Of a DNA stretch of 64,000 nt, positions 1 to 64,000 are shown in pieces. Numbering within the stretch: the first letter of the stretch is position 1; every line of letters starts with the position of its first letter. The stretch is from positions 2,108,001-2,172,000 of the forward strand of contig NZ_PDJJ01000001.1 in assembly GCF_002563715.1 (NCBI RefSeq). Reading direction: 5' to 3'. This DNA comes from Isoptericola jiangsuensis (GTDB taxonomy: Bacteria; Actinomycetota; Actinomycetes; Actinomycetales; Cellulomonadaceae). Position numbers and translations under genes: made by a program. Below the pieces are notes generated by a model. It did no database searches. It was given only the letters and a program-made list of their open reading frames with translations, and was not told the origin of the DNA.

Positions 1-223
1 CGCGCAGGCGCACCTCGATGTCGAGCTCGTCGAAGATCTCGAAGAGGCGGTTGATGTAGAGGTTTCCGTCGCCGCCCTCGACCTCGGAGACGTACTGGCG
101 GGTCAGGCCGAGCTCGTCCGCGAGCGCCGTCTGGCTGAGTCCGTGGCGGCGGCGGGCCTGGGCGACGAAGCGTCCGAGGTCGCGGGGGCTGCGTGCGTGG
201 GTCCAGCGGTCGGGCGTGGTCAT
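1..223 (-). CDS. HipB-like (y4mF-type) HTH transcriptional regulator, partial
   Basis: Visible are the N-terminal 74 residues; the C-terminus lies beyond the left edge. They form a Cro/XRE helix-turn-helix: residues LSQTALADELGLTRQYVSEV give the two HTH helices, and the run into INRLFEIFDELDIEVRLR is typical of the short y4mF/HipB antitoxin family. Such proteins repress their own operon and usually precede a HipA-type serine/threonine kinase toxin. If that holds here, hipA lies just outside the window; this is inference. The ATG at 223 is preceded by GGAG with 4-base spacing. Gene and upstream plus-strand gene diverge. Confidence 0.8.
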   Translation of the reverse strand, partial: MTTPDRWTHARSPRDLGRFVAQARRRHGLSQTALADELGLTRQYVSEVEGGDGNLYINRLFEIFDELDIEVRLR

Positions 224-237
224 GGTGCTCCGGTGTC

Positions 238-301
238 AGGTTTTCCTTGCACGGTCGCCTGTCAGCATATCCCGACAGCGGGGATCGTGCCAGCAAAACC
301 T
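238..301. promoter_or_regulatory. Candidate HipB operator region with inverted repeats
   Basis: The divergent gap holds two nested dyads. The outer arms at 238-253 and 286-301 match each other as inverted repeats in 14 of 16 positions (AGGTTTT, one or two differences, then GCACG). The inner arms ATCCC (269-273) and GGGAT (281-285) resemble the TATCC-N8-GGATA operator known for E. coli HipB. On the minus strand a possible promoter is TGGCAC, 17 bases, TATGCT. Autoregulation is inferred, not shown. Confidence 0.35.
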
Positions 302-396
302 GGCATGCGGTCCGATCTGCGGCGCCAGGGTGCCGCCCACCGGAACGAGGAGGACAGGTGGGTCGACCGACCGAGCGTCGCCCCGGCGGAGCGACG

Positions 397-1173
397 ATGC
401 CGGGCCAGGACGTCCTGGTCGGGCCGCCGACCGGTGGGTGGCGGGCCCGGCGTTCCGCGATGGAGCGTGCCTCCACGCGGGACCTGTGGACGTTCCTCGT
501 CGCCGTGGTGTGCTTCACGGCCGTCCTGGGCTGGTGGTCGGTCGAGCACGTCGTGCACCCGGGCTGGGCCGTCGCCGGGAACGATCCCCTGGTGGACGCG
601 AAGATCCTCCTCGTCGCGGCGGGCGACGTGGTCGTCCTGCACGCCTGGCCGCTGGCGGTCCCTGCGGTGCGGGTGCTGCGCGCACGTGGCCGGTGGGTCG
701 TCCCTCCGGCCGTGCTGCGCGGCCTGGTGGTCCGTACCGGGCGCACCGGACCCGTCGGGCGCACGGTGGCGTCGTGCGTCGTGCTCCCCGTGGTGGTGAC
801 GGTCGTGGCGGTCGGCCTCGTGGTCGGGACGTGGGAGCGGGGGCGCGTGCTGGCGTCGTCCGGGGTGGAGGCGCGGGCGACGGTCGTCTCGGTCGACTGG
901 GGACGGTGGACCGACGGACGGCTCACGGTGGACGTCGCGGGGTACGAGCGGGTGACGCTGACGTCCTGGGACGGGTTCCCGCGGCGTGGCGGGGAGATCG
1001 ACGTGGTCGTGGACCCGGGCGATCCGTCACGGGCCGCCCAGTCCGGTGCGGGGGTGTGGGGCCTGCTGGAGCGGTCGGCGGTCGTCGCGGCCGGTGCGGG
1101 GGCGGTGACGACGTGCCTGCTGGTCCCGGCGGCGCTGACCGGCCTGGTGCAGCGCCGCCGGGGCGGTGGGTGA
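397..1173 (+). CDS. Hypothetical membrane protein, DUF3592-like
   Basis: A 258-residue protein with about four hydrophobic segments: near residues 30-50 (LWTFLVAVVCFTAVLGWWSV), around 70-90, around 125-150, and at the C-terminus before a basic tail (RRRGGG). Between the last two lies a soluble stretch of about 75 residues (ARATVVSVDWG... then DVVVDPGDPS) resembling the extracytoplasmic beta domain of DUF3592-type proteins. I chose ATG 397 because GGAG lies five bases upstream; ATG 460 is the alternative and would remove 21 residues. Function unknown. It diverges from the HipB-like gene and converges on rsmB. Confidence 0.6.
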   Translation: MPGQDVLVGPPTGGWRARRSAMERASTRDLWTFLVAVVCFTAVLGWWSVEHVVHPGWAVAGNDPLVDAKILLVAAGDVVVLHAWPLAVPAVRVLRARGRWVVPPAVLRGLVVRTGRTGPVGRTVASCVVLPVVVTVVAVGLVVGTWERGRVLASSGVEARATVVSVDWGRWTDGRLTVDVAGYERVTLTSWDGFPRRGGEIDVVVDPGDPSRAAQSGAGVWGLLERSAVVAAGAGAVTTCLLVPAALTGLVQRRRGGG

Positions 1174-1185
1174 CGGGGAGGGGGG

Positions 1186-2691
1186 TCAGCGGCGGCGCAG
1201 CAGGGTGAGGTGCATGGCGTCGGTGCCGTGGACGTGCGGCCAGAGCTGGACGTCGAGGCCGTGGGCTCCCCCGTCGTCGGCACCCAGGTCGATCGACGCC
1301 CCGGGGACGAGGACGTCGCGCACGGCGGCGCGGGCGTCGAGCCGCTCGACGTCGTCGCGGCGACGCAGGACGTCGTCGACGACGTGCCGGGTCTCCGCCA
1401 GGTGCGGGGAGCACGTCACGTACGCCACCACTCCCCCGGGGCGGACGGCGTCGAGCGCGGAGGCCAGGAGCTCGGCCTGCAGGCCGGTGAGGGTGCCGAG
1501 GTCGGCAGGGGTGCGCCGCCAGCGGGACTCGGGGCGGCGGCGCAGGGCGCCGAGGCCGGTGCAGGGCGCGTCCACCAGGACGCGGTCGTAGAGACCCGGC
1601 TCGTCGTCACCCACCGCGCGACCGTCGCCGGTGCGGACGTCGACGACGCCGTCGGGCAGGGCGCGCACGCCCCGGCGCACGAGGCGGGCCCGGTGCGGCT
1701 GCACCTCGTTGGCCACCAGGGTGGCGTCACGCTGCGCGGCGAGCGCACCGAGGAGCGCGGCCTTGCCACCGGGGCCGGCGCACAGGTCGAGCCAGCGGGC
1801 GTCCGGGCCGTCGAGGGGCACGGCGGCCAGAGCCAGGGTGACGAGCTGGGAGCCCTCGTCCTGCACGCCCCCACGACCGTCGGCGACCGCGGGCAGGGCG
1901 GCGGGGTCGGCGCCGGAGGCGAGGACCCGCGCGGACGGGGCGAGGCGTCCGGCCTCGAGGCGGGCGTCGGAGCCGTCCGCGAGCGCCGCCGGGTCGACGA
2001 GGCCGGGGCGGGCGACCAGGGTCACGCGGGGAGCGGTGTTGTCGGCCTCGAGGAGGTCGGCGACCTCGCCGGCATCGCGGCCGTTGCCGTGCAGGGCCTC
2101 GCGCAGGGCGCGGGTGATCCACACGGGGTGGGAGCCGACGGTCGCCAGCGCGGTCACCTGGTCGGGGGCGTCGTCGCGCAGGCGGTCGAGCCACTCGGCG
2201 AGGGTGGTGCGGCCGACCTTGCGCAGGACGGCGTTGACCATCTGGGCGGGGCCGGCGCCCACGCGGTCGCGGGCGAGGCCGACGGTCTCGGAGACGGCGG
2301 CGTGAGCGGGCACGCGCATGCCGAGGAGCTGGTGGGCGCCCAGACGCAGCACGTCGAGGACGTCGGGGTCGAGGCGGTCGAGGGGCCGGTCGACGCAGGC
2401 GGCGAGGATGGCGTCGTAGCGGCCGCGCAGGCGCAGGGTGCCGTAGCAGACCTCGGTGGCGAACGCGGCGTCGCGGCCCGTCAGGCCGCGCTCGCGCAGC
2501 AGGGGCGGCAGGACGAGGTTGGCGTAGGCGTCGGACGCGTCGACCTCGCGCAGCACGTCGAACGCGGCGGTGCGGGCGGGGTCGGTGCGGCGGCTGCGCT
2601 GCGAGGGCGCCTGGCCGCTGCGGTGGCCGCGGCCCTGGGAGCGGGCGGCGCCGCGCTGGCGGCCCCGGTCGTCGCGGCGGTCGTCGCTCAT
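1186..2691 (-). CDS. rsmB: 16S rRNA (cytosine-967-C5)-methyltransferase
   Basis: A 501-residue RsmB/Fmu protein that methylates C967 of 16S rRNA with S-adenosylmethionine. A basic, low-complexity tail of about 35 residues comes first, then a NusB-like RNA-binding domain (roughly residues 37-170), then the Rossmann methyltransferase. Motifs seen are [17 protein letters not shown] (SAM binding), the catalytic VDAPCTGLG and the second cysteine in YVTCSPH, as expected for the RsmB/NSUN family. The ATG at 2691 overlaps the fmt stop by four bases (ATGA), so the two are translationally coupled. The fmt-rsmB order is the usual actinobacterial one. Confidence 0.95.
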
Positions 2692-3629
2692 CGGGTCTCC
2701 CCCAGTCGGCCGGTCTCCACGACGGTGCGTCCTGCGCCGCGGGCCCAGTCGGCGGCGGCCATGGGCTTCTTGCCGACGGGCTGGACGTCGCCGAGGGCGA
2801 CGGCGTGGGTGGCGGTGCCGACGAGCACCTCCTGCTTGCCGGCGCGCAGGACGCCGGGGGCGAGGTCGGTGACGTCGGGGCGGGGGGCGACGGGGCCGAG
2901 GCCGAGGCGGGCGCCGTCGGGCAGGGTGGTCCAGGCGCCGGGGGCGGGGGTGACGGCGCGGACGCGGCGGTCGACCGCGAGCGCCGGGTCGTCCCAGCGC
3001 ACGAGGGCGTCGTCGCGGGTGATCTTGGGGGCGTAGGAGGCGCCCTCGGGGCTCTGCGGGGCGGGCGCGAGGTCTCCGGTGGCGAGGGCGTCGAGGGTGG
3101 CGACGAGCAGGTGGGCGCCGGAGTCGGCGAGCCGGCCCAGGAGGTCGCCGGTGGTGTCGCGGGGGCGGATGGTCTCGGTGGTGGTGCCGAGCACCGGGCC
3201 GGTGTCCATGCCCTCGTCGAGGAGGAACGTGGTGGCGCCGGTGACCTCGTCCCCGGCGAGGACGGCGTGCTGCACGGGGGCGGCGCCGCGCCAGGCGGGC
3301 AGGACGGAGAAGTGCAGGTTCACCCAGCCGAGGCGGGGCACGGCGAGGACCTCGGGGCGCAGGAGGTGGCCGTAGGCGACGACGGGTGCGGCGTCGACGT
3401 CGAGGTCGCGCAGGCGGGCGACGAACTCCTCGCCGCGCGGGACGTCGGTGAGCACGGGGATCCCGGCCTCCTCGGCGGCGACGCGTACGGGGCTGGGCAC
3501 GAGGCGGCGGCCGCGCCCGGCGGGGGCGTCGGCGCGGGTGAGGACGGCGACGACCTCGTGGTCGGAGGCGAGGAGCGCCCGCAGGGCGGGCACGGCGGGT
3601 TCGGGGGTTCCGGCGAAGAGGAGACGCAC
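2688..3629 (-). CDS. fmt: Methionyl-tRNA formyltransferase
   Basis: A 313-residue Fmt that transfers a formyl group from 10-formyltetrahydrofolate to initiator Met-tRNA. The N-terminus [20 protein letters not shown] is diagnostic. The catalytic region contains [17 protein letters not shown] and a Lys/Arg-rich C-terminal beta-barrel domain follows from about residue 205. Length is typical. The start is GTG 3629, immediately preceded by TAGACT and a 6-base gap, which suggests a leaderless transcript. It overlaps rsmB by four bases at its 3' end. Confidence 0.97.
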
Positions 3630-3635
3630 CGGGCA

Positions 3636-3641
3636 AGTCTA
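3636..3641 (-). promoter_or_regulatory. Candidate -10 box of leaderless fmt-rsmB transcript
   Basis: TAGACT lies six bases before the fmt GTG, with no Shine-Dalgarno sequence between. A transcript started from it would begin at or beside the start codon. No convincing -35 box. Confidence 0.45.
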
Positions 3642-3688
3642 GGCCGCGGGGCCGCCGCTCCCCGGGCGGCGGGTGCTCGCCGGGGAGG

Positions 3689-4318
3689 TCAGGGGCGTGC
3701 GACGGGCAGCCCGAGCTCTGCGAGCGCCGTGCGCAGGGCGGGGGTGCCGGTGAACACCACGCCGTGGAACCCGGCGGTGCGGGCGCCCGTGACGTTGGCC
3801 TCGACGTCGTCGACGAACACGGTGCGGGCGGGGTCGAGGGCGAAGCGCGCGGCGGCGAGGCGGAAGATCGCGGGGTCGGGCTTGGCGAGGCCCTCGCGGC
3901 CGGAGACGAGGACGTCGAGCAGGAGGCCGATGGCGGGGGCGGCGGGCTCGGCGTGGTGGTAGGTGTCGGCGGCCCAGTTGGTGAGCCCGTACACGGGCAC
4001 CCCGGCGGCGCGGAGCTCGGTGACGAGCTGGTGGCTGCCGGGGACGGGGCCGGCGAGGGTGCCGGCGTACTCGCGGACGTAGCGGGCCGCCAGGGGGGCG
4101 AGGTGGGGTGCGGTGGCCTCGAGGTGGGCGACGGCGTCGGCCCAGGTGCGTCCGGCGTCCTGGGCGTGGTTGAACGCGGCGAAGTCGACCTCGTCCTTCC
4201 AGGCGGCGAGCTCGGTGGCCTCGACGCCGGTGAACGCGCCGTCGGGGTGCCAGCGCACGAGGACGTTGCCGAGGTCGAGCACGACGGCGTCGACCCGGCG
4301 GGCGGCGGGACCGGTCAT
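3689..4318 (-). CDS. HAD-family hydrolase (phosphatase)
   Basis: A 209-residue haloacid dehalogenase-like protein. Motif I is VVLDLGNVLVRW (the second Asp is replaced by Gly, as in the YihX/alpha-D-glucose-1-phosphatase group, which have DxGNVL). Motif II is YGLTNW, motif III is the Lys in GLAKPDP, and motif IV is VFVDDVEANV. The cap is the small helical type. It probably dephosphorylates a small phosphorylated metabolite; the substrate cannot be read from sequence. Its ATG shares one base with the priA stop codon (TGATG), so it is expected to be made from the priA message. Confidence 0.85.
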   Translation of the reverse strand: MTGPAARRVDAVVLDLGNVLVRWHPDGAFTGVEATELAAWKDEVDFAAFNHAQDAGRTWADAVAHLEATAPHLAPLAARYVREYAGTLAGPVPGSHQLVTELRAAGVPVYGLTNWAADTYHHAEPAAPAIGLLLDVLVSGREGLAKPDPAIFRLAAARFALDPARTVFVDDVEANVTGARTAGFHGVVFTGTPALRTALAELGLPVARP

Positions 4319-6480
4319 CAGAGCATCTCCGGGGGGTCGAGCTGGACGCGGACGCGCCCGCCCTCGCGGCGGGCGGAGCGGACGGCGAGGGAGGCGCGCA
4401 GGCGCCGGGCGAGGTCGAGGCCGTCGGTGAGCGGGACGCGGGCGACGACGCGGACCTGCTCGTCGAGGCGGGCGGCGTCGTCGGGCACGGGGACGGGGCC
4501 GAGCACGGCGTCGGGCGGCAGGTCGAGGCGTCCGACGACGGCGCGCACGGCGTCGGGGTCCCCGGTGACGGCGGCGACGCGGACGGCGGGCGGCAGGTCG
4601 AGCTCGCGGCGTTCGGCGAGCTCGCGGTCGGCCAGGCCCGCGGGGTCGGCGCGCACGAGGGCGGCCGTGGGGGCGGGGGCGGCGTCCCCGACGAGGAGGA
4701 CCTGCCCGTCGGGCCGGACGAGGGCGGCGGCGGCGAGCCAGCGGTGCGCGGCGTCCGTGGCGGTGGTCAGGGCGGTGCCGGCGGTCGACACGGCGGCGTC
4801 CAGCAGCAGGGCGGCGACGTAGCCGTCGTCCGCGACGGGCTCGGCGCCGGGGGTGGCGACCACGATGGCGGGGCGGGCGGGCACGTGGTCGAGGACCCCG
4901 CCGGGCGCGGTGGAGGCGGACACCTTCACGGGCACGCCGCTGAAGGCGCGGCCCAGCTCCTCGGCGGTGCGCTCGGACCCGACGCGCACGGCGCGCAGGC
5001 GGGTGTCGCCGCACTCGGGGCACTGCCAGCCCGCGGCCAGGCGCCCGCACCACGTGCACTGGGGGGCGCTGCCGTGCCGCGCCATGCCGAGGGGACCGTG
5101 GCAGGCGGTGCAGCGGGCGGCGGTGCGGCAGCGCCCGCACGCGACCGTGGGGACGTACCCGGCGCGCGGCACCTGGACGAGCACCGGACCGTGGGCGAGC
5201 GCGTCCTTCGCGGCGCGCCACGCGGCCGACGGCAGTCGCGCCCCCGCCCCGGCGCCCTCCCGGGCGAGCTCGACCGACGTCAGGGCGCGCACCCGCGGCG
5301 AGCGGGCGCGCAGCACGTCGCGGGGCGCCGCGATCTCGTGGGCCCACCCGCGCGCGACGAGGGCCTGGGCCTGCACGGTGCGGCCCGGGGACGCCACGAG
5401 CAGCGCGGCACCCTCGAGCTCGCTGCGCAGCGCCAGGACGTCCCGGGCGTGCGGGTAGGGGGCGTGCGGCTCGGCGAGGATCTCCTCCCCGTCGCCCCAC
5501 AGCACCACCAGGCCGAGGGCGGGCACCGGCGCCCACACGGCCGCCCGGGTACCCACCACGACCGACGCCAGCCCGTGCCGCGCCCGCAGGAACGCCCGGT
5601 AGCGGGGCGCGGGACCGTCGTCGGCCTGCAGGCGCACCACGTCCGCCACCCCGGCGGCCTCGACCGCGTCCGCGAGCAGGGCGACGTCGCGGGCGTCGGG
5701 CACGACCACGAGCGCCCGCCGGCCCCCGACCACCGTGGCCCGCACCGCCTGCGCCACGGCAGCCGCCCAGTGCGGCACGCGCGCCACGTCCGACCCCGGC
5801 GCGGCGTGCAGGCCCGGCAGAGGGGTCCACACGGCCCGTGGAGCCTCGCCGGCCAGGACCCGGCGGCAGAACGCCTCCCCGCCCCGGTACGGCGCCCAGA
5901 CGGCCGCGAAGCCGTCCCCGGCGGGCTGCGGGGGGACGGGCGGACCGACGAGGGCGGCACCGTCGTCGCCGTCGCCCGTGGCGTCCTCCGTGCCGGCGGT
6001 GGGCAGGTCCGCGCCCGCGGCGAGCCCGGCGAGCACCTCGCCCTCGACGCGGGCGTGCCGCGGCGGCACCGCCAGGCGCAGCACGTCCGCCACGGTGCCC
6101 GCGCACCGCTCCGCCACCCGGCGGGCCAGCTCCAGCACCGGCGCGGTCAGCACCGGGTCGGGCGACACCACGCGGCGCAGGGGCTGCAGGCGACCGTCGT
6201 GGTCCGACTCCGCGAGCCGCGCCACGACGAACCCGCCGACCTCCTGCGGGCCGAACCGGGCCCGCACCCGCACCCCCGGCACCGCGGCGTGCGCCATCGG
6301 CGCGGGCACCAGGTAGTCGTACTCACGGTCCAGGTGCGCGGGCTGCAGGTCGAGCACCACCCGGGCCACCGGGTCGACCTCGGCGACGGGCACGGGGCCC
6401 GCGGGACGGCGCCGCCGGGGCGCCCCGACGTCGTCGAGCCCGAGCAGCGCGGGCTGCTCGGGCTCGTCACGGGAGGTCAC
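4318..6480 (-). CDS. priA: Probable primosomal protein N' (PriA), helicase motifs degenerate
   Basis: About 720 residues with the PriA layout: an N-terminal 3'-DNA-binding domain (VVLDLQPAHLDREYDYLVP, then FGPQEVGGFVV), a central RecA-like region and a cysteine-rich zinc module (CGRCRTAARCTACHG then CTWCG and CPEC). The Walker A sequence GxTGSGKT is missing, and DEEH is replaced by WGDGEEIL. Loss of these motifs is known for actinobacterial PriA, which is therefore probably a restart scaffold rather than an ATP-driven helicase. GTG 6480 is chosen; an in-frame TTG at 6492 would add four residues, and neither has a clear ribosome binding site. It follows metK. Confidence 0.88.
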   Translation of the reverse strand: MTSRDEPEQPALLGLDDVGAPRRRRPAGPVPVAEVDPVARVVLDLQPAHLDREYDYLVPAPMAHAAVPGVRVRARFGPQEVGGFVVARLAESDHDGRLQPLRRVVSPDPVLTAPVLELARRVAERCAGTVADVLRLAVPPRHARVEGEVLAGLAAGADLPTAGTEDATGDGDDGAALVGPPVPPQPAGDGFAAVWAPYRGGEAFCRRVLAGEAPRAVWTPLPGLHAAPGSDVARVPHWAAAVAQAVRATVVGGRRALVVVPDARDVALLADAVEAAGVADVVRLQADDGPAPRYRAFLRARHGLASVVVGTRAAVWAPVPALGLVVLWGDGEEILAEPHAPYPHARDVLALRSELEGAALLVASPGRTVQAQALVARGWAHEIAAPRDVLRARSPRVRALTSVELAREGAGAGARLPSAAWRAAKDALAHGPVLVQVPRAGYVPTVACGRCRTAARCTACHGPLGMARHGSAPQCTWCGRLAAGWQCPECGDTRLRAVRVGSERTAEELGRAFSGVPVKVSASTAPGGVLDHVPARPAIVVATPGAEPVADDGYVAALLLDAAVSTAGTALTTATDAAHRWLAAAALVRPDGQVLLVGDAAPAPTAALVRADPAGLADRELAERRELDLPPAVRVAAVTGDPDAVRAVVGRLDLPPDAVLGPVPVPDDAARLDEQVRVVARVPLTDGLDLARRLRASLAVRSARREGGRVRVQLDPPEML

Positions 6481-6523
6481 GGGGCTATGCAACCACGGAC
6501 CGCCGACGCAGGTCGCGCCGCGG

Positions 6524-7729
6524 TCACACGGCGGCGCGCAGCGCCTCCACGCGGTCCGTGCGCTCCCAGGTGAAGCCCTCGACGTCGCGGCCGAAGTGCC
6601 CGTAGGCGGCCGTCGCGGCGTACACCGGCCGCAGCAGGTCCAGGTCGCGGATGATCGCGGCCGGGCGCAGGTCGAACACGTCGCGGATCGCGGCCTCGAT
6701 GCGGGCCGGGTCGACCTGCGCGGTGCCGAACGTCTCGACGTACAGGCCCACCGGGTGCGCCTTGCCGATCGCGTACGCCACCTGCACCTCGCAGCGGCGC
6801 GCCAGGCCCGCCGCGACCACGTTCTTCGCGACCCAGCGCATCGCGTACGCCGCCGAGCGGTCCACCTTCGAGGGGTCCTTGCCGGAGAACGCGCCGCCGC
6901 CGTGGCGGGCCATCCCGCCGTACGTGTCGACGATGATCTTGCGGCCCGTCAGCCCGGCGTCGCCCTGCGGGCCGCCGACGACGAACTTGCCGGTCGGGTT
7001 GACGATGACGCGCGCGTCGGCGACGTCCAGCCCGCACTCCGCGGCGACCTGCGCCACGACCGGGTCGATGACGTGGTCGCTGACGTTGACCAGCAGCTTG
7101 TCCTGCTCGACGTCGGCGTCGTGCTGGGTGGACAGCACCACGGTGTCGAGGCGGACCGGGCGGTCGCCGTCGTAGCCGACCGTGACCTGCGTCTTGCCGT
7201 CGGGGCGCAGCCCGAGCACCTCGCCGGTGCGGCGCACCTCCGCGAGCCGCTCGGCCAGCCGGTGCGCGAGGAAGATCGGCAGCGGCATGAGGGAGGGCGT
7301 CTCGTCGGTCGCGTACCCGAACATCAGACCCTGGTCGCCGGCGCCCTGGGCGTCCAGCGGGTCGACGTCGGAGGCGTCCGTGCGGCGCTCCAGGGCCTCG
7401 TCGACGCCCTGCGCGATGTCGGGCGACTGCGCGCCGATCGACACGGACACGCCGCACGAGTCGCCGTCGAACCCGATGGTCGACGACGTGTAGCCGATCC
7501 CCCGCACGACCTCGCGGACGATCTGCGGGATCTCCACGTACGCGGAGGTCGTGACCTCGCCGGCCACGTGCACCAGACCGGTCGTCACCATCGTCTCGAC
7601 GGCGACGCGCGAGGCCGGGTCCTGGGCGAGGAGGGCGTCGAGGATCGCGTCCGAGATCTGGTCGCACACCTTGTCCGGGTGTCCCTCGGTGACGGACTCG
7701 GAGGTGAACAGGCGCAGGGCGTGGGTCAT
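6524..7729 (-). CDS. metK: S-adenosylmethionine synthetase
   Basis: A 401-residue methionine adenosyltransferase making S-adenosylmethionine from ATP and methionine. Visible signatures are [19 protein letters not shown] near the N-terminus, [15 protein letters not shown] around residue 130, and the glycine-rich loop [19 protein letters not shown] around residue 280. Length is that of the family. No SAM riboswitch is possible because almost no leader exists: TAGGCT lies seven bases before the ATG. It sits between coaBC and priA. Confidence 0.98.
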
Positions 7730-7736
7730 GCGGGCC

Positions 7737-7742
7737 AGCCTA
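7737..7742 (-). promoter_or_regulatory. Candidate -10 box of leaderless metK transcript
   Basis: TAGGCT ends seven bases before the metK ATG at 7729, with no Shine-Dalgarno sequence. It lies just after two hairpins that could end the coaBC message. Confidence 0.45.
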
Positions 7743-7760
7743 CGGCGCGAACCCCCGCGA

Positions 7761-7778
7761 CGGGACCCGTCGGTCCCG
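7761..7778 (-). terminator. Short hairpin between coaBC and metK
   Basis: Seven perfect pairs (CGGGACC with GGTCCCG) around a four-base loop. It follows the larger coaBC hairpin at 7787-7815. No T-run, as usual in such GC-rich genomes, so termination is only suggested. Confidence 0.4.
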
Positions 7779-7786
7779 AAATTCGC

Positions 7787-7815
7787 CCACCATCCGAGAT
7801 TGTCTCAGATGGTGG
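7787..7815 (-). terminator. 13-bp hairpin spanning the coaBC stop codon
   Basis: Arms 7787-7799 and 7803-7815 pair over 13 bases with a single T-G wobble and a three-base loop. The coaBC stop codon (7805-7807) is inside the stem. On the minus strand it is followed by an AATTT stretch and a second hairpin. It probably ends coaBC transcription or protects its 3' end. Confidence 0.5.
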
Positions 7816-9034
7816 ACGAGATGCTGCTCACGGCGTCCCACACGGCGTCCGCGACCTCGCGCTTCGACCCCGCGGCCACGGCCACCGTCTCCCCCGCACC
7901 GTCGACGATCGTCACGTCGTTGTCCGCGGTGCCGAAGCCCAGCGCGTGCCCCACGGCGTTCACCACGAGCAGGTCCGCGCCCTTGCGACGGGCCTTGGCC
8001 CGGCCGTGCTCCAGCACCGTGCCGTCGTCGTCGCCCGTCTCCGCGGCGAACCCGACCACGACCTGCCCCGCGCGGAGCCGGTCCGTCGCCAGCTCGGCCA
8101 GGACGTCCGGGTTCTCGACGAGCTCGATCGGGGCCGGCGCGCGGCCGGCGACCTTCTTGATCTTCGCCCCGGGCGCCGTCGCGGGCCGGAAGTCCGCCAC
8201 GGCCGCCGCCATCACCACGACGTCCGCCGTCGTGGCGGCGCCGCGCACCGCGGACCGCAGCTCCGCCGTGCTCGACACCTCGACCACGTCGGCCCCGGCG
8301 CGGCGCAGGGGCGCCAGCAGGTCGTCCGCGAGGTTCGCCGCGACCAGCGTCACCCGGGCGCCCCGTGCCAGCGCCGCGGCCGCGAGGGCCACGCCCTGCC
8401 GGCCGCTGGACCGGTTGCCGATGAACCGCACGGGATCGATCGGCTCACGCGTGCCGCCCGCCGACACCACGACGTGCCGGCCCGCGAGGTCCGCGGTCGA
8501 CGCCCGACGACGTTCCGCGGCCGCCAGCGCGACCCGGGCGATCTCCTCCGGCTCGGGCAGCCGACCCGGGCCGGTGTCCGCGCCCGTCAGGCGACCGCTC
8601 GCCGGGTCGACCACCACCACGCCGCGCGCCCGCAGCGTCGCGACGTTCGCGCGCGTCGCCGGGTGCTCCCACATCTCGGTGTGCATGGCCGGGGCCATCA
8701 CCACGGGGCAGCGGGCCGTCAGCAGCGTCGAGGTCAGCAGGTCGTCCGCGCGGCCGGCCGCCGCGCGCGCCAGGAGGTCCGCCGTCGCGGGCGCCACGAC
8801 CACGAGGTCCGCGCCCTGGCCGAGCGCCACGTGCTGGACCTTGTCGACGTCCTCGAACACCTCGGCCGTCACGGGCTCGCCGGACAGGGCCTCGAACGTC
8901 GGGGCGCCGACGAACCGCAGCGCGGACGCCGTGGGCACGACGCGCACGGCGTGCCCCTGCTCGCGCAGCAGCCGCAGCAGCAGCACGGCCTTGTACGCGG
9001 CGATGCCGCCGCTGACTCCCAGCAGGATCCTCAT
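7805..9034 (-). CDS. coaBC: Bifunctional phosphopantothenoylcysteine decarboxylase / phosphopantothenate-cysteine ligase
   Basis: A 409-residue fusion for two successive steps of coenzyme A synthesis. The CoaC half (residues 1 to about 185) is an FMN flavoprotein with GVSGGIAAYKA at the N-terminus and the PAMHTEMW active-site motif. The CoaB half starts near LAGRHVVVSAGGTREPIDPV and includes RFIGNRSSGRQG and the lysine region GAKIKK. Length is normal. It lies 17 bases downstream of rpoZ, so the two probably share a transcript, and metK follows after two hairpins. Confidence 0.96.
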   Translation of the reverse strand: MRILLGVSGGIAAYKAVLLLRLLREQGHAVRVVPTASALRFVGAPTFEALSGEPVTAEVFEDVDKVQHVALGQGADLVVVAPATADLLARAAAGRADDLLTSTLLTARCPVVMAPAMHTEMWEHPATRANVATLRARGVVVVDPASGRLTGADTGPGRLPEPEEIARVALAAAERRRASTADLAGRHVVVSAGGTREPIDPVRFIGNRSSGRQGVALAAAALARGARVTLVAANLADDLLAPLRRAGADVVEVSSTAELRSAVRGAATTADVVVMAAAVADFRPATAPGAKIKKVAGRAPAPIELVENPDVLAELATDRLRAGQVVVGFAAETGDDDGTVLEHGRAKARRKGADLLVVNAVGHALGFGTADNDVTIVDGAGETVAVAAGSKREVADAVWDAVSSISSTI

Positions 9035-9050
9035 GCGGCGGCGGGGTGCG

Positions 9051-9404
9051 TCAGACGATCTCGTCGCCGACGACGTGCGCGGACGCCGACGGCTCCTCGC
9101 CGGCGACCTGGTCCGCGCCGAGCGCGAACGGGACGTCGACGGGCTCGGCGGCGGGCTGCGCCGTGAGCAGGCCGGCGTTGATCTCGCGCATCGCGATCGA
9201 CAGCGGCTTCTCCTGGTTGCGGGTCTCGACCAGCGGGCCGACGTTCTCCAGGAGGCCCTCGTTGAGCTGGGCGTAGTACGCGTTGATCTGGCGGGCGCGC
9301 TTCGCCGCGTAGAGCACGAGGCCGTACTTCGACTCGCTGCGCGAGAGCAGGTCGTCGATCGGCGGGTCGGTGATACCGATGGGCTGCGGGGTGGTTCCGG
9401 CCAT
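9051..9404 (-). CDS. rpoZ: DNA-directed RNA polymerase omega subunit
   Basis: A 117-residue omega subunit, which helps assemble and stabilise RNA polymerase. The core reads [20 protein letters not shown] then [12 protein letters not shown] and [11 protein letters not shown]-like [12 protein letters not shown]; the acidic Ala/Pro tail is usual in actinobacteria. ATG 9404 is chosen because GGAGG lies six bases upstream, which rules out the longer reading from 9458. It is flanked by gmk upstream and coaBC downstream in the conserved order. Confidence 0.95.
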
Positions 9405-9430
9405 CACTGCCTCCAAGCAGACGTGGGGAC

Positions 9431-9491
9431 CGGTGGCCGCGGGTCGTGCCCCGGCCACCGGGAAGTCATGGGGTTTCGAACGGACAGTCTA
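9431..9491 (-). promoter_or_regulatory. rpoZ leader: -10 box and hairpin
   Basis: Between gmk and rpoZ, TAGACT at 9486-9491 is a possible -10 box. The leader that would follow contains a hairpin with eight outer pairs (9431-9438 with 9453-9460) and three inner ones. No -35 box is recognisable. The hairpin might instead end the gmk message. Confidence 0.35.
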
Positions 9492-9498
9492 CCCGTCC

Positions 9499-10173
9499 TC
9501 AGCCGGCGACCTGCGAGGTCGGCGACGTGGCGCCCGTCTCTGCGCCCGGTCCGGGGTCCGCGCCCAGCAGGCGGGCCAGCGCGTCGGTGGCGCGCGTCAC
9601 GTCGTCGTTGACGATCGTGACGTCGAACTCGGCCTCCGCCGCCATCTCCACGCGTGCGGTCGCCAGCCGGCGCTCGCGCTCCTCGGCGTCCTCGGTGCCA
9701 CGACCGACCAGGCGGCGCACGAGCTCGTCGAAGCTCGGCGGGGCGAGGAACACGAACTGCGCGTCCAGGCCGCTGCGTGCGACCGCCTCGCGCACCTGCC
9801 GGGCGCCCTGCAGGTCGATCTCCAGCAGCGTGGGGCGGCCGGCGGCGAGGTGCTCCACGACGGGCCCGCGCGGCGTGCCGTAGCGGTGCCGGCCGTGCAC
9901 GACCGCCCACTCGAGCATCTCGCCGTCCGCGACCATGCGGTCGAACTCCTCGGGCGTGACGAACAGGTAGTGCACACCGTGCACCTCGCCGGGCCGGGCG
10001 GGTCGCGTCGTCGCCGACACCGACAGCCACACCTGCGGGTAGCGGGCCCGGATGTCCGCGGACACCGTGCCCTTGCCGACGGCGGTCGGCCCGGCGAGGA
10101 CGGTCAGCCGCGCGGTGCCCGGGTGGTCGTGATCAGCCGGAACGCCGGCGGGTGAAGCGGAAATCTCAGCCAA
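9499..10173 (-). CDS. gmk: Guanylate kinase
   Basis: A P-loop kinase that phosphorylates GMP to GDP. Walker A is [17 protein letters not shown], followed by [19 protein letters not shown] (GMP binding) and the lid region [17 protein letters not shown]. The start is uncertain: TTG 10173 gives 224 residues and an 8-base overlap with mihF, while ATG 10215 would give 238 residues and a 50-base overlap. Homology to the usual N-terminus (ARLTVLAGP) does not need the longer form. It is coupled to mihF upstream and followed by rpoZ. Confidence 0.93.
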
Positions 10174-10477
10174 ACCTCTCGATGAGCGCCGACGCCTGGT
10201 GCGGTCCCAGGCCACGGACGCGGCGGGTCTCGGCGATCCCGATCTCTTCCATGATCGCCCGGGCCTTCACCTTACCGACTCCGGGGAGCGACTCGAGCAG
10301 GGAGACGACCTTGAGCTTGCCCACGACGTCGTCCGTCCTGCCCTCCTCGATCACCTCCTTGAGCGACCCCTGGGAGTACTTCAGGCGGTTCTTGATCTCG
10401 GCGCGCACCCGACGCGCCTCGGCAGCCTTCTCGAGAGCCGCCGCACGCTGTTCCGGGGTGAGAGGAGGAAGGGCCAC
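10166..10477 (-). CDS. mihF: Integration host factor, actinobacterial type (mIHF)
   Basis: A 103-residue nucleoid-associated DNA-binding protein. It begins [18 protein letters not shown], then a long basic helix ([20 protein letters not shown]), then a helix-two-turn-helix with [20 protein letters not shown] and [10 protein letters not shown]. This is the actinobacterial host factor needed for phage integration in mycobacteria and for chromosome architecture. GTG 10477 is preferred over GTG 10486 because AGGTGA lies five bases upstream and the family begins at this residue. Gene order mihF-gmk-rpoZ is conserved. Confidence 0.95.
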
Positions 10478-10522
10478 GCAAGTCACCTACTTCGTCGGAC
10501 CGACAGTTGCACTGCTCACTCG

Positions 10523-10551
10523 AAAGTAGCCACGACCTGCGGCAGCGGCAA
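10523..10551 (-). promoter_or_regulatory. mihF promoter
   Basis: TTGCCG (10546-10551) and TACTTT (10523-10528) are separated by exactly 17 bases on the minus strand. Predicted start is about 40 bases before the mihF GTG. It would serve mihF-gmk and perhaps the genes after them. Confidence 0.6.
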
Positions 10552-10610
10552 TCGCTGGGGCCCCCTGCGGGCAAATCCGCACGGCCCCGGCCGCGACATT
10601 CGGGACCGAA

Positions 10611-10647
10611 CGTCCCCAACCGGGCGAACCACGCCCGGTCGGGGACG
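10611..10647 (-). terminator. Terminator of the pyr operon
   Basis: A 16-base stem with one mismatch (10611-10626 with 10632-10647) and a five-base loop, beginning only five bases after the pyrF stop codon. No T-run. Confidence 0.65.
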
Positions 10648-10652
10648 CCCGG

Positions 10653-11527
10653 TCAGCCGGCGGGACGCAGCGCGGCCCGGACCTCGGCGGCCGCGGACGC
10701 GGCGGCCCGCCGCAGGTCGTCGGCGGTGGGACCGGCGCCCAGCACCCCCCGCGAGGAGGACGCGAGCACCTGGCCGCGGGCCGCGCCGAACACGGCCGAC
10801 AGCTCGCGCTCCCCCGCTCCCTGGGCGCCGACGCCCGGCGCCAGGAGCGGGCCGTTGACGGCCGTCAGGTCCGTGCCCGTGGCGCGGGCGGCGTCCCCGA
10901 CGGTCGCGCCGACCACGAGGCCGACCGAGCCCAGGGGGTCGGCGCCCGCGTTGAGGGCCGCGGCCTGCGCGGCCACCGACGCGGCGACGCTGGTGCCGGC
11001 CGCGCCGACGGCGTGCTGCACCTCGTGGCCCTCCGGGTTGGAGGTGAGGCACAGCACGAACACGCCGCGGCCGGTGGCGGTCGCCCGCTCCAGCGCCGGG
11101 GCCAGCGACCCGAAGCCGAGGTACGGCGAGAGCGTCACGGCGTCCCCGGCGAGCGGGGAGCCGTCCGCGAGGAACGCGTCCGCGTAGCCGGCCATGGTGG
11201 AGCCGATGTCGCCGCGCTTGGCGTCGACGATCGAGAGGGTCCCCGCGGCGCGCGCCGCGGCGATCACCTCCTCCAGGACCGCCAGGCCCGCGGAGCCGTG
11301 CCGCTCGAAGAACGCCGCCTGCGGCTTGACCGCGGCCACCCGGCCGCCCAGCGCCTCGACGACCCGCAGCGAGAACTCGCGCAGCCCCGCCACGGAGTCG
11401 TCCAGGCCCCACGCGGCGAGCAGCGACGCGTGCGGGTCGATGCCGACGCAGAGCGGACCGTGGTCGTCCATCGCGGCGGCGAGGCGCGCCCCGAACGGGA
11501 CGACCTCCGCCGGGGCGGACGCCGTCG

Positions 11528-11531
<4 letters not shown>
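10653..11531 (-). CDS. pyrF: Orotidine 5'-phosphate decarboxylase (type 2)
   Basis: A 292-residue enzyme decarboxylating OMP to UMP, the last step of pyrimidine synthesis. Seen are [15 protein letters not shown], the substrate-binding [11 protein letters not shown] and the catalytic [10 protein letters not shown] of the long (type 2, mycobacterial) subfamily; phosphate binding is at VGATVGDAA and [12 protein letters not shown] 11531 overlaps the carB stop by four bases (GTGA). It is the last gene of the pyrimidine operon, with a strong hairpin following. Confidence 0.96.
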
Positions 11532-14892
<3,361 letters not shown>

Positions 14893-14893
<1 letters not shown>

Positions 14894-16173
14894 CAGTTCT
14901 CCTTCGAGCCGGCGGGGGCGGCGGCCTGCTCGCCGAGCGCGGCGAGGGCGGCGTCCGGCACGGTGACGGGCCGGCGGGTGGTCATGAGCTCGACGAAGCG
15001 GTCGAACAGGTAGGTGCTGTCGTGGGGTCCGGCCGCGGCCTCCGGGTGGTACTGCACGGAGAACGCGGGGACGTCGAGCGCGGTGAGGCCCTCGACCACG
15101 CGGTCGTTGAGGCCGACGTGGGACACGATGACGCGGCCGTAGGCGGCGTCGTCGGTGCGCGCGGCGTCGTGCGGCGCGGTGCTCACGGCGTCCACGGGGG
15201 CGTCGACGGCGAACCCGTGGTTGTGCGCGGTGACCTCCACCTTGCCCGTGGTGCGGTCCATGACGGGCTGGTTGATGCCGCGGTGGCCGTACCCGAGCTT
15301 GTAGGTGCCGTAGCCGAGCGCGCGGCCGAGCAGCTGGTTGCCGAAGCAGATGCCGAAGAACGGGATGCGGCGGTCGAGGACCTCGCGCAGCAGCTCGACC
15401 TCGGCGGTCGCGGCGGACGGGTCGCCGGGGCCGTTGGAGAAGAACACGCCGGCGGGGGCGTCGGTCGGCAGCAGGGCGGTGACGTCGTCGATGGTCGTGG
15501 ACTGCGGGACCACGTGGACGCGGACGCCACGCTCGGCGAGGCGGGCCGGCGTCATGGCCTTGATGCCGAGGTCGACGGCGACGACGGTCGCGACGGGCTC
15601 GGCGCCGGCGAACTCGCCGGCGGGCTCGACGGTGTACGGCTCGGTGGTGGAGACCTCGCGGGCGAGGTCGGCGCCGGCCATCGCGGGGGCGCCCTTCACC
15701 TCGGCGACCAGGTCGGCGACGTCGCGCTCGACGCCGCCCTCGACCAGGGCCTCGCCGGAGAAGATGCCGGCGCGCATGACGCCGAGCTCGCGCAGGTGAC
15801 GGGTCAGGTGGCGGGTGTCGACGCCGGAGATGCCGACGACGTCCTGCGCGGCGAGGTCGTCCTCGAGCGTGCCGGTGGCGCGCCAGGACGACATGCGGCG
15901 CGCGGGGTCGCGCAGCACGTAGCCCGCGACCCAGATGCGGCCCGACTCGGGGTCGTCGGCGTTGATGCCCGTGTTGCCGACGTGGGGGGCCGTCATGACG
16001 ACGATCTGCCGGTGGTAGGACGGGTCGGTGAGGGTCTCCTGGTAGCCGGTCATGCCGGTGTTGAAGACGATCTCGCCGAGGGTGACGCCGCGGGCGCCGT
16101 AGGCGTGGCCGCGGGCGACGGTGCCGTCCTCGAGGACGAGGACCGCCGGTTCGGTGCTGGTGGTGGTGCTCAC
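14893..16173 (-). CDS. carA: Carbamoyl-phosphate synthase small subunit (glutaminase)
   Basis: A 426-residue subunit that hydrolyses glutamine and channels ammonia to CarB. The N-terminal domain has [18 protein letters not shown] and [17 protein letters not shown]. The class I glutamine amidotransferase domain has the nucleophile in [12 protein letters not shown] and the His/Glu pair in [13 protein letters not shown]. The length is a little above the common 380. GTG 16173 overlaps the PH-like gene stop by four bases; the stop shares a base with carB. Confidence 0.97.
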
Positions 16174-16733
16174 TGCGGATCCTTCGCGGTCGGCGTGGAC
16201 GGGAGGAGGGGGCGGAGGGCGTCGAGGACGCGGGCCGTGTCGGCGTGGTGGCGCAGGCGCAGGCCGGTGTCGAGGACGGTCGGCTCGGCGGTGGCGTCGG
16301 GGCCTGCCGGGTCCGGGACCTGCCAGGTGATGACGGCGAGCCCGTCGCGGCCGACGAACTTGCCGGCCATGCCGGGGGCGGTGCCGACGCCGCGCAGGGC
16401 GTCGGCGGGCACGAACAGGGGCCCGGTGCCGTCCCGGTCGACGACGACGCCGCCGGCGTAGACGGTGACCTCGGCCTGGGCGCGGTCGCCGAGGCCGTGG
16501 GCGCCGACGCGGGCGAGCCAGTCGCCGTGCAGCGTGCTGGACACGTACACGCAGTCCAGGGGCCCGAGGAGGGTGTCACCGAGCGCGCCGTCGACCAGCG
16601 GGGGGCCGGGCGGGGCGGACACGACGTGCCGGGAGCGGGACGCGATCCGGCGGCGCCCCGTCAGGACGGCCAGCAGCAGGACGACGCCGAGGACCACCCA
16701 GATCCCCACGGCGACGGGCAGCGGGAGGTTCAC
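16170..16733 (-). CDS. Conserved PH-like domain membrane protein of the pyrimidine operon
   Basis: A 187-residue protein with one N-terminal transmembrane segment ([20 protein letters not shown]), a short basic stretch ([11 protein letters not shown]) and a soluble domain of about 130 residues with repeated beta strands ([42 protein letters not shown]). In M. tuberculosis a homologous small membrane protein occupies the same place between pyrC and carA. Its biochemical role is not known to me. It overlaps pyrC and carA by four bases each, so it is made in step with the pathway enzymes. Confidence 0.8.
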
Positions 16734-18046
16734 CGGGCGTCCACCGCCTCGACCGGGGCGCCGTCCAGGACGGTGGCGCGCCCGCGCAGGAACGTCGCCA
16801 CGACGCGGCCCGGCAGCTCGTGGCCGGCGAACGGCGTGTTCGCGCTGGCGGTGACCTGCTCGGCGCCGACGACGGTGCGGCGCGCGGCCGGGTCGACGAG
16901 CGTGAGGTTGGCGGGCTCCCCGACCTCGATGGGGCGGCCGTGCTGCGCCTCGACCCGGCCGATGCGGGCCGGGTTGGCGGACATCACGCGCGCCACGTCC
17001 GCCCAGGTGAGGCGGCCGGAGTCGACCATGGTGGCCTGCACGACGGACAGGGCGGTCTCGAGCCCGGTCATGCCGAACGCGGCCGCCGGCCACTCGCAGT
17101 CCTTGTCCTCGCGCGCGTGCGGCGCGTGGTCGGTCGCGACGATGTCGATCGTGCCGTCCGCCAGGCCCGCGCGGACCGCCTCGACGTCCGCCGCGGTGCG
17201 CAGCGGCGGGTTCACCTTGTAGGTGGCGTCGTAGGTGCGCGCCAGCTCGTCGGTGAGGATGAGGTGGTGCGGGGTGACCTCCGCGGTGACGTCGATGCCG
17301 CGCGCCTTGGCCCAGCGCACGATCTCGACCGACCCGGCCGTCGACAGGTGGCACACGTGCAGGCGGGAGCCGACGTGCTCGGCGAGCAGCACGTCGCGGG
17401 CGATGATCGCCTCCTCGGCGACCGCGGGCCAGCCGGTGAGGCCGATCGCCGCGGACACGACGCCCTCGTTCATCTGGGCGCCCTCGGTGAGGCGGGGCTC
17501 CTGGGCGTGCTGGGCGACGACGCCGTCGAACGCCTTGACGTACTCCAGCGCGCGCCGCATGAGGACGGGGTCGTGCACGCACCGGCCGTCGTCGGAGAAG
17601 ACGCGCACGCGGGCGGCGGAGTCGGCCATGGCGCCGAGCTCGGCGAGACGCTCGCCGTCCAGGCCCACGGTGACCGCCCCGACGGGGTGGACGTCGACCC
17701 AGCCGGACTCCTGGCCGAGCCGCCACACCTGCTCCACGACGCCGGCGGTGTCCGCCACGGGCGAGGTGTTGGCCATGGCGTGCACGGCGGTGAACCCGCC
17801 GGCGGCGGCGGCGCGGGTGCCGGACTCGACCGTCTCGGCGTCCTCGCGGCCGGGCTCGCGCAGGTGGGTGTGCAGGTCGACCAGGCCGGGCAGCAGGACG
17901 TGCCCGGCGGCCTCGACCACCGTCGCGCCGTCCGTGGCGGCGGTGCCGGGGGCCGCGATCTCGGCGACGACACCGTCGCGCAGGACGACGTCGACGGGCT
18001 CGCCGCCGAGCGGACGGACCTCGCGCAGGACGTAGATGGTGCTCAC
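16730..18046 (-). CDS. pyrC: Dihydroorotase
   Basis: A 438-residue class I amidohydrolase that closes carbamoyl-aspartate to dihydroorotate. Metal ligands are in [16 protein letters not shown] and in [14 protein letters not shown]; the remaining histidines are in [10 protein letters not shown] and [11 protein letters not shown] small beta-sandwich surrounds the barrel at both ends. GTG 18046 overlaps the pyrB stop by four bases, and its own stop overlaps the PH-like gene. Confidence 0.97.
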
Positions 18047-19032
18047 GGGGTGTTCCCTTCCGCCGAGGTGTCCCCGGCCATCAGCAGGTAGAGGGCGGCC
18101 ATCCGCACGGCGACGCCGTTGGCGACCTGCTCGACGATCACGGCGCGGTCGGAGTCCGCCGCCTCGGCGGAGATCTCCAGGCCGCGGTTCATCGGACCGG
18201 GGTGCATGACGATCGCGTGCTCGGGCAGCCGGGCCAGGCGTCGCGCGTCGAGTCCGTAGTAGCGGGTGTACTCGCGCGGGCTGGGGAAGAACGCGCCCGC
18301 CCCGCCGGACATCCGCTCGCGCTGCACGCGCAGCATCATGACGGCGTCGGGCCGGACCTGGTCGATCGTCTCGTCCAGCGAGTACGACACGTGGCACGGC
18401 CACGTCTCCACCCCCACCGGCACGAGGGTCGGCGGCGCGACCAGCGTGACCTCGGCGCCGAGCGTGTGCAGCAGCGCGACGTTGGCGCGCGCCACGCGCG
18501 AGTGCAGGACGTCGCCGACGATGACGACCCGCAGGCCCGCCAGGTCCGCCCCGACACCCTGCCCGGCTCCGCCGCGCAGACCCACCAGGTGACGGCGGAT
18601 CGTGAACGCGTCCAGCAGCGCCTGGGTGGGGTGCATGTGCGTGCCGTCGCCCGCGTTGAGGACCGCGGCGTCCAGCCAGCCGCCGTGCGCGAGCTGGTAC
18701 GGCGCGCCCGAGGCCCAGTGCCGCACGACGACCGCGTCGGCGCCCATCGCGTGCAGCGTCAGCGCGGTGTCCTTGAGCGACTCCCCCTTGGACACGCTGG
18801 AGCCCTTGGCGGAGAAGTTGATGACGTCCGCCGACAGCCGCTTGGCCGCCGCCTCGAACGAGATGCGGGTGCGCGTGGAGTCCTCGAAGAACAGGTTGAC
18901 CACGGTGCGGCCGCGCAGCGTCGGGAGCTTCTTGATCTCCCGCGACTGCGTCGCCGCCATCTGCGCGGCCGTGTCCAGCAGGAGGACCGCCTCGTCCTTG
19001 GACAGGTCGGCGGTGGACAGCAGGTGCTTCAT
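18043..19032 (-). CDS. pyrB: Aspartate carbamoyltransferase catalytic subunit
   Basis: A 329-residue transcarbamoylase joining carbamoyl phosphate to aspartate, the committed step of pyrimidine synthesis. The carbamoyl-phosphate loop reads [19 protein letters not shown], the aspartate loop is at [14 protein letters not shown], and the C-terminal MHPGPMNRG is typical. No pyrI regulatory subunit gene accompanies it. ATG 19032 overlaps the pyrR stop by four bases. Confidence 0.97.
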
Positions 19033-19643
19033 CGGGTCGCCCCCTGGTCGTCGGTGCGCCCGGAGATCACCACGGCGTCGTCGACGTCGTCGACCTCGGC
19101 CAGGCGGACCCGGACCCGCTCGCTCGTGGCCGTGGGCAGGTTCTTGCCGACGAAGTCCGGCCGGATCGGCAGCTCGCGGTGGCCGCGGTCCACCAGGCAG
19201 GCCAGGCGCACGGCGCGCGGACGACCGAGGTCGCCCAGCGCGTCGAGCGCCGCGCGGATCGTGCGGCCCGAGTACAGGACGTCGTCGACGAGCACCACGG
19301 TGCGGCCCTCGATGCCGACGTCGGGCAGCCGGGTGACGCCCACGGAACGCGTCGGGTGGCGTCGCAGGTCGTCGCGGTACATGGTCACGTCGAGCTCGCC
19401 CGTGCGGGCGGCCGCGTCGAAGGTGGGGTCGATCTGGGCCAGGCGCGTCGCGAGACGGCGGGCCAGGGTGACGCCACGGGTGGGGATGCCCAGCAGGACC
19501 ACGTCGTCGGTGCCCTTGGCACGCTCGACGATCTCGTGGGCGATCCGGGTGAGGGCGCGAGCGACGTCGCTCGCACCGAGGACGGTCGTGCCGTCGCTCT
19601 GCGCATCGGGCTGCACTGCGGGCAGGGCTTCGCCAGGGTTCAC
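19029..19643 (-). CDS. pyrR: Bifunctional pyr operon regulator / uracil phosphoribosyltransferase
   Basis: A 204-residue PyrR, an RNA-binding regulator descended from phosphoribosyltransferases. The PRPP loop is [20 protein letters not shown], with [14 protein letters not shown] before it. The C-terminal [17 protein letters not shown] is typical. Two adjacent GTG codons could start it; 19643 lies seven bases from GGAG and 19646 lies four bases from it. It leads the operon, and a PyrR-binding RNA element covers its ribosome binding site, so it probably represses its own translation and, by coupling, the whole operon. Confidence 0.95.
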
Positions 19644-19650
19644 CACAGGA

Positions 19651-19681
19651 CTCCTTGCCGCCTCACGGGACGGGATTAAAG
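19651..19681 (-). promoter_or_regulatory. PyrR-binding RNA element over the pyrR ribosome binding site
   Basis: The minus-strand leader contains CTTTAAT, then GTCCCGTGAGGC, then AAGGAG. This closely follows the known PyrR-binding loop, whose conserved core is GUCC-N-GUGAGG-C. The element includes the Shine-Dalgarno AAGGAG, so binding of UMP-loaded PyrR would block ribosome entry, as reported for mycobacterial pyrR leaders. There is no room between it and the start for a separate attenuator. Confidence 0.7.
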
Positions 19682-19699
19682 GGGTGTCGGTCGTTCGCC

Positions 19700-19705
19700 A
19701 CCTTA
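19700..19705 (-). promoter_or_regulatory. Candidate -10 box of the pyr operon
   Basis: TAAGGT on the minus strand. Initiation about seven bases downstream would give a leader of roughly 45 bases that starts just before the PyrR element. The -35 position (TTCGTC, 17-base spacer) is only a partial match and abuts the preceding hairpin. Confidence 0.45.
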
Positions 19706-19726
19706 ACCCGTCGCCCGGGGACGACG

Positions 19727-19757
19727 AAGCCGACGCCCGCCATGCGGGCGTCGGCTT
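19727..19757 (-). terminator. 14-bp perfect hairpin between nusB and pyrR
   Basis: Arms 19727-19740 and 19744-19757 pair perfectly (AAGCCGACGCCCGC and its complement) around a three-base loop. It separates the efp-nusB unit from the pyr promoter. No U-tract follows. Confidence 0.7.
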
Positions 19758-19769
19758 GGTCACACCGGT

Positions 19770-19799
19770 GTCGGGCCCCGCCTCTCGGGGCGGCCCGAC
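19770..19799 (-). terminator. Hairpin directly after nusB
   Basis: Six outer pairs (GTCGGG with CCCGAC) and a CCGCC/GGCGG inner stem with a small bulge, starting two bases after the nusB stop. Together with the hairpin at 19727-19757 it makes a tandem terminator. Confidence 0.55.
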
Positions 19800-19800
19800 C

Positions 19801-20217
19801 TCAGTCCAGCAGCGTCGGCTTGACGTCGAGCAGCCGGCCCAGCAGGCCGTTGACGAAGCCCGGCGAGTCGTCCGTGGACAGCTCGCGGGCCAGGTCGACC
19901 GCCTCGTCCACCGCGACGGCGTCCGGGACCTCGTCGTTGTAGAGGAGCTCGAAGGCGCCCACGCGCAGCAGCGCACGGTCGACCGCGGGCATGCGGGCGA
20001 GCGTCCACTCCCGCGAGTACGTCTCGAGCAGCTCGTCGATGCGCTCGCGGTGGGCGACCACACCCTCGACGAGGTCGACGGTGTACTGCGGGACGGCCGC
20101 CTCGGTGTGCGGCTCGATCACGCGGTCCTGCAGGAGGACCAACGGGTCGATCTCGCGCTGCTCCGCCTCGAAGAGGATGTCGGCGGCGCGCTTGCGGGCC
20201 TTCGTGCGTGCGCCCAC
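19801..20217 (-). CDS. nusB: Transcription antitermination factor NusB
   Basis: A 138-residue all-helical RNA-binding protein that with NusE/S10 binds boxA of rRNA operons. Seen are KARKRAADILFEAEQRE at the N-terminus, MPAVDRALLRVGAFELLY in the middle and the C-terminal FVNGLLGRLLDV. GTG 20217 lies just after the efp stop, and the intervening TGAGGTGG can serve as ribosome binding site. The efp-nusB pair is conserved in actinobacteria. Confidence 0.96.
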   Translation of the reverse strand: MGARTKARKRAADILFEAEQREIDPLVLLQDRVIEPHTEAAVPQYTVDLVEGVVAHRERIDELLETYSREWTLARMPAVDRALLRVGAFELLYNDEVPDAVAVDEAVDLARELSTDDSPGFVNGLLGRLLDVKPTLLD

Positions 20218-20218
20218 C

Positions 20219-20782
20219 TCAGTCGTTCACGCGGCCCAGGTACGACCCGTCACGCGTGTCGACCTTGACCTTCGTGCCCTGCTCGAGGAACAGCGGGACC
20301 TGGATCTGGGCGCCGGTCTCCAGCGTGGCGGGCTTGGTGCCGCCGGTGGAGCGGTCGCCCTGCAGGCCGGGCTCGGTGTAGGTGATCTCCAGGACCACCG
20401 AGGCGGGCAGCTCGACGTACAGCGGGGTGCCGTCGTTCTGCGCGACCATGACGCTCATGCCCTCGAGCATGTAGTTCTTCGCGTCGCCGACGGTGCCCGC
20501 GGCGACGTTGATCTGGTCGTAGGTGTCCGTGTCCATGAAGACGTAGTCGTCGCCGTCCATGTACAGGTACTGGAAGTCGCGACGGTCGACGCTGGCGGTC
20601 TCGATCTTGGCGCCCGCGTTGAACGTCTTGTCGACGACCTTGCCCGACAGCACGTTCTTCATCTTCGTGCGGACGAACGCGCCACCCTTGCCCGGCTTCA
20701 CGTGCTGGAACTCGAGGATGCTCCAGAGCTGGCCGTCGATGCGCAGCACGGTGCCGTTCTTGATGTCGTTGGAGGTTGCCAC
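20219..20782 (-). CDS. efp: Translation elongation factor P
   Basis: A 187-residue EF-P that rescues ribosomes stalled at polyproline runs. It opens [20 protein letters not shown], with the tip loop [17 protein letters not shown]; the lysine in PGKGG is the residue modified in other bacteria. Two further beta-barrel domains follow. Length is typical. GTG 20782 is the only sensible start. Proline-rich proteins in this window (for example the DUF349 protein) would depend on it. Confidence 0.97.
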
Positions 20783-20880
20783 GTGGTAGTCAGTCCTCGG
20801 CAGGTCTCGGTGTCGGATGGGGCTCGTCCGGTGCGGGGCCCTCCCGGAGGGGTCGGCCCGGCGCCACGAACGGCCCGCAC

Positions 20881-20886
20881 ATTCTA
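20881..20886 (-). promoter_or_regulatory. Candidate -10 box of efp-nusB
   Basis: TAGAAT on the minus strand, overlapping the stop codon of the small membrane protein gene upstream. The predicted leader before efp is about 90 bases. No clear -35 box. Confidence 0.5.
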
Positions 20887-21255
20887 CAGGGCGTCGAGGA
20901 GCGCGTGCCCCCCGAGCCCCGCGGCGGCCGCCCAGACGAGCGACGCGAGCGATCCCACGACGAACCGCTCCCCCGCCACGGGGTGCTCGCGCAGCTCGGG
21001 CAGGCGCCCCAGCGCCTTGACCGCCACGACCACGGCGACCCCCTCGGGGTAGCCGGCCAGGATCGTCCCGGTGATGGCCAGGCGCTCCAGCAGGCCGATC
21101 CAGGCGCCGTTGCCGAGGACCGCCAGGGCCTCGGCGCGCGCCTGCGCCTCCGCCTCCGCGTGCCGCAGCACCAGCGGCACCACCCACGTCCCGCCGCCCA
21201 CGCCCACGCCCAGCGCCGCGAGGCCGATCCCCGCCGCCGCCCACACCTCACCCAT
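20884..21255 (-). CDS. Hypothetical small membrane protein paired with SatD-like gene
   Basis: A 123-residue protein with three or four hydrophobic segments: the N-terminus ([20 protein letters not shown]), a central one near [19 protein letters not shown], and the C-terminus ([18 protein letters not shown]). ATG 21255 overlaps the SatD-like gene by eight bases, so the two are coupled. In other bacteria SatD-like regulators also neighbour small membrane proteins, which supports a joint role. I do not know that role. Confidence 0.65.
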
Positions 21256-21997
21256 CCGTGGCTCCCTCGTCCTCGTCGTCGCCGCGTCCCGTCGCGGCCC
21301 ATGGTGGCCCGTCCTCGCCCGCACCGCCACGGTCGGAGGCGGTGGCGGCCGCGTCGGCCGCCCGCAGCAGGCGACGCGCCAGCGGGTGCGCCGCCTGCTC
21401 CTCGGACCACAGCGCGGTGCGGAGCCGCTGGCTGACGGCCTGCTCGCTGATGCCGAGCGTGCGGGCGACGGCGCGCTGGGGCGCCGCCTCGCCGGCGGCG
21501 GCGCCGAGGCCGTCGACCGCCTCCCACCCGGCGTCCGAGCGGCGGGCGGCCACGGCGCCCAGCAGCCGCAGGAGCGCCCGGCAGTCCGCGGCGACCGTCG
21601 CGCCGGGCTCGGCGTCGTCCCCGACGACCGTCACCGGGACGGCGTTGCCCCGCCGGCGCGCGTCCTCGACGGCGGTCCGCGCCCGCACGAACGCGGGGCC
21701 GGAGGCCGCACGCGAGTGGTCGGGCAGCGGGCGGGTGACGTCGCCCACGCCCACCCCGACCGACCACCCGCCGGCGCGCAGCAGCGCCGCGACGACGTCG
21801 ACGCCGAGTCGGGCGCCGGCGTCGTCGCCGGCGAGGACCCCCTGGACCTCGTCCCCGACGGTGCGCTCGAACGGCAGGACGAGCCCGGGGTCGGGCGCGC
21901 CGTCCGTTCGGGTGCGGGCGTCGAGCAGCGCGAGCACCTGCGGGACCAGGTCACCGCGTCGGGTGCTGTCCTGCTGGTCGGCCGTCACGACGATCAT
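21248..21997 (-). CDS. SatD-family DNA-binding protein
   Basis: A 249-residue protein. The N-terminal domain opens MIVVTADQQDSTRRGDLV and has GVGVGDVTRPLPDHSRAASG, a nucleotide-cyclase-like fold seen in SatD proteins. A winged-helix region follows near residue 180 (AVARTLGISEQAVSQRLRTA). The last 30 residues are acidic and low complexity. It has its own strong leaderless promoter containing a palindrome, which suggests autorepression. The overlapping downstream gene encodes a membrane protein. Physiological signal unknown. Confidence 0.7.
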   Translation of the reverse strand: MIVVTADQQDSTRRGDLVPQVLALLDARTRTDGAPDPGLVLPFERTVGDEVQGVLAGDDAGARLGVDVVAALLRAGGWSVGVGVGDVTRPLPDHSRAASGPAFVRARTAVEDARRRGNAVPVTVVGDDAEPGATVAADCRALLRLLGAVAARRSDAGWEAVDGLGAAAGEAAPQRAVARTLGISEQAVSQRLRTALWSEEQAAHPLARRLLRAADAAATASDRGGAGEDGPPWAATGRGDDEDEGATDG

Positions 21998-22003
21998 GGC
22001 TTC

Positions 22004-22032
22004 ACCCTAGAGCCTTGATCATTACCTATCAA
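22004..22032 (-). promoter_or_regulatory. satD-like promoter, leaderless
   Basis: TTGATA (22027-22032) and TAGGGT (22004-22009) are spaced by exactly 17 bases. Only six bases separate the -10 box from the ATG at 21997, so the transcript should be leaderless. Confidence 0.7.
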
Positions 22033-22034
22033 GG
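22013..22034. promoter_or_regulatory. Palindromic operator candidate over the satD-like promoter
   Basis: CCTTGAT (22013-22019) and ATCAAGG (22028-22034) form a 7-base inverted repeat around an 8-base centre. It covers the -35 box and most of the spacer, the position expected for a repressor site. It is AT-rich compared with its surroundings. Confidence 0.5.
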
Positions 22035-22057
22035 TCAGGGACCTGATCGGCGCTGGT

Positions 22058-22513
22058 CTAGGCGGAGAGCTTGTGCGCCACGGCGTGCAGCGCGAGCCGG
22101 TACGAGTCGAACCCGAAGCCCGCGACGGTGCCCGTCGCGATGCCCGCGACCACCGAGTAGTGCCGGAACGACTCCCGTGCCGCGGGGTTGGACAGGTGGA
22201 CCTCCACCAGCAGCAGGCCCGACGTCGTCACCTGCGCGGCCGCGTCCCGCAGCGCGTAGCTGTAGTGGGTGAAGGCTGCCGGGTTGAGCACGACGTGCGC
22301 ACGCACGTCCACCGCCTCGTGGAGCCAGCCCACGAGCTGCGACTCGTCGTCGGTCTGGCGGACGTCGACGGTCAGGCCGAGCCCGTCGCCCCACACCGCC
22401 GCCTCCCGGGCGAGGTCGGTCAGGGAGGCGTGCCCGTAGATCTCCGGCTCGCGGACACCGAGCCGGCCCAGGTTGGGACCGTTGAGGACGAGGACGTGGG
22501 GTGCGTGCGCCAT
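22058..22513 (-). CDS. aroQ: 3-dehydroquinate dehydratase, type II
   Basis: A 151-residue dodecameric dehydroquinase acting in the shikimate pathway. Seen are VLNGPNLGRLGVREPEIYG with the catalytic tyrosine, NPAAFTHYSYALRDA, and the histidine in EVHLSN followed by AGIATGTVAGFG. ATG 22513 lies eight bases after TAGGCT with no Shine-Dalgarno sequence. It is separated from the other aro genes (28703-32534) by several unrelated genes. Confidence 0.96.
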   Translation of the reverse strand: MAHAPHVLVLNGPNLGRLGVREPEIYGHASLTDLAREAAVWGDGLGLTVDVRQTDDESQLVGWLHEAVDVRAHVVLNPAAFTHYSYALRDAAAQVTTSGLLLVEVHLSNPAARESFRHYSVVAGIATGTVAGFGFDSYRLALHAVAHKLSA

Positions 22514-22584
22514 GGCACGTGAGCCTAGCCACTCCGTCGGCGCGCGACCCCGCCGGGTCGACGCGTGGACGCTCCCCTGCCGGG

Positions 22585-22938
22585 TCAGCCCTCGGCGGCG
22601 TCGATCTCGTCGCGGCGCGCGGCCACGAGCCGGTCCACGACGTCCACCGGCAGCGGGGCCGCCCGGTCGAGCGACACCGAGCCCTTGGTGGTGCGCAGCC
22701 CGGCGAGCGCGTCCGCCGCCTGCTCGATGACGGCGGGGCTGAACGGGTACACCCCGACGTGCTTCGCGGTGGCCATAGCGCTGACGAGCGGTCGTTCCCG
22801 GTAGCGCAGCGCGGGCATGCCGTAGCTGCGGCCCTCGGTGGCGTCGGGGACGAGCTCCCGGGCACGGGCGTACACCCCGGCGACGAGGTCGTGGTCGGCG
22901 CCCGTGAGGGCCGTGACGTAGTCGGTGACGTCTCCCAT
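22585..22938 (-). CDS. DUF1801 / YdhG-like protein
   Basis: A 117-residue protein of the DUF1801 (YdhG/YjbR-like) fold: EGRSYGMPALRYRERPLVSAM, AKHVGVYPFSPAVIEQ, and the C-terminal TTKGSVSLDRAAPLPVDVVDRLVAARRDEI. Some relatives have been described as iron chaperone-like, but nothing in this sequence shows metal ligands. Function unknown. Start ATG 22938 lies 91 bases downstream of the small membrane gene on the same strand. Confidence 0.75.
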   Translation of the reverse strand: MGDVTDYVTALTGADHDLVAGVYARARELVPDATEGRSYGMPALRYRERPLVSAMATAKHVGVYPFSPAVIEQAADALAGLRTTKGSVSLDRAAPLPVDVVDRLVAARRDEIDAAEG

Positions 22939-23029
22939 CGCCTCATCGTGCCCCGGGACCCCGGGGCGCGCGCCGCGAGCGGCGCCGCGTCCGGCGCCGC
23001 CCCGCGGTGCCGCATGCCGTGCGGCGCGG

Positions 23030-23281
23030 TCAGCCGCCGGTGACGATGAGGGCCAGGCCCCCGACGACGAGCGTGGCGACGAGCGCGAAGCAGGTCCCCG
23101 CGAGCAGCCGGCCGGAGGTGGTGGGCGGCGTGGTCCACACGGTGCCGTCCTCGGACACGCGGCGGCCGCGGCCGAGCGCCGCCATGCCCGCGGCGAACAG
23201 GGTCGGGGCGCCGACCCCCACCACGAGGCCGCCGAGGGTGACGCGCCAGATCGCGTCGAGGGTGTCGCGCAGCAGGTCCAC
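23030..23281 (-). CDS. Small membrane protein linked to the phosphate transporter
   Basis: An 83-residue protein with a hydrophobic N-terminal half (LGGLVVGVGAPTLFAAGMAAL) and a C-terminal transmembrane helix (FALVATLVVGGLALIVTGG). It starts four bases after the pit stop codon and so is expected to be co-translated with the transporter. It may be an accessory subunit; function is unknown. Confidence 0.65.
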   Translation of the reverse strand: MDLLRDTLDAIWRVTLGGLVVGVGAPTLFAAGMAALGRGRRVSEDGTVWTTPPTTSGRLLAGTCFALVATLVVGGLALIVTGG

Positions 23282-23285
23282 GACG

Positions 23286-24467
23286 TCACTCCTCCGGGTG
23301 CCGCGCGGAGGCCGGGGCGAGCTCGCCGTCCCAGTCCTCCGTGACGTTGGTGAGGTCGACCTTCTCGCGCTGGGCGCGCAGCCACAGCAGGGTGGACAGC
23401 GCGATCAGCACGGCGACGAGGACGAGCGGGCCGGCGACCCCGCCGACGGCCGTGAGGAGCAGCCAGCACACGGCGCCGACCGCGGCGGACGCGGGCAGGG
23501 TGATGATCCAGGCGGCGGCCATGCGGCGTGCGAGGGCCCAGCGGACCACGCCGCCGCTGCCCAGGCCGGTGCCGAGGATGGAGCCGGTCGCGACGTGGGT
23601 GGTGGACAGCGCCATGCCGAGCTGGGAGGAGGTGAGGACGATGGCGGCCGAGGACGCCTCGGCGGCCATCCCCTGCGGCGGGGAGAGCTCGACGAGACCC
23701 TTGCCCATGGTGCGGATGACGCGCCAGCCGCCGACGTAGGTGCCGGTGGCGATCGCGAGGGCGCAGGAGAGCTTGACCCAGGTCGGGACGGCGTCGAGGT
23801 CCGTCCAGGAGCCGTACCCGATGAGGGCCAGGGTGATCAGGCCCATGGTCTTCTGGGCGTCGTTGGTGCCGTGGGACAGCGCGACGAGGGACGCGGTGCC
23901 GATCTGCCCCCACCGGAAGCCCCGCTCCTGCGCGCGTCCGGGGACGCGCGCCGTCAGCCGCAGGACGCACCAGATGCCGAGGGCGGCCACGAGCATCGCG
24001 ACGAACGGCGCGACGAGGGCGGGGATGACGACGTCCTCCAGCACGCCGACCCACTGCACCCCGCTCACGCCGACGGCGACCAGGGCGGCGCCGATGAGGC
24101 CGCCGAACATGGCGTGCGACGAGCTGGAGGGCAGGCCGAGGTACCAGGTGGCGAGGTTCCACAGGATGGCGCCGACCAGTCCCGCGAGGAGGATCTCCAG
24201 GATCGGGGTGCCCATGAGGCCAGGGACGGGCGCGCCGTCCTCGCCCTGGATGCGCAGGACGTCGTTGGTGACGGTGAGCGCGACCTGCACGGACAGGAAC
24301 GCGCCGACGAGGTTGAGCACGGCCGCGAGCGCCACCGCGGTGCGGGGCTTGAGCGCCCGGGTGGCGATGGAGGTCGCCATGGCGTTGGCGGTGTCGTGGA
24401 AGCCGTTGGTGAAGTCGAAGGCGAGCGCGGTGAGCACCACCACCACCAGCAGCACGAGCTCGGTCAC
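23286..24467 (-). CDS. pit: Inorganic phosphate transporter, PiT family
   Basis: A 393-residue integral membrane protein that takes up metal-phosphate with protons. The PiT signature appears twice: DFTNGFHDTANAMATSIATR near residue 20 and SHGTNDAQKTMGLITLALIG in the second half. About ten transmembrane segments can be counted. No PhoU-like (DUF47) regulator gene lies next to it, unlike many pit loci. It is followed by a small membrane protein with a 4-base gap. Confidence 0.93.
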   Translation of the reverse strand: MTELVLLVVVVLTALAFDFTNGFHDTANAMATSIATRALKPRTAVALAAVLNLVGAFLSVQVALTVTNDVLRIQGEDGAPVPGLMGTPILEILLAGLVGAILWNLATWYLGLPSSSSHAMFGGLIGAALVAVGVSGVQWVGVLEDVVIPALVAPFVAMLVAALGIWCVLRLTARVPGRAQERGFRWGQIGTASLVALSHGTNDAQKTMGLITLALIGYGSWTDLDAVPTWVKLSCALAIATGTYVGGWRVIRTMGKGLVELSPPQGMAAEASSAAIVLTSSQLGMALSTTHVATGSILGTGLGSGGVVRWALARRMAAAWIITLPASAAVGAVCWLLLTAVGGVAGPLVLVAVLIALSTLLWLRAQREKVDLTNVTEDWDGELAPASARHPEE

Positions 24468-24528
24468 CCGCCAGTATCAGCACACGGCGGCCGGGTCCGC
24501 TCCTGGGGGCGAGGGTTCGTGGTGGACG

Positions 24529-25901
24529 TCACCGCTCGGTGGGGTCGGTGACGACGAGCATGAGGACGAGGCCGGCGAGCAGGACGACGGCGATGCCGAG
24601 AGCGCCCCAGATGGTGGCGCCGGTGAGGGCGATGATGACGGTCCACAGCGCGGGGGTGAGGAAGGAGACGGCGCGGCCGGTGGTGGCGTAGAGGCCGAAG
24701 ATCTCGGACTCGTGGCCGGGCGGGGTGACGCGCACGAGGAAGGAGCGGGAGGCGGACTGGGCGGGCCCGACGAAGAGGGTGAGGGCGAGTCCGGCGACCC
24801 AGAAGACGGGCTTGCCGACGGGCAGCAGGACGACGACGGCGAGGATGCACACGACGAGGGCGGCGAGCGACCACAGGATGACGGAGCGAGCGCCGAGGCG
24901 GTCGTCGAGGCGTCCGGCGAGGATGGTGCTGATGCCGGCGAGGAGGTTGGCGAGGGCGCCGAAGAGGAGGACCTCGTCGTCGGTGAAGCGGTAGGAGACG
25001 GCGGCGACGATGGCGCCGAAGGTGAAGACGCCGGCGAGCCCGTCGCGGTAGACGGCGCTGGCGGCGAGGAACCAGAAGGTGGTGCGGGAGGTGCGGTAGA
25101 GGTGGGCGACGTCGCGGACGAGCTGGACGTAGCCCGCGAAGAACCCGACGCGGGCGCGGTCGGGGGCGGGCGGCGCCTCGGGGACCAGCGGAACAGGGGC
25201 CAGGCGAAGGCGAGGGCCCAGACGGCGCAGCCGACGGCGATGAGGCGGAAGCCCATGCCGTCGTCGGTGCTCATCCCGAAGAAGTCGAGTGAGGTGACGG
25301 CGACGACGAGCAGGAGGGCGACGATGCCGCCGATGTACCCCATCCCCCAGCCGAGGCCGGAGACGCGGCCGAAGGTCGCCGGGGAGGACACCTGGGTGAG
25401 CATGGCGTTGTAGTTCACGCCGGCGATCTCGGAGGCGACGCTGCCGAGGGAGACGAGCGCGGCGCCGAGCACGAAGTAGGCGGGGTCGGCGCGGACGAAC
25501 CCGAGGCCGAACATCGCGGCGACGAGCAGGAGGGTGCCGCCGGCGACCCAGGCCTTGCGGCGTCCGGCGACGTCGGCGCGGCGGCCGAGGACGGGGGCCA
25601 GCACGGCGACGAGGATCCCGCCGACGGTGATCCAGAGGCCGAGGCCGCTGGTGAGCCCGGCCAGGGCGCGCTCGTGGACGGGGTCGGTGTCGGGCAGGGC
25701 CGCGACGGCCGGGTCCAGGAACTCGTCGGTGGTGAGGTACAGCGCGGTGAAGACGAACGTGAGGACGACCGTGTTGAACGGCTGCGTGGCCCAGTCCCAC
25801 AGCGCCCACGACCAGACGCGGCGGCGACGCTCCCCCGCCGGCAGCGCGTCGATCGGGTGGGTGGCGTGGCCGGACGGCATCGTCGGCGTGGCGTCGCTCA
25901 T
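24529..25901 (-). pseudogene. MFS transporter (UMF1/Atg22-like), interrupted by a frameshift
   Basis: Two reading frames together make one 12-helix transporter. From ATG 25901 the first frame gives WSWALWDWATQPFNTVVLTF, the opening of the UMF1 (Atg22-like) MFS family, and runs to FAWPLF. Near 25186-25192 the frame is lost; the next frame continues with VPEAPPAPDRARVGFFAGYV and runs to the stop at 24529. The total of 1,373 bases is one short of a multiple of three, so a single lost base (probably a C) explains it. The gene may be a real pseudogene or the base may be missing from the assembly. Without the error it would encode about 457 residues. Confidence 0.8.
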
Positions 25902-25971
25902 GTCGGCAGAGTCTGCACCACGCGGGTGCACGGCGGGTAGACCCCGGGTGTCGCGTCGTGAGGGCCGCGCG

Positions 25972-26859
25972 TCAGGACGGGGGCGTCGGGGGCGGCGGGT
26001 CGCCCGCGAGCGCCCACCGGATCGCGCGGGTGGCGACCTGTCCTCCCTGGCGGGCGACGGCGCCGGGCAGGCGCAGGTGGCGGGGTGCGGGCACGAGGCG
26101 GCGGGCGTCGGCGGGCAGCGACGACCAGGCGGCCCCGGCGAGGAGCGCGTAGAACCCGCGCACCGCCCACGGCAGCGGCGGCTCGGTGAGCAGGAAGCGG
26201 GCGATGTCGTCGGAGGCGGGGGTGCGGGCCAGGGCGGGGCGGTGCCGGTCGAGGGCGGCGCGCAGGGCGGCCCGGTCCCGGGGCGGGTCGAGGACGCCGA
26301 GGCGGGCCGCGACGGTGGCGGTCTGGGCGAGGTAGGCGTCGCAGCCCGGCCCGTCGAGGGGGCGGGCGCCGTGCCGCTGGTGGGTGAGCAGGAAGCTGTC
26401 GACCTCGGCGACGTGGACCCAGTCGAGCAGCTCGGGGTCGTCGGCGGCGTACGGGGTGCCGTCGGGGGCGGTCCCCCGGACGCGGACGTGCACGGCCCGG
26501 ACGACGTCCACGGCCCGCTGGGCGTCGTCGACCGTCGCGAACGTCGTCTCGGCGAGGAACGTGCTGGTGCGGCCGAGGCGCCCCCAGGGGTCGTCGCGGT
26601 AGTCGGAGTGGTCGGCGATGGCGGCGACGGCGAGCGGGTGCAGGGACTGCAGCAGCAGGGCGCGCAGCCCGCCGACGAACATCGCGGCGTCCCCGTGCAC
26701 GCGCGCGACCGCGGAGTCGGGGGCGAACCAGCGGGGGCCGGGCGTGCCGTGGATGCGTTCGCGACGGGCCCTGCCCTCGGCGCCGCCGGAGACCTGCTCG
26801 AAGACGAGGCGGCCGGCCCGGCGGCGGAGCGGGCCGGTGGCGGCGGGCGTGCGGTTCAT
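25972..26859 (-). CDS. DUF2236 (MpaB-type oxygenase family) protein
   Basis: A 295-residue protein of the DUF2236 family. Typical motifs are WFAPDSAVARVHGDAAMFVGG, LLQSLHPLAVAAIADHSDY, and DPWGRLGRTSTFLAETTF; WVHVAEVDSFLL gives the central His. Some members are haem-dependent oxygenases, including latex-cleaving enzymes, but substrate here is unknown. ATG 26859 is the start. It diverges from the lipase-like gene. Confidence 0.85.
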   Translation of the reverse strand: MNRTPAATGPLRRRAGRLVFEQVSGGAEGRARRERIHGTPGPRWFAPDSAVARVHGDAAMFVGGLRALLLQSLHPLAVAAIADHSDYRDDPWGRLGRTSTFLAETTFATVDDAQRAVDVVRAVHVRVRGTAPDGTPYAADDPELLDWVHVAEVDSFLLTHQRHGARPLDGPGCDAYLAQTATVAARLGVLDPPRDRAALRAALDRHRPALARTPASDDIARFLLTEPPLPWAVRGFYALLAGAAWSSLPADARRLVPAPRHLRLPGAVARQGGQVATRAIRWALAGDPPPPTPPS

Positions 26860-26921
26860 GCGCCCAGCATGCCGCCGCGTCCGTGGTGCGTCGAGCGCGG
26901 GCCGTGCGCGACCGGTCGTCG

Positions 26922-26927
26922 TACCGT
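26922..26927 (+). promoter_or_regulatory. Candidate -10 box of leaderless hydrolase transcript
   Basis: TACCGT lies six bases before the GTG at 26934. No Shine-Dalgarno sequence or clear -35 box is seen. Confidence 0.45.
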
Positions 26928-26933
26928 GTGCGG

Positions 26934-27914
26934 GTGAGCGCACCTGCACGACCTGGCCGGACGTCCCTCGCACCGCCGCGCTGGGAGGCGGACGTGCTGC
27001 TGCCCGGCTACCTCGCGGCGCCGGTGGGTCCGGCGACGCTGGTGCGCCCGGAGCGGGAGCCGGACGATCCGCGGGGCGTCGTGCTGCACCTGCACGGCTA
27101 CAACGACTACTTCTTCCAGACGCACCTGGTGGACGCCCTCGCCGACGCCGGGTTCGCCTGCTGGGCGGTGGACCTGCGCCGGGCGGGCCGGTCGGTGCTG
27201 CGCGCGCCGGACGAGTGGCCGGCGCACTGGACGGCGTCGCTGCCGGAGTTCTGGGCGGACCTGGACGCCGCGGTGGCCGCCGTCCGGGCCGCGCACCCGG
27301 GGGTGCCGCTGGCGGTGCACGCCCACTCCACGGGCGGCCTCACCGCGGCGACGTGGGCGCACGCCCGCGGCGGCGACGGCCCGGACGCCCTGGTGCTGGA
27401 CTCGCCGTTCCTCGACCTGGACGGCTCGTGGCTGGCGCGGACGGTGCGCACGGGGCTGCTGGAGGTCCTGGGGCGCACCCGCCCCCTGGCGGTGGTGAGC
27501 ACGCACCCGTCGGTCTACGCGACCTACCAGCACGTGAGCAACGGCGGCCGGTGGGACTTCGACACGCGGCTCAAGCGGCCCGAGGGCCAGCCCGCGCGGG
27601 CGGCGTGGCTGCGCACCGTGCGGCAGGGGCAGCTGCGCGTGGCGCGGGGCCTGGGGATCGCCTGCCCGGTACTGGTGGGGCGCACCGCGGAGTCGGGGCC
27701 GGACCGGGCGGACAACCCGCGGCTGGACGCGCAGGACACCGTGCTGGACACCGTGCGGATCGGGCACCTCGCGCCCCGGCTCGGGGCGGACGTGACCCAG
27801 CTCGTCGTGGACGGCGGCGTGCACGACCTCACGCTGTCCGCGGACGGGCCCCGCACCGAGTACCTGACCGGGGTGACGGAGTTCCTGGACCGGTCCCTGG
27901 CCGGCGCGCGATGA
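26934..27914 (+). CDS. Alpha/beta hydrolase (monoacylglycerol lipase-like)
   Basis: A 326-residue serine hydrolase. The oxyanion strand is GVVLHLHGYNDYFFQ, the nucleophile elbow is VHAHSTGG (Ser in a GxSxG-like AHSTG context), and the catalytic His is in VDGGVHDLTLS. The arrangement resembles lysophospholipases and monoglyceride lipases. It overlaps the following glycerophosphodiesterase gene by four bases (ATGA), so the pair may act in succession on phospholipid or lysophospholipid: acyl removal, then head-group hydrolysis. That pathway is inference. Confidence 0.85.
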   Translation: MSAPARPGRTSLAPPRWEADVLLPGYLAAPVGPATLVRPEREPDDPRGVVLHLHGYNDYFFQTHLVDALADAGFACWAVDLRRAGRSVLRAPDEWPAHWTASLPEFWADLDAAVAAVRAAHPGVPLAVHAHSTGGLTAATWAHARGGDGPDALVLDSPFLDLDGSWLARTVRTGLLEVLGRTRPLAVVSTHPSVYATYQHVSNGGRWDFDTRLKRPEGQPARAAWLRTVRQGQLRVARGLGIACPVLVGRTAESGPDRADNPRLDAQDTVLDTVRIGHLAPRLGADVTQLVVDGGVHDLTLSADGPRTEYLTGVTEFLDRSLAGAR

Positions 27915-28699
27915 GCGCCCGGGAGCGGCGGGCGCCGCACCCGTACTTCCGTGCCGACGGCCCCGTGGCGCTCGCGCACCGCGGGTTCTCCCACGGGCGG
28001 GAGAACCTGGAGAACTCGATGGCGGCGTTCGCCGCGGCCGTGGACCTGGGCTACCGGTACGTCGAGACGGACGCGCACGGCACGGCCGACGGGGTCGCGG
28101 TCGCGCTGCACGACGCGTCGCTCGACCGGACCACCGACGGTGCGGGCCTGGTCGCGGACCTGCCGTGGGACGTCGTGCGGCGCGCCCGGATCGGCGGCAC
28201 CGAGCCGGTGCCGCGTCTCGACGACCTCCTGGGCGCGTGGCCGGACCTGCGGGTGAACGTCGACGTCAAGGGCGACTCGGGCGTCGCGCCCGTCGCCGAC
28301 GCGATCGAGGCGACGGCAGCCCACGACCGCGTGTGCGTGACGTCGTTCGACGTGGGCCGCCGACGCGCGACCCTGTCGCGCCTGTCGCGGCCCGTGGCGA
28401 CCAGCGCGGGCCGCAGAGAGGTGCTGGGCTTCCTCGCGGGCGCCCGCCTGCGCGTCGACCCGCTGGTGCGCCTCGCCCTGCGCCGGGTGGACGCCCTGCA
28501 GGTGCCGGTCGCCCAGGGCCTCACCGTGGTCGACGCGCGCACCGTGGCCGCCGCGCACCGGGCCGGGCGGCACGTGCACGTCTGGACGGTCGACGACCCC
28601 GCCGAGATGCGCCGCCTGCTCGACCTCGGCGTCGACGGGATCGTCACCGACCGCGCGGACCTGCTGCGCGGCGTGCTGCGGGCCCGCGGGCAGTGGTGA
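27911..28699 (+). CDS. Glycerophosphodiester phosphodiesterase
   Basis: A 262-residue GDPD TIM-barrel enzyme. Seen are LAHRGFSHGRENLENSMAAF (catalytic His and Glu), ETDAHGTADGVAVALHDASL with the second His, LDRTTDG, and NVDVKGDSG. The C-terminus HVWTVDDPAEMRRLLDLGVD is typical. There is no signal peptide, so it is probably cytoplasmic. ATG 27911 overlaps the hydrolase stop by four bases. It converges on aroB, with only three bases between. Confidence 0.93.
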   Translation: MSARERRAPHPYFRADGPVALAHRGFSHGRENLENSMAAFAAAVDLGYRYVETDAHGTADGVAVALHDASLDRTTDGAGLVADLPWDVVRRARIGGTEPVPRLDDLLGAWPDLRVNVDVKGDSGVAPVADAIEATAAHDRVCVTSFDVGRRRATLSRLSRPVATSAGRREVLGFLAGARLRVDPLVRLALRRVDALQVPVAQGLTVVDARTVAAAHRAGRHVHVWTVDDPAEMRRLLDLGVDGIVTDRADLLRGVLRARGQW

Positions 28700-28702
28700 G
28701 GC

Positions 28703-29845
28703 TCAGAGGCCGAGCTGGACGGTGACGCCGGGGCGGCCCGTCGGGGGCTCCTTGGAGATCTCCGCGTAGGCCGCGGCGAGCAGCGTCGGGTCGGGGCCCT
28801 CCAGCCGGACGGGCTTGGCGACGTCGTCCAGGACGACGAACCGCAGCAGGTCCCCGCGGGCCTTCTTGTCGCGCCGCATCGCAGCCATGAGCTGGTCCCA
28901 GCGGTCCCCGCGGTAGGTGGTGGGCAGGCCGACGGCGGTGAGGATCTCCCGGTGCCGGTCCACGACGGCGTCGTCCAGCTTCCCGGCGAGCCGCCCGAGC
29001 TCGGCGGCGAACACCATGCCGACCGCGACGGCGGACCCGTGGCGGAGCTGGTAGCGCTCCACGAGCTCGATGGCGTGCCCGAGCGTGTGCCCGTAGTTGA
29101 GGATCTCGCGCAGGCCCTGCTCCGTGAGGTCCTCCCCCACGACGCGCGCCTTGACCCGCACGGATCGCTCGATGAGCTCGGCCAGCACCGCCCACGTCTC
29201 GTCGGTGGCGTCCGCGCCGGCCCAGCCGCGGATCGCGTCCGCGTGCTCGGTGACGAGCTCCAGGATGCGCTCGTCGGCGATGAAGCCGGTCTTGACCACC
29301 TCGGCCATGCCCGCCACGAGGTCCCACCGGTCGAGGGACTCCAGGGCCGCCAGGTCGCACAGCACCCCCGCCGGCGGGTGGAACGCCCCGACGAGGTTCT
29401 TGCCCTCGGCCGTGTTGATGCCCGTCTTGCCGCCGACGGCCGCGTCGACCATCGCCAGCAGGGTCGTGGGCACGTGCACGACCTTGATGCCGCGCAGCCA
29501 CGTCGCCGCGACGAACCCGGCGAGGTCCGTCGTCGCGCCGCCGCCGACCGCCACGATCGCGTCGGACCGCGTGAAGTCCGCCTGCCCGAGGACCTGCCAG
29601 CAGAACGCCGCCACCTGGGCGGTCTTCTGCTCCTCCGCGTCCGGCAGCTCGACCGCGAACGCCTCGTAGCCCTGCGCGACGAGGTCCTCGCGGACCGCCT
29701 CGCCCGTGCTGGACAGCGACGCCGGGTGCATGACGAGCACGCGGCGCACGTCCCGGCCGAGCAGCCCGGGCAGCTCGCCGAGCAGGTGCCGGCCGATGAC
29801 GACGTCGTAGGGCTGGTCGCCGGTCACGGTGACGCGGACGGTCAT
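28703..29845 (-). CDS. aroB: 3-dehydroquinate synthase
   Basis: A 380-residue NAD- and zinc-dependent enzyme of the shikimate pathway, converting DAHP to dehydroquinate. Motifs: [51 protein letters not shown], and the zinc ligands in [11 protein letters not shown]. It extends past the usual 360 residues by a short C-terminal tail. ATG 29845 overlaps the aroK stop by four bases. Confidence 0.97.
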
Positions 29846-30363
29846 GCGGGGATCTCCTTGAGGATCGCGGCGGCCACGTCGTCGGCGGTGACGCCGTCCG
29901 ACGTCACGTGCACGGTCGCGAGCCGCTCGTAGGTGGGGCGGCGGGCCTGCATGAGCTCGGCCCAACGCGCCCGGGGGTTGCCGACCAGCAGCGGCCGGGC
30001 CTGGTTGAAGCCGACACGCGGTGCGGCGTGCGCGAGCGACACGTCGAGGAACACCACCACGCCGCCCGCTCCCGCGTACGCCGCCAGGGCGTCCTGCGTG
30101 GAGGCGTCCATGACGGCCCCGCCGCCGAGGGCGAGGACGCCGTCGTGCTCGGTCAGCGCGGTGGCGACCGCCGCCCGCTCCAGCTCGCGGAACCGGGGCT
30201 CGCCGTCGTCGACGAAGACGTCGGCCACGGACTTGCCCGCGACCTGCTCGACGTCCGCGTCGGTGTCCCGGAAGCCGCCGTCCAGACGGCGGGCCAGGAT
30301 CCGGCCCACCGTCGTCTTGCCGCTGCCGGGCGGGCCCATGAGGACGACCCGCGGCGCGGTCAT
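29842..30363 (-). CDS. aroK: Shikimate kinase
   Basis: A 173-residue P-loop kinase producing shikimate 3-phosphate. Walker A is [19 protein letters not shown], the shikimate-binding Asp is in DTDADVE, and [10 protein letters not shown] is the third substrate motif; the lid contains [15 protein letters not shown] 30363 overlaps the aroC stop by four bases, and the stop overlaps aroB in the same way. Confidence 0.96.
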
Positions 30364-31577
30364 CGCTGCAGCTCGGGGATCGCGGCCAGGTACGACTCGA
30401 CGTTGCGGCGCACCTCGGCCACCGAGTCGCCTCCGAACTTCTCCAGCACCGCCTGCGCGAGCTCGAGCGCGACCATCGCCTCCGCCACGACCGCGGCCGG
30501 CGGCACCGCGCACACGTCGGAGCGCTGGTGGTGGGCCGTCACCGCCTCGCCCGTGGCGACGTCGACCGTCGCGAGCGCGCGCGGCACCGTCGAGATCGGC
30601 TTCATCGCGGCGGAGACCCGCAGGACCTCGCCGTTGGACATGCCGCCCTCGATGCCGCCCGCACGGTTGGTGCGGCGACGGATCCGGCCGTCGGCGTCCC
30701 GCTCGATCTCGTCGTGGGCCGCCGAGCCGCGCCGCTGCGCCGTGCGGAACCCGTCGCCCACCGCGACGCCCTTGATCGCCTGGATGCCCATGAGGGCCCC
30801 GGCCAGGCGGGCGTCGAGGCGGCGGTCGCCGTGCACGTACGTGCCCAGCCCGGTCGGCACGCCGTACGCGAGCACCTCGACGACGCCGCCCAGGGTGTCG
30901 CCGTCCTTGTGGCAGGCGTCGATCTCCGCGACCATCGCCTCGCTGGACGGGCCGTGGAAGCAGCGCACCGGGTCCGCGTCGAGCGCCGCCAGGTCGTCCG
31001 GCGTCGGCAGGTCGGCACCCTCGGGCACCTCGACGGGGCCGATCGACGTCACGTGGCTCACCAGCCGGATGCCCGCGGCCTGCTCGAGGAACTTCGCGGC
31101 CGCCGTGCCGAGGGCGACGCGCGTCGCGGTCTCGCGGGCGCTCGCCCGCTCCAGCACCGGCCGCGCGTCGTCGAACCCGTACTTGCGCATGCCCACCAGG
31201 TCCGCGTGCCCGGGGCGGGGACGCGTGAGGGGACGGTTCCGGGCGATCTCGCGCTCGTCGCCCGTGCCGGCGTCGACCAGCAGCGCCTCGCGCGGCACCG
31301 GGTCGGCGGACATGACGTCGGTCCACTTCGGCCACTCGGTGTTGCCCACCTCGATGGCGAGCGGGCCGCCCTGCGTCACACCGTGGCGCAGACCGCCGAG
31401 GACGCGCACCGCGTCCTTCTCGAACTTCATGCGCGCACCGCGGCCGTAGCCGAGACGGCGGCGCGCGAGGGCGTCCTGGATGTCGGCCGTCACCAGCTCG
31501 ACGCCCGCGGGCAGCCCTTCCATGACGCCCACGAGGGCCTGACCGTGCGACTCTCCCGAGGTCAACCAGCGCAGCAT
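30360..31577 (-). CDS. aroC: Chorismate synthase
   Basis: A 405-residue flavoprotein that forms chorismate using reduced FMN as catalyst. The N-terminus [20 protein letters not shown] is the family signature; [17 protein letters not shown] and the C-terminal [19 protein letters not shown] are the second and third. The upstream sequence AAGAAT, seven bases before the ATG, is a weak -10 candidate; no Shine-Dalgarno sequence is seen. It starts the aroC-aroK-aroB coupled unit. Confidence 0.97.
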
Positions 31578-31652
31578 GGTCGTGATTCTTTCACGCCCGC
31601 GGCCGCGCCCCGGCCGGTGGCCGGATGCCGGACGACGGCCGACGGCGTCCCG

Positions 31653-32534
31653 TCAGGCGGCCTCGGCGGCCAGGACGCCCCGCAGCGCGGCGTCCATCGC
31701 CGCCTCCGGGCCCGGACGACCGGTCATCAGCCGCACCTGTTCGACCGCCTGGTGCAGCAGCATCCGCTCGCCGCCCACGACCGTCCCGCCGAGCGCCTCG
31801 TACGCCCGGGACAGGGCCGTGGGACGCGGGTCGTAGACGACGTCGAGCAGGACGCCGGAGGCCTGCGCGCCACGGGCGCGCAGCGCGTCCGCGACGGGGT
31901 CGGCGGCGTACGCCGGCATCGTCGAGACGACGACGTCGGCGCCCGTCACCACGGCGGGGGTGGCGGCGAGGTCGAGCACCTCGTAGCGGGGCGTCACGCC
32001 CATGCGCGCCGCCGCGTCCTGCAGGGCCGCGGCCCGGGCGAGGCTCCGCACCAGCACGCGCGGGCTCGTGCAGCCGAGCTCACCGAGGGCCGCCAGCGTG
32101 GACGCGGCGGTCGCTCCCCCGCCCAGCACCACGGCGTCCGCCACGGTGACGTCCCGTGAACCGTGCCGGGCCACGAAGCCCTCCCGGATCGCCGTCACCA
32201 GGCCGTACACGTCCGTGTTGGTGCCCGTGAGCGTCACCCCGCACCGCGTGGGACCCACCAGCACCGTGTTCACCGCCCCGACGGCCACGGCCAGCGGGTC
32301 GACGTGGTCCACGATGTCCATGACCGCCTGCTTGAGCGGCATCGTCACGCTCAGGCCCGCCCAGCCGAGGTCGAGGCCCCGCACCAGGGCGGGGAGCTGA
32401 TCGACGGTGGTGTCGATCGCCGTGTACTGCCACCCCTCCAGCCCGAGGGCGTCGTAGGCGGCCGTGTGCAGGACAGGTGACAGCGAGTGCGCGACCGGGT
32501 GCCCGAGCACCGCCGCGCGGCGGGGAGGCGTCAT
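31653..32534 (-). CDS. aroE: Shikimate dehydrogenase
   Basis: A 293-residue NADPH-dependent reductase of dehydroshikimate. Seen are the shikimate-binding GHPVAHSLSPVLHTAAYDAL, the catalytic lysine region SVTMPLKQAVMDIVD, TGTNTDVYGLV and the dinucleotide loop VLGGGATAAST. ATG 32534 shares one base with the mltG stop (TGATG). The gap to aroC is 75 bases. Confidence 0.95.
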   Translation of the reverse strand: MTPPRRAAVLGHPVAHSLSPVLHTAAYDALGLEGWQYTAIDTTVDQLPALVRGLDLGWAGLSVTMPLKQAVMDIVDHVDPLAVAVGAVNTVLVGPTRCGVTLTGTNTDVYGLVTAIREGFVARHGSRDVTVADAVVLGGGATAASTLAALGELGCTSPRVLVRSLARAAALQDAAARMGVTPRYEVLDLAATPAVVTGADVVVSTMPAYAADPVADALRARGAQASGVLLDVVYDPRPTALSRAYEALGGTVVGGERMLLHQAVEQVRLMTGRPGPEAAMDAALRGVLAAEAA

Positions 32535-33688
32535 CAGGAGCCGTTCGCCGCCTGCCAGGCGCGGAGCTCCGAGACGTTCTGCTCGTGCTCGGCCCAGGTC
32601 TCCGCGAACTTCGTCTCGCCCGTGTCCAGGTTGACCGCGGTCCAGAAGATCCAGTCGCCGTCGGCCGGGTCGGCCACCGCCTCCACCGACGCGGCACCGG
32701 GGTTCGCGATGGGGCCCGGGGGCAGGCCGCCGTGCTGGTAGGTGTTGTACGGGTTGCTCGCGTCGCGCGTGTCGTCACGGGTCAGCTCGGTGCCCGAGAT
32801 GCCCAGGCCGTACGCGACCGCCGCGTCGATCTCGAGGCGCTGGCCGATCTCGAGACGGTTCTCGATCGCGCGCGCCATCTTGGGCCGGTCCGGGGCGTAC
32901 TTGGCCTCACGTTCGACGAGCGACGCCTTGATGATCGTGTCCTGCCAGTCGTCCTTCGCGATGCCGAGCGACTCGAGCTCGGTCCGCGTCTGGTCCACCA
33001 TCGTCGACAACAGGTCGACCGCGGTGTCACCGGGCTGGACCGTGTAGGTCTTGGGGAACAGCCAGCCCTCGACGAGCCCACCGGCCTGCTTCGGGAGCCC
33101 GATCTGCTTCGGCGCGTCCAGCGCGGCCTCGAGGTCCTCGCGCGGGATGTCGGTCACGGACGTGATCTTGTCGACCACCTGGGTGACCGTGTACCCCTCG
33201 GGGATCGTCACGACCGTCTCGATCTTCTCGTTCGCGACGAGCTGCTGCACGGCACCCGCCGCGCTCATCTGCGTGAGGAGCTCGTACGTGCCCGGCTGGA
33301 TGCCGGACGCCCCGGGCGTGGTCTCGAACGCCTCGTTGAACGCGCCCACGCTCGCCACGACGCCCGCGTCGACCAGCTCCTGGCCCATCATCGCGCCCGT
33401 GGCACCCTCGGGGATCTCGACCTGCACCGGGTCGACGCCCGGGCCGGGGTAGTCCTCGGCCTTCGTCTCCCAGGGCCACTCGAAGCCCGCGAGGGAGGAT
33501 CCCATGCGGTCGAGCAGGAGGTAGCCGCCGATCCCGAGACCGCCGAGGAGCAGGACCAGGATGACCGCCGTACGCTGCTGTCGACGACGCTTGCGCTTAC
33601 GGGCGGCACGCTTGCCGGCCGCAGACCGCCCCCGCGACGTCGGCGGTGCCTGTCGCTGGATCGTGGAGGGCTCGAAGAGGTCCGTCAC
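32534..33688 (-). CDS. mltG: Endolytic murein transglycosylase MltG
   Basis: A 384-residue YceG-like protein that cleaves nascent peptidoglycan strands at the membrane. A basic cytoplasmic stretch (KRAARKRKRRRQQR) precedes one transmembrane helix (TAVILVLLLGGLGIGGYLLL, residues about 40-60). The catalytic domain shows GWLFPKTYTV, IIKASLVEREA with the catalytic Glu, and NPYNTYQHGGLPPGPIANPG. Start is GTG 33688. It follows ruvX and is coupled to aroE by a one-base overlap, the usual actinobacterial order. Confidence 0.95.
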   Translation of the reverse strand: MTDLFEPSTIQRQAPPTSRGRSAAGKRAARKRKRRRQQRTAVILVLLLGGLGIGGYLLLDRMGSSLAGFEWPWETKAEDYPGPGVDPVQVEIPEGATGAMMGQELVDAGVVASVGAFNEAFETTPGASGIQPGTYELLTQMSAAGAVQQLVANEKIETVVTIPEGYTVTQVVDKITSVTDIPREDLEAALDAPKQIGLPKQAGGLVEGWLFPKTYTVQPGDTAVDLLSTMVDQTRTELESLGIAKDDWQDTIIKASLVEREAKYAPDRPKMARAIENRLEIGQRLEIDAAVAYGLGISGTELTRDDTRDASNPYNTYQHGGLPPGPIANPGAASVEAVADPADGDWIFWTAVNLDTGETKFAETWAEHEQNVSELRAWQAANGS

Positions 33689-33725
33689 GCCTGGAAGTCC
33701 TTCGGGTCGTCGGGGTGTCGCGGGC

Positions 33726-34229
33726 TCAGCGCGTCTCGACCAGCTCGCCGATCCGGTCGCCCGAGACCCGCTCCGCGTCGAGTGCGTGTTGCAGAATGAT
33801 AACGGCTGCTGCCTGGTCGATGACAGACCGGTGCCGGGATGTCCGCTTTCCGGCCGCCCGGAGGTTCGCGTGGGCCGACACCGTCGTCATCCGTTCGTCG
33901 ACGAGGTGCACGGGCACGGGCGCGACCACCCGGGCCAGCCGGCCCGCGAACTCGCGGGCGTCGGCGGTCGCGGCACCCTCGTTGCCCGACAGGTGCCGCG
34001 GCAGCCCCACGTAGACGACGGCGGCGAACCGGTCGGAGACCTCCGCCGCGATCCGGGCGACGTCCGCCGTGACGGACGGCGCGCCGTCGGCGCCGCGCGG
34101 GACGTCGGCCACGCGCGGCACCGTCTCGACGGGCGTCGCCACGAGCCCGTCGGGGTCGGAGCCGGCGAGCCCGATCCGGGCCTTGCCGACGTCGACCCCG
34201 ATCCGGGCCCCGCGCGGGAGGTCAGGCAC
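33726..34229 (-). CDS. ruvX: RuvX/YqgF Holliday junction resolvase-like nuclease
   Basis: A 167-residue RNase H-fold protein needed for 16S rRNA 5' maturation in E. coli and suggested to resolve recombination junctions. The catalytic Asp is in IGVDVGKARIGLAGSD; the second motif is VVYVGLPRHLSGNEG and the third VHLVDERMTTVSAHANL. It overlaps the end of alaS by eight bases. Confidence 0.93.
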   Translation of the reverse strand: MPDLPRGARIGVDVGKARIGLAGSDPDGLVATPVETVPRVADVPRGADGAPSVTADVARIAAEVSDRFAAVVYVGLPRHLSGNEGAATADAREFAGRLARVVAPVPVHLVDERMTTVSAHANLRAAGKRTSRHRSVIDQAAAVIILQHALDAERVSGDRIGELVETR

Positions 34230-36918
34230 CCACGGCCGCCTTCACCTGCGCCGTCACGCCCTCGAGCGCGGCAGGCACGGCGGAGACGTCCGAGCCGCCG
34301 CCCTGGGCCAGGTCCGGCTTGCCGCCGCCACCGCCGCCGAGGGTCGCGGCCGCGGCCTTGACGAAGTCGCCCGCGCGCAGGCCCGCGTCGCGCGCGCCGG
34401 AGTTCGTCGCGACGACGACCAGGGGACGCCCGTTGGACGCGCCCGCGACCGCGACGACGGCCGGGTCGGACTCGCCGAGTCGGCCGCGCACGTCGAGCAC
34501 GAGGGTGCGCAGGTCGTCGGCGGAGCCGACCTCGCCGGCGTCGTGCGTGACGACGCGGACGTCGCCCACGCGCGGCGCCTCCGTCGCGAGCGTCGCGGCG
34601 ACCGCGAGCAGCTGGCCCTGGCGCAGGGTCGCGAGCTCCTTCTCGGTGTCCTTCAGGCGCGCCAGGAGCGAGCCGACGCGGTCGGCGAGCTCGTCGGGTC
34701 GCGTGTTGAGCAGGCCCGTGAGCTGGCCCACCAGGGCGTGCTCCTTCGCGTGGAAGCCGTACGCGCCGTCACCGACGAGCGCGTCGACCCGTCGCACGCC
34801 GGAGCCGATGGACGACTCGCCCAGCAGCGCGACGCGGCCGAGCTCGCCGGTGGCCTTGACGTGCGTGCCGCCGCAGAGCTCGCGCGACCAGTCGCCGCCG
34901 ATCGACACGACGCGGACGTTCTCGCCGTACTTCTCGCCGAACAGCGCCATGGCACCCAGCTCGCGGGCCCTGGCGATGTTCATCGTCGCGTCGGTGACCT
35001 CGAGGTTCTCGGTCAGGCGCGTGTTGACGCGCTCCTCGATCTCGCTCAGCGCGGAGGCCGGCACCGCCGCCGGGGAGCGGAAGTCGAACCGGATGCGGCT
35101 CGGGGCGTTCTCCGAGCCGGCCTGCGTGCGGTCCTCGCCGACGAGCTCGTGCAGCGCCTTGTGGATCATGTGCGTCGCGGAGTGCGCGCGGCTGATCGCC
35201 ACACGGCGGCTCGTGTCGATGGCGGCCGTGCCGGGGTCGCCGACCGCGACCGTGCCGTCCGTCAGGCGACCCCGGTGGACGGTGAGGCCCGCGATCGGGC
35301 GCTGGACGTCGTCCACCTCGATCGTGGCGCCGCCGTCGAGCACGATCGTGCCCTGGTCCGCGAGCTGGCCGCCCGCCTCCGCGTAGAACGGCGTCCGGTC
35401 GAGCACGACCTCGACGTCCGCGGGGGCCGAGACCACCGGTGCGGGGGTGCCGTCGACGAGGAGGCCGACGACGTGCACCGCGGCCCGGGTGTCGCCGTAG
35501 CCGAGGAACTCGACGGGCGTCGTCAGCTCCTTCTGGAGGTGCTCGTAGGCGCGCAGGTCGGCGTGGCCGGTCTTCTTGGCGAGCGCGTCGGCGCGGGCGC
35601 GACGCTTCTGCTCCGCCATGAGGTCGCGGAACGCCTTCTCGTCCACCTGGACGCCCTGCTCGGCCGCCATCTCGAGCGTGAGGTCGATGGGGAAGCCGTA
35701 GGTGTCGTGGAGCTGGAACGCCTCCGCGCCGCCCAGCACGGCGGTGCCGCCGTCGGCGGACGCCTTGACCCGCTGCACGGCGGTGTCGAGGATCGTCGTG
35801 CCGGCGGTCAGGGTGCGGCGGAACGCGTCCTCCTCGCCGTAGGCGACCTGGCTGATCGTGTCGAAGCTCGCCTCGAGCTCCGGGTACGACGCCTTCATGG
35901 CGTCCTTCGACACGGGCAGCAGCAGGGGCAGCGCCTCGTCCTCGACGCCCAGCAGCCGCACGGCGCGGACCGCGCGGCGGATGAGGCGGCGCAGCACGTA
36001 GCCGCGGCCCTCGTTCGCCGGGCGGACGCCGTCACCGATGACCATGAGGGCCGAGCGCACGTGGTCGGCGATGACGCGCATGCGCACGTCGTCCTCGGGG
36101 TCCGCGCCGTAGCGGCGGCCCGTGAGCTCCTCGACGGTGGAGATGACGGGGTAGACCTCGTCGATCTCGTAGAGGTTCTCCTTGCCCTGCAGCAGGTACG
36201 CGATGCGCTCCAGGCCGGCACCGGTGTCGATGGCCTTCTGGTCGAGCTCGCCGAGCAGGGGGTAGTTCTTGCCCTGGCCCTCGCCGCGCACGAACTGGTC
36301 GAACACGAGGTTCCAGATCTCCAGGTAGCGGTCGCCGCCCGGGTCGACCGTGCCGCCCTCTGCCTCCGGCCCGTAGGCGGGGCCGCGGTCGTAGTGCCAC
36401 TCCGCGCAGGGGCCGGCGGGGCCCGGCTGGCCCGTGTCCCAGAAGTTCTCCTCGCGCGGCAGGCGCACGATGTGCTTCGGGTCCAGGCCGATGGTCTTCG
36501 TCAGCGCGTCGTAGGACTCGTGGTCCTCGTTCCACAGGGTGACCCAGAGGCGGTCGCCGTCGAGGCCGTAGCCGCCCTTGTCCTGCTCCGAGGTCAGCAG
36601 CTCCCAGGCGAAGTCGATCGCGCCGGCCTTGAAGTAGTCGCCGAACGAGAAGTTGCCGTTCATCTGGAAGAACGTGCCGTGCCGCGTGGTGCGGCCCACG
36701 TTCTCGATGTCGTTGGTGCGGATGCACTTCTGCACGCTCGCCACGCGCGGCCACGGCGCCGGCTCCGTCCCGAGGATGTACGGGATGAAGGGCACCATGC
36801 CGGCGATCGTGAAGAGGATCGACGGGTCCGGGGAGACCAGGGAGACGCTCGGGACCACCTGGTGGTCCTTCGAGGCGAAGTAGTCGAGCCAACGCTGGCG
36901 GATGTCGGCGGTGCGCAT
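34222..36918 (-). CDS. alaS: Alanyl-tRNA synthetase
   Basis: An 898-residue class II synthetase. The catalytic core contains TRHGTFFQMNGNFSFGDYFK, the editing domain holds the zinc ligands in HSATHMIHKAL and CGGTHVKATG, and the C-terminal C-Ala domain ends with a glycine-rich GGGGGGKPDLAQGGG tail typical of the family. ATG 36918 (MRTADIRQRWLDYF) fits the family N-terminus and has GAAGGA upstream. Confidence 0.98.
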   Translation of the reverse strand: MRTADIRQRWLDYFASKDHQVVPSVSLVSPDPSILFTIAGMVPFIPYILGTEPAPWPRVASVQKCIRTNDIENVGRTTRHGTFFQMNGNFSFGDYFKAGAIDFAWELLTSEQDKGGYGLDGDRLWVTLWNEDHESYDALTKTIGLDPKHIVRLPREENFWDTGQPGPAGPCAEWHYDRGPAYGPEAEGGTVDPGGDRYLEIWNLVFDQFVRGEGQGKNYPLLGELDQKAIDTGAGLERIAYLLQGKENLYEIDEVYPVISTVEELTGRRYGADPEDDVRMRVIADHVRSALMVIGDGVRPANEGRGYVLRRLIRRAVRAVRLLGVEDEALPLLLPVSKDAMKASYPELEASFDTISQVAYGEEDAFRRTLTAGTTILDTAVQRVKASADGGTAVLGGAEAFQLHDTYGFPIDLTLEMAAEQGVQVDEKAFRDLMAEQKRRARADALAKKTGHADLRAYEHLQKELTTPVEFLGYGDTRAAVHVVGLLVDGTPAPVVSAPADVEVVLDRTPFYAEAGGQLADQGTIVLDGGATIEVDDVQRPIAGLTVHRGRLTDGTVAVGDPGTAAIDTSRRVAISRAHSATHMIHKALHELVGEDRTQAGSENAPSRIRFDFRSPAAVPASALSEIEERVNTRLTENLEVTDATMNIARARELGAMALFGEKYGENVRVVSIGGDWSRELCGGTHVKATGELGRVALLGESSIGSGVRRVDALVGDGAYGFHAKEHALVGQLTGLLNTRPDELADRVGSLLARLKDTEKELATLRQGQLLAVAATLATEAPRVGDVRVVTHDAGEVGSADDLRTLVLDVRGRLGESDPAVVAVAGASNGRPLVVVATNSGARDAGLRAGDFVKAAAATLGGGGGGKPDLAQGGGSDVSAVPAALEGVTAQVKAAVGA

Positions 36919-36995
36919 GGTGTCCTTCGGGAGAGAGATGGAGGGCAGGCCTGGGACCATTGTCGCGCGTCGGCGCGGGTGCTCCGGACCCGGGG

Positions 36996-37358
36996 TCAGA
37001 ACGAGTAGCCGAGCTCGTCCTCGTCGGCGCGCGTGGCGGCCTCGGGGTCGACGGCCGGGGTGCCGGCGGCGTGCTTGGGGTGGACGTCGCGGGCGGCCCG
37101 CACGTCGTCGGGGTGGGCCTGGCCCTCGGCCAGGAGCGCCGCGACCAGCTCGGCCTCGCGGGCGTCCCGCGCCACGGTGAACTCGCGGCGGAACGTGGCC
37201 AGGAACGAGGCGGAGCGCTGCGACACGTCGCGGCCCAGCCCCTCGGCACGGTCCGCGACCGCCTGGGGCGTGTAGCGGGCCACCACGCGACGACCCTTCG
37301 TCACGACGACCACCGTGACGGTCACCCCGACGCCGACCCAGAACAGGCGGCGGATCAC
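36996..37358 (-). CDS. Small membrane-associated protein (DUF6167-like)
   Basis: A 120-residue protein with an N-terminal transmembrane helix (LFWVGVGVTVTVVVVTKGRR), a central amphipathic basic helix, and an acidic C-terminal end (DEDELGYSF). Similar proteins lie between the DUF948 gene and alaS in many Micrococcales. GTG 37358 overlaps the DUF948 gene stop by four bases (GTGA). Function unknown. Confidence 0.7.
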   Translation of the reverse strand: MIRRLFWVGVGVTVTVVVVTKGRRVVARYTPQAVADRAEGLGRDVSQRSASFLATFRREFTVARDAREAELVAALLAEGQAHPDDVRAARDVHPKHAAGTPAVDPEAATRADEDELGYSF

Positions 37359-37729
37359 CGCGCGTCCTTCGCCGACGCCGAGCGCCACGCCTTCGCGAAG
37401 CCCTCACGGACGCCGTAGGAGAACGAGGCGACCTTGACCAGCGGACGCCCCAGCGTGGAGGCGTACAGCCCGGCGAGGGCGGACACGTTCTCGCTGACCT
37501 GCGCCGCCGAGGTCGTGATGGCGTCGACCTTCACGAGCTGCTCGTTCGTCGAGGCGACGGTGGTGGCGGCCTCGTCGAGGATCGGCACGGAGTGCTCGGT
37601 GAGCTCGCGGATCGACCGGGAGGTCTCGTCGAGGGCTCGACCCAGCTTGATCAGCGGGACGGCCAGGAAGCCGACGAGCAGGACGAACGCGATGGCGGCC
37701 ACCAGACCGGCCACGTCGCCAACGGACAT
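37355..37729 (-). CDS. DUF948 domain-containing membrane protein
   Basis: A 124-residue protein with one N-terminal transmembrane helix (VAGLVAAIAFVLLVGFLAVP) and a long helical, coiled-coil-prone domain (LDETSRSIRELTEHSVPILD... STNEQLVKVDAITTSAAQ) of the DUF948 type. I chose ATG 37729 because GAGGAG lies six bases upstream; the ATG at 37735 would touch that sequence. It is coupled to the next small membrane gene and lies downstream of the rpsD terminator. Confidence 0.8.
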   Translation of the reverse strand: MSVGDVAGLVAAIAFVLLVGFLAVPLIKLGRALDETSRSIRELTEHSVPILDEAATTVASTNEQLVKVDAITTSAAQVSENVSALAGLYASTLGRPLVKVASFSYGVREGFAKAWRSASAKDAR

Positions 37730-37774
37730 TCTCATCTCCTCGTCTCGGGTGCGTCGCCACCCTATCCAACGACG

Positions 37775-37807
37775 GACGCCCCGTCCCCGGAGCGGGGACG
37801 GGGCGTC
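37775..37807 (-). terminator. 14-bp perfect hairpin after rpsD
   Basis: Arms 37775-37788 and 37794-37807 are perfectly complementary, with a five-base loop (GGAGC). It begins 26 bases after the rpsD stop. Being symmetrical it could act in both directions. No U-tract. Confidence 0.75.
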
Positions 37808-37832
37808 GTGCCTGCTGCGCGCGTGGACGCGA

Positions 37833-38459
37833 TCAGCGGGCGTAGAACTCGACGACCAGCTGGACGTCGCAGGTCACGGGGACCTCGGCGCGCTTCGGCG
37901 CACGGGTCAGCGTGGCCGACAGCTTCTCGAGCGAGACGTCCAGGTAGCCCGGGAGCTCCGGCAGCACGTCGCGGTGCGCGCCGGCGGCGGCGACCTGGAA
38001 CGGCGTGGTCGCCTGGGACTTCGGCTTGACCTGGATGGTCTGGCCCGGCTTCACGCGGAACGACGGACGGTCGACGATCTTGCCGTCCACCAGGATGTGA
38101 CGGTGGGTCACGGCCTGGCGGGCCTGCAGGATCGTGCGGCCGAAGCCGGCGCGGAGCACGAGCGCGTCGAGGCGGGTCTCGAGGTCCTCGACCATGACCT
38201 CACCGGTCAGACCCGGGTGCTTGCGGGCGTTCTCGTAGACCTTGAGCAGCTGCTTCTCGCGCAGCATGTACTGGGCGCGCAGGCGCTGCTTCTCACGGAG
38301 GCGGACCGCGTAGTCCGACTCGGTGCGCTTGCGGGCGCGGCCGTGCTCACCCGGGGGGTACGGGCGCTTCTCGAAGTGGCGCACGGCCTTCGGGGTCAGG
38401 GGGATGCCCAGCTTGCGGCTGAGGCGCACCTGACGGCGAGACTTGGTGACAGCAGTCAT
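37833..38459 (-). CDS. rpsD: 30S ribosomal protein S4
   Basis: A 208-residue S4, an early 16S rRNA-binding protein. The N-terminus has [20 protein letters not shown] without the zinc-binding cysteines (the C-minus form), and the S4 RNA-binding domain appears at [17 protein letters not shown] and [18 protein letters not shown]. It stands alone rather than in the alpha operon, as in mycobacteria and relatives only in part; here it is next to rarA. GGAAG lies five bases before the ATG. Confidence 0.97.
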
Positions 38460-38624
38460 GCGTGTCTTCCTGTCCTGTCGTGATGGAAAAGGTCACACCC
38501 GAGACGATCCGAGGGAAGGTCGGGTGCGGGACCAGCCGACGGAACCGTGCCCGGCGGATGCCGGACGGGGTTCGCAGGGCCGAGGTCCCAGGCGGTCGCC
38601 CGTGAGGGCAACCTGAACATCCTA
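38460..38624 (-). promoter_or_regulatory. rpsD promoter and long leader
   Basis: TAGGAT (38619-38624) is a good -10 box on the minus strand; the leader would be about 150 bases. Most units here have short or no leaders, so a long one before S4, an autoregulator in other bacteria, is notable. No convincing fold was established by eye. Confidence 0.4.
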
Positions 38625-38699
38625 GCAGCCTGCCGGTGCGGGTCCGGGCGCCGTGACCGACGTCTCTCGCCCGCCCGGCCACGGCGCCGCGCCCGGCGC

Positions 38700-40088
38700 T
38701 CAGCGGTCGCCGTCGAGGATCTCCCGGACCCGCGCCAGCCGGTCGGCGACCTGACGCTCGAACCCGCGGTCCGTCGGCTCGTAGTAGCGGCGCCCGGCGA
38801 GCTCGTCCGGCAGGTACTGCTGGGCGGCCACGCCGTGCGGCTCGTCGTGGGAGTACACGTACCCCGCGCCGTGGCCCAGCTGCTTCGCCCCCGGGTAGTG
38901 CGCGTCGCGCAGGTGGGCCGGCACCGTGCCGATCCGCCCCGCGGCCACGTCCGCGAGCGCCGCCCCGATCCCGGCGTAGGCACGGTTGGACTTGGGTGCG
39001 GTGGCGAGGTGCACGACGGCCTCGGCGAGGACGATGCGGCCCTCCGGCATGCCGATGAGCTGGACCGCCTGGGCGGCGGCCACGGCGGTCTGGAGGGCGG
39101 AGGGGTCCGCCATGCCGACGTCCTCCGCGGCGGAGATGACCAGGCGGCGCGCGATGAAGCGCGGGTCCTCCCCCGCGGCGACCATGCGGGCGAGGTAGTG
39201 CAGGGCGGCGTCGACGTCGGAGCCGCGGATCGACTTGATGAACGCGGACACGACGTCGTAGTGCTGGTCGCCGTCGCGGTCGTAGCGGACGGCGGCGACG
39301 TCGACGGCGCGCTCGACGGTGGCGAGGTCGACGACGGCGGGGCCGGGGTCGGTGGACTCGCGGGCGTCGCCGAGGGCGGCGCCGGCGGCGGCCTCGAGGA
39401 CGGTCAGGGCCTTGCGGGCGTCGCCGCCGGCCATGCGGACGAGCTGGTCGAGGGCGTCGTCGTCGAGCACGACGGTGCCGTCGAGCCCGCGTCCGTCGGC
39501 GACGGCGCGCTCGACGAGCCCGCGGACGTCCTCGGCCGCGAGGGGGCGCAGGGTGAGCAGGAGGGAGCGGGACAGCAGGGGCGAGTTGACGGAGAACGAG
39601 GGGTTCTCGGTGGTGGCGGCCACGAGGGTGACCCAGCGGTTCTCGACGCTGGGCAGGAGGGCGTCCTGCTGGGTCTTGGAGAACCGGTGCACCTCGTCGA
39701 TGAACAGGACGGTCTCCTCGCCGCCGGTGGCGAGGCGGCGGCGGGCGTCCTCGACGACCTGGCGTACGTCCTTGACGCCCGCGGTGACGGCGGACAGCTC
39801 GACGAAGCGGCGTCCGGCGCTGGTGGCGACGAGGTAGGCGAGGGTGGTCTTGCCCACGCCGGGCGGGCCCCAGAGGATGACTGACCCGGGGGCGGCGCGG
39901 CGGGCGGCGTCGTCGGCGGGCTCGACGAGGCGGCGCAGCGGGGAGCCGGGGACGAGGAGGTGCCCCTGTCCCGTCACCTCGTCGAGGGTGGCGGGCCGCA
40001 TGCGCACGGCCAGCGGGGCCCCGGCCCCGGCCCGCGCGGTGACCGGCGTGCCGTGCGTGCCGGTGGTCGCGGTGTCGAACAGGTCCAT
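38700..40088 (-). CDS. rarA: Replication-associated recombination protein A (MgsA/RarA)
   Basis: A 462-residue AAA+ ATPase related to clamp loaders that acts at stalled forks. Walker A is [17 protein letters not shown], Walker [17 protein letters not shown], sensor 1 [13 protein letters not shown]. The C-terminal tetramerisation domain includes [20 protein letters not shown] and YPEGA-like [13 protein letters not shown], and [14 protein letters not shown] 40088 follows TAGGCT by six bases, so it is probably leaderless. Confidence 0.95.
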
Positions 40089-40094
40089 GCGGCG

Positions 40095-40100
40095 AGCCTA
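40095..40100 (-). promoter_or_regulatory. Candidate -10 box of leaderless rarA transcript
   Basis: TAGGCT ends six bases before the rarA ATG. No Shine-Dalgarno sequence lies between. Confidence 0.45.
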
Positions 40101-40277
40101 GTTCGGGTGTCCGACGTCGTGGCGCGCCGGTGGGGGTGGCGGGGGCCGGGGCGGGCTGCCGGGGCCGGGCGGGGATGAGGGGCGTGGTCGTCGGCTGCTA
40201 GCGTTCGCGACGCACCACCGCCTGCTCCCGCAGGCCGATACCCGCCCTCACCGCTCGGAATGACGGGAGCACCCCGC

Positions 40278-42050
40278 ATGACCCTCGACGCCTGGATCAC
40301 GCTCGCCGTGATCGTGGCCGTGCTGGCCGTCCTCGTGCGGGGCCGCGTGTCCCCGGCCGTGACCGTGTTCGGTGGCGCGGTCGTCGTCATGGTGACCGGG
40401 GTCGTCACGCCCGACGAGGCGTTCTCCGGGTTCTCCAACTCCGCGCCGCTGACCGTCGCGGCGCTCTACGTGCTGGCGGCCGGCATCGAGAAGACGGGCG
40501 CCCTGTCGGTGGTGATGCAGAACACGCTCGGCGACCGGGGGACGTACCGCCTGCCGCTGCTGCGGACCCTCACGCCCACGATGGCGGCGTCGGCGTTCCT
40601 CAACAACACCCCGATCGTGGCGATGCTCGTCCCCGAGGTGACCTCGTGGGCGCGGCGGCGCGGGCTGTCGGTGTCGAAGTTCCTCATGCCCGTCTCGTAC
40701 GCGGCGATCCTCGGCGGCCTGCTGACGGTGATCGGCACGTCCACGAACCTCGTGGTCTCCGGGCAGATGTCCGCGCTCGGCCTGGAGGAGATGGGCTTCT
40801 TCGAGATCGGGAAGGTCGGCCTGCCGATCGCGCTCGTCGGGCTGGTCCTCATGGTCGTCCTCGCGCCCGTGCTGCTGCCGGGCCGGCGTTCGGTCCGCAC
40901 CGAGATCGAGGAGGAGGGCCGGCGGTTCTCGGTCGAGATGATCGTGGAGCCCGGCGGGCCGATCGACGGTCGCACGGTCGAGGAGGCGAACCTGCGCGAC
41001 CTGTCGGGCCTGTTCCTGGCGTCCGTCGACCGCGGTGACACCGTCATCGCCCCGGTCCGCCCGGAGACGGTGCTGCGCGGCGGCAACCGGCTGCACTTCG
41101 TCGGCGCGATCGAGCGGGTGGTGGACCTGCAGGAGATGCGGGGGCTGCGCTCGGCGGAGATGCACCACGTGATGGACCTGGGCGAGCCCTCGGTGCGGTA
41201 CTTCGAGGCGGTCGTGGGGTCGCGCTCCCCGCTGGTGGGACGCACGCTCAAGGACGTCGGCTTCCGCGCGATGTACCAGGCCGCGGTGCTCGGGATCCAC
41301 CGGTCGGGACGTCTGGTCGAGGGGACGCTCGGCACCGAGCGCATCCGCCTCGGGGACACGCTCGTGCTCGTCAGCGACCCGGACTTCAAGTCCCGCTGGC
41401 GCGACCGGGCCGACTTCCTGCTCGTCGCCGAGCTCGACGGCAAGGCGCCGACCACCGCCTCGCGCGCGTGGCTGCCGGTGACGCTGCTGCTCGCCGTCGT
41501 CGTGCTCGCCGCCACCGGGCTCGTGCCGATCCTCAGCGGTTCCCTCGTCGCCGCCATCGTCCTGGTGGGTGCCAAGGTCCTCACCCCGCTGGAGGCGCGT
41601 CGCGCCATCGACCTCGAGGTGATCGTCGTCATCGCGTCGGCGTTCGGGCTGGCGGCGGCGATGCAGGCGTCCGGGCTCGCCGAGCTGGTCGCCGGCGGGC
41701 TGGTCGACGCGTTCGGCGACTTCGGCCACTACGGCGTCCTGCTGGGGCTGGTGCTGGCCACCGTGCTGCTCACCGAGCTCATCACGAACAACGCCGCCGC
41801 GCTGCTCATGCTGCCGGTCGCGGTGACGACGGCGGGGGCGGCCGGGATGGACCCGCGCGGCGCGGCCATCGCCGTGGCCGTGGCCGCGTCGGCGTCGTTC
41901 CTGTCCCCCATCGGCTACCAGACCAACATGATGGTCTACGGCCCCGGCGGCTACCGGTTCACCGACTACGCCCGGTTCGGCTGGGTGTTCACGGTCGTCG
42001 CGGTGGCGATCACCGTCCTGCTCGTGCCGGTGCTCTGGCCCGCGGGCTGA
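40278..42050 (+). CDS. SLC13/DASS-family transporter with RCK_C domains
   Basis: A 590-residue ion-coupled anion transporter. The N-terminal membrane half includes FLNNTPIVAMLVPEV and GTSTNLVVSGQM, the C-terminal half ELITNNAAALLMLPVAV, the paired re-entrant motifs of the DASS fold. Between them lie two soluble RCK_C (TrkA_C) domains (around IVEPGGPIDGRTVEEANL and VVGSRSPLVGRTLKDVGFR). Proteins of this layout transport sulfate, dicarboxylates or similar anions; the substrate is not evident. ATG 40278 is chosen because GGGAG lies eight bases upstream. TAGCGT at 40199-40204 is a possible -10 box. Confidence 0.85.
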   Translation: MTLDAWITLAVIVAVLAVLVRGRVSPAVTVFGGAVVVMVTGVVTPDEAFSGFSNSAPLTVAALYVLAAGIEKTGALSVVMQNTLGDRGTYRLPLLRTLTPTMAASAFLNNTPIVAMLVPEVTSWARRRGLSVSKFLMPVSYAAILGGLLTVIGTSTNLVVSGQMSALGLEEMGFFEIGKVGLPIALVGLVLMVVLAPVLLPGRRSVRTEIEEEGRRFSVEMIVEPGGPIDGRTVEEANLRDLSGLFLASVDRGDTVIAPVRPETVLRGGNRLHFVGAIERVVDLQEMRGLRSAEMHHVMDLGEPSVRYFEAVVGSRSPLVGRTLKDVGFRAMYQAAVLGIHRSGRLVEGTLGTERIRLGDTLVLVSDPDFKSRWRDRADFLLVAELDGKAPTTASRAWLPVTLLLAVVVLAATGLVPILSGSLVAAIVLVGAKVLTPLEARRAIDLEVIVVIASAFGLAAAMQASGLAELVAGGLVDAFGDFGHYGVLLGLVLATVLLTELITNNAAALLMLPVAVTTAGAAGMDPRGAAIAVAVAASASFLSPIGYQTNMMVYGPGGYRFTDYARFGWVFTVVAVAITVLLVPVLWPAG

Positions 42051-42095
42051 CCCCGGGCCCTGCCCGAGACGTGGCGGGAGCCGGGGCGTCCGGCG

Positions 42096-42101
42096 TACCG
42101 T
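42096..42101 (+). promoter_or_regulatory. Candidate -10 box of leaderless monooxygenase transcript
   Basis: TACCGT lies seven bases before the GTG at 42109. No Shine-Dalgarno sequence is seen. Confidence 0.45.
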
Positions 42102-42108
42102 CGACGGC

Positions 42109-43572
42109 GTGAGCCGTCCCGCCGACGCACCGCCCGACACCGACGTGCTGGTGGTGGGCGCGGGCCCCACCGGCCTGCTGCTGGCCGGCGACCTCGCCGG
42201 CGCCGGCGTGCGGGTGACCGTGCTGGAGAAGCGGCCCGCCGGGCTGAGCAACCTCACGCGCGCCTTCGCGGTGCACGCCCGCACCCTGGAGGTCCTGGAC
42301 GCCCGCGGGCTCGCCGACGAGCTGGTCCCGACCGGAACCCCCGTCCGCGCGGTGCGCGTCTTCGAGGGCGCCGAGGTCCCCCTGGACGCGCTGCCCAGCC
42401 GGTTCCCGCTCGTGCTCGTCACCCCCCAGTACGAGGTGGAGCGTCTGCTGCGCCGCCGCGCGCTCGACGCCGGGGCGCGGCTCCTGCACGACCATCGCGT
42501 GACCGGCCTCGCCCAGGACGAGGGCGGCGTCCGGGTGGACGTGACCGGTCCGGACGGCGCCCGCTCCCTCGCCGGTGCCTGGCTCGTGGGGACCGACGGT
42601 GTCCGGTCGACCGTGCGCGACGCGCTCGGCGTGCCGTTCCCGGGTCGCACGGTGATCCGCGCCATGATCCTCGCCGACGTCCGGCTCGACCGCCCTCCGC
42701 CGGACGTCCTGACCGTCGCCTCCCGGGACGGCGACCTGGGCTTCCTCGCGCCGTTCGGGGACGGCTGGTACCGGTTCATCGGGTGGCGCGGGGAACGGGA
42801 CCTCGACGACCCCGTCACCCTCGACGAGGTCCGGGACGTCGCCCGGGCGACGCTCGGCGACGACCACGGCATGCACGACCTGCGGTACGGGGACCGGTTC
42901 GCCGCCGACGAGCGCCAGGTGCGCGACTACCGGTCCGGACGGGTGCTGCTCGCGGGGGACGCCGCCCACGCGCACAGCCCGGCGGGCGGCATGGGCATGA
43001 ACACCGGCCTGCAGGACGCCGCCAACCTGTCGTGGCGGCTGGCCGCGACCCTGCGGGGCGCCGACGCCGCGGTGCTCGACGGGTACCAGGCCGAGCGCCA
43101 CCCGGTCGGCGCGGCCGTCGTACGGGCCTCGGGCGGCATCCTGCGCCTGGCGACCCTGGGCGGCCGGCGCGGGCGCGTCGCGCGGGGCGCCGTCGCCACC
43201 GCGCTCGCCCACGTCCCACCGATGCGCCGCCGCGGGGCGCTGCTGGTGTCCGGCATCGGCATCTCCTACCGCGCGCCCACGGGGGCCCACCCGCAGGTGG
43301 GGCAGCGCGTGCCCGACCTCGCGCTCGTGCCCGGCCCCCACGGCGAGCGTCTCGCCGAGGCCCTGCGCGCCGGCCGGTTCGTGCTCGTCGTGCCGCGGCG
43401 GGACGAGCACGACGGCGTGACCGCCCCACCGGCGCGGGCGCCCCTGACCCCCGGGGAGACGGACGCCGCCGACCGGGTCACGGTGCGGCGCTCGGACGAC
43501 CGGCGCAGCGTCCTGCTCGTGCGCCCCGACGGCCACCTGGCGTGGACGGACGCGTCGGGTCGGGAACGCTGA
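42109..43572 (+). CDS. FAD-dependent aromatic monooxygenase (PHBH/PheA group)
   Basis: A 487-residue class A flavoprotein hydroxylase. The FAD-binding GxGxxG is DVLVVGAGPTGLLLAGDLA, the DG motif is WLVGTDGVRSTVRDALG, and the second FAD motif GRVLLAGDAAHAHSPAGGMG contains the GD. The C-terminal thioredoxin-like domain ends in a SVLLVRPDGHLAW strand, typical of hydroxylases for polyketides, rifampicin-type compounds or phenols. Its substrate is unknown, and no pathway genes surround it. It converges on the GNAT gene. Confidence 0.88.
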   Translation: MSRPADAPPDTDVLVVGAGPTGLLLAGDLAGAGVRVTVLEKRPAGLSNLTRAFAVHARTLEVLDARGLADELVPTGTPVRAVRVFEGAEVPLDALPSRFPLVLVTPQYEVERLLRRRALDAGARLLHDHRVTGLAQDEGGVRVDVTGPDGARSLAGAWLVGTDGVRSTVRDALGVPFPGRTVIRAMILADVRLDRPPPDVLTVASRDGDLGFLAPFGDGWYRFIGWRGERDLDDPVTLDEVRDVARATLGDDHGMHDLRYGDRFAADERQVRDYRSGRVLLAGDAAHAHSPAGGMGMNTGLQDAANLSWRLAATLRGADAAVLDGYQAERHPVGAAVVRASGGILRLATLGGRRGRVARGAVATALAHVPPMRRRGALLVSGIGISYRAPTGAHPQVGQRVPDLALVPGPHGERLAEALRAGRFVLVVPRRDEHDGVTAPPARAPLTPGETDAADRVTVRRSDDRRSVLLVRPDGHLAWTDASGRER

Positions 43573-43584
43573 CCCGCGGCCGCG

Positions 43585-44427
43585 TCAACGCTCCGGCCGC
43601 CAGCTCTCGAACTCCTGGACGCGGGCGAACCCGAGACGCTCGTAGACGCGGCGCGCCGCGTCGTTGTGCGCGTACATCCCGAGGGTGACCATCGCGACCT
43701 CGGCCAGCCCGGCGCGGGTCGCGGCCGCGGTGACCGCCGCGGCGATCCCCCGGCCCCGGAACGCCGGGTCGGTGCCGACCGACCCCAGCACCCAGGGCTG
43801 ACCCGGGACCCGTCGCGACGCCCCGGCGACGCCCCGCACCGTCCCGTCGTCGTCGAGCCAGCCCCACCAGCGCGAGCGCGGCTCGTCGAGGGAGAGCTCG
43901 CCGTGCGGGTTCGCGACGGCGAGGCAGGCCGCCGCGCCGTGCCGGTGGGTGGCGTCCAGCTCGACCACCCGGTCCTCGCCCGGCTGCACGGCCGGGGAGG
44001 TGGTCGTGCCGTACCAGTCCCACGCGCTGACCGGCAGCCGGTCGAACGGCGCCGGGACACGGTGCCCCGCCGCGGCGAGCCCCGCGAGCTCCGCGTGCGT
44101 GCCCCGCGGCGCGGACACGCGGGTCACGGTGCCGAGCGCGGTCCCCGCGGCGACGACCAGCCGTGCGGCGGCCCCCGGCTCGCCGAGACCCAGCACGCTC
44201 GCCGCGTCGTCGTCGTGCTCCACCGCGAAGGGTCGCAGCCCGTCCGTGCGCACGCGCCAGCGCAGTCGCACGAGCAGTGCGTCGTCGTCCGCCCACACGT
44301 GCGAGGCGTCCCACCCGTCGTGCGCCTGCTCGGCGACGACGACGGGGTGGGACGCCCACCGCGGGGACAGGCTCGCCCCGGCGACCGAGGTCACCGGGGC
44401 GAGCCGTGCGACGTCGAGCGTCGTCAC
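43585..44427 (-). CDS. GNAT-family N-acetyltransferase
   Basis: A 280-residue protein with two domains. The N-terminal 150 residues show no motif that I recognise. The C-terminal GNAT domain has the acetyl-CoA-binding [19 protein letters not shown] and [22 protein letters not shown] 44427 overlaps the aspS stop by four bases, so it is made from the aspS message. The substrate is unknown; coupling to a tRNA synthetase does not itself identify it. Confidence 0.85.
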
Positions 44428-46223
44428 GCCTCCGCGGCCGCGTCGGCCTGCTTCTTCTCGGGGGCGCCGTCGACGCCGGCCTCCTTGCGCTGCTCCGGGG
44501 TGATCGGGGCGGGCGCGTCGGTCAGCGGGTCGTAGCCGCCGCCCGACTTCGGGAACGCGATGACGTCGCGGATCGACGGCGACTTCGTCAGCAGGGCGAC
44601 GATGCGGTCCCAGCCGAACGCGATGCCGCCGTGCGGCGGGGCGCCGAACTTGAAGGCGTCGAGGAGGAAGCCGAACTTCTCCTGCGCCTCGTCGGGGCCG
44701 ATGCCCATGACGTCGAAGACGCGCTCCTGCACGTCGCGGCGGTGGATACGGATCGAGCCGCCGCCGATCTCGTTGCCGTTGCAGACGATGTCGTAGGCGT
44801 ACGCCAGCGCGTTGCCCGGGTCCGACTCGAACGAGTCGAGCCACTCCGGCTTCGGGGAGGTGAAGGCGTGGTGCACGGCGGTCCAGGCGGAGCTGCCGAG
44901 CGCGACGTCGCCCTCGTCGACGGCCTCGCCGGTCGGCTTGAACAGCGGCGCGTCCACGACCCACACGAACGCCCACGCGTCCTCGTCGACCTGCCCGGTG
45001 CGGTGCGCGATCTCGACGCGGGCCGCGCCCAGCAGGGCGCGCGAGTCGGCGGTCTTGCCCGCGGCGAAGAACACCGCGTCTCCCGGCTGCGCGCCGGTCG
45101 CGGCGGCGAGGCCCTCGCGCTCGGCGTCCGACAGGTTCTTCGCGACGGGGCCGCCGAGCGTGCCGTCCGCGGCGAACGTCACGTAGGCGAGGCCCCGTGC
45201 ACCGCGCTGCTTGGCCCACTCCTGCCACGCGTCGAACTGGCGGCGCGGCTGGTCGGCACCGCCCGGCATGACGACCGCACCCACGTACTCCGCCTGGAAC
45301 ACACGGAACGGCGTCTGCGCGAAGTACTCGGTGAGCTCCACCAGCGGGTTGCCGAAGCGCAGGTCCGGCTTGTCCGAGCCGTACAGGCGCATCGCGTCCG
45401 CGAACGTCATGCGGGCGATCGGCGTCGGGATCTCGACGTCGATCAGCTTCCACAGCGCGACGAGGATCTGCTCGGCCAGCGCGATGACGTCGTCCTGGTC
45501 GACGAAGCTCATCTCGACGTCGAGCTGCGTGAACTCCGGCTGCCGGTCGGCGCGGAAGTCCTCGTCGCGGTAGCAGCGGGCGATCTGGTAGTAGCGCTCC
45601 AGGCCGCCCACCATGAGGAGCTGCTTGAACAGCTGCGGGCTCTGCGGCAGCGCGTACCAGGAGCCGGGCGCCAGGCGCGCGGGGACCAGGAAGTCGCGGG
45701 CGCCCTCCGGGGTGGAGCGCGTCAGGGTCGGCGTCTCGACCTCGACGAAGTCGTGCTGCCCGAGCACCTCGCGCGCCGCCGCGTTGACCTTCGAGCGCAG
45801 GCGCAGCGCGTTCGACGTCACCGGGCGACGGATGTCGAGGTAGCGGTGCGCCAGGCGCGCCTCCTCGCCGACCGTCTCGGTGTCCGCGAGCGCCGTGGAG
45901 ACCTGGAACGGCAGCGGCGCGGACTCGTTGAGCACGACCACGTCGTTCGCGATGAGCTCGACGTCGCCGGTGGCGAGGTTCGCGTTCGCGTTGCCCTCGG
46001 GGCGCGCCGACACCTCGCCGGTCACCTGGAGGACGAACTCGGCGCGCAGCGGGTGCGCGACCGCCTCGTCGCGGATGACGACCTGGGCGATGCCCGACGC
46101 GTCACGCAGGTCGATGAAGGCCACTCCCCCGTGATCCCGGCGGCGATCGACCCACCCGGTGAGGGTGACGGTCTGGCCGATGTGCTCGGCCCGCAGTGAG
46201 CCGGCCTGGTGGGTGCGGAGCAC
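44424..46223 (-). CDS. aspS: Aspartyl-tRNA synthetase
   Basis: A 599-residue class IIb synthetase of bacterial type. The anticodon-binding OB fold opens with [21 protein letters not shown]. The catalytic core has motif 2 ([20 protein letters not shown]), the bacterial insertion (GAD domain) and motif 3 ([17 protein letters not shown]). The C-terminal [11 protein letters not shown] tail is low complexity. GTG 46223 has AAGGA seven bases upstream. It is coupled to the downstream GNAT gene. Confidence 0.97.
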
Positions 46224-46298
46224 GGAGGGGTCCTTTCGTGGCGGGTGGTGGCGTCGCCCGGGGCGACAGCGGCGTGGTCGTGGCGACACGCCCGCACG

Positions 46299-46304
46299 AT
46301 TCTA
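46299..46304 (-). promoter_or_regulatory. aspS -10 box
   Basis: TAGAAT, one mismatch from consensus, about 75 bases before the aspS GTG. No good -35 box. The rest of the 257-base divergent gap (46224-46480) holds a second candidate, TAGCCT at 46403-46408 on the plus strand, for the PPOX genes, and nothing else I recognise. Confidence 0.5.
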
Positions 46305-46480
46305 GTCGGTGGGGACGCGGGCACGTCCCGTCGGCCCGGGTGGGCGGGCGCCCACCTCTCGGGGCCCGTGCCGGTCGACCTGGCGGCGGGTCGCCCGGCG
46401 TCGCTAGCCTCCCAGGACGGACGGGCGGAGAGGTCCCGTGGACCGACGTCGTGACCCCGACCCGAGGAAGGACCCGCACC

Positions 46481-46972
46481 ATGAGCACCGACCCACCGGC
46501 GCCCCCGGGGGCGCCCACCGGAGCGGGGCCGCTCCGGCTCGCCGACGTCGCCCGGTTCGTCCGGGAGCGGGCCGACGGCGTCCTGACGACCCTCGGCCCC
46601 GACGGCGGACCCCAGGCCGCCTACCTCTCGCTCACCGCGACGGAGCGGGGCGAGCTGGTGCTCGACGCGCGGGTGACGTCGCGCACCGTGCGCAACGTCC
46701 GCCGGGACCCCCGGGTCGCCGTCGTGTGCGGCGGCGCCGACGGCGTGACCCTCCAGGCGGAGGGGCTCGCCGAGGAGGTGCACGGCGAGGAGCGGCGACG
46801 CTGCGCCGACGTCTACCGGGCGGCGTTCCCGCGGTTCGCCGGCTCGCTGGCCGACCCGGGGATCGCCGTGGTGCGGGTGTCGCTCACGTGGGCCCGGCTC
46901 GGCGACTACCGCGGCGTGGCCCCCGTCCTGCGGGAGACGACCCCCGACGGCACGCACGACGACGTAGGTTGA
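46481..46972 (+). CDS. Pyridoxamine 5'-phosphate oxidase-family (split-barrel) protein
   Basis: A 163-residue protein of the FMN/F420-binding split-barrel fold: VRERADGVLTTLGPDGGPQA, LVLDARVTSRTVRNVRRDPR and VAVVCGGADGVTLQAEGLAE. It starts after GAGGAAGGA. A similar fold follows four bases later. Typical members bind F420 or FMN and reduce or oxidise small molecules, or bind haem; the substrate is not predicted. Confidence 0.8.
   Translation: MSTDPPAPPGAPTGAGPLRLADVARFVRERADGVLTTLGPDGGPQAAYLSLTATERGELVLDARVTSRTVRNVRRDPRVAVVCGGADGVTLQAEGLAEEVHGEERRRCADVYRAAFPRFAGSLADPGIAVVRVSLTWARLGDYRGVAPVLRETTPDGTHDDVG
46965..46970 (+). promoter_or_regulatory. Candidate internal -10 box before the second PPOX gene
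   Basis: TAGGTT overlaps the 3' end of the first PPOX gene and ends six bases before the ATG at 46977. The six bases are GAGGTC, which could also weakly act as a Shine-Dalgarno site, so coupled translation is an equal alternative. Confidence 0.35.
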
Positions 46973-46976
46973 GGTC

Positions 46977-47447
46977 ATGGCACGACGCATCGCGACGAAC
47001 ACCCGGGTCGACCGGGACGACCTCCTGCAGTTCCTGCGCTCCCGGCGCCACGGCATCCTCGTCACCACGCGCGGTGACGGCTCCCCACAGCTCAGCCCGG
47101 TGGCGTACGGCGTCGACGGCGAGGGCCGCGTCGTCGTCTCCACGTACCCGGACCGGGCCAAGGCGGTGAACCTGCGGCGGCGGCCGGCCGCCTCGCTGCT
47201 GGCGCTGGGCGACGACTTCGACGACGCCTGGGTGCAGGTGGACGGCACCGCCGAGGTGCTCGACCTGCCCGACTCGGTGGAGCCCCTGGTGGAGTACTAC
47301 CGGGTCGCGGCCGGCCAGGAGCACCCCGACTGGGACGAGTACCGCCAGGCCATGGTCGACCAGGGCAAGTCGCTGGTGCGGGTCACGATCGAGCGGTGGG
47401 GGCCGGTCGCCACCGGCGGTTTCCCGCCGCGGCTCGCCGACGCCTGA
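46977..47447 (+). CDS. PPOX class F420-dependent oxidoreductase-like protein
   Basis: A 156-residue split-barrel protein with FLRSRRHGILVTTRGDGSPQ, SPVAYGVDGEGRVVVSTYPD, AKAVNLRRRPAASLLALGDD and WVQVDGTAEVLDLPDSVEPL. This matches the PPOX class of F420-dependent enzymes in mycobacteria and relatives. It starts four bases after the other split-barrel gene and converges on the M16-like gene, with three bases between the ends. Confidence 0.85.
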   Translation: MARRIATNTRVDRDDLLQFLRSRRHGILVTTRGDGSPQLSPVAYGVDGEGRVVVSTYPDRAKAVNLRRRPAASLLALGDDFDDAWVQVDGTAEVLDLPDSVEPLVEYYRVAAGQEHPDWDEYRQAMVDQGKSLVRVTIERWGPVATGGFPPRLADA

Positions 47448-47450
47448 GCC

Positions 47451-49148
47451 CTACCGCCTCCTCGTCCTGCGCCGCCGTCCGAACACCCGGGCGAACCAGA
47501 CGGAGCCGACGCCGACGGTCAGGCCGACCGCGGCGACCTCCCACCCGTCCGGCAGGAGGGCGGTCAGCATCCCGAAGAGCATCAGCAGGCCGACGAGCAT
47601 GCCGAAGGCTCGCACCACGGCCACGAGCGCCCGCCACAGGAACGACCAGGCGCGCCGGGCTCGCGGCGGCGGCGTCGGTGCCGGGGCGGGCGCCGAGGTC
47701 CGGCGCACGACGACCCGCCCCGGGACGCGCGCGTCGATCTCGCGGGCCACGACCTCGGTGGTCAGCCCCGTGTAGCGGGGCCGGTCGACCATGACCCTCG
47801 TGCCGTCGGTCCCGATGAGGTGCCGTCGACCGTCGGGCCAGGCCAGCATGACGGCCAGCTCGTCGAACAGGACGGTCCGGGGCCCGTCGTCGGTCAGCAG
47901 GCTGACGCCCTCGACCCCCAGGACGAGCCGAGCGCGGTCCGGCTCGGGCTCGGACCAGGTCGTGCCGACCACGGCACGCTCCGAGCGGTCCGCGGCGGGC
48001 CCCATCCCCGCCCAGGCGGCCCCCCGCGGCGTCCCCCGCAGCAGGGCGGTGCTCCAGATCGCGTCCGCGACCCGCCGGACCACGGCGGCGTCCACCGCCT
48101 CGATCCTGGCGCGGGTCTCGTCGTCGTCCGGCACCTCGGTCCCGAGGAGCACCGCCAGCGCGTGGGCGGGCAGCTCGGCGGCGGGGTCCTGGCGCTGCTC
48201 GCTCTCGGCGAGCAGCGCCGTCCGGGTCTCGGACAGCTCCTGCGGGGTCGGTCCGGTGAACCGCAACCGCGCCAGGAGATCGACGACGGCACCGACGGCC
48301 GCGCCCTGGTCGTCGTCGCGCGCGTCCGCGTAGACGGTGACCGCCGCGGTCGTGGCGTCGCGCGGGGTGTAGTCGGCGTCGGCGACGTACGCCACGCCCT
48401 CCTCGCGGAGCTCGGTGAACAGCGCCCGACCGGCGAGACGCGCGACGAAGCGGGCCTCCACCGACCGGTCGACGACGGCGTCGAGCACGACACCGTCCGT
48501 GCCGGTCGAGAAGTAGGCGGGGTAGGTCCCCACCGTGTCCGTGTCCGGCACCGGGTACCGTTCCCCGGCGGGCAGGTCGAGCCGGAGACCGGCGGGGACG
48601 GCGTCGGCCGTGAGGAAGGCGACGGCGTTGCCCCGCGTGAACCGTTCGGCGACCCACGCGCGGACGTCCTGCGGCCCGACCTCCGTGAGCCCGAGCTCGC
48701 GGTAGCCGGCGATGCCGTGCCCGCGTGCCCCGTACCGGTAGATCCGGGACGCGTCGAGCATCCGGTCCCCGCGGCTCGCGGCCTCCGCCTCGAGGACCTT
48801 CCGCTCGACGTCGATCCGGCCCACGGGCAGGTCGCGCAGCCGGTCGCACACCGCGTCGAGGAAGGTGACGACCTCCTGGAGGGAACCGGTCGCGTGGAAC
48901 GCCGTCCACACGTCGCCCGTCTGCCCGTTCTGGTGCACGCCGGCCCGCGGGACGCCGTGCAGCGCGAGGTGCTCGACGAGATGCGTGATCCCGGAGCGGG
49001 CCAGCGGCTCGTCCGCCTGGCCGACCCGGAACAGCAGGCCGCCGGTCACCGCACCGTCGGTCGGCGCCAGCAGCACCGGCAGCCCGGCCACCTCGACCAT
49101 CGTCACCCCGTCGCGCAGGGTGCCCGTCGTGGACCCGTCGACGCTCAT
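47451..49148 (-). CDS. M16-family (insulinase-like) peptidase with C-terminal membrane anchor
   Basis: A 565-residue protein. The inverted zinc motif HLVEH is at residues 56-60, and the third ligand is probably one of the glutamates in ERKVLEAEAASRG (near 120-122), somewhat closer than in classic M16 enzymes. A second, inactive M16-like domain seems to occupy residues 190-390. A linker (APAPAPTPPPRARR) leads to two transmembrane helices around residues 490-545 (AFGMLVGLLMLFGMLTALLP and VAAVGLTVGVGSVWFARV) and a basic end. ATG 49148 overlaps the TPR-like gene stop by four bases. Confidence 0.7.
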   Translation of the reverse strand: MSVDGSTTGTLRDGVTMVEVAGLPVLLAPTDGAVTGGLLFRVGQADEPLARSGITHLVEHLALHGVPRAGVHQNGQTGDVWTAFHATGSLQEVVTFLDAVCDRLRDLPVGRIDVERKVLEAEAASRGDRMLDASRIYRYGARGHGIAGYRELGLTEVGPQDVRAWVAERFTRGNAVAFLTADAVPAGLRLDLPAGERYPVPDTDTVGTYPAYFSTGTDGVVLDAVVDRSVEARFVARLAGRALFTELREEGVAYVADADYTPRDATTAAVTVYADARDDDQGAAVGAVVDLLARLRFTGPTPQELSETRTALLAESEQRQDPAAELPAHALAVLLGTEVPDDDETRARIEAVDAAVVRRVADAIWSTALLRGTPRGAAWAGMGPAADRSERAVVGTTWSEPEPDRARLVLGVEGVSLLTDDGPRTVLFDELAVMLAWPDGRRHLIGTDGTRVMVDRPRYTGLTTEVVAREIDARVPGRVVVRRTSAPAPAPTPPPRARRAWSFLWRALVAVVRAFGMLVGLLMLFGMLTALLPDGWEVAAVGLTVGVGSVWFARVFGRRRRTRRR

Positions 49149-50101
49149 CGTGCACCTCCGGCCTTGAGTGCCGTCCGACGGCGGCGCAGGTACTCGCGGC
49201 CCGGGCCGGCCGTGTAGCACCATCCCGAGTCGGTCGGCGCGTCCCCGAGCGCTTCGAAGTGCGCGTGCGCGGCCGCCGGGCGTCCCCCGACGGAGAGGAG
49301 CATCGCCAGCTCGCTGTGGGCGTGGCTCGTGGCGGTCGACGGCGTCGACCTCTCGTGGAGCACGGACCGCGCGGCCGCTGCCTCGATCTCGTCCAGGACG
49401 TCCCCCGTCAGCGCGCCGTCCTTGTCCTCCAGCCATCGTTCGACGTGCACGGCGGCCACGAGAGCGGCCGACGGGTGCCCGTCGGGGGCGGCGGCGGCCC
49501 GCTCCCGCGCGAAACCGAAGGCGTCCTCCCACGATCCCGACCACTTGGGGCAGAGCTGCTGGACCAGCGACCGCTGCGCCCAGGTGCGGTGCGGGTCGAG
49601 CGCCTCCACCCGGGCGTAGCGGCGGCGTGCCTCCGCCAGGCCGAGCTCGAGCCCGCGCGCCGTGGTCAGCCGGGCGTCCCACGCCGGCGTGTGGTCCGGG
49701 TGCCGGCCGCAGACCTCGACGAGCGTCCGTTCGGCGGCCTCCAGGTCCGCGGAGAACATCCGCCACCCCTCGCGGGTCACCGTCGACGCCCGGCCGCTGC
49801 CACGGGCGCGCCAGGCGGTCACGGTGAGCCGGGCGGCGCGGAGCGTCCCGAGCACCGGGTCCGCGGGCTGCGCGGCCAGGGCGGCCCGCCAGGGGCCGTC
49901 GAGCTCGTCGATCTCGGCGAGGAGACAGTGGGCGACGGTGGCCTGCTCGTCGCCACCGAGGCGCACCAGCGCGTCGTGCACCGTGGCGACGTCCCCGGAC
50001 CGTGCCGCGGCGCGCAACGGTTGCAGGTCCGGCTCGCACCTCCACGGATCGAAGTCCGGCTCGGTGGTCCGCTTCGTCGGTGCCGTCGACACCCCGCCCA
50101 T
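49145..50101 (-). CDS. TPR-like hypothetical protein coupled to the M16 peptidase
   Basis: A 318-residue, mostly helical protein with tetratricopeptide-like repeats: RAAARSGDVATVHDALVRLG, LEAAERTLVEVCGRHPDHTP, LAEARRRYARVEALDPHRTW, SELAMLLSVGGRPAAAHAHF. It has no signal peptide, so it is probably cytoplasmic. AGGAG lies five bases before the ATG. It overlaps the peptidase gene by four bases, suggesting a shared function as partner or substrate adaptor. No named family is assigned. Confidence 0.6.
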   Translation of the reverse strand: MGGVSTAPTKRTTEPDFDPWRCEPDLQPLRAAARSGDVATVHDALVRLGGDEQATVAHCLLAEIDELDGPWRAALAAQPADPVLGTLRAARLTVTAWRARGSGRASTVTREGWRMFSADLEAAERTLVEVCGRHPDHTPAWDARLTTARGLELGLAEARRRYARVEALDPHRTWAQRSLVQQLCPKWSGSWEDAFGFARERAAAAPDGHPSAALVAAVHVERWLEDKDGALTGDVLDEIEAAAARSVLHERSTPSTATSHAHSELAMLLSVGGRPAAAHAHFEALGDAPTDSGWCYTAGPGREYLRRRRTALKAGGAR

Positions 50102-50397
50102 CGGCGCTCCTCACGTCGGGCCCCGGGCGGCTCGGTACACCGCGACACCGGGACGCGCGGACCCTATCAGCGACATATGACACATCTGCGCCCACGGCAC
50201 CCAGAACGGACATCGCGGGGCGACGCGGCGGGAGGTGGACGCCACCGCTCCCCGGCTGGTCGCGCGACGGGTCGTCCCCCGGGATCCTCCGCACGGACAC
50301 CCTGCGGTCCTCCGGCGCGGCTCGCCGACGCCCGAGCCCGGGCGGGCGAAGATCGTCCCAGGGGCGGCACGGCGCCGTCCCGCGATGGAGGTGGACG
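50102..50397. other. Longest intergenic gap (296 bases), promoter region
   Basis: Divergent gap between the TPR-like gene and the DUF1330-like gene. On the minus strand TAGGGT (50162-50167) is a possible -10 box. Around 50172-50183 is a less GC-rich stretch including CATATG. I see no terminator, RNA gene or credible short coding region. Confidence 0.35.
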
Positions 50398-50709
50398 ATG
50401 GCGATCACCCTGTGCGTGCTGCTCTGGGCGGCCGAGGGCGAGGGCGAGACGCTCGCCGCGTACGAGTCGGAGGCGCTGACGCTGGTGCCGAGGCACGGGG
50501 GGCGTGTGCTGCAGCGGGTGACCAACGTGGCGCACACAGACGACGCGGCGCACGGCGGCGTGCAGCCCACCGAGGTGCAGATCATCGAGATGCCCGACGA
50601 GGACGCCCTGGCCGCGTACATCGCCGACCCGGACCGGGTGGGCCGGGTGGAGGTCCGCGACCGCGCCGTCGCCCGCACCGAGATCCTGCGGGTGCGGCCC
50701 GTCGACTGA
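50398..50709 (+). CDS. DUF1330-like small alpha/beta-barrel protein
   Basis: A 103-residue protein: ITLCVLLWAAEGEGETLAAY, TLVPRHGGRVLQRVTNVAH, VQIIEMPDEDALAAYIADPD. This resembles the ferredoxin-like dimeric barrel of DUF1330 and related proteins. GGAGG lies eight bases upstream of the ATG, just inside the short leader. No partner. Function unknown. Confidence 0.65.
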   Translation: MAITLCVLLWAAEGEGETLAAYESEALTLVPRHGGRVLQRVTNVAHTDDAAHGGVQPTEVQIIEMPDEDALAAYIADPDRVGRVEVRDRAVARTEILRVRPVD

Positions 50710-50736
50710 GAACGGGCACCGACGCCCGGTCGCGGC

Positions 50737-52893
50737 TCAGAACAGGGTCGGGCCGCGACCGGGCACGGGCGGCGGCTCCCCCGCGGCCGACGGCTCGACG
50801 ACGGAGCCCGCCGGGTAGTCGCCGTCGTCGTGGGGCCGCAGGTCGTCGGTGTGGCGGCCGGTCGCCCCGGATCGGGCGCGATGCCCGGAGCGCGCGAACC
50901 CTCGTTCCTCGAGCAGGGGCTGCACCCGCTCCCACAGCCAGTCGCGATATCCGGTCAGCGGGTACGTGCCGCGCGTGAACACCCGGCCGTACCCGTCGAC
51001 GAGGTGCGGGTGGTCCCGGGCGAGCCACTGGAGGTACCACTCGCGGGTGCCCGGCTTGAGGTGGAGCGGCACCACGGTGACCCCGGAGGCACCGGCGTCG
51101 GCAATGTCGTCGAGCAGCCGGCGCAGGTGGTCGCGGGAGTCCGTCAGCCACGGCAGCACGGGCGCGACCATGACCCCGCAGGGCAGCCCCGCCTCCCGCA
51201 CGGCACGCACCAGCGCGAGCCTCGCCCGTGGTGTCGGCGTCCCCGGCTCGACCGCCTGCTGGAGCTCCTCGTCGGCGAAGGCGAGCGACACCCCGAGCCC
51301 GATCTCCACCCGCTGCGACGCCTCCACCAGCAGCGGCAGGTCCCGGCGCAGCAGCGTCCCCTTGGTGAGGATCGAGAACGGCGTGCCGGAGTCCGCGAGC
51401 GCCCCGATGATCCCCGGCATGAGCCGGTAGCGTCCCTCCGCCCGCTGGTACGGGTCGGTGTTGGTGCCGAGAGCGACGGGCTCGCGTCGCCACGACGGAC
51501 GGGAGAGCTCCGCGCGCAGCACCTGGTCGACGTTCGTCTTGACGACGACCTGGGAGTCGAAGTCCGCCCCCGCGTCCAGGTCGAGGTACTGGTGGGTCGG
51601 GCGGGCGAAGCAGTTGTGCGCGATCACTCCGTTGGCGATGAAGTCGCCGGTACCGGTCGTGATGTCCACCATCTCCTCGGTCCGGTGGAGGTCCTCGATG
51701 GACGCCACGCCCAGATCCGTCGTCGATTTCACCGAGGTTCCCTGAACGGCGAGGTTTCGCGAGATGGCGGGCCGTGCCAGGCGGAAGAACCGCTGCCGCG
51801 CCGGCAGTCCACCGGTCACGCGCACGACGGCGACACCGTTCGGTCGAGGCGGCTCGAGGACATGTGTCACTCCCAGGCGCACCATCGCCCGACAGATCTG
51901 GTCGAGAATCTCGCGGTCCTTGTTGGAGATCCGCAGGACTCCGCGCGCGCAGGACCCTTCCGCGTCGAAGATGCCGCCGAGGAACCCTCGGTACCACTCG
52001 TCGGTGGGAGCGTCCGGCCAGTCGATCAACGCGTTGATGCGCGCGAAGTCCGCGCGGCGCCCGCTGTGCAGCGCGGTCATGCTTCGACGGGTCGGGCTCG
52101 CCGGGGCGAAGGCGCGGCGACGGACGACGATCCCCTCCGCCTCGAGGTAGTCGGCCGACCGGTCGAGGACCTCGTCGTCGGCCAGAGCGAGCCGGAACAT
52201 CGTGACACGGCAGGTCCCGCCCGACTTCCTCGGATACGTTCCGTCGAACAGCATGGCGTCCCCCCGGAGCATCCCGGTCAGATAGCCGCGCCGATAGTCG
52301 GGCCCGTGCGTTCCGTGGACGACCGGAGGGAGCCCGCTCGACCCGAAGCCCATCAACGAGTCGTTCCCGGTCAGGTACGGACGCCGGCCCGCACCGGGGG
52401 GCGCGGGCCGGAGGTGCTTCCAGCCGCGACCCCGGGCGAGGAACCGGTGGTCGTCGCTCGCGACGATCACGGTGCCGTCGCGGAGCGTCAGCCGGTGCGC
52501 CGGCTTCCTGGACCTCCAGGTCGCCTCCACGGTGGTCGTGACGTAACGCCGATATCGCCCTTCGCGTCGGGTACCGACGATCTCGTCACCGACGACGATC
52601 TCGCCGATGGGCTTCTGACGCCCGTCGGCCATCAGCACCAACGTGGTGGGCGACACGCAGTAGGCACACGCATGGCTGCATCCGCGGTAGGGGTTCACCG
52701 TCCACCGGAACGGCATCCGGGACGCCTCGGGCACCTTGGACAGCGCGCTCCTGGCGTGCACCTCGTGGAAGGTGACCCCGGCGAACTCCGGGGTGGTGAC
52801 GCTGCGGACGAGCCCGAGGCGGGCGAGACCCGCCCGTTCGAGGCCGGGCAGGGCGCCGTCGTCAGCGCTGAGCGCCTGCCCGTCCCATCTCAT
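50737..52893 (-). CDS. Intein-containing Rv2578c-family radical SAM protein
   Basis: A 718-residue precursor; the host protein is 369 residues after removal of a 349-residue intein. The host belongs to the SplB-like radical SAM group conserved in actinobacteria as Rv2578c. The iron-sulfur motif CX3CX2C is made by Cys72 and Cys76 and the extein cysteine that directly follows the intein (residue 428). Other host motifs are ALGTNTDPYQRAEGRYRLM, SILTKGTLLRRDLPLL and LHLKPGTREWYLQWLARDHP. ATG 52893 overlaps the upstream papain-like gene by four bases, but it also has its own SOS-type promoter, so DNA damage probably induces it. Substrate unknown. Confidence 0.92.
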   Translation of the reverse strand: MRWDGQALSADDGALPGLERAGLARLGLVRSVTTPEFAGVTFHEVHARSALSKVPEASRMPFRWTVNPYRGCSHACAYCVSPTTLVLMADGRQKPIGEIVVGDEIVGTRREGRYRRYVTTTVEATWRSRKPAHRLTLRDGTVIVASDDHRFLARGRGWKHLRPAPPGAGRRPYLTGNDSLMGFGSSGLPPVVHGTHGPDYRRGYLTGMLRGDAMLFDGTYPRKSGGTCRVTMFRLALADDEVLDRSADYLEAEGIVVRRRAFAPASPTRRSMTALHSGRRADFARINALIDWPDAPTDEWYRGFLGGIFDAEGSCARGVLRISNKDREILDQICRAMVRLGVTHVLEPPRPNGVAVVRVTGGLPARQRFFRLARPAISRNLAVQGTSVKSTTDLGVASIEDLHRTEEMVDITTGTGDFIANGVIAHNCFARPTHQYLDLDAGADFDSQVVVKTNVDQVLRAELSRPSWRREPVALGTNTDPYQRAEGRYRLMPGIIGALADSGTPFSILTKGTLLRRDLPLLVEASQRVEIGLGVSLAFADEELQQAVEPGTPTPRARLALVRAVREAGLPCGVMVAPVLPWLTDSRDHLRRLLDDIADAGASGVTVVPLHLKPGTREWYLQWLARDHPHLVDGYGRVFTRGTYPLTGYRDWLWERVQPLLEERGFARSGHRARSGATGRHTDDLRPHDDGDYPAGSVVEPSAAGEPPPVPGRGPTLF
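51613..52659 (-). mobile_element. Intein with LAGLIDADG homing endonuclease domain
   Basis: A 349-residue intein. Block A begins at Cys1 (CVSPTTLVLMADG), block B has ASDDHRF (Ser in place of the usual Thr, with the His kept), and the end is ITTGTGDFIANG then VIAHN followed by an extein Cys. Two endonuclease helices are present: LTGMLRGDA (residues 127-135) and FLGGIFDAEG (226-235), both with their acidic residues kept, so homing may be active. Its insertion point is directly before the third cysteine codon of the radical SAM motif. One 60-base stretch (51721-51780) has about 65% GC, lower than most of the window. Confidence 0.88.
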
Positions 52894-53492
52894 GCCGCTA
52901 TTCGAACACCCGTTCGATCGACTGTCAACGCCGCGTCGACGGCTCGGGCACCCGCTCCCCCGTCGGGGCGCTCCGGCGCGTACTGCTTGAGGTCGCCCTC
53001 GAACAGCACGGCGCCGGGCACGTCGCGCAGCGTCTGCGGGCGGACCTCCCAGCGCGGGACGCCGAGGTCGCACACACCCGCGTGGCGCAGCACGTGGTAG
53101 ACGAACTCGGAGCAGAAGTACCGGTTGCCGTCCTCCGTGCCGCGCCCGACGAGGCCCCGCAGCAGACCGGGCGTGTTGTACGAGTAGGTGTGGCCGTCGA
53201 GGAGGAACCGGCCGATCTCCGCGCCGACGGCGTCCCGCTGGCCGTCCGTGGCGGGCACCTCGAGGACGAGGCCGGGCAGGGTGTCCATGGAGCGGTAGAC
53301 GTCGTCGTCGAGCCGTTCCCGCTTGAAGCAGCCGACGAACGGGTTGCGGGCACGGCGGCGACCGAAGCTGAACATGAGGTCGAGGGTCGGGTCGAGCGCG
53401 AGGGCCGCGTGCGTGTAGTCGTCGCCCGTCGCGATGCGGATCGTCCGGGACAGGACCGTGCTGCTGCGGGACAGGACGACGTAGACGCTCAT
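52890..53492 (-). CDS. YiiX-like permuted papain-fold amidase/peptidase
   Basis: A 200-residue protein. The N-terminal His (GDDYTHAALAL, His28) precedes the Cys (YFCSEFVYHVLRHAG, Cys127), the circularly permuted order of the YiiX/NlpC-P60-like group, which hydrolyse amide or thioester bonds. It has no signal peptide. TACGGT lies seven bases before the ATG. The gene overlaps the radical SAM gene by four bases, and its last 13 codons contain that gene's promoter and SOS box. Confidence 0.7.
   Translation of the reverse strand: MSVYVVLSRSSTVLSRTIRIATGDDYTHAALALDPTLDLMFSFGRRRARNPFVGCFKRERLDDDVYRSMDTLPGLVLEVPATDGQRDAVGAEIGRFLLDGHTYSYNTPGLLRGLVGRGTEDGNRYFCSEFVYHVLRHAGVCDLGVPRWEVRPQTLRDVPGAVLFEGDLKQYAPERPDGGAGARAVDAALTVDRTGVRIAA
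52900..52928 (-). promoter_or_regulatory. SOS-controlled promoter of the radical SAM gene, leaderless
   Basis: TTGACA, a perfect -35 box (52923-52928), a 17-base spacer, and TCGAAT as -10 (52900-52905), ending six bases before the ATG at 52893. The transcript should be leaderless. The whole promoter lies inside the 3' end of the upstream coding sequence. Confidence 0.75.
52902..52917. promoter_or_regulatory. LexA SOS box, perfect palindrome
   Basis: TCGAAC, four bases, GTTCGA: the full mycobacterial/actinobacterial LexA consensus. It covers the -10 box and most of the spacer of the radical SAM promoter, so bound LexA would exclude RNA polymerase. In M. tuberculosis the same gene (Rv2578c) is also part of the LexA regulon. 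Confidence 0.85.
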
Positions 53493-53499
53493 GCGCCCG

Positions 53500-53505
53500 A
53501 CCGTA
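53500..53505 (-). promoter_or_regulatory. Candidate -10 box of leaderless papain-like gene
   Basis: TACGGT ends seven bases before the ATG at 53492, with no Shine-Dalgarno sequence between. Confidence 0.45.
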
Positions 53506-53530
53506 GCGGTTCGCGGACCACGTCCGTGCA

Positions 53531-53567
53531 GGTCACCGTGAAGATCAGGGGGATCTTCAGGGTGACC
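53531..53567. repeat. 16-bp inverted repeat in a divergent promoter region
   Basis: Arms 53531-53546 (GGTCACCGTGAAGATC) and 53552-53567 are complementary except for one G-G pair, with a five-base loop. It lies between two divergent starts (53492 and 53688), so it could be an operator for either gene or a structured RNA leader of the VOC gene. Confidence 0.6.
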
Positions 53568-53687
53568 TCCGGTACCCGGCGGGGGTGTCCCCGAGGGTCT
53601 CCGGGTCCACCGGCCGATGAGTCCGGCGTGCCCGGCAGGTCGCTGCTGGTGTCCCGGCGGCACGCGCCGGGCACGAAGGAGGCCACC

Positions 53688-54071
53688 GTGATCACCGTCC
53701 AGCAGGCGTTCAGCAGCTTCAGCGTCGACGACCTCGACGCGGCGGAGGCGTTCTACCGGGACGTGCTCGGGCTCGACGTCCGGCGCACGCCGATGGGCCT
53801 GGAGCTCGACGTCACGGGTGGCACGCCCGTGTTCGTCTACCCCAAGGGCCCGGCGCACGCGCCGGCCAGCCACACCGTGCTCAACCTCGTCGTCGCCGAC
53901 GTCGGCGCGGCGGCGCGCGACCTCGCCGGGCGCGGCGTCACGCTGGAGCGCTACCCCGGGACGCCGCACGACGCCGACGGCGTGGTGCGCAGCGACGACC
54001 CGTCGCAGGGACCCACCATCGGGTGGCTGCTCGACCCGGCCGGCAACACGGTCGCGCTGATCGAGGCGTGA
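53688..54071 (+). CDS. VOC-family (glyoxalase/bleomycin resistance-like) protein
   Basis: A 127-residue vicinal-oxygen-chelate fold protein with two beta-alpha-beta-beta-beta units: FSSFSVDDLDAAEAFYRDVL with GLDVRRTPMGLELDV, then HTVLNLVVADVGAAARDLA, and the closing IGWLLDPAGNTVALIEA. Only some metal ligands are apparent (Glu in the last motif), so it may be a binding protein. AAGGAGG lies five bases before GTG 53688. The upstream gap holds the 16-bp inverted repeat. It converges on hisS. Confidence 0.85.
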   Translation: MITVQQAFSSFSVDDLDAAEAFYRDVLGLDVRRTPMGLELDVTGGTPVFVYPKGPAHAPASHTVLNLVVADVGAAARDLAGRGVTLERYPGTPHDADGVVRSDDPSQGPTIGWLLDPAGNTVALIEA

Positions 54072-54131
54072 CGACGTCGGCCCGCCCGCCGGTCGGTGCG
54101 GGGCGCGGGACGCCGCCGTCGGGACCGGGAC

Positions 54132-55529
54132 TCAGCCGGCGGCGGGGACGACCCGCGGCCACAGGTCGGCCGCGGGCGGCTCCCACGCGCCGGCGTCGGC
54201 GTCGACCTGCTCGCCCGAGCGGATGTCCTTGACCTGGTCGGGGCCGGTCGCGCCGTCCTCGCCGGTGGCGCCGAGGAACCACACGAACGGGATGCCGCGG
54301 CGGTCGGCGTACCGGATCTGCTTGCCGAACCTCGCGGCGGTGGGCGCGACGTCGGCCGGGATCCCGCGGGCGCGCAGCGCCGCGGCGACGGCGTCGGAGC
54401 GGTCGCGGGACTCCTCGTCGAGCACGGCCACGAGGACCGCGGTGGGGACGCCGCGGGTCGCGGCGACGAGGCCGGCGGACAGCAGGCGCGACACGAGGCG
54501 GGACACACCGATGGACAGGCCCACGCCCGGGTAGGTGTTCTTCCCGTCCGAGGCGAGGGTGTCGTAGCGGCCGCCCGAGCAGATCGAGCCGAGCTGCTCG
54601 TGCCCCACCAGGACCGTCTCGTAGACCGAGCCCGTGTAGTAGTCGAGGCCGCGGGCGATCTTGAGGTCCGCCACGACGACGCCCGGCGCGCGGCGGGCCG
54701 CCGCCTCGACGAGGGCGCCGAGCTCGGCCAGGCCGGTCTCCAGCAGCTCGGTGCCGGCACCGTACGAGACCGCGAGCGCCCGCACCCGGTCGATCACGGT
54801 GGCGTCGGAGCCGGAGATCGCGGCGAGCTCGAGGCAGGCCCTCGCCTGCTCGGCGGTGGCGCCCTGCTCGGCGACGAGGAGCGCGGCCACGGCGTCGGCG
54901 CCGATCTTGTCGAGCTTGTCGACCTGGCGCAGCACGCCCTCGACGTCGTCGAGGCCGAGGCCGCGGTAGAAGCCCTCGGCGACCTTGCGGTTGTTGACGA
55001 GGATGCGGACCTCGGGGACACCGATCTCGCGCAGCGCGCCGAGCGCCTCGGCCATGACCAGCGGCAGCTCGACCTCGAAGTGGTACGGCAGGTCGCCGGC
55101 GCCGACGACGTCGATGTCGGCCTGCGCGAACTCGCGGAAGCGGCCGTCCTGGGGGCGCTCGCCGCGCCACACCTTCTGGATCTGGAAGCGCTTGAAGGGG
55201 AAGGCGAGGCGGCCGGCGTTCTCCAGCACGTAGCGGGCGAACGGCACGGTGAGGTCGAAGTGCAGGCCGAGCTGCTTGTCGCCCCTGTCCGACGACGCGG
55301 CACCTGCGGCGTCGTCGGTCTCGTCGTGGAGGCGGCGCAGGACGTACACCTCCTTGGAGGTCTCCCCCTTGCGCAGCAGCTGGTCGAGGGGTTCGACGGC
55401 GCGGGTCTCGATGCCCGCGAACCCGTGCAGCTCGAAGGTGCGGCGCAGCACGTCGAGCACGTGCTGCTCGACGATGCGCCCGTCGGGCAGCCATTCGGGG
55501 AATCCGGAGAGCGGGGTGACGCGAGCCAT
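54132..55529 (-). CDS. hisS: Histidyl-tRNA synthetase
   Basis: A 465-residue class II synthetase. Motif 1 region RRTFELHGFAGIETRAVEPL, motif 2 FPFKRFQIQKVWRGERPQDG with RFREFAQADIDV, and the histidine-binding ARGLDYYTGSVYETV are all present; the anticodon-binding domain has AALRARGIPADVAP. It is a little longer than the common 420-430 residues at its C-terminal tail. It precedes no other minus-strand gene directly; the MBL hydrolase is upstream. Confidence 0.96.
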   Translation of the reverse strand: MARVTPLSGFPEWLPDGRIVEQHVLDVLRRTFELHGFAGIETRAVEPLDQLLRKGETSKEVYVLRRLHDETDDAAGAASSDRGDKQLGLHFDLTVPFARYVLENAGRLAFPFKRFQIQKVWRGERPQDGRFREFAQADIDVVGAGDLPYHFEVELPLVMAEALGALREIGVPEVRILVNNRKVAEGFYRGLGLDDVEGVLRQVDKLDKIGADAVAALLVAEQGATAEQARACLELAAISGSDATVIDRVRALAVSYGAGTELLETGLAELGALVEAAARRAPGVVVADLKIARGLDYYTGSVYETVLVGHEQLGSICSGGRYDTLASDGKNTYPGVGLSIGVSRLVSRLLSAGLVAATRGVPTAVLVAVLDEESRDRSDAVAAALRARGIPADVAPTAARFGKQIRYADRRGIPFVWFLGATGEDGATGPDQVKDIRSGEQVDADAGAWEPPAADLWPRVVPAAG

Positions 55530-55589
55530 GGGTGAGATCTTCCCAGATCCTGGCGGTGCCCGTGGACGCGGCCGCGCGTCCGGGACGCG

Positions 55590-56339
55590 TCAGCGGGGCA
55601 GGAAGGGGTTGGTCGCGAGCTCGCGCGCCACGGTGCTGGTGGGTCCGTGGCCGGGCAGGACGACGTGCCGGGGCGGCAGGGCGGGGACGACGTCGCGCAG
55701 CGTGGCGAGCATCGCCTCGACGTCGGCGCCGGGCAGGTCGGTGCGGCCCACGCCGCCGGCGAACAGCACGTCACCGGTGAGGACGACGCCGGTGACCTCG
55801 GCGTCGGCGTCGGCGGCTGCCGGACCGTCCAGGAGGTAGAGGGTGGAGCCCTCGGTGTGGCCGGGCGCGTGCAGGGCGCGCAGGCGCACGTCGCCGGCGG
55901 TGAGGTCGGTGACGGCGCCGTCGAAGGGCTCGACGCGCCCCGGCGCCCGGAAGTCCCGCGGCGTGACGCCGTAGGCGTCGAGGGCCTCGACGAGGGCCTC
56001 GCTCACGCTCGCGGCGGGTGCGTCGAGCGCGGCGCCGAGGCCGATGGTGCCGAACGGGTCGGCGACGCGGTAGGCGTCCGCGGCGTGCAGGCGCAGGGGG
56101 ACGTCGTAGCGGTCGCAGAGCTCGGCGGCGTCCCACGTGTGGTCGACGTGGCCGTGCGTGACCAGCACCGCGCGCGGCACGAGACCCTGGTCGCTGACGA
56201 GGCGGTCGACCTGCCCGGCGGTGCCGGCGCCCGGGTCGACGACGACGCAGTCGCGCCTGCCGTCGTCATGAGCCTGCGCGGCCACGACGACGCAGCAGTT
56301 GGTGCCGAACACCGGGGCGACCACGACGTGCACGTCCAT
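55590..56339 (-). CDS. Metallo-beta-lactamase-fold hydrolase (glyoxalase II-like)
   Basis: A 249-residue binuclear zinc hydrolase. The signature VTHGHVDH gives His62, His64, Asp66 and His67; further ligands are in HAPGHTEGSTLYLL and VLTGDVLFAGGVGRTDL, and the terminal PGHGPTSTV. Its place next to hisS corresponds to Rv2581c of M. tuberculosis, also glyoxalase II-like. TACGGT lies six bases before the ATG. The thioester substrate is inferred only. Confidence 0.93.
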   Translation of the reverse strand: MDVHVVVAPVFGTNCCVVVAAQAHDDGRRDCVVVDPGAGTAGQVDRLVSDQGLVPRAVLVTHGHVDHTWDAAELCDRYDVPLRLHAADAYRVADPFGTIGLGAALDAPAASVSEALVEALDAYGVTPRDFRAPGRVEPFDGAVTDLTAGDVRLRALHAPGHTEGSTLYLLDGPAAADADAEVTGVVLTGDVLFAGGVGRTDLPGADVEAMLATLRDVVPALPPRHVVLPGHGPTSTVARELATNPFLPR

Positions 56340-56345
56340 GGCGCC

Positions 56346-56351
56346 ACCGTA
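56346..56351 (-). promoter_or_regulatory. Candidate -10 box of leaderless MBL hydrolase
   Basis: TACGGT ends six bases before the ATG at 56339. No Shine-Dalgarno sequence is seen. Confidence 0.45.
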
Positions 56352-56484
56352 GCCGTTCGGGCACCCCGGGCGGGACGTCGCCCGCGCCGTCGGGCCGTTC
56401 GGGCGGTTCCGCGGTGATCCGAGCCCTAGACTGTCGCAGGCGCACGGATTCGTGCGCGTGACGATCCGGGGAGGACGACCGACG

Positions 56485-57282
56485 GTGGCGCCCAGCAAGC
56501 GTGAGCGCGAGTACGCCCGCAAGCGGCAGGCGAAGTGGGACGAGCGACGACGGACGAAGCAGGAGCGCACGCGTCGCGTCGGCGTGATCGTGGCGATCCT
56601 CGCGATCCTCGCCCTCGTCGCCGGCGGCGCGGTCGCCATCGGCCTCGCCTCGGGCGACGACCCGCAGCCCGGCGCGACGACGGCGTCGACCGCCCCGGCG
56701 GGCGCGTGCCCGGCCGGCGCGACCGAGGCCCGCCCGGGCGGCGGCTCCGCACCGGACCCGTCGGCGGCCGAGGACCGCGCCTGGACCGTCGCCCTCGACC
56801 TGTGCGTCGACGGCACGACGGACACGATCGAGCTCGAGCTCGACGGCGCGGACGCGCCGCAGGCGGTCGCCAGCTTCGTGTCCCTGGCGCAGGACGGCTA
56901 CTTCGACGGCACCCAGTGCCACCGGCTCACCACGCAGGGCATCCACGTCCTGCAGTGCGGTGACCCGACGGCGACCGGCACGGGCGGCCCGGGGTACTCC
57001 TTCGGGCCCGTGGAGAACGCGCCCGCCGACGACGTCTACCCCGCGGGGACCCTCGCCATGGCGCGCCAGGGCGGCAACGCCGAGTCGATGGGTTCCCAGT
57101 TCTTCCTCGTGTACGAGGACTCGACCATCCCGTCCGACGCAGCCGGCGGGTACACGGTGTTCGGCACCGTGACGTCCGGCCTGGACACGATCCAGGCAGT
57201 CGCTGACGCGGGCACGATCGACGGTTCCGGTGACGGTTCCCCGATCAGCCCCGTCATCATCGAAGGAGTGGAGACCCAGTGA
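56485..57282 (+). CDS. ppiB: Membrane-anchored cyclophilin-type peptidyl-prolyl isomerase
   Basis: A 265-residue protein. A very basic cytoplasmic N-terminus (about 30 residues, SKREREYARKRQ) leads to one transmembrane helix (VGVIVAILAILALVAGGAVA, residues 32-51). After a flexible linker comes a cyclophilin domain: ASFVSLAQDGYFDGTQCHRL, LAMARQGGNAESMGSQFFLV, VFGTVTSGLDTIQAVAD. The catalytic Arg in the usual FHRV motif reads CHRL, with the Arg kept. It should fold periplasmic or envelope proteins. GTG 56485 has GGGGAGG upstream. Rv2582 (ppiB) occupies this position in M. tuberculosis. Confidence 0.9.
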   Translation: MAPSKREREYARKRQAKWDERRRTKQERTRRVGVIVAILAILALVAGGAVAIGLASGDDPQPGATTASTAPAGACPAGATEARPGGGSAPDPSAAEDRAWTVALDLCVDGTTDTIELELDGADAPQAVASFVSLAQDGYFDGTQCHRLTTQGIHVLQCGDPTATGTGGPGYSFGPVENAPADDVYPAGTLAMARQGGNAESMGSQFFLVYEDSTIPSDAAGGYTVFGTVTSGLDTIQAVADAGTIDGSGDGSPISPVIIEGVETQ

Positions 57283-59027
57283 GCGAGAGCACCCCCGGCG
57301 CGACCGGCCCCGAGGACGACGTCGCCGCGGAGCAGACAGCGGTCGAGGCTCCGACCCCCGCCGAGACCGAGGTGGCCGCTGACGCGCCCGCGTCCGTCGA
57401 GGACGCCCCCGAGGCGGTGACCGAGGCCGTCGAGGCGTCCGAGGCGCCCGCCGCCGAGGACGCGGTCGAGGCGGCCCCGGCCGACGCGGCGGAGGTCCGG
57501 CAGCCCGCCCCGGTCGACGACGCCCCGGCGGCGACGGAGGACTCCGAGGACGCGGCACCGGCAGCACCCGAGGCTCCCGCGGCGCCCGCCGCCGGGCAGG
57601 CGCCCGCCGCCGAGCAGGCGCCGGCCCCGGCAGCGCCCGCCGCGCCGAGGCCCCGCCCTCGTCCCGGCGCGCCCAAGCCGTCCGCGATCCGCCGCGCCAA
57701 GCCGGCCGACGCCCCGCAGGCCGCCGCCGCGCCGCCGGCACCGGCCCCGGTGGTCCACGACGCCGAGGAGTCCGCGGCCGCCGCGGCGTTCGGCCGGGTC
57801 GAGGAGGACGGCACGGTCCACGTCCGCGAGGCTGCGGGCGAGCGCGTCGTCGGGCAGTACCCCGACGTCCCCGCCGACGAGGCCATGGCGCTGTACACGC
57901 GTCGCTACCTCGACCTCGTCGCGAAGGTCGCCCTGTTCGAGGCCCGCCTCGACAGCGCCGACCTGTCCGTGCGCGAGATCGACCAGACGCTCACCAAGCT
58001 GGCCGACGAGACCGCCGAGCCCGCCGCGGTGGGCGACCTCGACGGCCTGCGGTCGCGCGTCGAGGCCCTGCGCGGGCGGGCCGCCGAGCGGCGCGCCGCG
58101 CTCGAGTCCGAGCGGGCCGCCGCGAAGGAGGCCGCCGTCGCGGCGCGCACCGAGATCGTGGAGGCCGCCGAGCGCATCGCCGAGACCGACCCCGCGAAGA
58201 TGCAGTGGCGTCCCGCCGGCGAGGAGCTGCGCAACCTCCTGGACCAGTGGAAGGAGGCGCAGCGCAACGGGCCGCGCATCGACCGGCCGAGCGAGGAGGC
58301 GCTGTGGAAGCGGTTCAGCCACGCGCGCACCGCGTTCGACCGTGAGCGCCGCCACTACTTCGCCGACCTGGAGCAGCGCAACACCTCGGCCAAGGCCGCC
58401 AAGGAGCGCATCGTCGCCGAGGCGGAGGCCATCCAGGGGTCGACCGACTGGGGCGTCACCGCGGGCCAGTACCGCGACCTCATGGCGCAGTGGAAGTCCG
58501 CCGGCCGGGCCAACCGCAAGGACGACGACGCCCTGTGGGCGCGGTTCCGCGCCGCCCAGGACGCGTTCTTCGGGGCGCGCGACGCCGCGAACGCGGCGAT
58601 CGACGCCGAGTACGGCGAGAACCTCGTCGTCAAGGAGGCCCTGCTGGTCGAGGCCGAGGCCCTCGTGCCGGTGCAGGACCTCGCCGCGGCCAAGGAGCGC
58701 CTGCGCGACATCCAGGACCGCTGGGAGGAGGCGGGCAAGGTGCCGCGCGGCGACGTGCAGCGCGTCGAGGCGCGCCTGCGCGCCGTCGAGAGCGCCGTGC
58801 GCGACGCCGAGGACGCCCGCTGGAAGCGGACGAACCCCGAGACGCGTGCCCGGGCCGAGGGCGCGGCCGCCCAGCTCGAGGACGCCATCACCGGTCTCGA
58901 GGCCGACCTCGAGCGCGCCCGCGCCGCGGGCGACCAGCGCAAGGTCGCCGAGCTCGAGTCCGCCGTCGCGGCGCGCCGCGCGTGGCTGGAGCAGGTCGTG
59001 CGGGCCGCCGAGGACTCGCGCGGCTGA
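57279..59027 (+). CDS. DUF349-repeat protein with disordered N-terminus
   Basis: A 582-residue protein. About the first 170 residues are Ala/Pro/Glu-rich and presumably disordered (repeats such as PAAEQAPAPAAPAAPRP). The rest has several DUF349 repeats, helical bundles with a conserved W: QWRPAGEELRNLLDQWKEAQ, DWGVTAGQYRDLMAQWKSAG, LRDIQDRWEEAGKVPRGDVQ, and a coiled-coil end (LEADLERARAAGDQRKVAEL). GTG 57279 overlaps the isomerase stop by four bases (GTGA). Cellular role unknown; the high proline content would need EF-P. Confidence 0.8.
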   Translation: MSESTPGATGPEDDVAAEQTAVEAPTPAETEVAADAPASVEDAPEAVTEAVEASEAPAAEDAVEAAPADAAEVRQPAPVDDAPAATEDSEDAAPAAPEAPAAPAAGQAPAAEQAPAPAAPAAPRPRPRPGAPKPSAIRRAKPADAPQAAAAPPAPAPVVHDAEESAAAAAFGRVEEDGTVHVREAAGERVVGQYPDVPADEAMALYTRRYLDLVAKVALFEARLDSADLSVREIDQTLTKLADETAEPAAVGDLDGLRSRVEALRGRAAERRAALESERAAAKEAAVAARTEIVEAAERIAETDPAKMQWRPAGEELRNLLDQWKEAQRNGPRIDRPSEEALWKRFSHARTAFDRERRHYFADLEQRNTSAKAAKERIVAEAEAIQGSTDWGVTAGQYRDLMAQWKSAGRANRKDDDALWARFRAAQDAFFGARDAANAAIDAEYGENLVVKEALLVEAEALVPVQDLAAAKERLRDIQDRWEEAGKVPRGDVQRVEARLRAVESAVRDAEDARWKRTNPETRARAEGAAAQLEDAITGLEADLERARAAGDQRKVAELESAVAARRAWLEQVVRAAEDSRG

Positions 59028-59035
59028 CGCCACCG

Positions 59036-59059
59036 TGTGGACGGCGTCGACCGTCCACA
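59036..59059 (+). terminator. First hairpin after the DUF349 gene
   Basis: Nine perfect pairs (TGTGGACGG with CCGTCCACA) around a six-base loop, nine bases after the stop. A second, longer hairpin follows four bases later. Confidence 0.5.
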
Positions 59060-59063
59060 GCCA

Positions 59064-59098
59064 CCGTCGTGGCCCGGCCCCGTGCCGGGCCACGACGG
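59064..59098 (+). terminator. Second hairpin after the DUF349 gene, 15-bp stem
   Basis: Arms 59064-59078 and 59084-59098 pair perfectly around a five-base loop. It ends one base before TAGCGT (59100-59105), the likely -10 box of the AbiEi-like gene, so terminator and next promoter abut. Confidence 0.65.
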
Positions 59099-59099
59099 C

Positions 59100-59105
59100 T
59101 AGCGT
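59100..59105 (+). promoter_or_regulatory. Candidate -10 box of the AbiEi-like gene
   Basis: TAGCGT just after the second hairpin. Initiation near 59112 would give a leader of about 23 bases that contains GGAGG, so this unit, unlike many others here, has a normal ribosome binding site. Confidence 0.4.
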
Positions 59106-59134
59106 CGCAGGGTGCCCGCCCCCGGAGGTGCCCC

Positions 59135-59764
59135 GTGACCGTCGACCCACCGCTCGCCGTCCCCGACCTGACGCACGGGCGCGGCGACCCACGCCGGGTC
59201 GGTGACCTGCTGCTGCGGGACGATCCCGCCCCCGTGCTGGTGCGACCGTCCGACGTGGGCGGAACCGTCGCCTGGCAGGTGCTCGTGCGCGACGGCGTCC
59301 TCGAGGTGCTGCGCGGCGACGTCGCCTGCGTGAGCGCCACCCGGATCGACCCTGCGCTGCGCGCCGGCACCCTGCGGGGCGCCGTACCCACCGGCGCCGT
59401 CGTCACCGGCCGGACCGCCGCCTGGGTCCACACCGGGGCCGGCCGCCCGGACTCCCTGGACCTCGCCTGCCACCCCGGCGGCCGCCGCCCCTCGCGGCCC
59501 CGCGGCGCCCGCCTGTGGCAGGCGCCGCTGCTCGCCCCCGACGTCCGCGTCGTGGCCGGGGTCCGGCTCACCACGCCCGACCGCACCGCCGTCGAGCTGG
59601 CTCTGCACGACGACGGGTCCACCGAGCTGCTGGTCGCCCTCGCCGCGGCGGGGACCGACCTGGACGCCGTGCGGCGCGCCGTCGTGCTGCGCCCCCGGGT
59701 GGGTGTGGGCGTCCGGCGCAACGCGGTCGCCGTCGTCGACGCGGCCCGCGCCGCCGCCTGCTGA
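59135..59764 (+). CDS. AbiEi antitoxin-like protein (orphan)
   Basis: A 209-residue protein with a layout resembling the AbiEi family of type IV toxin-antitoxin systems: a short N-terminal winged-helix-like part, ATRIDPALRAGTLRGAVPTG, VVTGRTAAWVHTGAGRPDSL, then VRLTTPDRTAVELALHD. No AbiEii-type nucleotidyltransferase toxin lies next to it, so this would be an orphan. GTG 59135 is chosen because GGAGG lies six bases upstream. The assignment is weak; it could be a different restriction- or DNA-binding-linked protein. Confidence 0.45.
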   Translation: MTVDPPLAVPDLTHGRGDPRRVGDLLLRDDPAPVLVRPSDVGGTVAWQVLVRDGVLEVLRGDVACVSATRIDPALRAGTLRGAVPTGAVVTGRTAAWVHTGAGRPDSLDLACHPGGRRPSRPRGARLWQAPLLAPDVRVVAGVRLTTPDRTAVELALHDDGSTELLVALAAAGTDLDAVRRAVVLRPRVGVGVRRNAVAVVDAARAAAC

Positions 59765-59824
59765 GACGGGACCCGCCCATCGCTCCCCGAGCGCCCGCCA
59801 GGGGCGCAGGCAGCGTCGTCGGCG

Positions 59825-59830
59825 TAGCGT
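59825..59830 (+). promoter_or_regulatory. Candidate -10 box of leaderless LigD-type polymerase gene
   Basis: TAGCGT ends six bases before the ATG at 59837. No Shine-Dalgarno sequence; a GTG at 59831 touches the -10 box and is unlikely to be the start. Confidence 0.45.
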
Positions 59831-59836
59831 GTGGCC

Positions 59837-60910
59837 ATGGCGTCCACCACCGCGGTCGAGGTCGAGGCCGGCGACCGGCACGTGCGCGTGTCCAGCCCCG
59901 ACCGGGTCGTCTTCCCCGACCTGGGGTTCACCAAGCTCGACGTCGTGCGGTTCTTCCTCGACGTCGGCGACGGCATCCTGGGTGCCCTCCTGGACCGTCC
60001 CACCACGCTGGAGCGCTGGCCGAAGGGCTTCTTCGAGGGCGCCGTCATGGCCACCCGCGCGGACTCCCACGGCGACGCCTTCTACCAGAAGCGGGTGCCC
60101 AAGGGCGCCCCCGACTACGTGACGACCGCGCGGATCGCGTTCCCGTCCGGTCGCACCGCCGACGAGGTCGCGCCCTCCGAGCTCGCGGTCGTCGCGTGGG
60201 CCGCGCAGATGGGCACCCTCACGTTCCACCCCTGGCCGGTGCGCCGCACGGACGTCGAGGCCGTCGACCAGCTCCGCATCGACCTCGACCCGCAGCCCGG
60301 CACCGACTTCGACGACGCCGCGACCGCCGCGCTCGCCCTGCGGGAGCTCCTCGACGAGCTCGGGCTGACGGGCTACCCCAAGACCTCCGGTGGTCGCGGC
60401 CTGCACGTCTTCGTCCCGCTGGCCCCCCGCTGGTCGTTCGTCCAGGCCCGCCGCGCCACCATCGCCGTCGGCCGCGAGCTGGAGCGGCGCATGCCGGACC
60501 AGGTGACGACGCGCTGGTGGAAGGAGGAGCGCGGGGAGAGGATCTTCGTCGACTACAACCAGATGGCCCGCGACCGCACCATCGCGTCCGCGTACTCCCT
60601 GCGCCCCAACCGTCGCGCCACCGTGTCGACACCGCTGGAGTGGGACGAGGTGCCGCACGTCCACCCGGACGACTTCACCCTGGCGACCGTCCCGGCCAGG
60701 TTCGCCGCCAAGGGCGACCTGTTCGCGCCGCTGCGCGCCGACCGCGACCCGGCGCTGGACTGCTCCCTGGACGGCGCGCTCGAACTCGCGCGCCGCGACG
60801 AGGAGGAGCACGGTCTCGGCGACCTGCCCTATCCCCCCGAGTACCCGAAGATGCCGGGCGAGCCCAAGCGGGTCCAGCCCAGCCGCGCCAAGGACCGCGC
60901 CGCGGACTGA
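59837..60910 (+). CDS. LigD-type DNA polymerase/primase domain protein
   Basis: A 357-residue member of the archaeo-eukaryotic primase superfamily found as the polymerase domain of LigD. Seen are the catalytic Asp pair in DQLRIDLDPQPGTDFDDA, GYPKTSGGRGLHVFVPLAP with the conserved His, and FVDYNQMARDRTIASAYSLR. As a stand-alone protein it resembles the PolD1/PolD2-type enzymes of mycobacteria, which act in repair with Ku and LigD or in base excision repair. A separate ATP-dependent ligase converges on it. No Ku gene is in the window. Confidence 0.9.
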   Translation: MASTTAVEVEAGDRHVRVSSPDRVVFPDLGFTKLDVVRFFLDVGDGILGALLDRPTTLERWPKGFFEGAVMATRADSHGDAFYQKRVPKGAPDYVTTARIAFPSGRTADEVAPSELAVVAWAAQMGTLTFHPWPVRRTDVEAVDQLRIDLDPQPGTDFDDAATAALALRELLDELGLTGYPKTSGGRGLHVFVPLAPRWSFVQARRATIAVGRELERRMPDQVTTRWWKEERGERIFVDYNQMARDRTIASAYSLRPNRRATVSTPLEWDEVPHVHPDDFTLATVPARFAAKGDLFAPLRADRDPALDCSLDGALELARRDEEEHGLGDLPYPPEYPKMPGEPKRVQPSRAKDRAAD

Positions 60911-60911
60911 G

Positions 60912-60960
60912 CCCGGACCCGACTGACGGCACGAGCTGTCGCCCCCGTTGCGGGTCCGGG
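60912..60960. terminator. Bidirectional hairpin between two converging repair genes
   Basis: Ten perfect pairs (60912-60921 with 60951-60960) enclose a 29-base loop in which a smaller GACGGC/GCTGTC hairpin can form. It lies between the stop codons of the polymerase and ligase genes and can serve both strands. Confidence 0.5.
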
Positions 60961-60965
60961 GGTGG

Positions 60966-62108
60966 TCACGTGGTACCGGGCACCCCCGGCAGCAGGTCCG
61001 CCAGGTCGTAACCCACCGGCTCCTCGAGCTGGTCGTACGTGCACGACGCCGGGTCCCGGTCGGGCCGCCAGCGCTTGAGCTGGGCCGTGTGCCGGAACCG
61101 GCTCCCCTCCATGTGGTCGTAGCCGACCTCCAGGACCCGTTCGACGCGCAGGGGCGTGAACGACAGGTCCTTGCCCGCGCTCCAGCGCGACTGGGCACCG
61201 GGCCGCCGCTCCCCCGCGGTGCCGTCCGCGACCGCCGGGTCCTGCCAGTCGGCCCACGGGTGCTCGGCCGCCGCCGGCGTCCCGGGTTCGACGACCAGCC
61301 CGGCGAGCTCATCGTGCAGCTCTGCCCGGCGGGCGGCCGTGAACGACGACGTGACGCCGACGAACTGGAGGTCCCCGCCCCGGTAGAGGCCCAGCAGCAG
61401 GGACCCGATCAACGGACGCCCCGGGGTCGAGGTCTTGTGCAGCCGGTACCCGGCCAGCACGACGTCGGCCGTCCGCGCGTGCTTGATCTTCAGCATCGAC
61501 CGCTTGTTCGGCTCGTACGGGCCGTCGGTCCGTTTGGCGACCACACCGTCGAGCCCCGCGCCCTCGAACGTCTCGAACCAGCGCCGCGCCACCGCCGCGT
61601 CGGTGGTGCGTGGCGTGGCGTGCACCTGCGGGCCGGACAGCCCGAGCCCGTCGAGCGCCGCGAGCCGGTCCGCGAGCGGGCGGGGGGTGAGGTCCTCGTC
61701 GTCGAGGGCGAGCACGTCGAACACGACGAGGCCGGCCGGGACCTCGGCGGAGAGCATCCGGACCCGCGACTCCGCCGGGTGGATGCGCTGGCTCAGCGTG
61801 TCGAAGTCGAGCCGTGCCGGGTCGCCGGGCGCCGTCCCCGGCCGGGCGACGACGATCTCGCCGTCCACCACGCACCGGGACGGCAGGGCCTCGCGGACCG
61901 CGTCGACCACCTCGGGGAAGTAGCGCTCCATCGGGCGCCCGTTGCGCGAGTCGAGACGCACCTCGTCGCCGTCGCGGTACACGATCGCGCGGAACCCGTC
62001 CCACTTCGGCTCGTACACCCACGTCGGGCCGTCGGCGGGCTGGTCGGGGATGTCCGGCACCGCCCGGGCCAGCATGGGACGCAGCGGCGGCGAGATCGGC
62101 AGGTCCAT
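60966..62108 (-). CDS. ATP-dependent DNA ligase
   Basis: A 380-residue ligase of the LigC or LigD-ligase type. The adenylated lysine is in VYEPKWDGFRAIV (motif I KWDGFR), motif III is LVVFDVLALD, motif IV is GLDGVVAKRTDG, and motif V is MLKIKHART. The OB-fold follows from about residue 230 and has the C-terminal TPLRVERVLEVGYDHMEGSR with FRHTAQLKRWRPD. It lacks nuclease and polymerase domains, the second of which is on the converging gene. TAGGTT lies seven bases before the ATG. Confidence 0.92.
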   Translation of the reverse strand: MDLPISPPLRPMLARAVPDIPDQPADGPTWVYEPKWDGFRAIVYRDGDEVRLDSRNGRPMERYFPEVVDAVREALPSRCVVDGEIVVARPGTAPGDPARLDFDTLSQRIHPAESRVRMLSAEVPAGLVVFDVLALDDEDLTPRPLADRLAALDGLGLSGPQVHATPRTTDAAVARRWFETFEGAGLDGVVAKRTDGPYEPNKRSMLKIKHARTADVVLAGYRLHKTSTPGRPLIGSLLLGLYRGGDLQFVGVTSSFTAARRAELHDELAGLVVEPGTPAAAEHPWADWQDPAVADGTAGERRPGAQSRWSAGKDLSFTPLRVERVLEVGYDHMEGSRFRHTAQLKRWRPDRDPASCTYDQLEEPVGYDLADLLPGVPGTT

Positions 62109-62115
62109 GCCTGCG

Positions 62116-62121
62116 AACCTA
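62116..62121 (-). promoter_or_regulatory. Candidate -10 box of leaderless ligase gene
   Basis: TAGGTT ends seven bases before the ATG at 62108. No Shine-Dalgarno sequence is seen. Confidence 0.45.
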
Positions 62122-62155
62122 CGACCTGCCGCCCACGTCCGCGCGGCCGGGCCGC

Positions 62156-64000
62156 TCAGGCCCCCGCGTGCGCGACGTCGGCCGCCTTGGTGCCCGTGAT
62201 CCGGTAGACGTCGAAGACGCCGTCGATCTTGCGGACGGCGGCGAGGACCTGCTGCAGGTGCGCGGGCTCCGCCATCTCGAACACGAAGCGGGACAGCGCG
62301 ATCCGGTCCGTCGAGGTCGACACCGTGGCCGAGAGGATGTTGACGTGGTGGTCGGACAGCACACGCGTGACGTCCGAGAGCAGCCGCGAGCGGTCGAGTG
62401 CCTCGACCTGGATCTGCACGAGGAACATCGTGTTCGACCCGGCGCTCCACGACACGTCGACGATCCGCTCCGGCTGGGACCGCAGCGGGACGACGTTCGC
62501 GCAGTCCGCCCGGTGCACGCTCACACCGGCGCCGCGCGTCACGAACCCGACGATGTCGTCGCCCGGCACCGGGGTGCAGCACTTGGCGAGCTTCACCCAG
62601 ATGTCGTCGACGCCCTTGACCACGATGCCGGGATCGCCCGTGGACCGGCTGCGCCGGGCGGTGCTGCCGGGCAGCGCGACCTCGGCGGTGTCCTCCGCGG
62701 TGCCGTCCTCGCCGCCGAGGGACTTCACGAGCGTCTCGACGACGTGCTGCGCGGAGGTGTTGTTCTCCCCCACCGCTGCGTAGAGGGCGGTCACGTCGTC
62801 GTAGCGCAGGTCGTTGGCGACCCCGAGGAGCGCCTCGTGGCTCAGCAGGCGCTGGATCGGCAGGTTCTGCTTGCGCATCGCCCGCGTGATCGCCTCCTTG
62901 CCGCGCTCGATCGCCTCGTCGCGCCGCTCCTTGGTGAACCACTGCCGGATCTTGTTGCGCGCCCGACCGGACTTGACGAACGCGAGCCAGTCCTGCGACG
63001 GGCCCGCCGAGTCCGCCTTGGAGGTGAGGACCTCGACCACGTCGCCGTTCTGCAGCGACGAGTCGAGCGGCACCAGCCGGCCGTTGACGCGCGCCCCCAT
63101 CGTGCGGTGGCCCACCTCGGTGTGCACCGAGTAGGCGAAGTCGACCGGCGTCGCCCCGGCGGGCAGCGCCATGACCTCGCCCTTGGGCGTGAACACGTAC
63201 ACCTCGGCCGCGCCGATCTCGTAGCGCAGCGAGTCGAGGAACTCGCCCGGGTCGGCGGTCTCACGCTGCCAGTCGACGAGCTGGCGCAGCCAGGTCATGT
63301 CGTTGGCGCGCGGATCACCCTTGCCACCGGCGCCCTGGCGGGCCGTCTCCTTGTACTTCCAGTGCGCCGCGACGCCGTACTCGGCCCGGCGGTGCATGTC
63401 GTGGGTGCGGATCTGGATCTCGACCGGCTTGCCGCCCGGCCCCACGACCGTCGTGTGCAACGACTGGTACATGTTGAACTTCGGCATCGCGATGTAGTCC
63501 TTGAACCGGCCCGGGACCGGGTTCCACCGCGCGTGCAGCGCACCGAGCGCCGCGTAGCAGTCGCGCACCGTGTCCACCAGGACGCGCGTACCGACGAGGT
63601 CGTAGATCTCCGCGAAGTCGTGCCCGCGCACGATCATCTTCTGGTAGATCGAGTAGTAGTGCTTGGGGCGGCCCGTGACCGTCGCCTTGATCTTCGCGCC
63701 CCGCAGGTCGGCGGCGATCTGCTCGCGCACCACCCCGAGGTACTCCTCGCGCGCCGGAGCCCGCTCCGCCACGAGGTGCACGATCTCGTCGTACACCTTG
63801 GGGTAGAGGGTCTGGAAGGACAGGTCCTCCAGCTCCCACTTGATCGTGTTCATGCCGAGCCGGTGCGCGAGCGGCGCGTAGATCTCCAGCGTCTCGCGCG
63901 CCTTGCGCGACGCCGACGACCCCGACACGTACTTCCAGGTCCGGGCGTTGTGGAGCCGGTCCGCGAGCTTGATGACCAGCACGCGGATGTCCTTGGCCAT
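62156..64000 (-). CDS. rel: (p)ppGpp synthetase/hydrolase (Rel/RSH), N-terminus outside window
   Basis: The last 614 residues are visible. They begin in the HD hydrolase domain ([14 protein letters not shown]), then the synthetase domain with [30 protein letters not shown] and [20 protein letters not shown], the TGS domain ([20 protein letters not shown]), a zinc-finger/CC region with [20 protein letters not shown], and a C-terminal ACT domain. This long bifunctional Rel makes and degrades the stringent-response alarmone. The first ~150-200 residues and the start are missing; the ATG at 64000 is internal. Confidence 0.95.

Follow-up and report, generated by a model that had tools for sequence, protein, structure and literature searches.

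A predicted LexA-controlled leaderless promoter in register with the start codon of Rv2578c-family radical-SAM genes

An Rv2578c-family radical-SAM gene of Isoptericola jiangsuensis is preceded by a LexA (SOS) box that lies over the -10 region of a candidate promoter, and a box stands 23 to 25 bases ahead of the start in 189 of 220 upstream regions of genes of this family. From comparison of these sequences, we consider it very likely that an old LexA-repressed leaderless promoter, tied to the start codon, drives the radical-SAM gene. The switch looks real and old, with its spacing kept in most of the relatives sampled.

Results

A LexA box overlies a candidate promoter at the start of the radical-SAM gene

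We analyzed a 64,000-nucleotide stretch of the I. jiangsuensis genome (contig NZ_PDJJ01000001.1, positions 2,108,001 to 2,172,000; the window, to whose first base the coordinates below refer). The original prediction placed a -35 element, a spacer, a -10 element, a palindrome, and an ATG inside the 3' end of an upstream gene, and all of these coordinates hold when the minus strand is read.

52923..52928, minus strand: -35 element TTGACA (-35 to -30, with the A of ATG as +1)
52906-52922, minus strand: spacer of 17 bases between TTGACA and TCGAAT
52902..52917, minus strand: LexA (SOS) box TCGAACGGGTGTTCGA, an exact palindrome spanning -24 to -9 relative to the A of ATG
52907..52908, minus strand: TG of the extended -10 (-15/-14), within the LexA box
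52900..52905, minus strand: -10 hexamer TCGAAT (-12 to -7), with C-11 instead of the usual A
52894..52899, minus strand: discriminator of six bases; predicted transcription start at the A of ATG
52890..52893, minus strand: ATGA, in which the radical-SAM start codon (52893-52891) overlaps the papain-like ORF's stop TGA (52892-52890)
50737..52893, minus strand: Rv2578c-family radical-SAM gene with intein, 718 codons, assigned by its NF038136 and NF038135 scores
51613..52659, minus strand: intein of 349 residues, inserted after Tyr and ahead of the third Cys of CX3CX2C, its ends placed by eye
52890..53492, minus strand: papain-like ORF of 200 codons, its 12 C-terminal residues LTVDRTGVRIAA being encoded by the promoter

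The palindrome overlaps the -10 hexamer by four bases and the spacer by 12, and everything from the -35 element through the ATG falls within the final 13 codons (stop counted) of the papain-like ORF. The hexamer TCGAAT agrees with TATAAT at 4 of 6 bases and has no A at the second place; of the canonical sigma-A pattern TANNNT, T-7 is present and A-11 absent. A sigma-70 promoter scan called no consensus promoter, and TCGAAT was missed because the scan demands an A at the second hexamer place. The extended -10 pattern for sigma-A is complete, with TG at -15/-14 plus a -35 element. The sequence features of a leaderless gene are also there, namely a -10 element six bases from the ATG and no Shine-Dalgarno motif, as is the feature expected of an SOS regulon member, a box identical to the actinobacterial consensus TCGAAC-N4-GTTCGA. 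No Rfam element reached its gathering score in 50000-56000.

Genome counts place the palindrome beyond chance: it is the only exact match in the window, and the 4,041,252-bp genome holds four. At one mismatch or fewer there are 24 genome sites versus 8 for the reversed pattern. The compound element TTGAC-N6-TCGAAC-N3-TGTTCGA-N-T occurs at one genome site with three or fewer mismatches, and its control at none. The four exact matches and the single-copy compound element rule out a chance box. One of the other exact boxes precedes an imuA' gene (the box's first base lies 71 bases before the start as taken), another precedes an HEPN_SAV_6107 gene (59 bases before), which is followed by an ORF that we take, by eye, to resemble DinB, and at the last the single ORF examined had no Pfam match. 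One-mismatch boxes also precede recA (169 bases), lexA (146 bases before the start as taken), and ruvA (33 bases). Since these three carry a mismatch, the window box is at least equal in quality to the boxes of core SOS genes. The ruvC-ruvA pair of this genome has a near-identical layout: its box falls within the ruvC ORF, at the 3' end and outside the part matched by the RuvC models, with its first base 33 bases before ruvA, and the ruvA GTG overlaps the ruvC stop. ruvA differs from the radical-SAM locus in having a purine-rich leader.

The box keeps its distance from the start codon across relatives

A search with NF038135 gave matches in 101 of 150 family genomes. In the phylum it matched 174 of 396 genomes, 45 of them above the cut-off. 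We collected upstream regions from a family sample (90 of 103 match rows, plus the window itself), a phylum sample (50 rows of the 174 matching genomes, comprising 30 loci with the window among them, and 20 that were fetched), and a named-locus sample (80 of 590 confirmed relatives). Loci with a name come from Cellulosimicrobium, Cellulomonas, Microbacterium, Mycobacterium and kin, Rhodococcus, Nocardia, Gordonia, Jiangella, and some others. The 220 regions include the window and some repeats (211 are unique), and 203 representatives share less than 90% identity. A region was scored as having the layout if a box with at most 4 of 12 mismatches stood at -23, -24, or -25 from the start. So defined, the layout is present in 172 of the 203 representatives, a count whose members are not independent because the species are related, and in 89 of 90 family relatives, the sole exception (L104) having an exact box at -74. 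Among the 172, 89 boxes are exact and 55, 11, 13, and 4 carry one, two, three, and four mismatches, so that 155 have two or fewer; the four-mismatch boxes stand at -24.

The conserved bases follow the promoter as well as the palindrome. In the 172 aligned representatives, the first T of the -35 element is kept in 166, and a -35 TTG is spaced by 17 bases in 136 and by 17 or 18 in 160. The TG of the extended -10 is present in 159; T-15 is found in 159 versus 99 for its palindromic partner A-18. T-12 and C-11 are both invariant (172/172), and T-7 is kept in 166, its mirror position being A in just 35. The right half GTTC is intact in 171 versus 138 for the left half GAAC. Conservation of the -35 element, TG, and T-7 thus exceeds what the palindrome needs, and the asymmetry runs in the direction expected of a promoter. 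The sequence, its uniqueness, and this conserved spacing and asymmetry are seen directly.

Evidence for a leaderless start

The discriminator is 5-7 bases long in all 172 representatives, and the distance from box to start shifts by at most one base either way. This fixed length does not reflect a lack of divergence, because the letters of the spacer and discriminator vary freely, near background (at most 0.34 bits at the places listed); the discriminator is G-rich, with G-6 in 91 and G-5 in 94 of 172. Start codons are ATG in 117 and GTG in 55. None of GGAGG, AGGAG, GAGG, or AGGA occurs at -20 to -4 in any of the 172, again a direct observation. When the count is extended to the last base before the start, GAGG appears in ten, one of these as AGGAG; these motifs are probably too close to the start for a normal Shine-Dalgarno site. 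The original prediction of a LexA-controlled leaderless promoter is therefore strengthened as a prediction: the box, the -35, the extended -10, and the start codon hold their relative positions in 189 of the 220 regions, and the 172 representatives show no Shine-Dalgarno-like motif at -20 to -4.

A LexA operator could also be present while the mRNA is leadered and starts elsewhere, the spacing being fixed by descent only. The -10 element without A-11 and the empty consensus scan would fit such an arrangement, as would the leadered Streptomyces-like relatives and the fairly stable distance of the recA box in the same family. As a control, we found a landmark near the recA start in 23 of 30 loci of the family. 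Of these boxes, 16 lie 183-194 bases before the landmark and 7 at 206-345, with 17 distinct distances (for L317, with equal boxes at -345 and -190, the more distant entered the count). The recA box distance is looser than that of the radical-SAM box, yet it is not random, most falling in a 12-base band. The lexA boxes, read in 22 of 30 loci, are scattered at about 190-350 bases before their landmark; this is a weaker control, as the landmark sits inside a protein with a variable N terminus. Against a leadered mRNA stand the fact that none of the 172 has a Shine-Dalgarno-like motif at -20 to -4, a length fixed to within one base over variable sequence across genera of several named orders, and the canonical register of -35, TG, and T-7 for a start at +1. 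We regard it as unlikely, and favor the leaderless start.

Regions that depart from the layout

The layout is missing from 31 of the 220 regions. The best box lies at -14, overlapping the start, in 4, at -26 in 5, at -29 to -36 in 7, and at -46 to -49 in 9, and single regions have it at -70 (L110), -74 (L104), -77 (L134), and -82 (L119). Two regions (L145 and L152) have no box with three or fewer mismatches within -120 to +5; L152, for which no start is credible, was scored as a miss. Streptomyces-like loci, from genomes of 6-10 Mb, have GAGGAGG before the start and a three-mismatch box, GGGAAC-N4-GTTCTA, at -46 to -49; L119 has a better box at -82.

In some Microbacterium loci only 8-9 of the 12 box positions match, and the left half-site is often altered. 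Loss of LexA control was considered there and put aside, the recA and lexA boxes of Microbacterium being off consensus as well: lexA boxes read CGAA[GT]NTANCTTCGA in 9 of 10 genomes, and recA boxes TCGAA[GT]-N4-GTTCGA in 8 of 10. Because both deviate, it is the LexA preference that seems to have drifted in this genus.

The papain-like ORF crosses the older, predicted promoter in a few species

The label "papain-like" in the original prediction found no support in domain searches, with no Pfam match even at an E-value of 10 and no NCBIfam match; we keep it as a name. A homologue lies upstream in 7 of 140 loci, the window included; among the 80 named loci there is one. In 5 of the 7, the ORF continues across the promoter and ends at the TGA of ATGA or GTGA. 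In the other two (L048 and L028), it ends earlier and the box lies beyond it. In one of the five (L035), hardly anything separates the conserved core from the promoter-encoded tail LTLDGTRVRMAA. These layouts indicate that the promoter is older than the overlap and that the tail was written by the promoter. The fully intragenic layout had been called unusual; it proves to be lineage-specific (overlap in 5 of 140 loci) and has precedents in recX within recA (PMC3062782) and in ruvC-ruvA here. The intragenic position is, on the sampled loci, a local feature of a few Isoptericola species and one near genus.

The last 12 residues are alike across the five overlapping ORFs, as they would be if the palindrome were a by-product of coding constraint on the papain-like C terminus. 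The relatives without a papain-like neighbor refute this origin: 181 of the 189 regions with the layout have no papain-like homologue in the upstream DNA examined, the box persists in L048 and L028 where the ORF stops early, and the L035 core meets the promoter-written tail almost directly. We give this origin practically no credence.

In the overlapping lineages, transcription that reads through from the papain-like gene might instead account for most radical-SAM expression, with translation coupled at the ATGA and the SOS promoter being minor. The ATGA/GTGA overlap in five loci and the lack of any terminator-like site in 52700-53800 are compatible with this. The overlap is, however, confined to 5 of 140 loci, and all five retain the box, the -35, and the -10. 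The papain-like gene also has a conserved upstream region of its own and a leaderless-looking start: all seven such genes show, by eye, TANNNT about 7 bases before their own start and CCTGA repeats upstream, so the gene is probably under its own control. We judge a mainly read-through mode very unlikely in these lineages. Some additional expression from the papain-like transcript, as in the original prediction, may occur, but LexA on its box could stop such transcripts. The LexA-repressed leaderless promoter remains the preferred reading for these lineages too.

The radical-SAM protein and its intein

The encoded protein belongs to the family by score, with 828.3 bits against NF038136 (cut-off 700) and 521.5 bits against NF038135 (cut-off 430); NF038135 is the Rv2578c family and NF038136 its intein-containing form. 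The intein region matches Pfam LAGLIDADG_3, and in intein-less relatives the third Cys continues straight into FARP. The C-terminal extein had no PDB sequence match at an E-value of 0.01. The model of an intein-less relative has a mean pLDDT of 68.1 (142 of 379 residues at 90 or more), and a fold search with it returned radical-SAM barrels in general. Spore photoproduct lyase (SplB) gave the top query-normalized TM-scores (0.42-0.43) among the best 50 rows, at 12-14% identity and with E-values that were not the best. A role in DNA repair is plausible for this enzyme because of its predicted SOS control.

Discussion

In the mechanism that we propose, LexA binding, damage induction, the start site, and the sigma factor are all predictions from DNA sequence. 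LexA on the palindrome would cover the extended -10 and most of the spacer, excluding sigma-A RNA polymerase; upon DNA damage, RecA-stimulated cleavage of LexA would free the promoter. RNA polymerase would then use TTGAC and TGTTCGAAT and start at, or within one base of, the A or G of the start codon, and the leaderless mRNA would be translated from its 5'-terminal ATG or GTG. Operator, promoter, and start codon could move only as a block, because the transcription start would be the start codon. A papain-like ORF pointing the same way as the radical-SAM gene would have come to cross this older promoter in a few Isoptericola and one near genus, ending in the start codon.

A-11 is the base that sigma-A is thought to need most. 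LexA probably needs C-11, so the promoter may be a compromise between the two, carried by the -35, the TG, and the G-rich discriminator. A more speculative extension, which we put forward tentatively and think more doubtful than not, is a phylum-old control block: a single 35-base string would serve as -35, extended -10, LexA operator, and, by distance, ribosome entry. The right half GTTC would be fixed because it is also promoter, so C-11 would be tolerated and the promoter would stay frozen even as the left half-site drifts, the pattern seen in Microbacterium. In overlapping lineages, a single start codon would do double duty: it would head a leaderless mRNA after damage, and with LexA absent or leaky it would be reached by stop-start coupling on mRNA that reads through from upstream.

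The locus points to a conserved, predicted SOS gene of the radical-SAM class, part of whose family carries an intein in the iron-sulphur motif. Its promoter is well defined, and one experiment could probe the transcription start, the LexA site, and the start codon. A leaderless start could freeze regulatory geometry, and the locus is a natural setting in which to learn if an extended -10 can compensate for a missing A-11 in actinobacteria.

Comparison with known systems

Rv2578c of Mycobacterium tuberculosis is LexA-controlled. Our search of the open-licence literature returned no paper linking Rv2578c to LexA or to an intein, nor PA0069 to LexA. Published work is compared below as given in available excerpts of each source.

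The closest parallel is recX of M. tuberculosis, whose promoter lies in the 3' end of recA and is leaderless, with the start at the A of ATG; co-transcription of recX with recA is reported for Mycobacterium smegmatis (PMC3062782). Both loci have a leaderless promoter (predicted here) at the upstream gene's 3' end and overlapping coding regions. The recX promoter is described as raising recX expression without damage, whereas the radical-SAM locus has a LexA box over its -10 and spacer, and the radical-SAM promoter appears older than its overlap. The lexA gene of M. tuberculosis is a leaderless SOS gene whose translation start equals its transcription start; it is a different gene, and the excerpt mentions no overlap with an upstream gene (PMC2897130).

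In Streptomyces venezuelae, the radical-SAM gene vnz_31145, a possible orthologue of the NF038135 family, is listed as a LexA ChIP target and as mitomycin-responsive, and was likened by the authors to enzymes repairing thymine cross-links (PMC9380542). Its box is reported as TCGACCGTTCGCTC at -61, in contrast to GGGAAC-N4-GTTCTA at -46 to -49 in our Streptomyces-like loci. A radical-SAM protein, likely the same as the Rv2578c family, is in the predicted core Gram-positive LexA regulon for a set that includes M. tuberculosis, Leifsonia xyli, and Acidothermus cellulolyticus; the excerpt mentions no promoter geometry, leaderless start, or overlap (PMC7739468). For alpha- and beta-proteobacteria, the splB photolyase gene is predicted to be under LexA (PMC3323433), and operons with SOS genes also include SplB-like radical-SAM genes (PMC3765255). 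A Streptomyces study names the Rv2578c family, calls its link to DNA repair speculative, and reports a gene of the family to be inactivated in the native host strain of the phage studied (PMC12924846).

SOS control of an actinobacterial radical-SAM gene, leaderless SOS and recombination genes, and a leaderless promoter inside an upstream gene are thus already known. A fixed geometry across the phylum was not found among the matches listed from the main texts of the open-licence literature; within that literature, what appears to be new is the fixed relation of box, promoter, and start codon across the phylum.

Radical-SAM gene and its intein

The radical-SAM gene of the window (Rv2578c family) carries an insert at the following position:

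51613-52659, (-) strand: intein, within the iron-sulphur motif CX3CX2C, with Tyr on its N-terminal side and the third Cys on its C-terminal side

Because the intein lies inside this motif, the iron-sulphur cluster site should be present in the protein only once splicing is done, and a predicted SOS gene whose active site sits behind a splicing gate is a point worth testing. Among 99 full-length family members, window included, and with classes assigned from match length alone, 57 had no insert, 26 had a mid-length insert and 16 a long one.

The radical-SAM ORF ends after 42 codons in L205 and after 58 in L219, which are possibly pseudogenes or sequencing errors. In four relatives from the phylum (L150, L153, L154 and L155), the box GCGAAC-N4-GTTCGT is at -14 and overlaps the radical-SAM start codon itself.

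Region upstream of the papain-like ORF

Features of the adjoining upstream region were read by eye:

53493-53560, (-) strand: region upstream of the papain-like ORF

TACGGT lies ~7 bases 5' of the ATG, and CCCTGA direct repeats are spaced about 11-12 bases apart; similar features precede the papain-like gene in the other six loci that have one. This looks like a second promoter of the leaderless kind, with the direct repeats as the site of a regulator.

Other SOS boxes

SOS boxes (predicted LexA sites) seem to have drifted in ten Microbacterium genomes (L267-L286), where the upstream box reads CGAA[GT]NTANCTTCGA for lexA (9/10) and TCGAA[GT]-N4-GTTCGA for recA (8/10). Two further boxes lie in the window's own genome:

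L004, 1501-1516: fourth exact SOS box
L013, 1501-1516: SOS box TCGTACGGGTGTTCGA, one mismatch, within the ruvC ORF at its 3' end

No recognised gene was found adjoining the L004 box, where one ORF was examined. At L013, ruvA starts 33 bases past the first base of the box, and its GTG overlaps the ruvC stop. This layout is a cousin of the radical-SAM promoter layout, but leadered.
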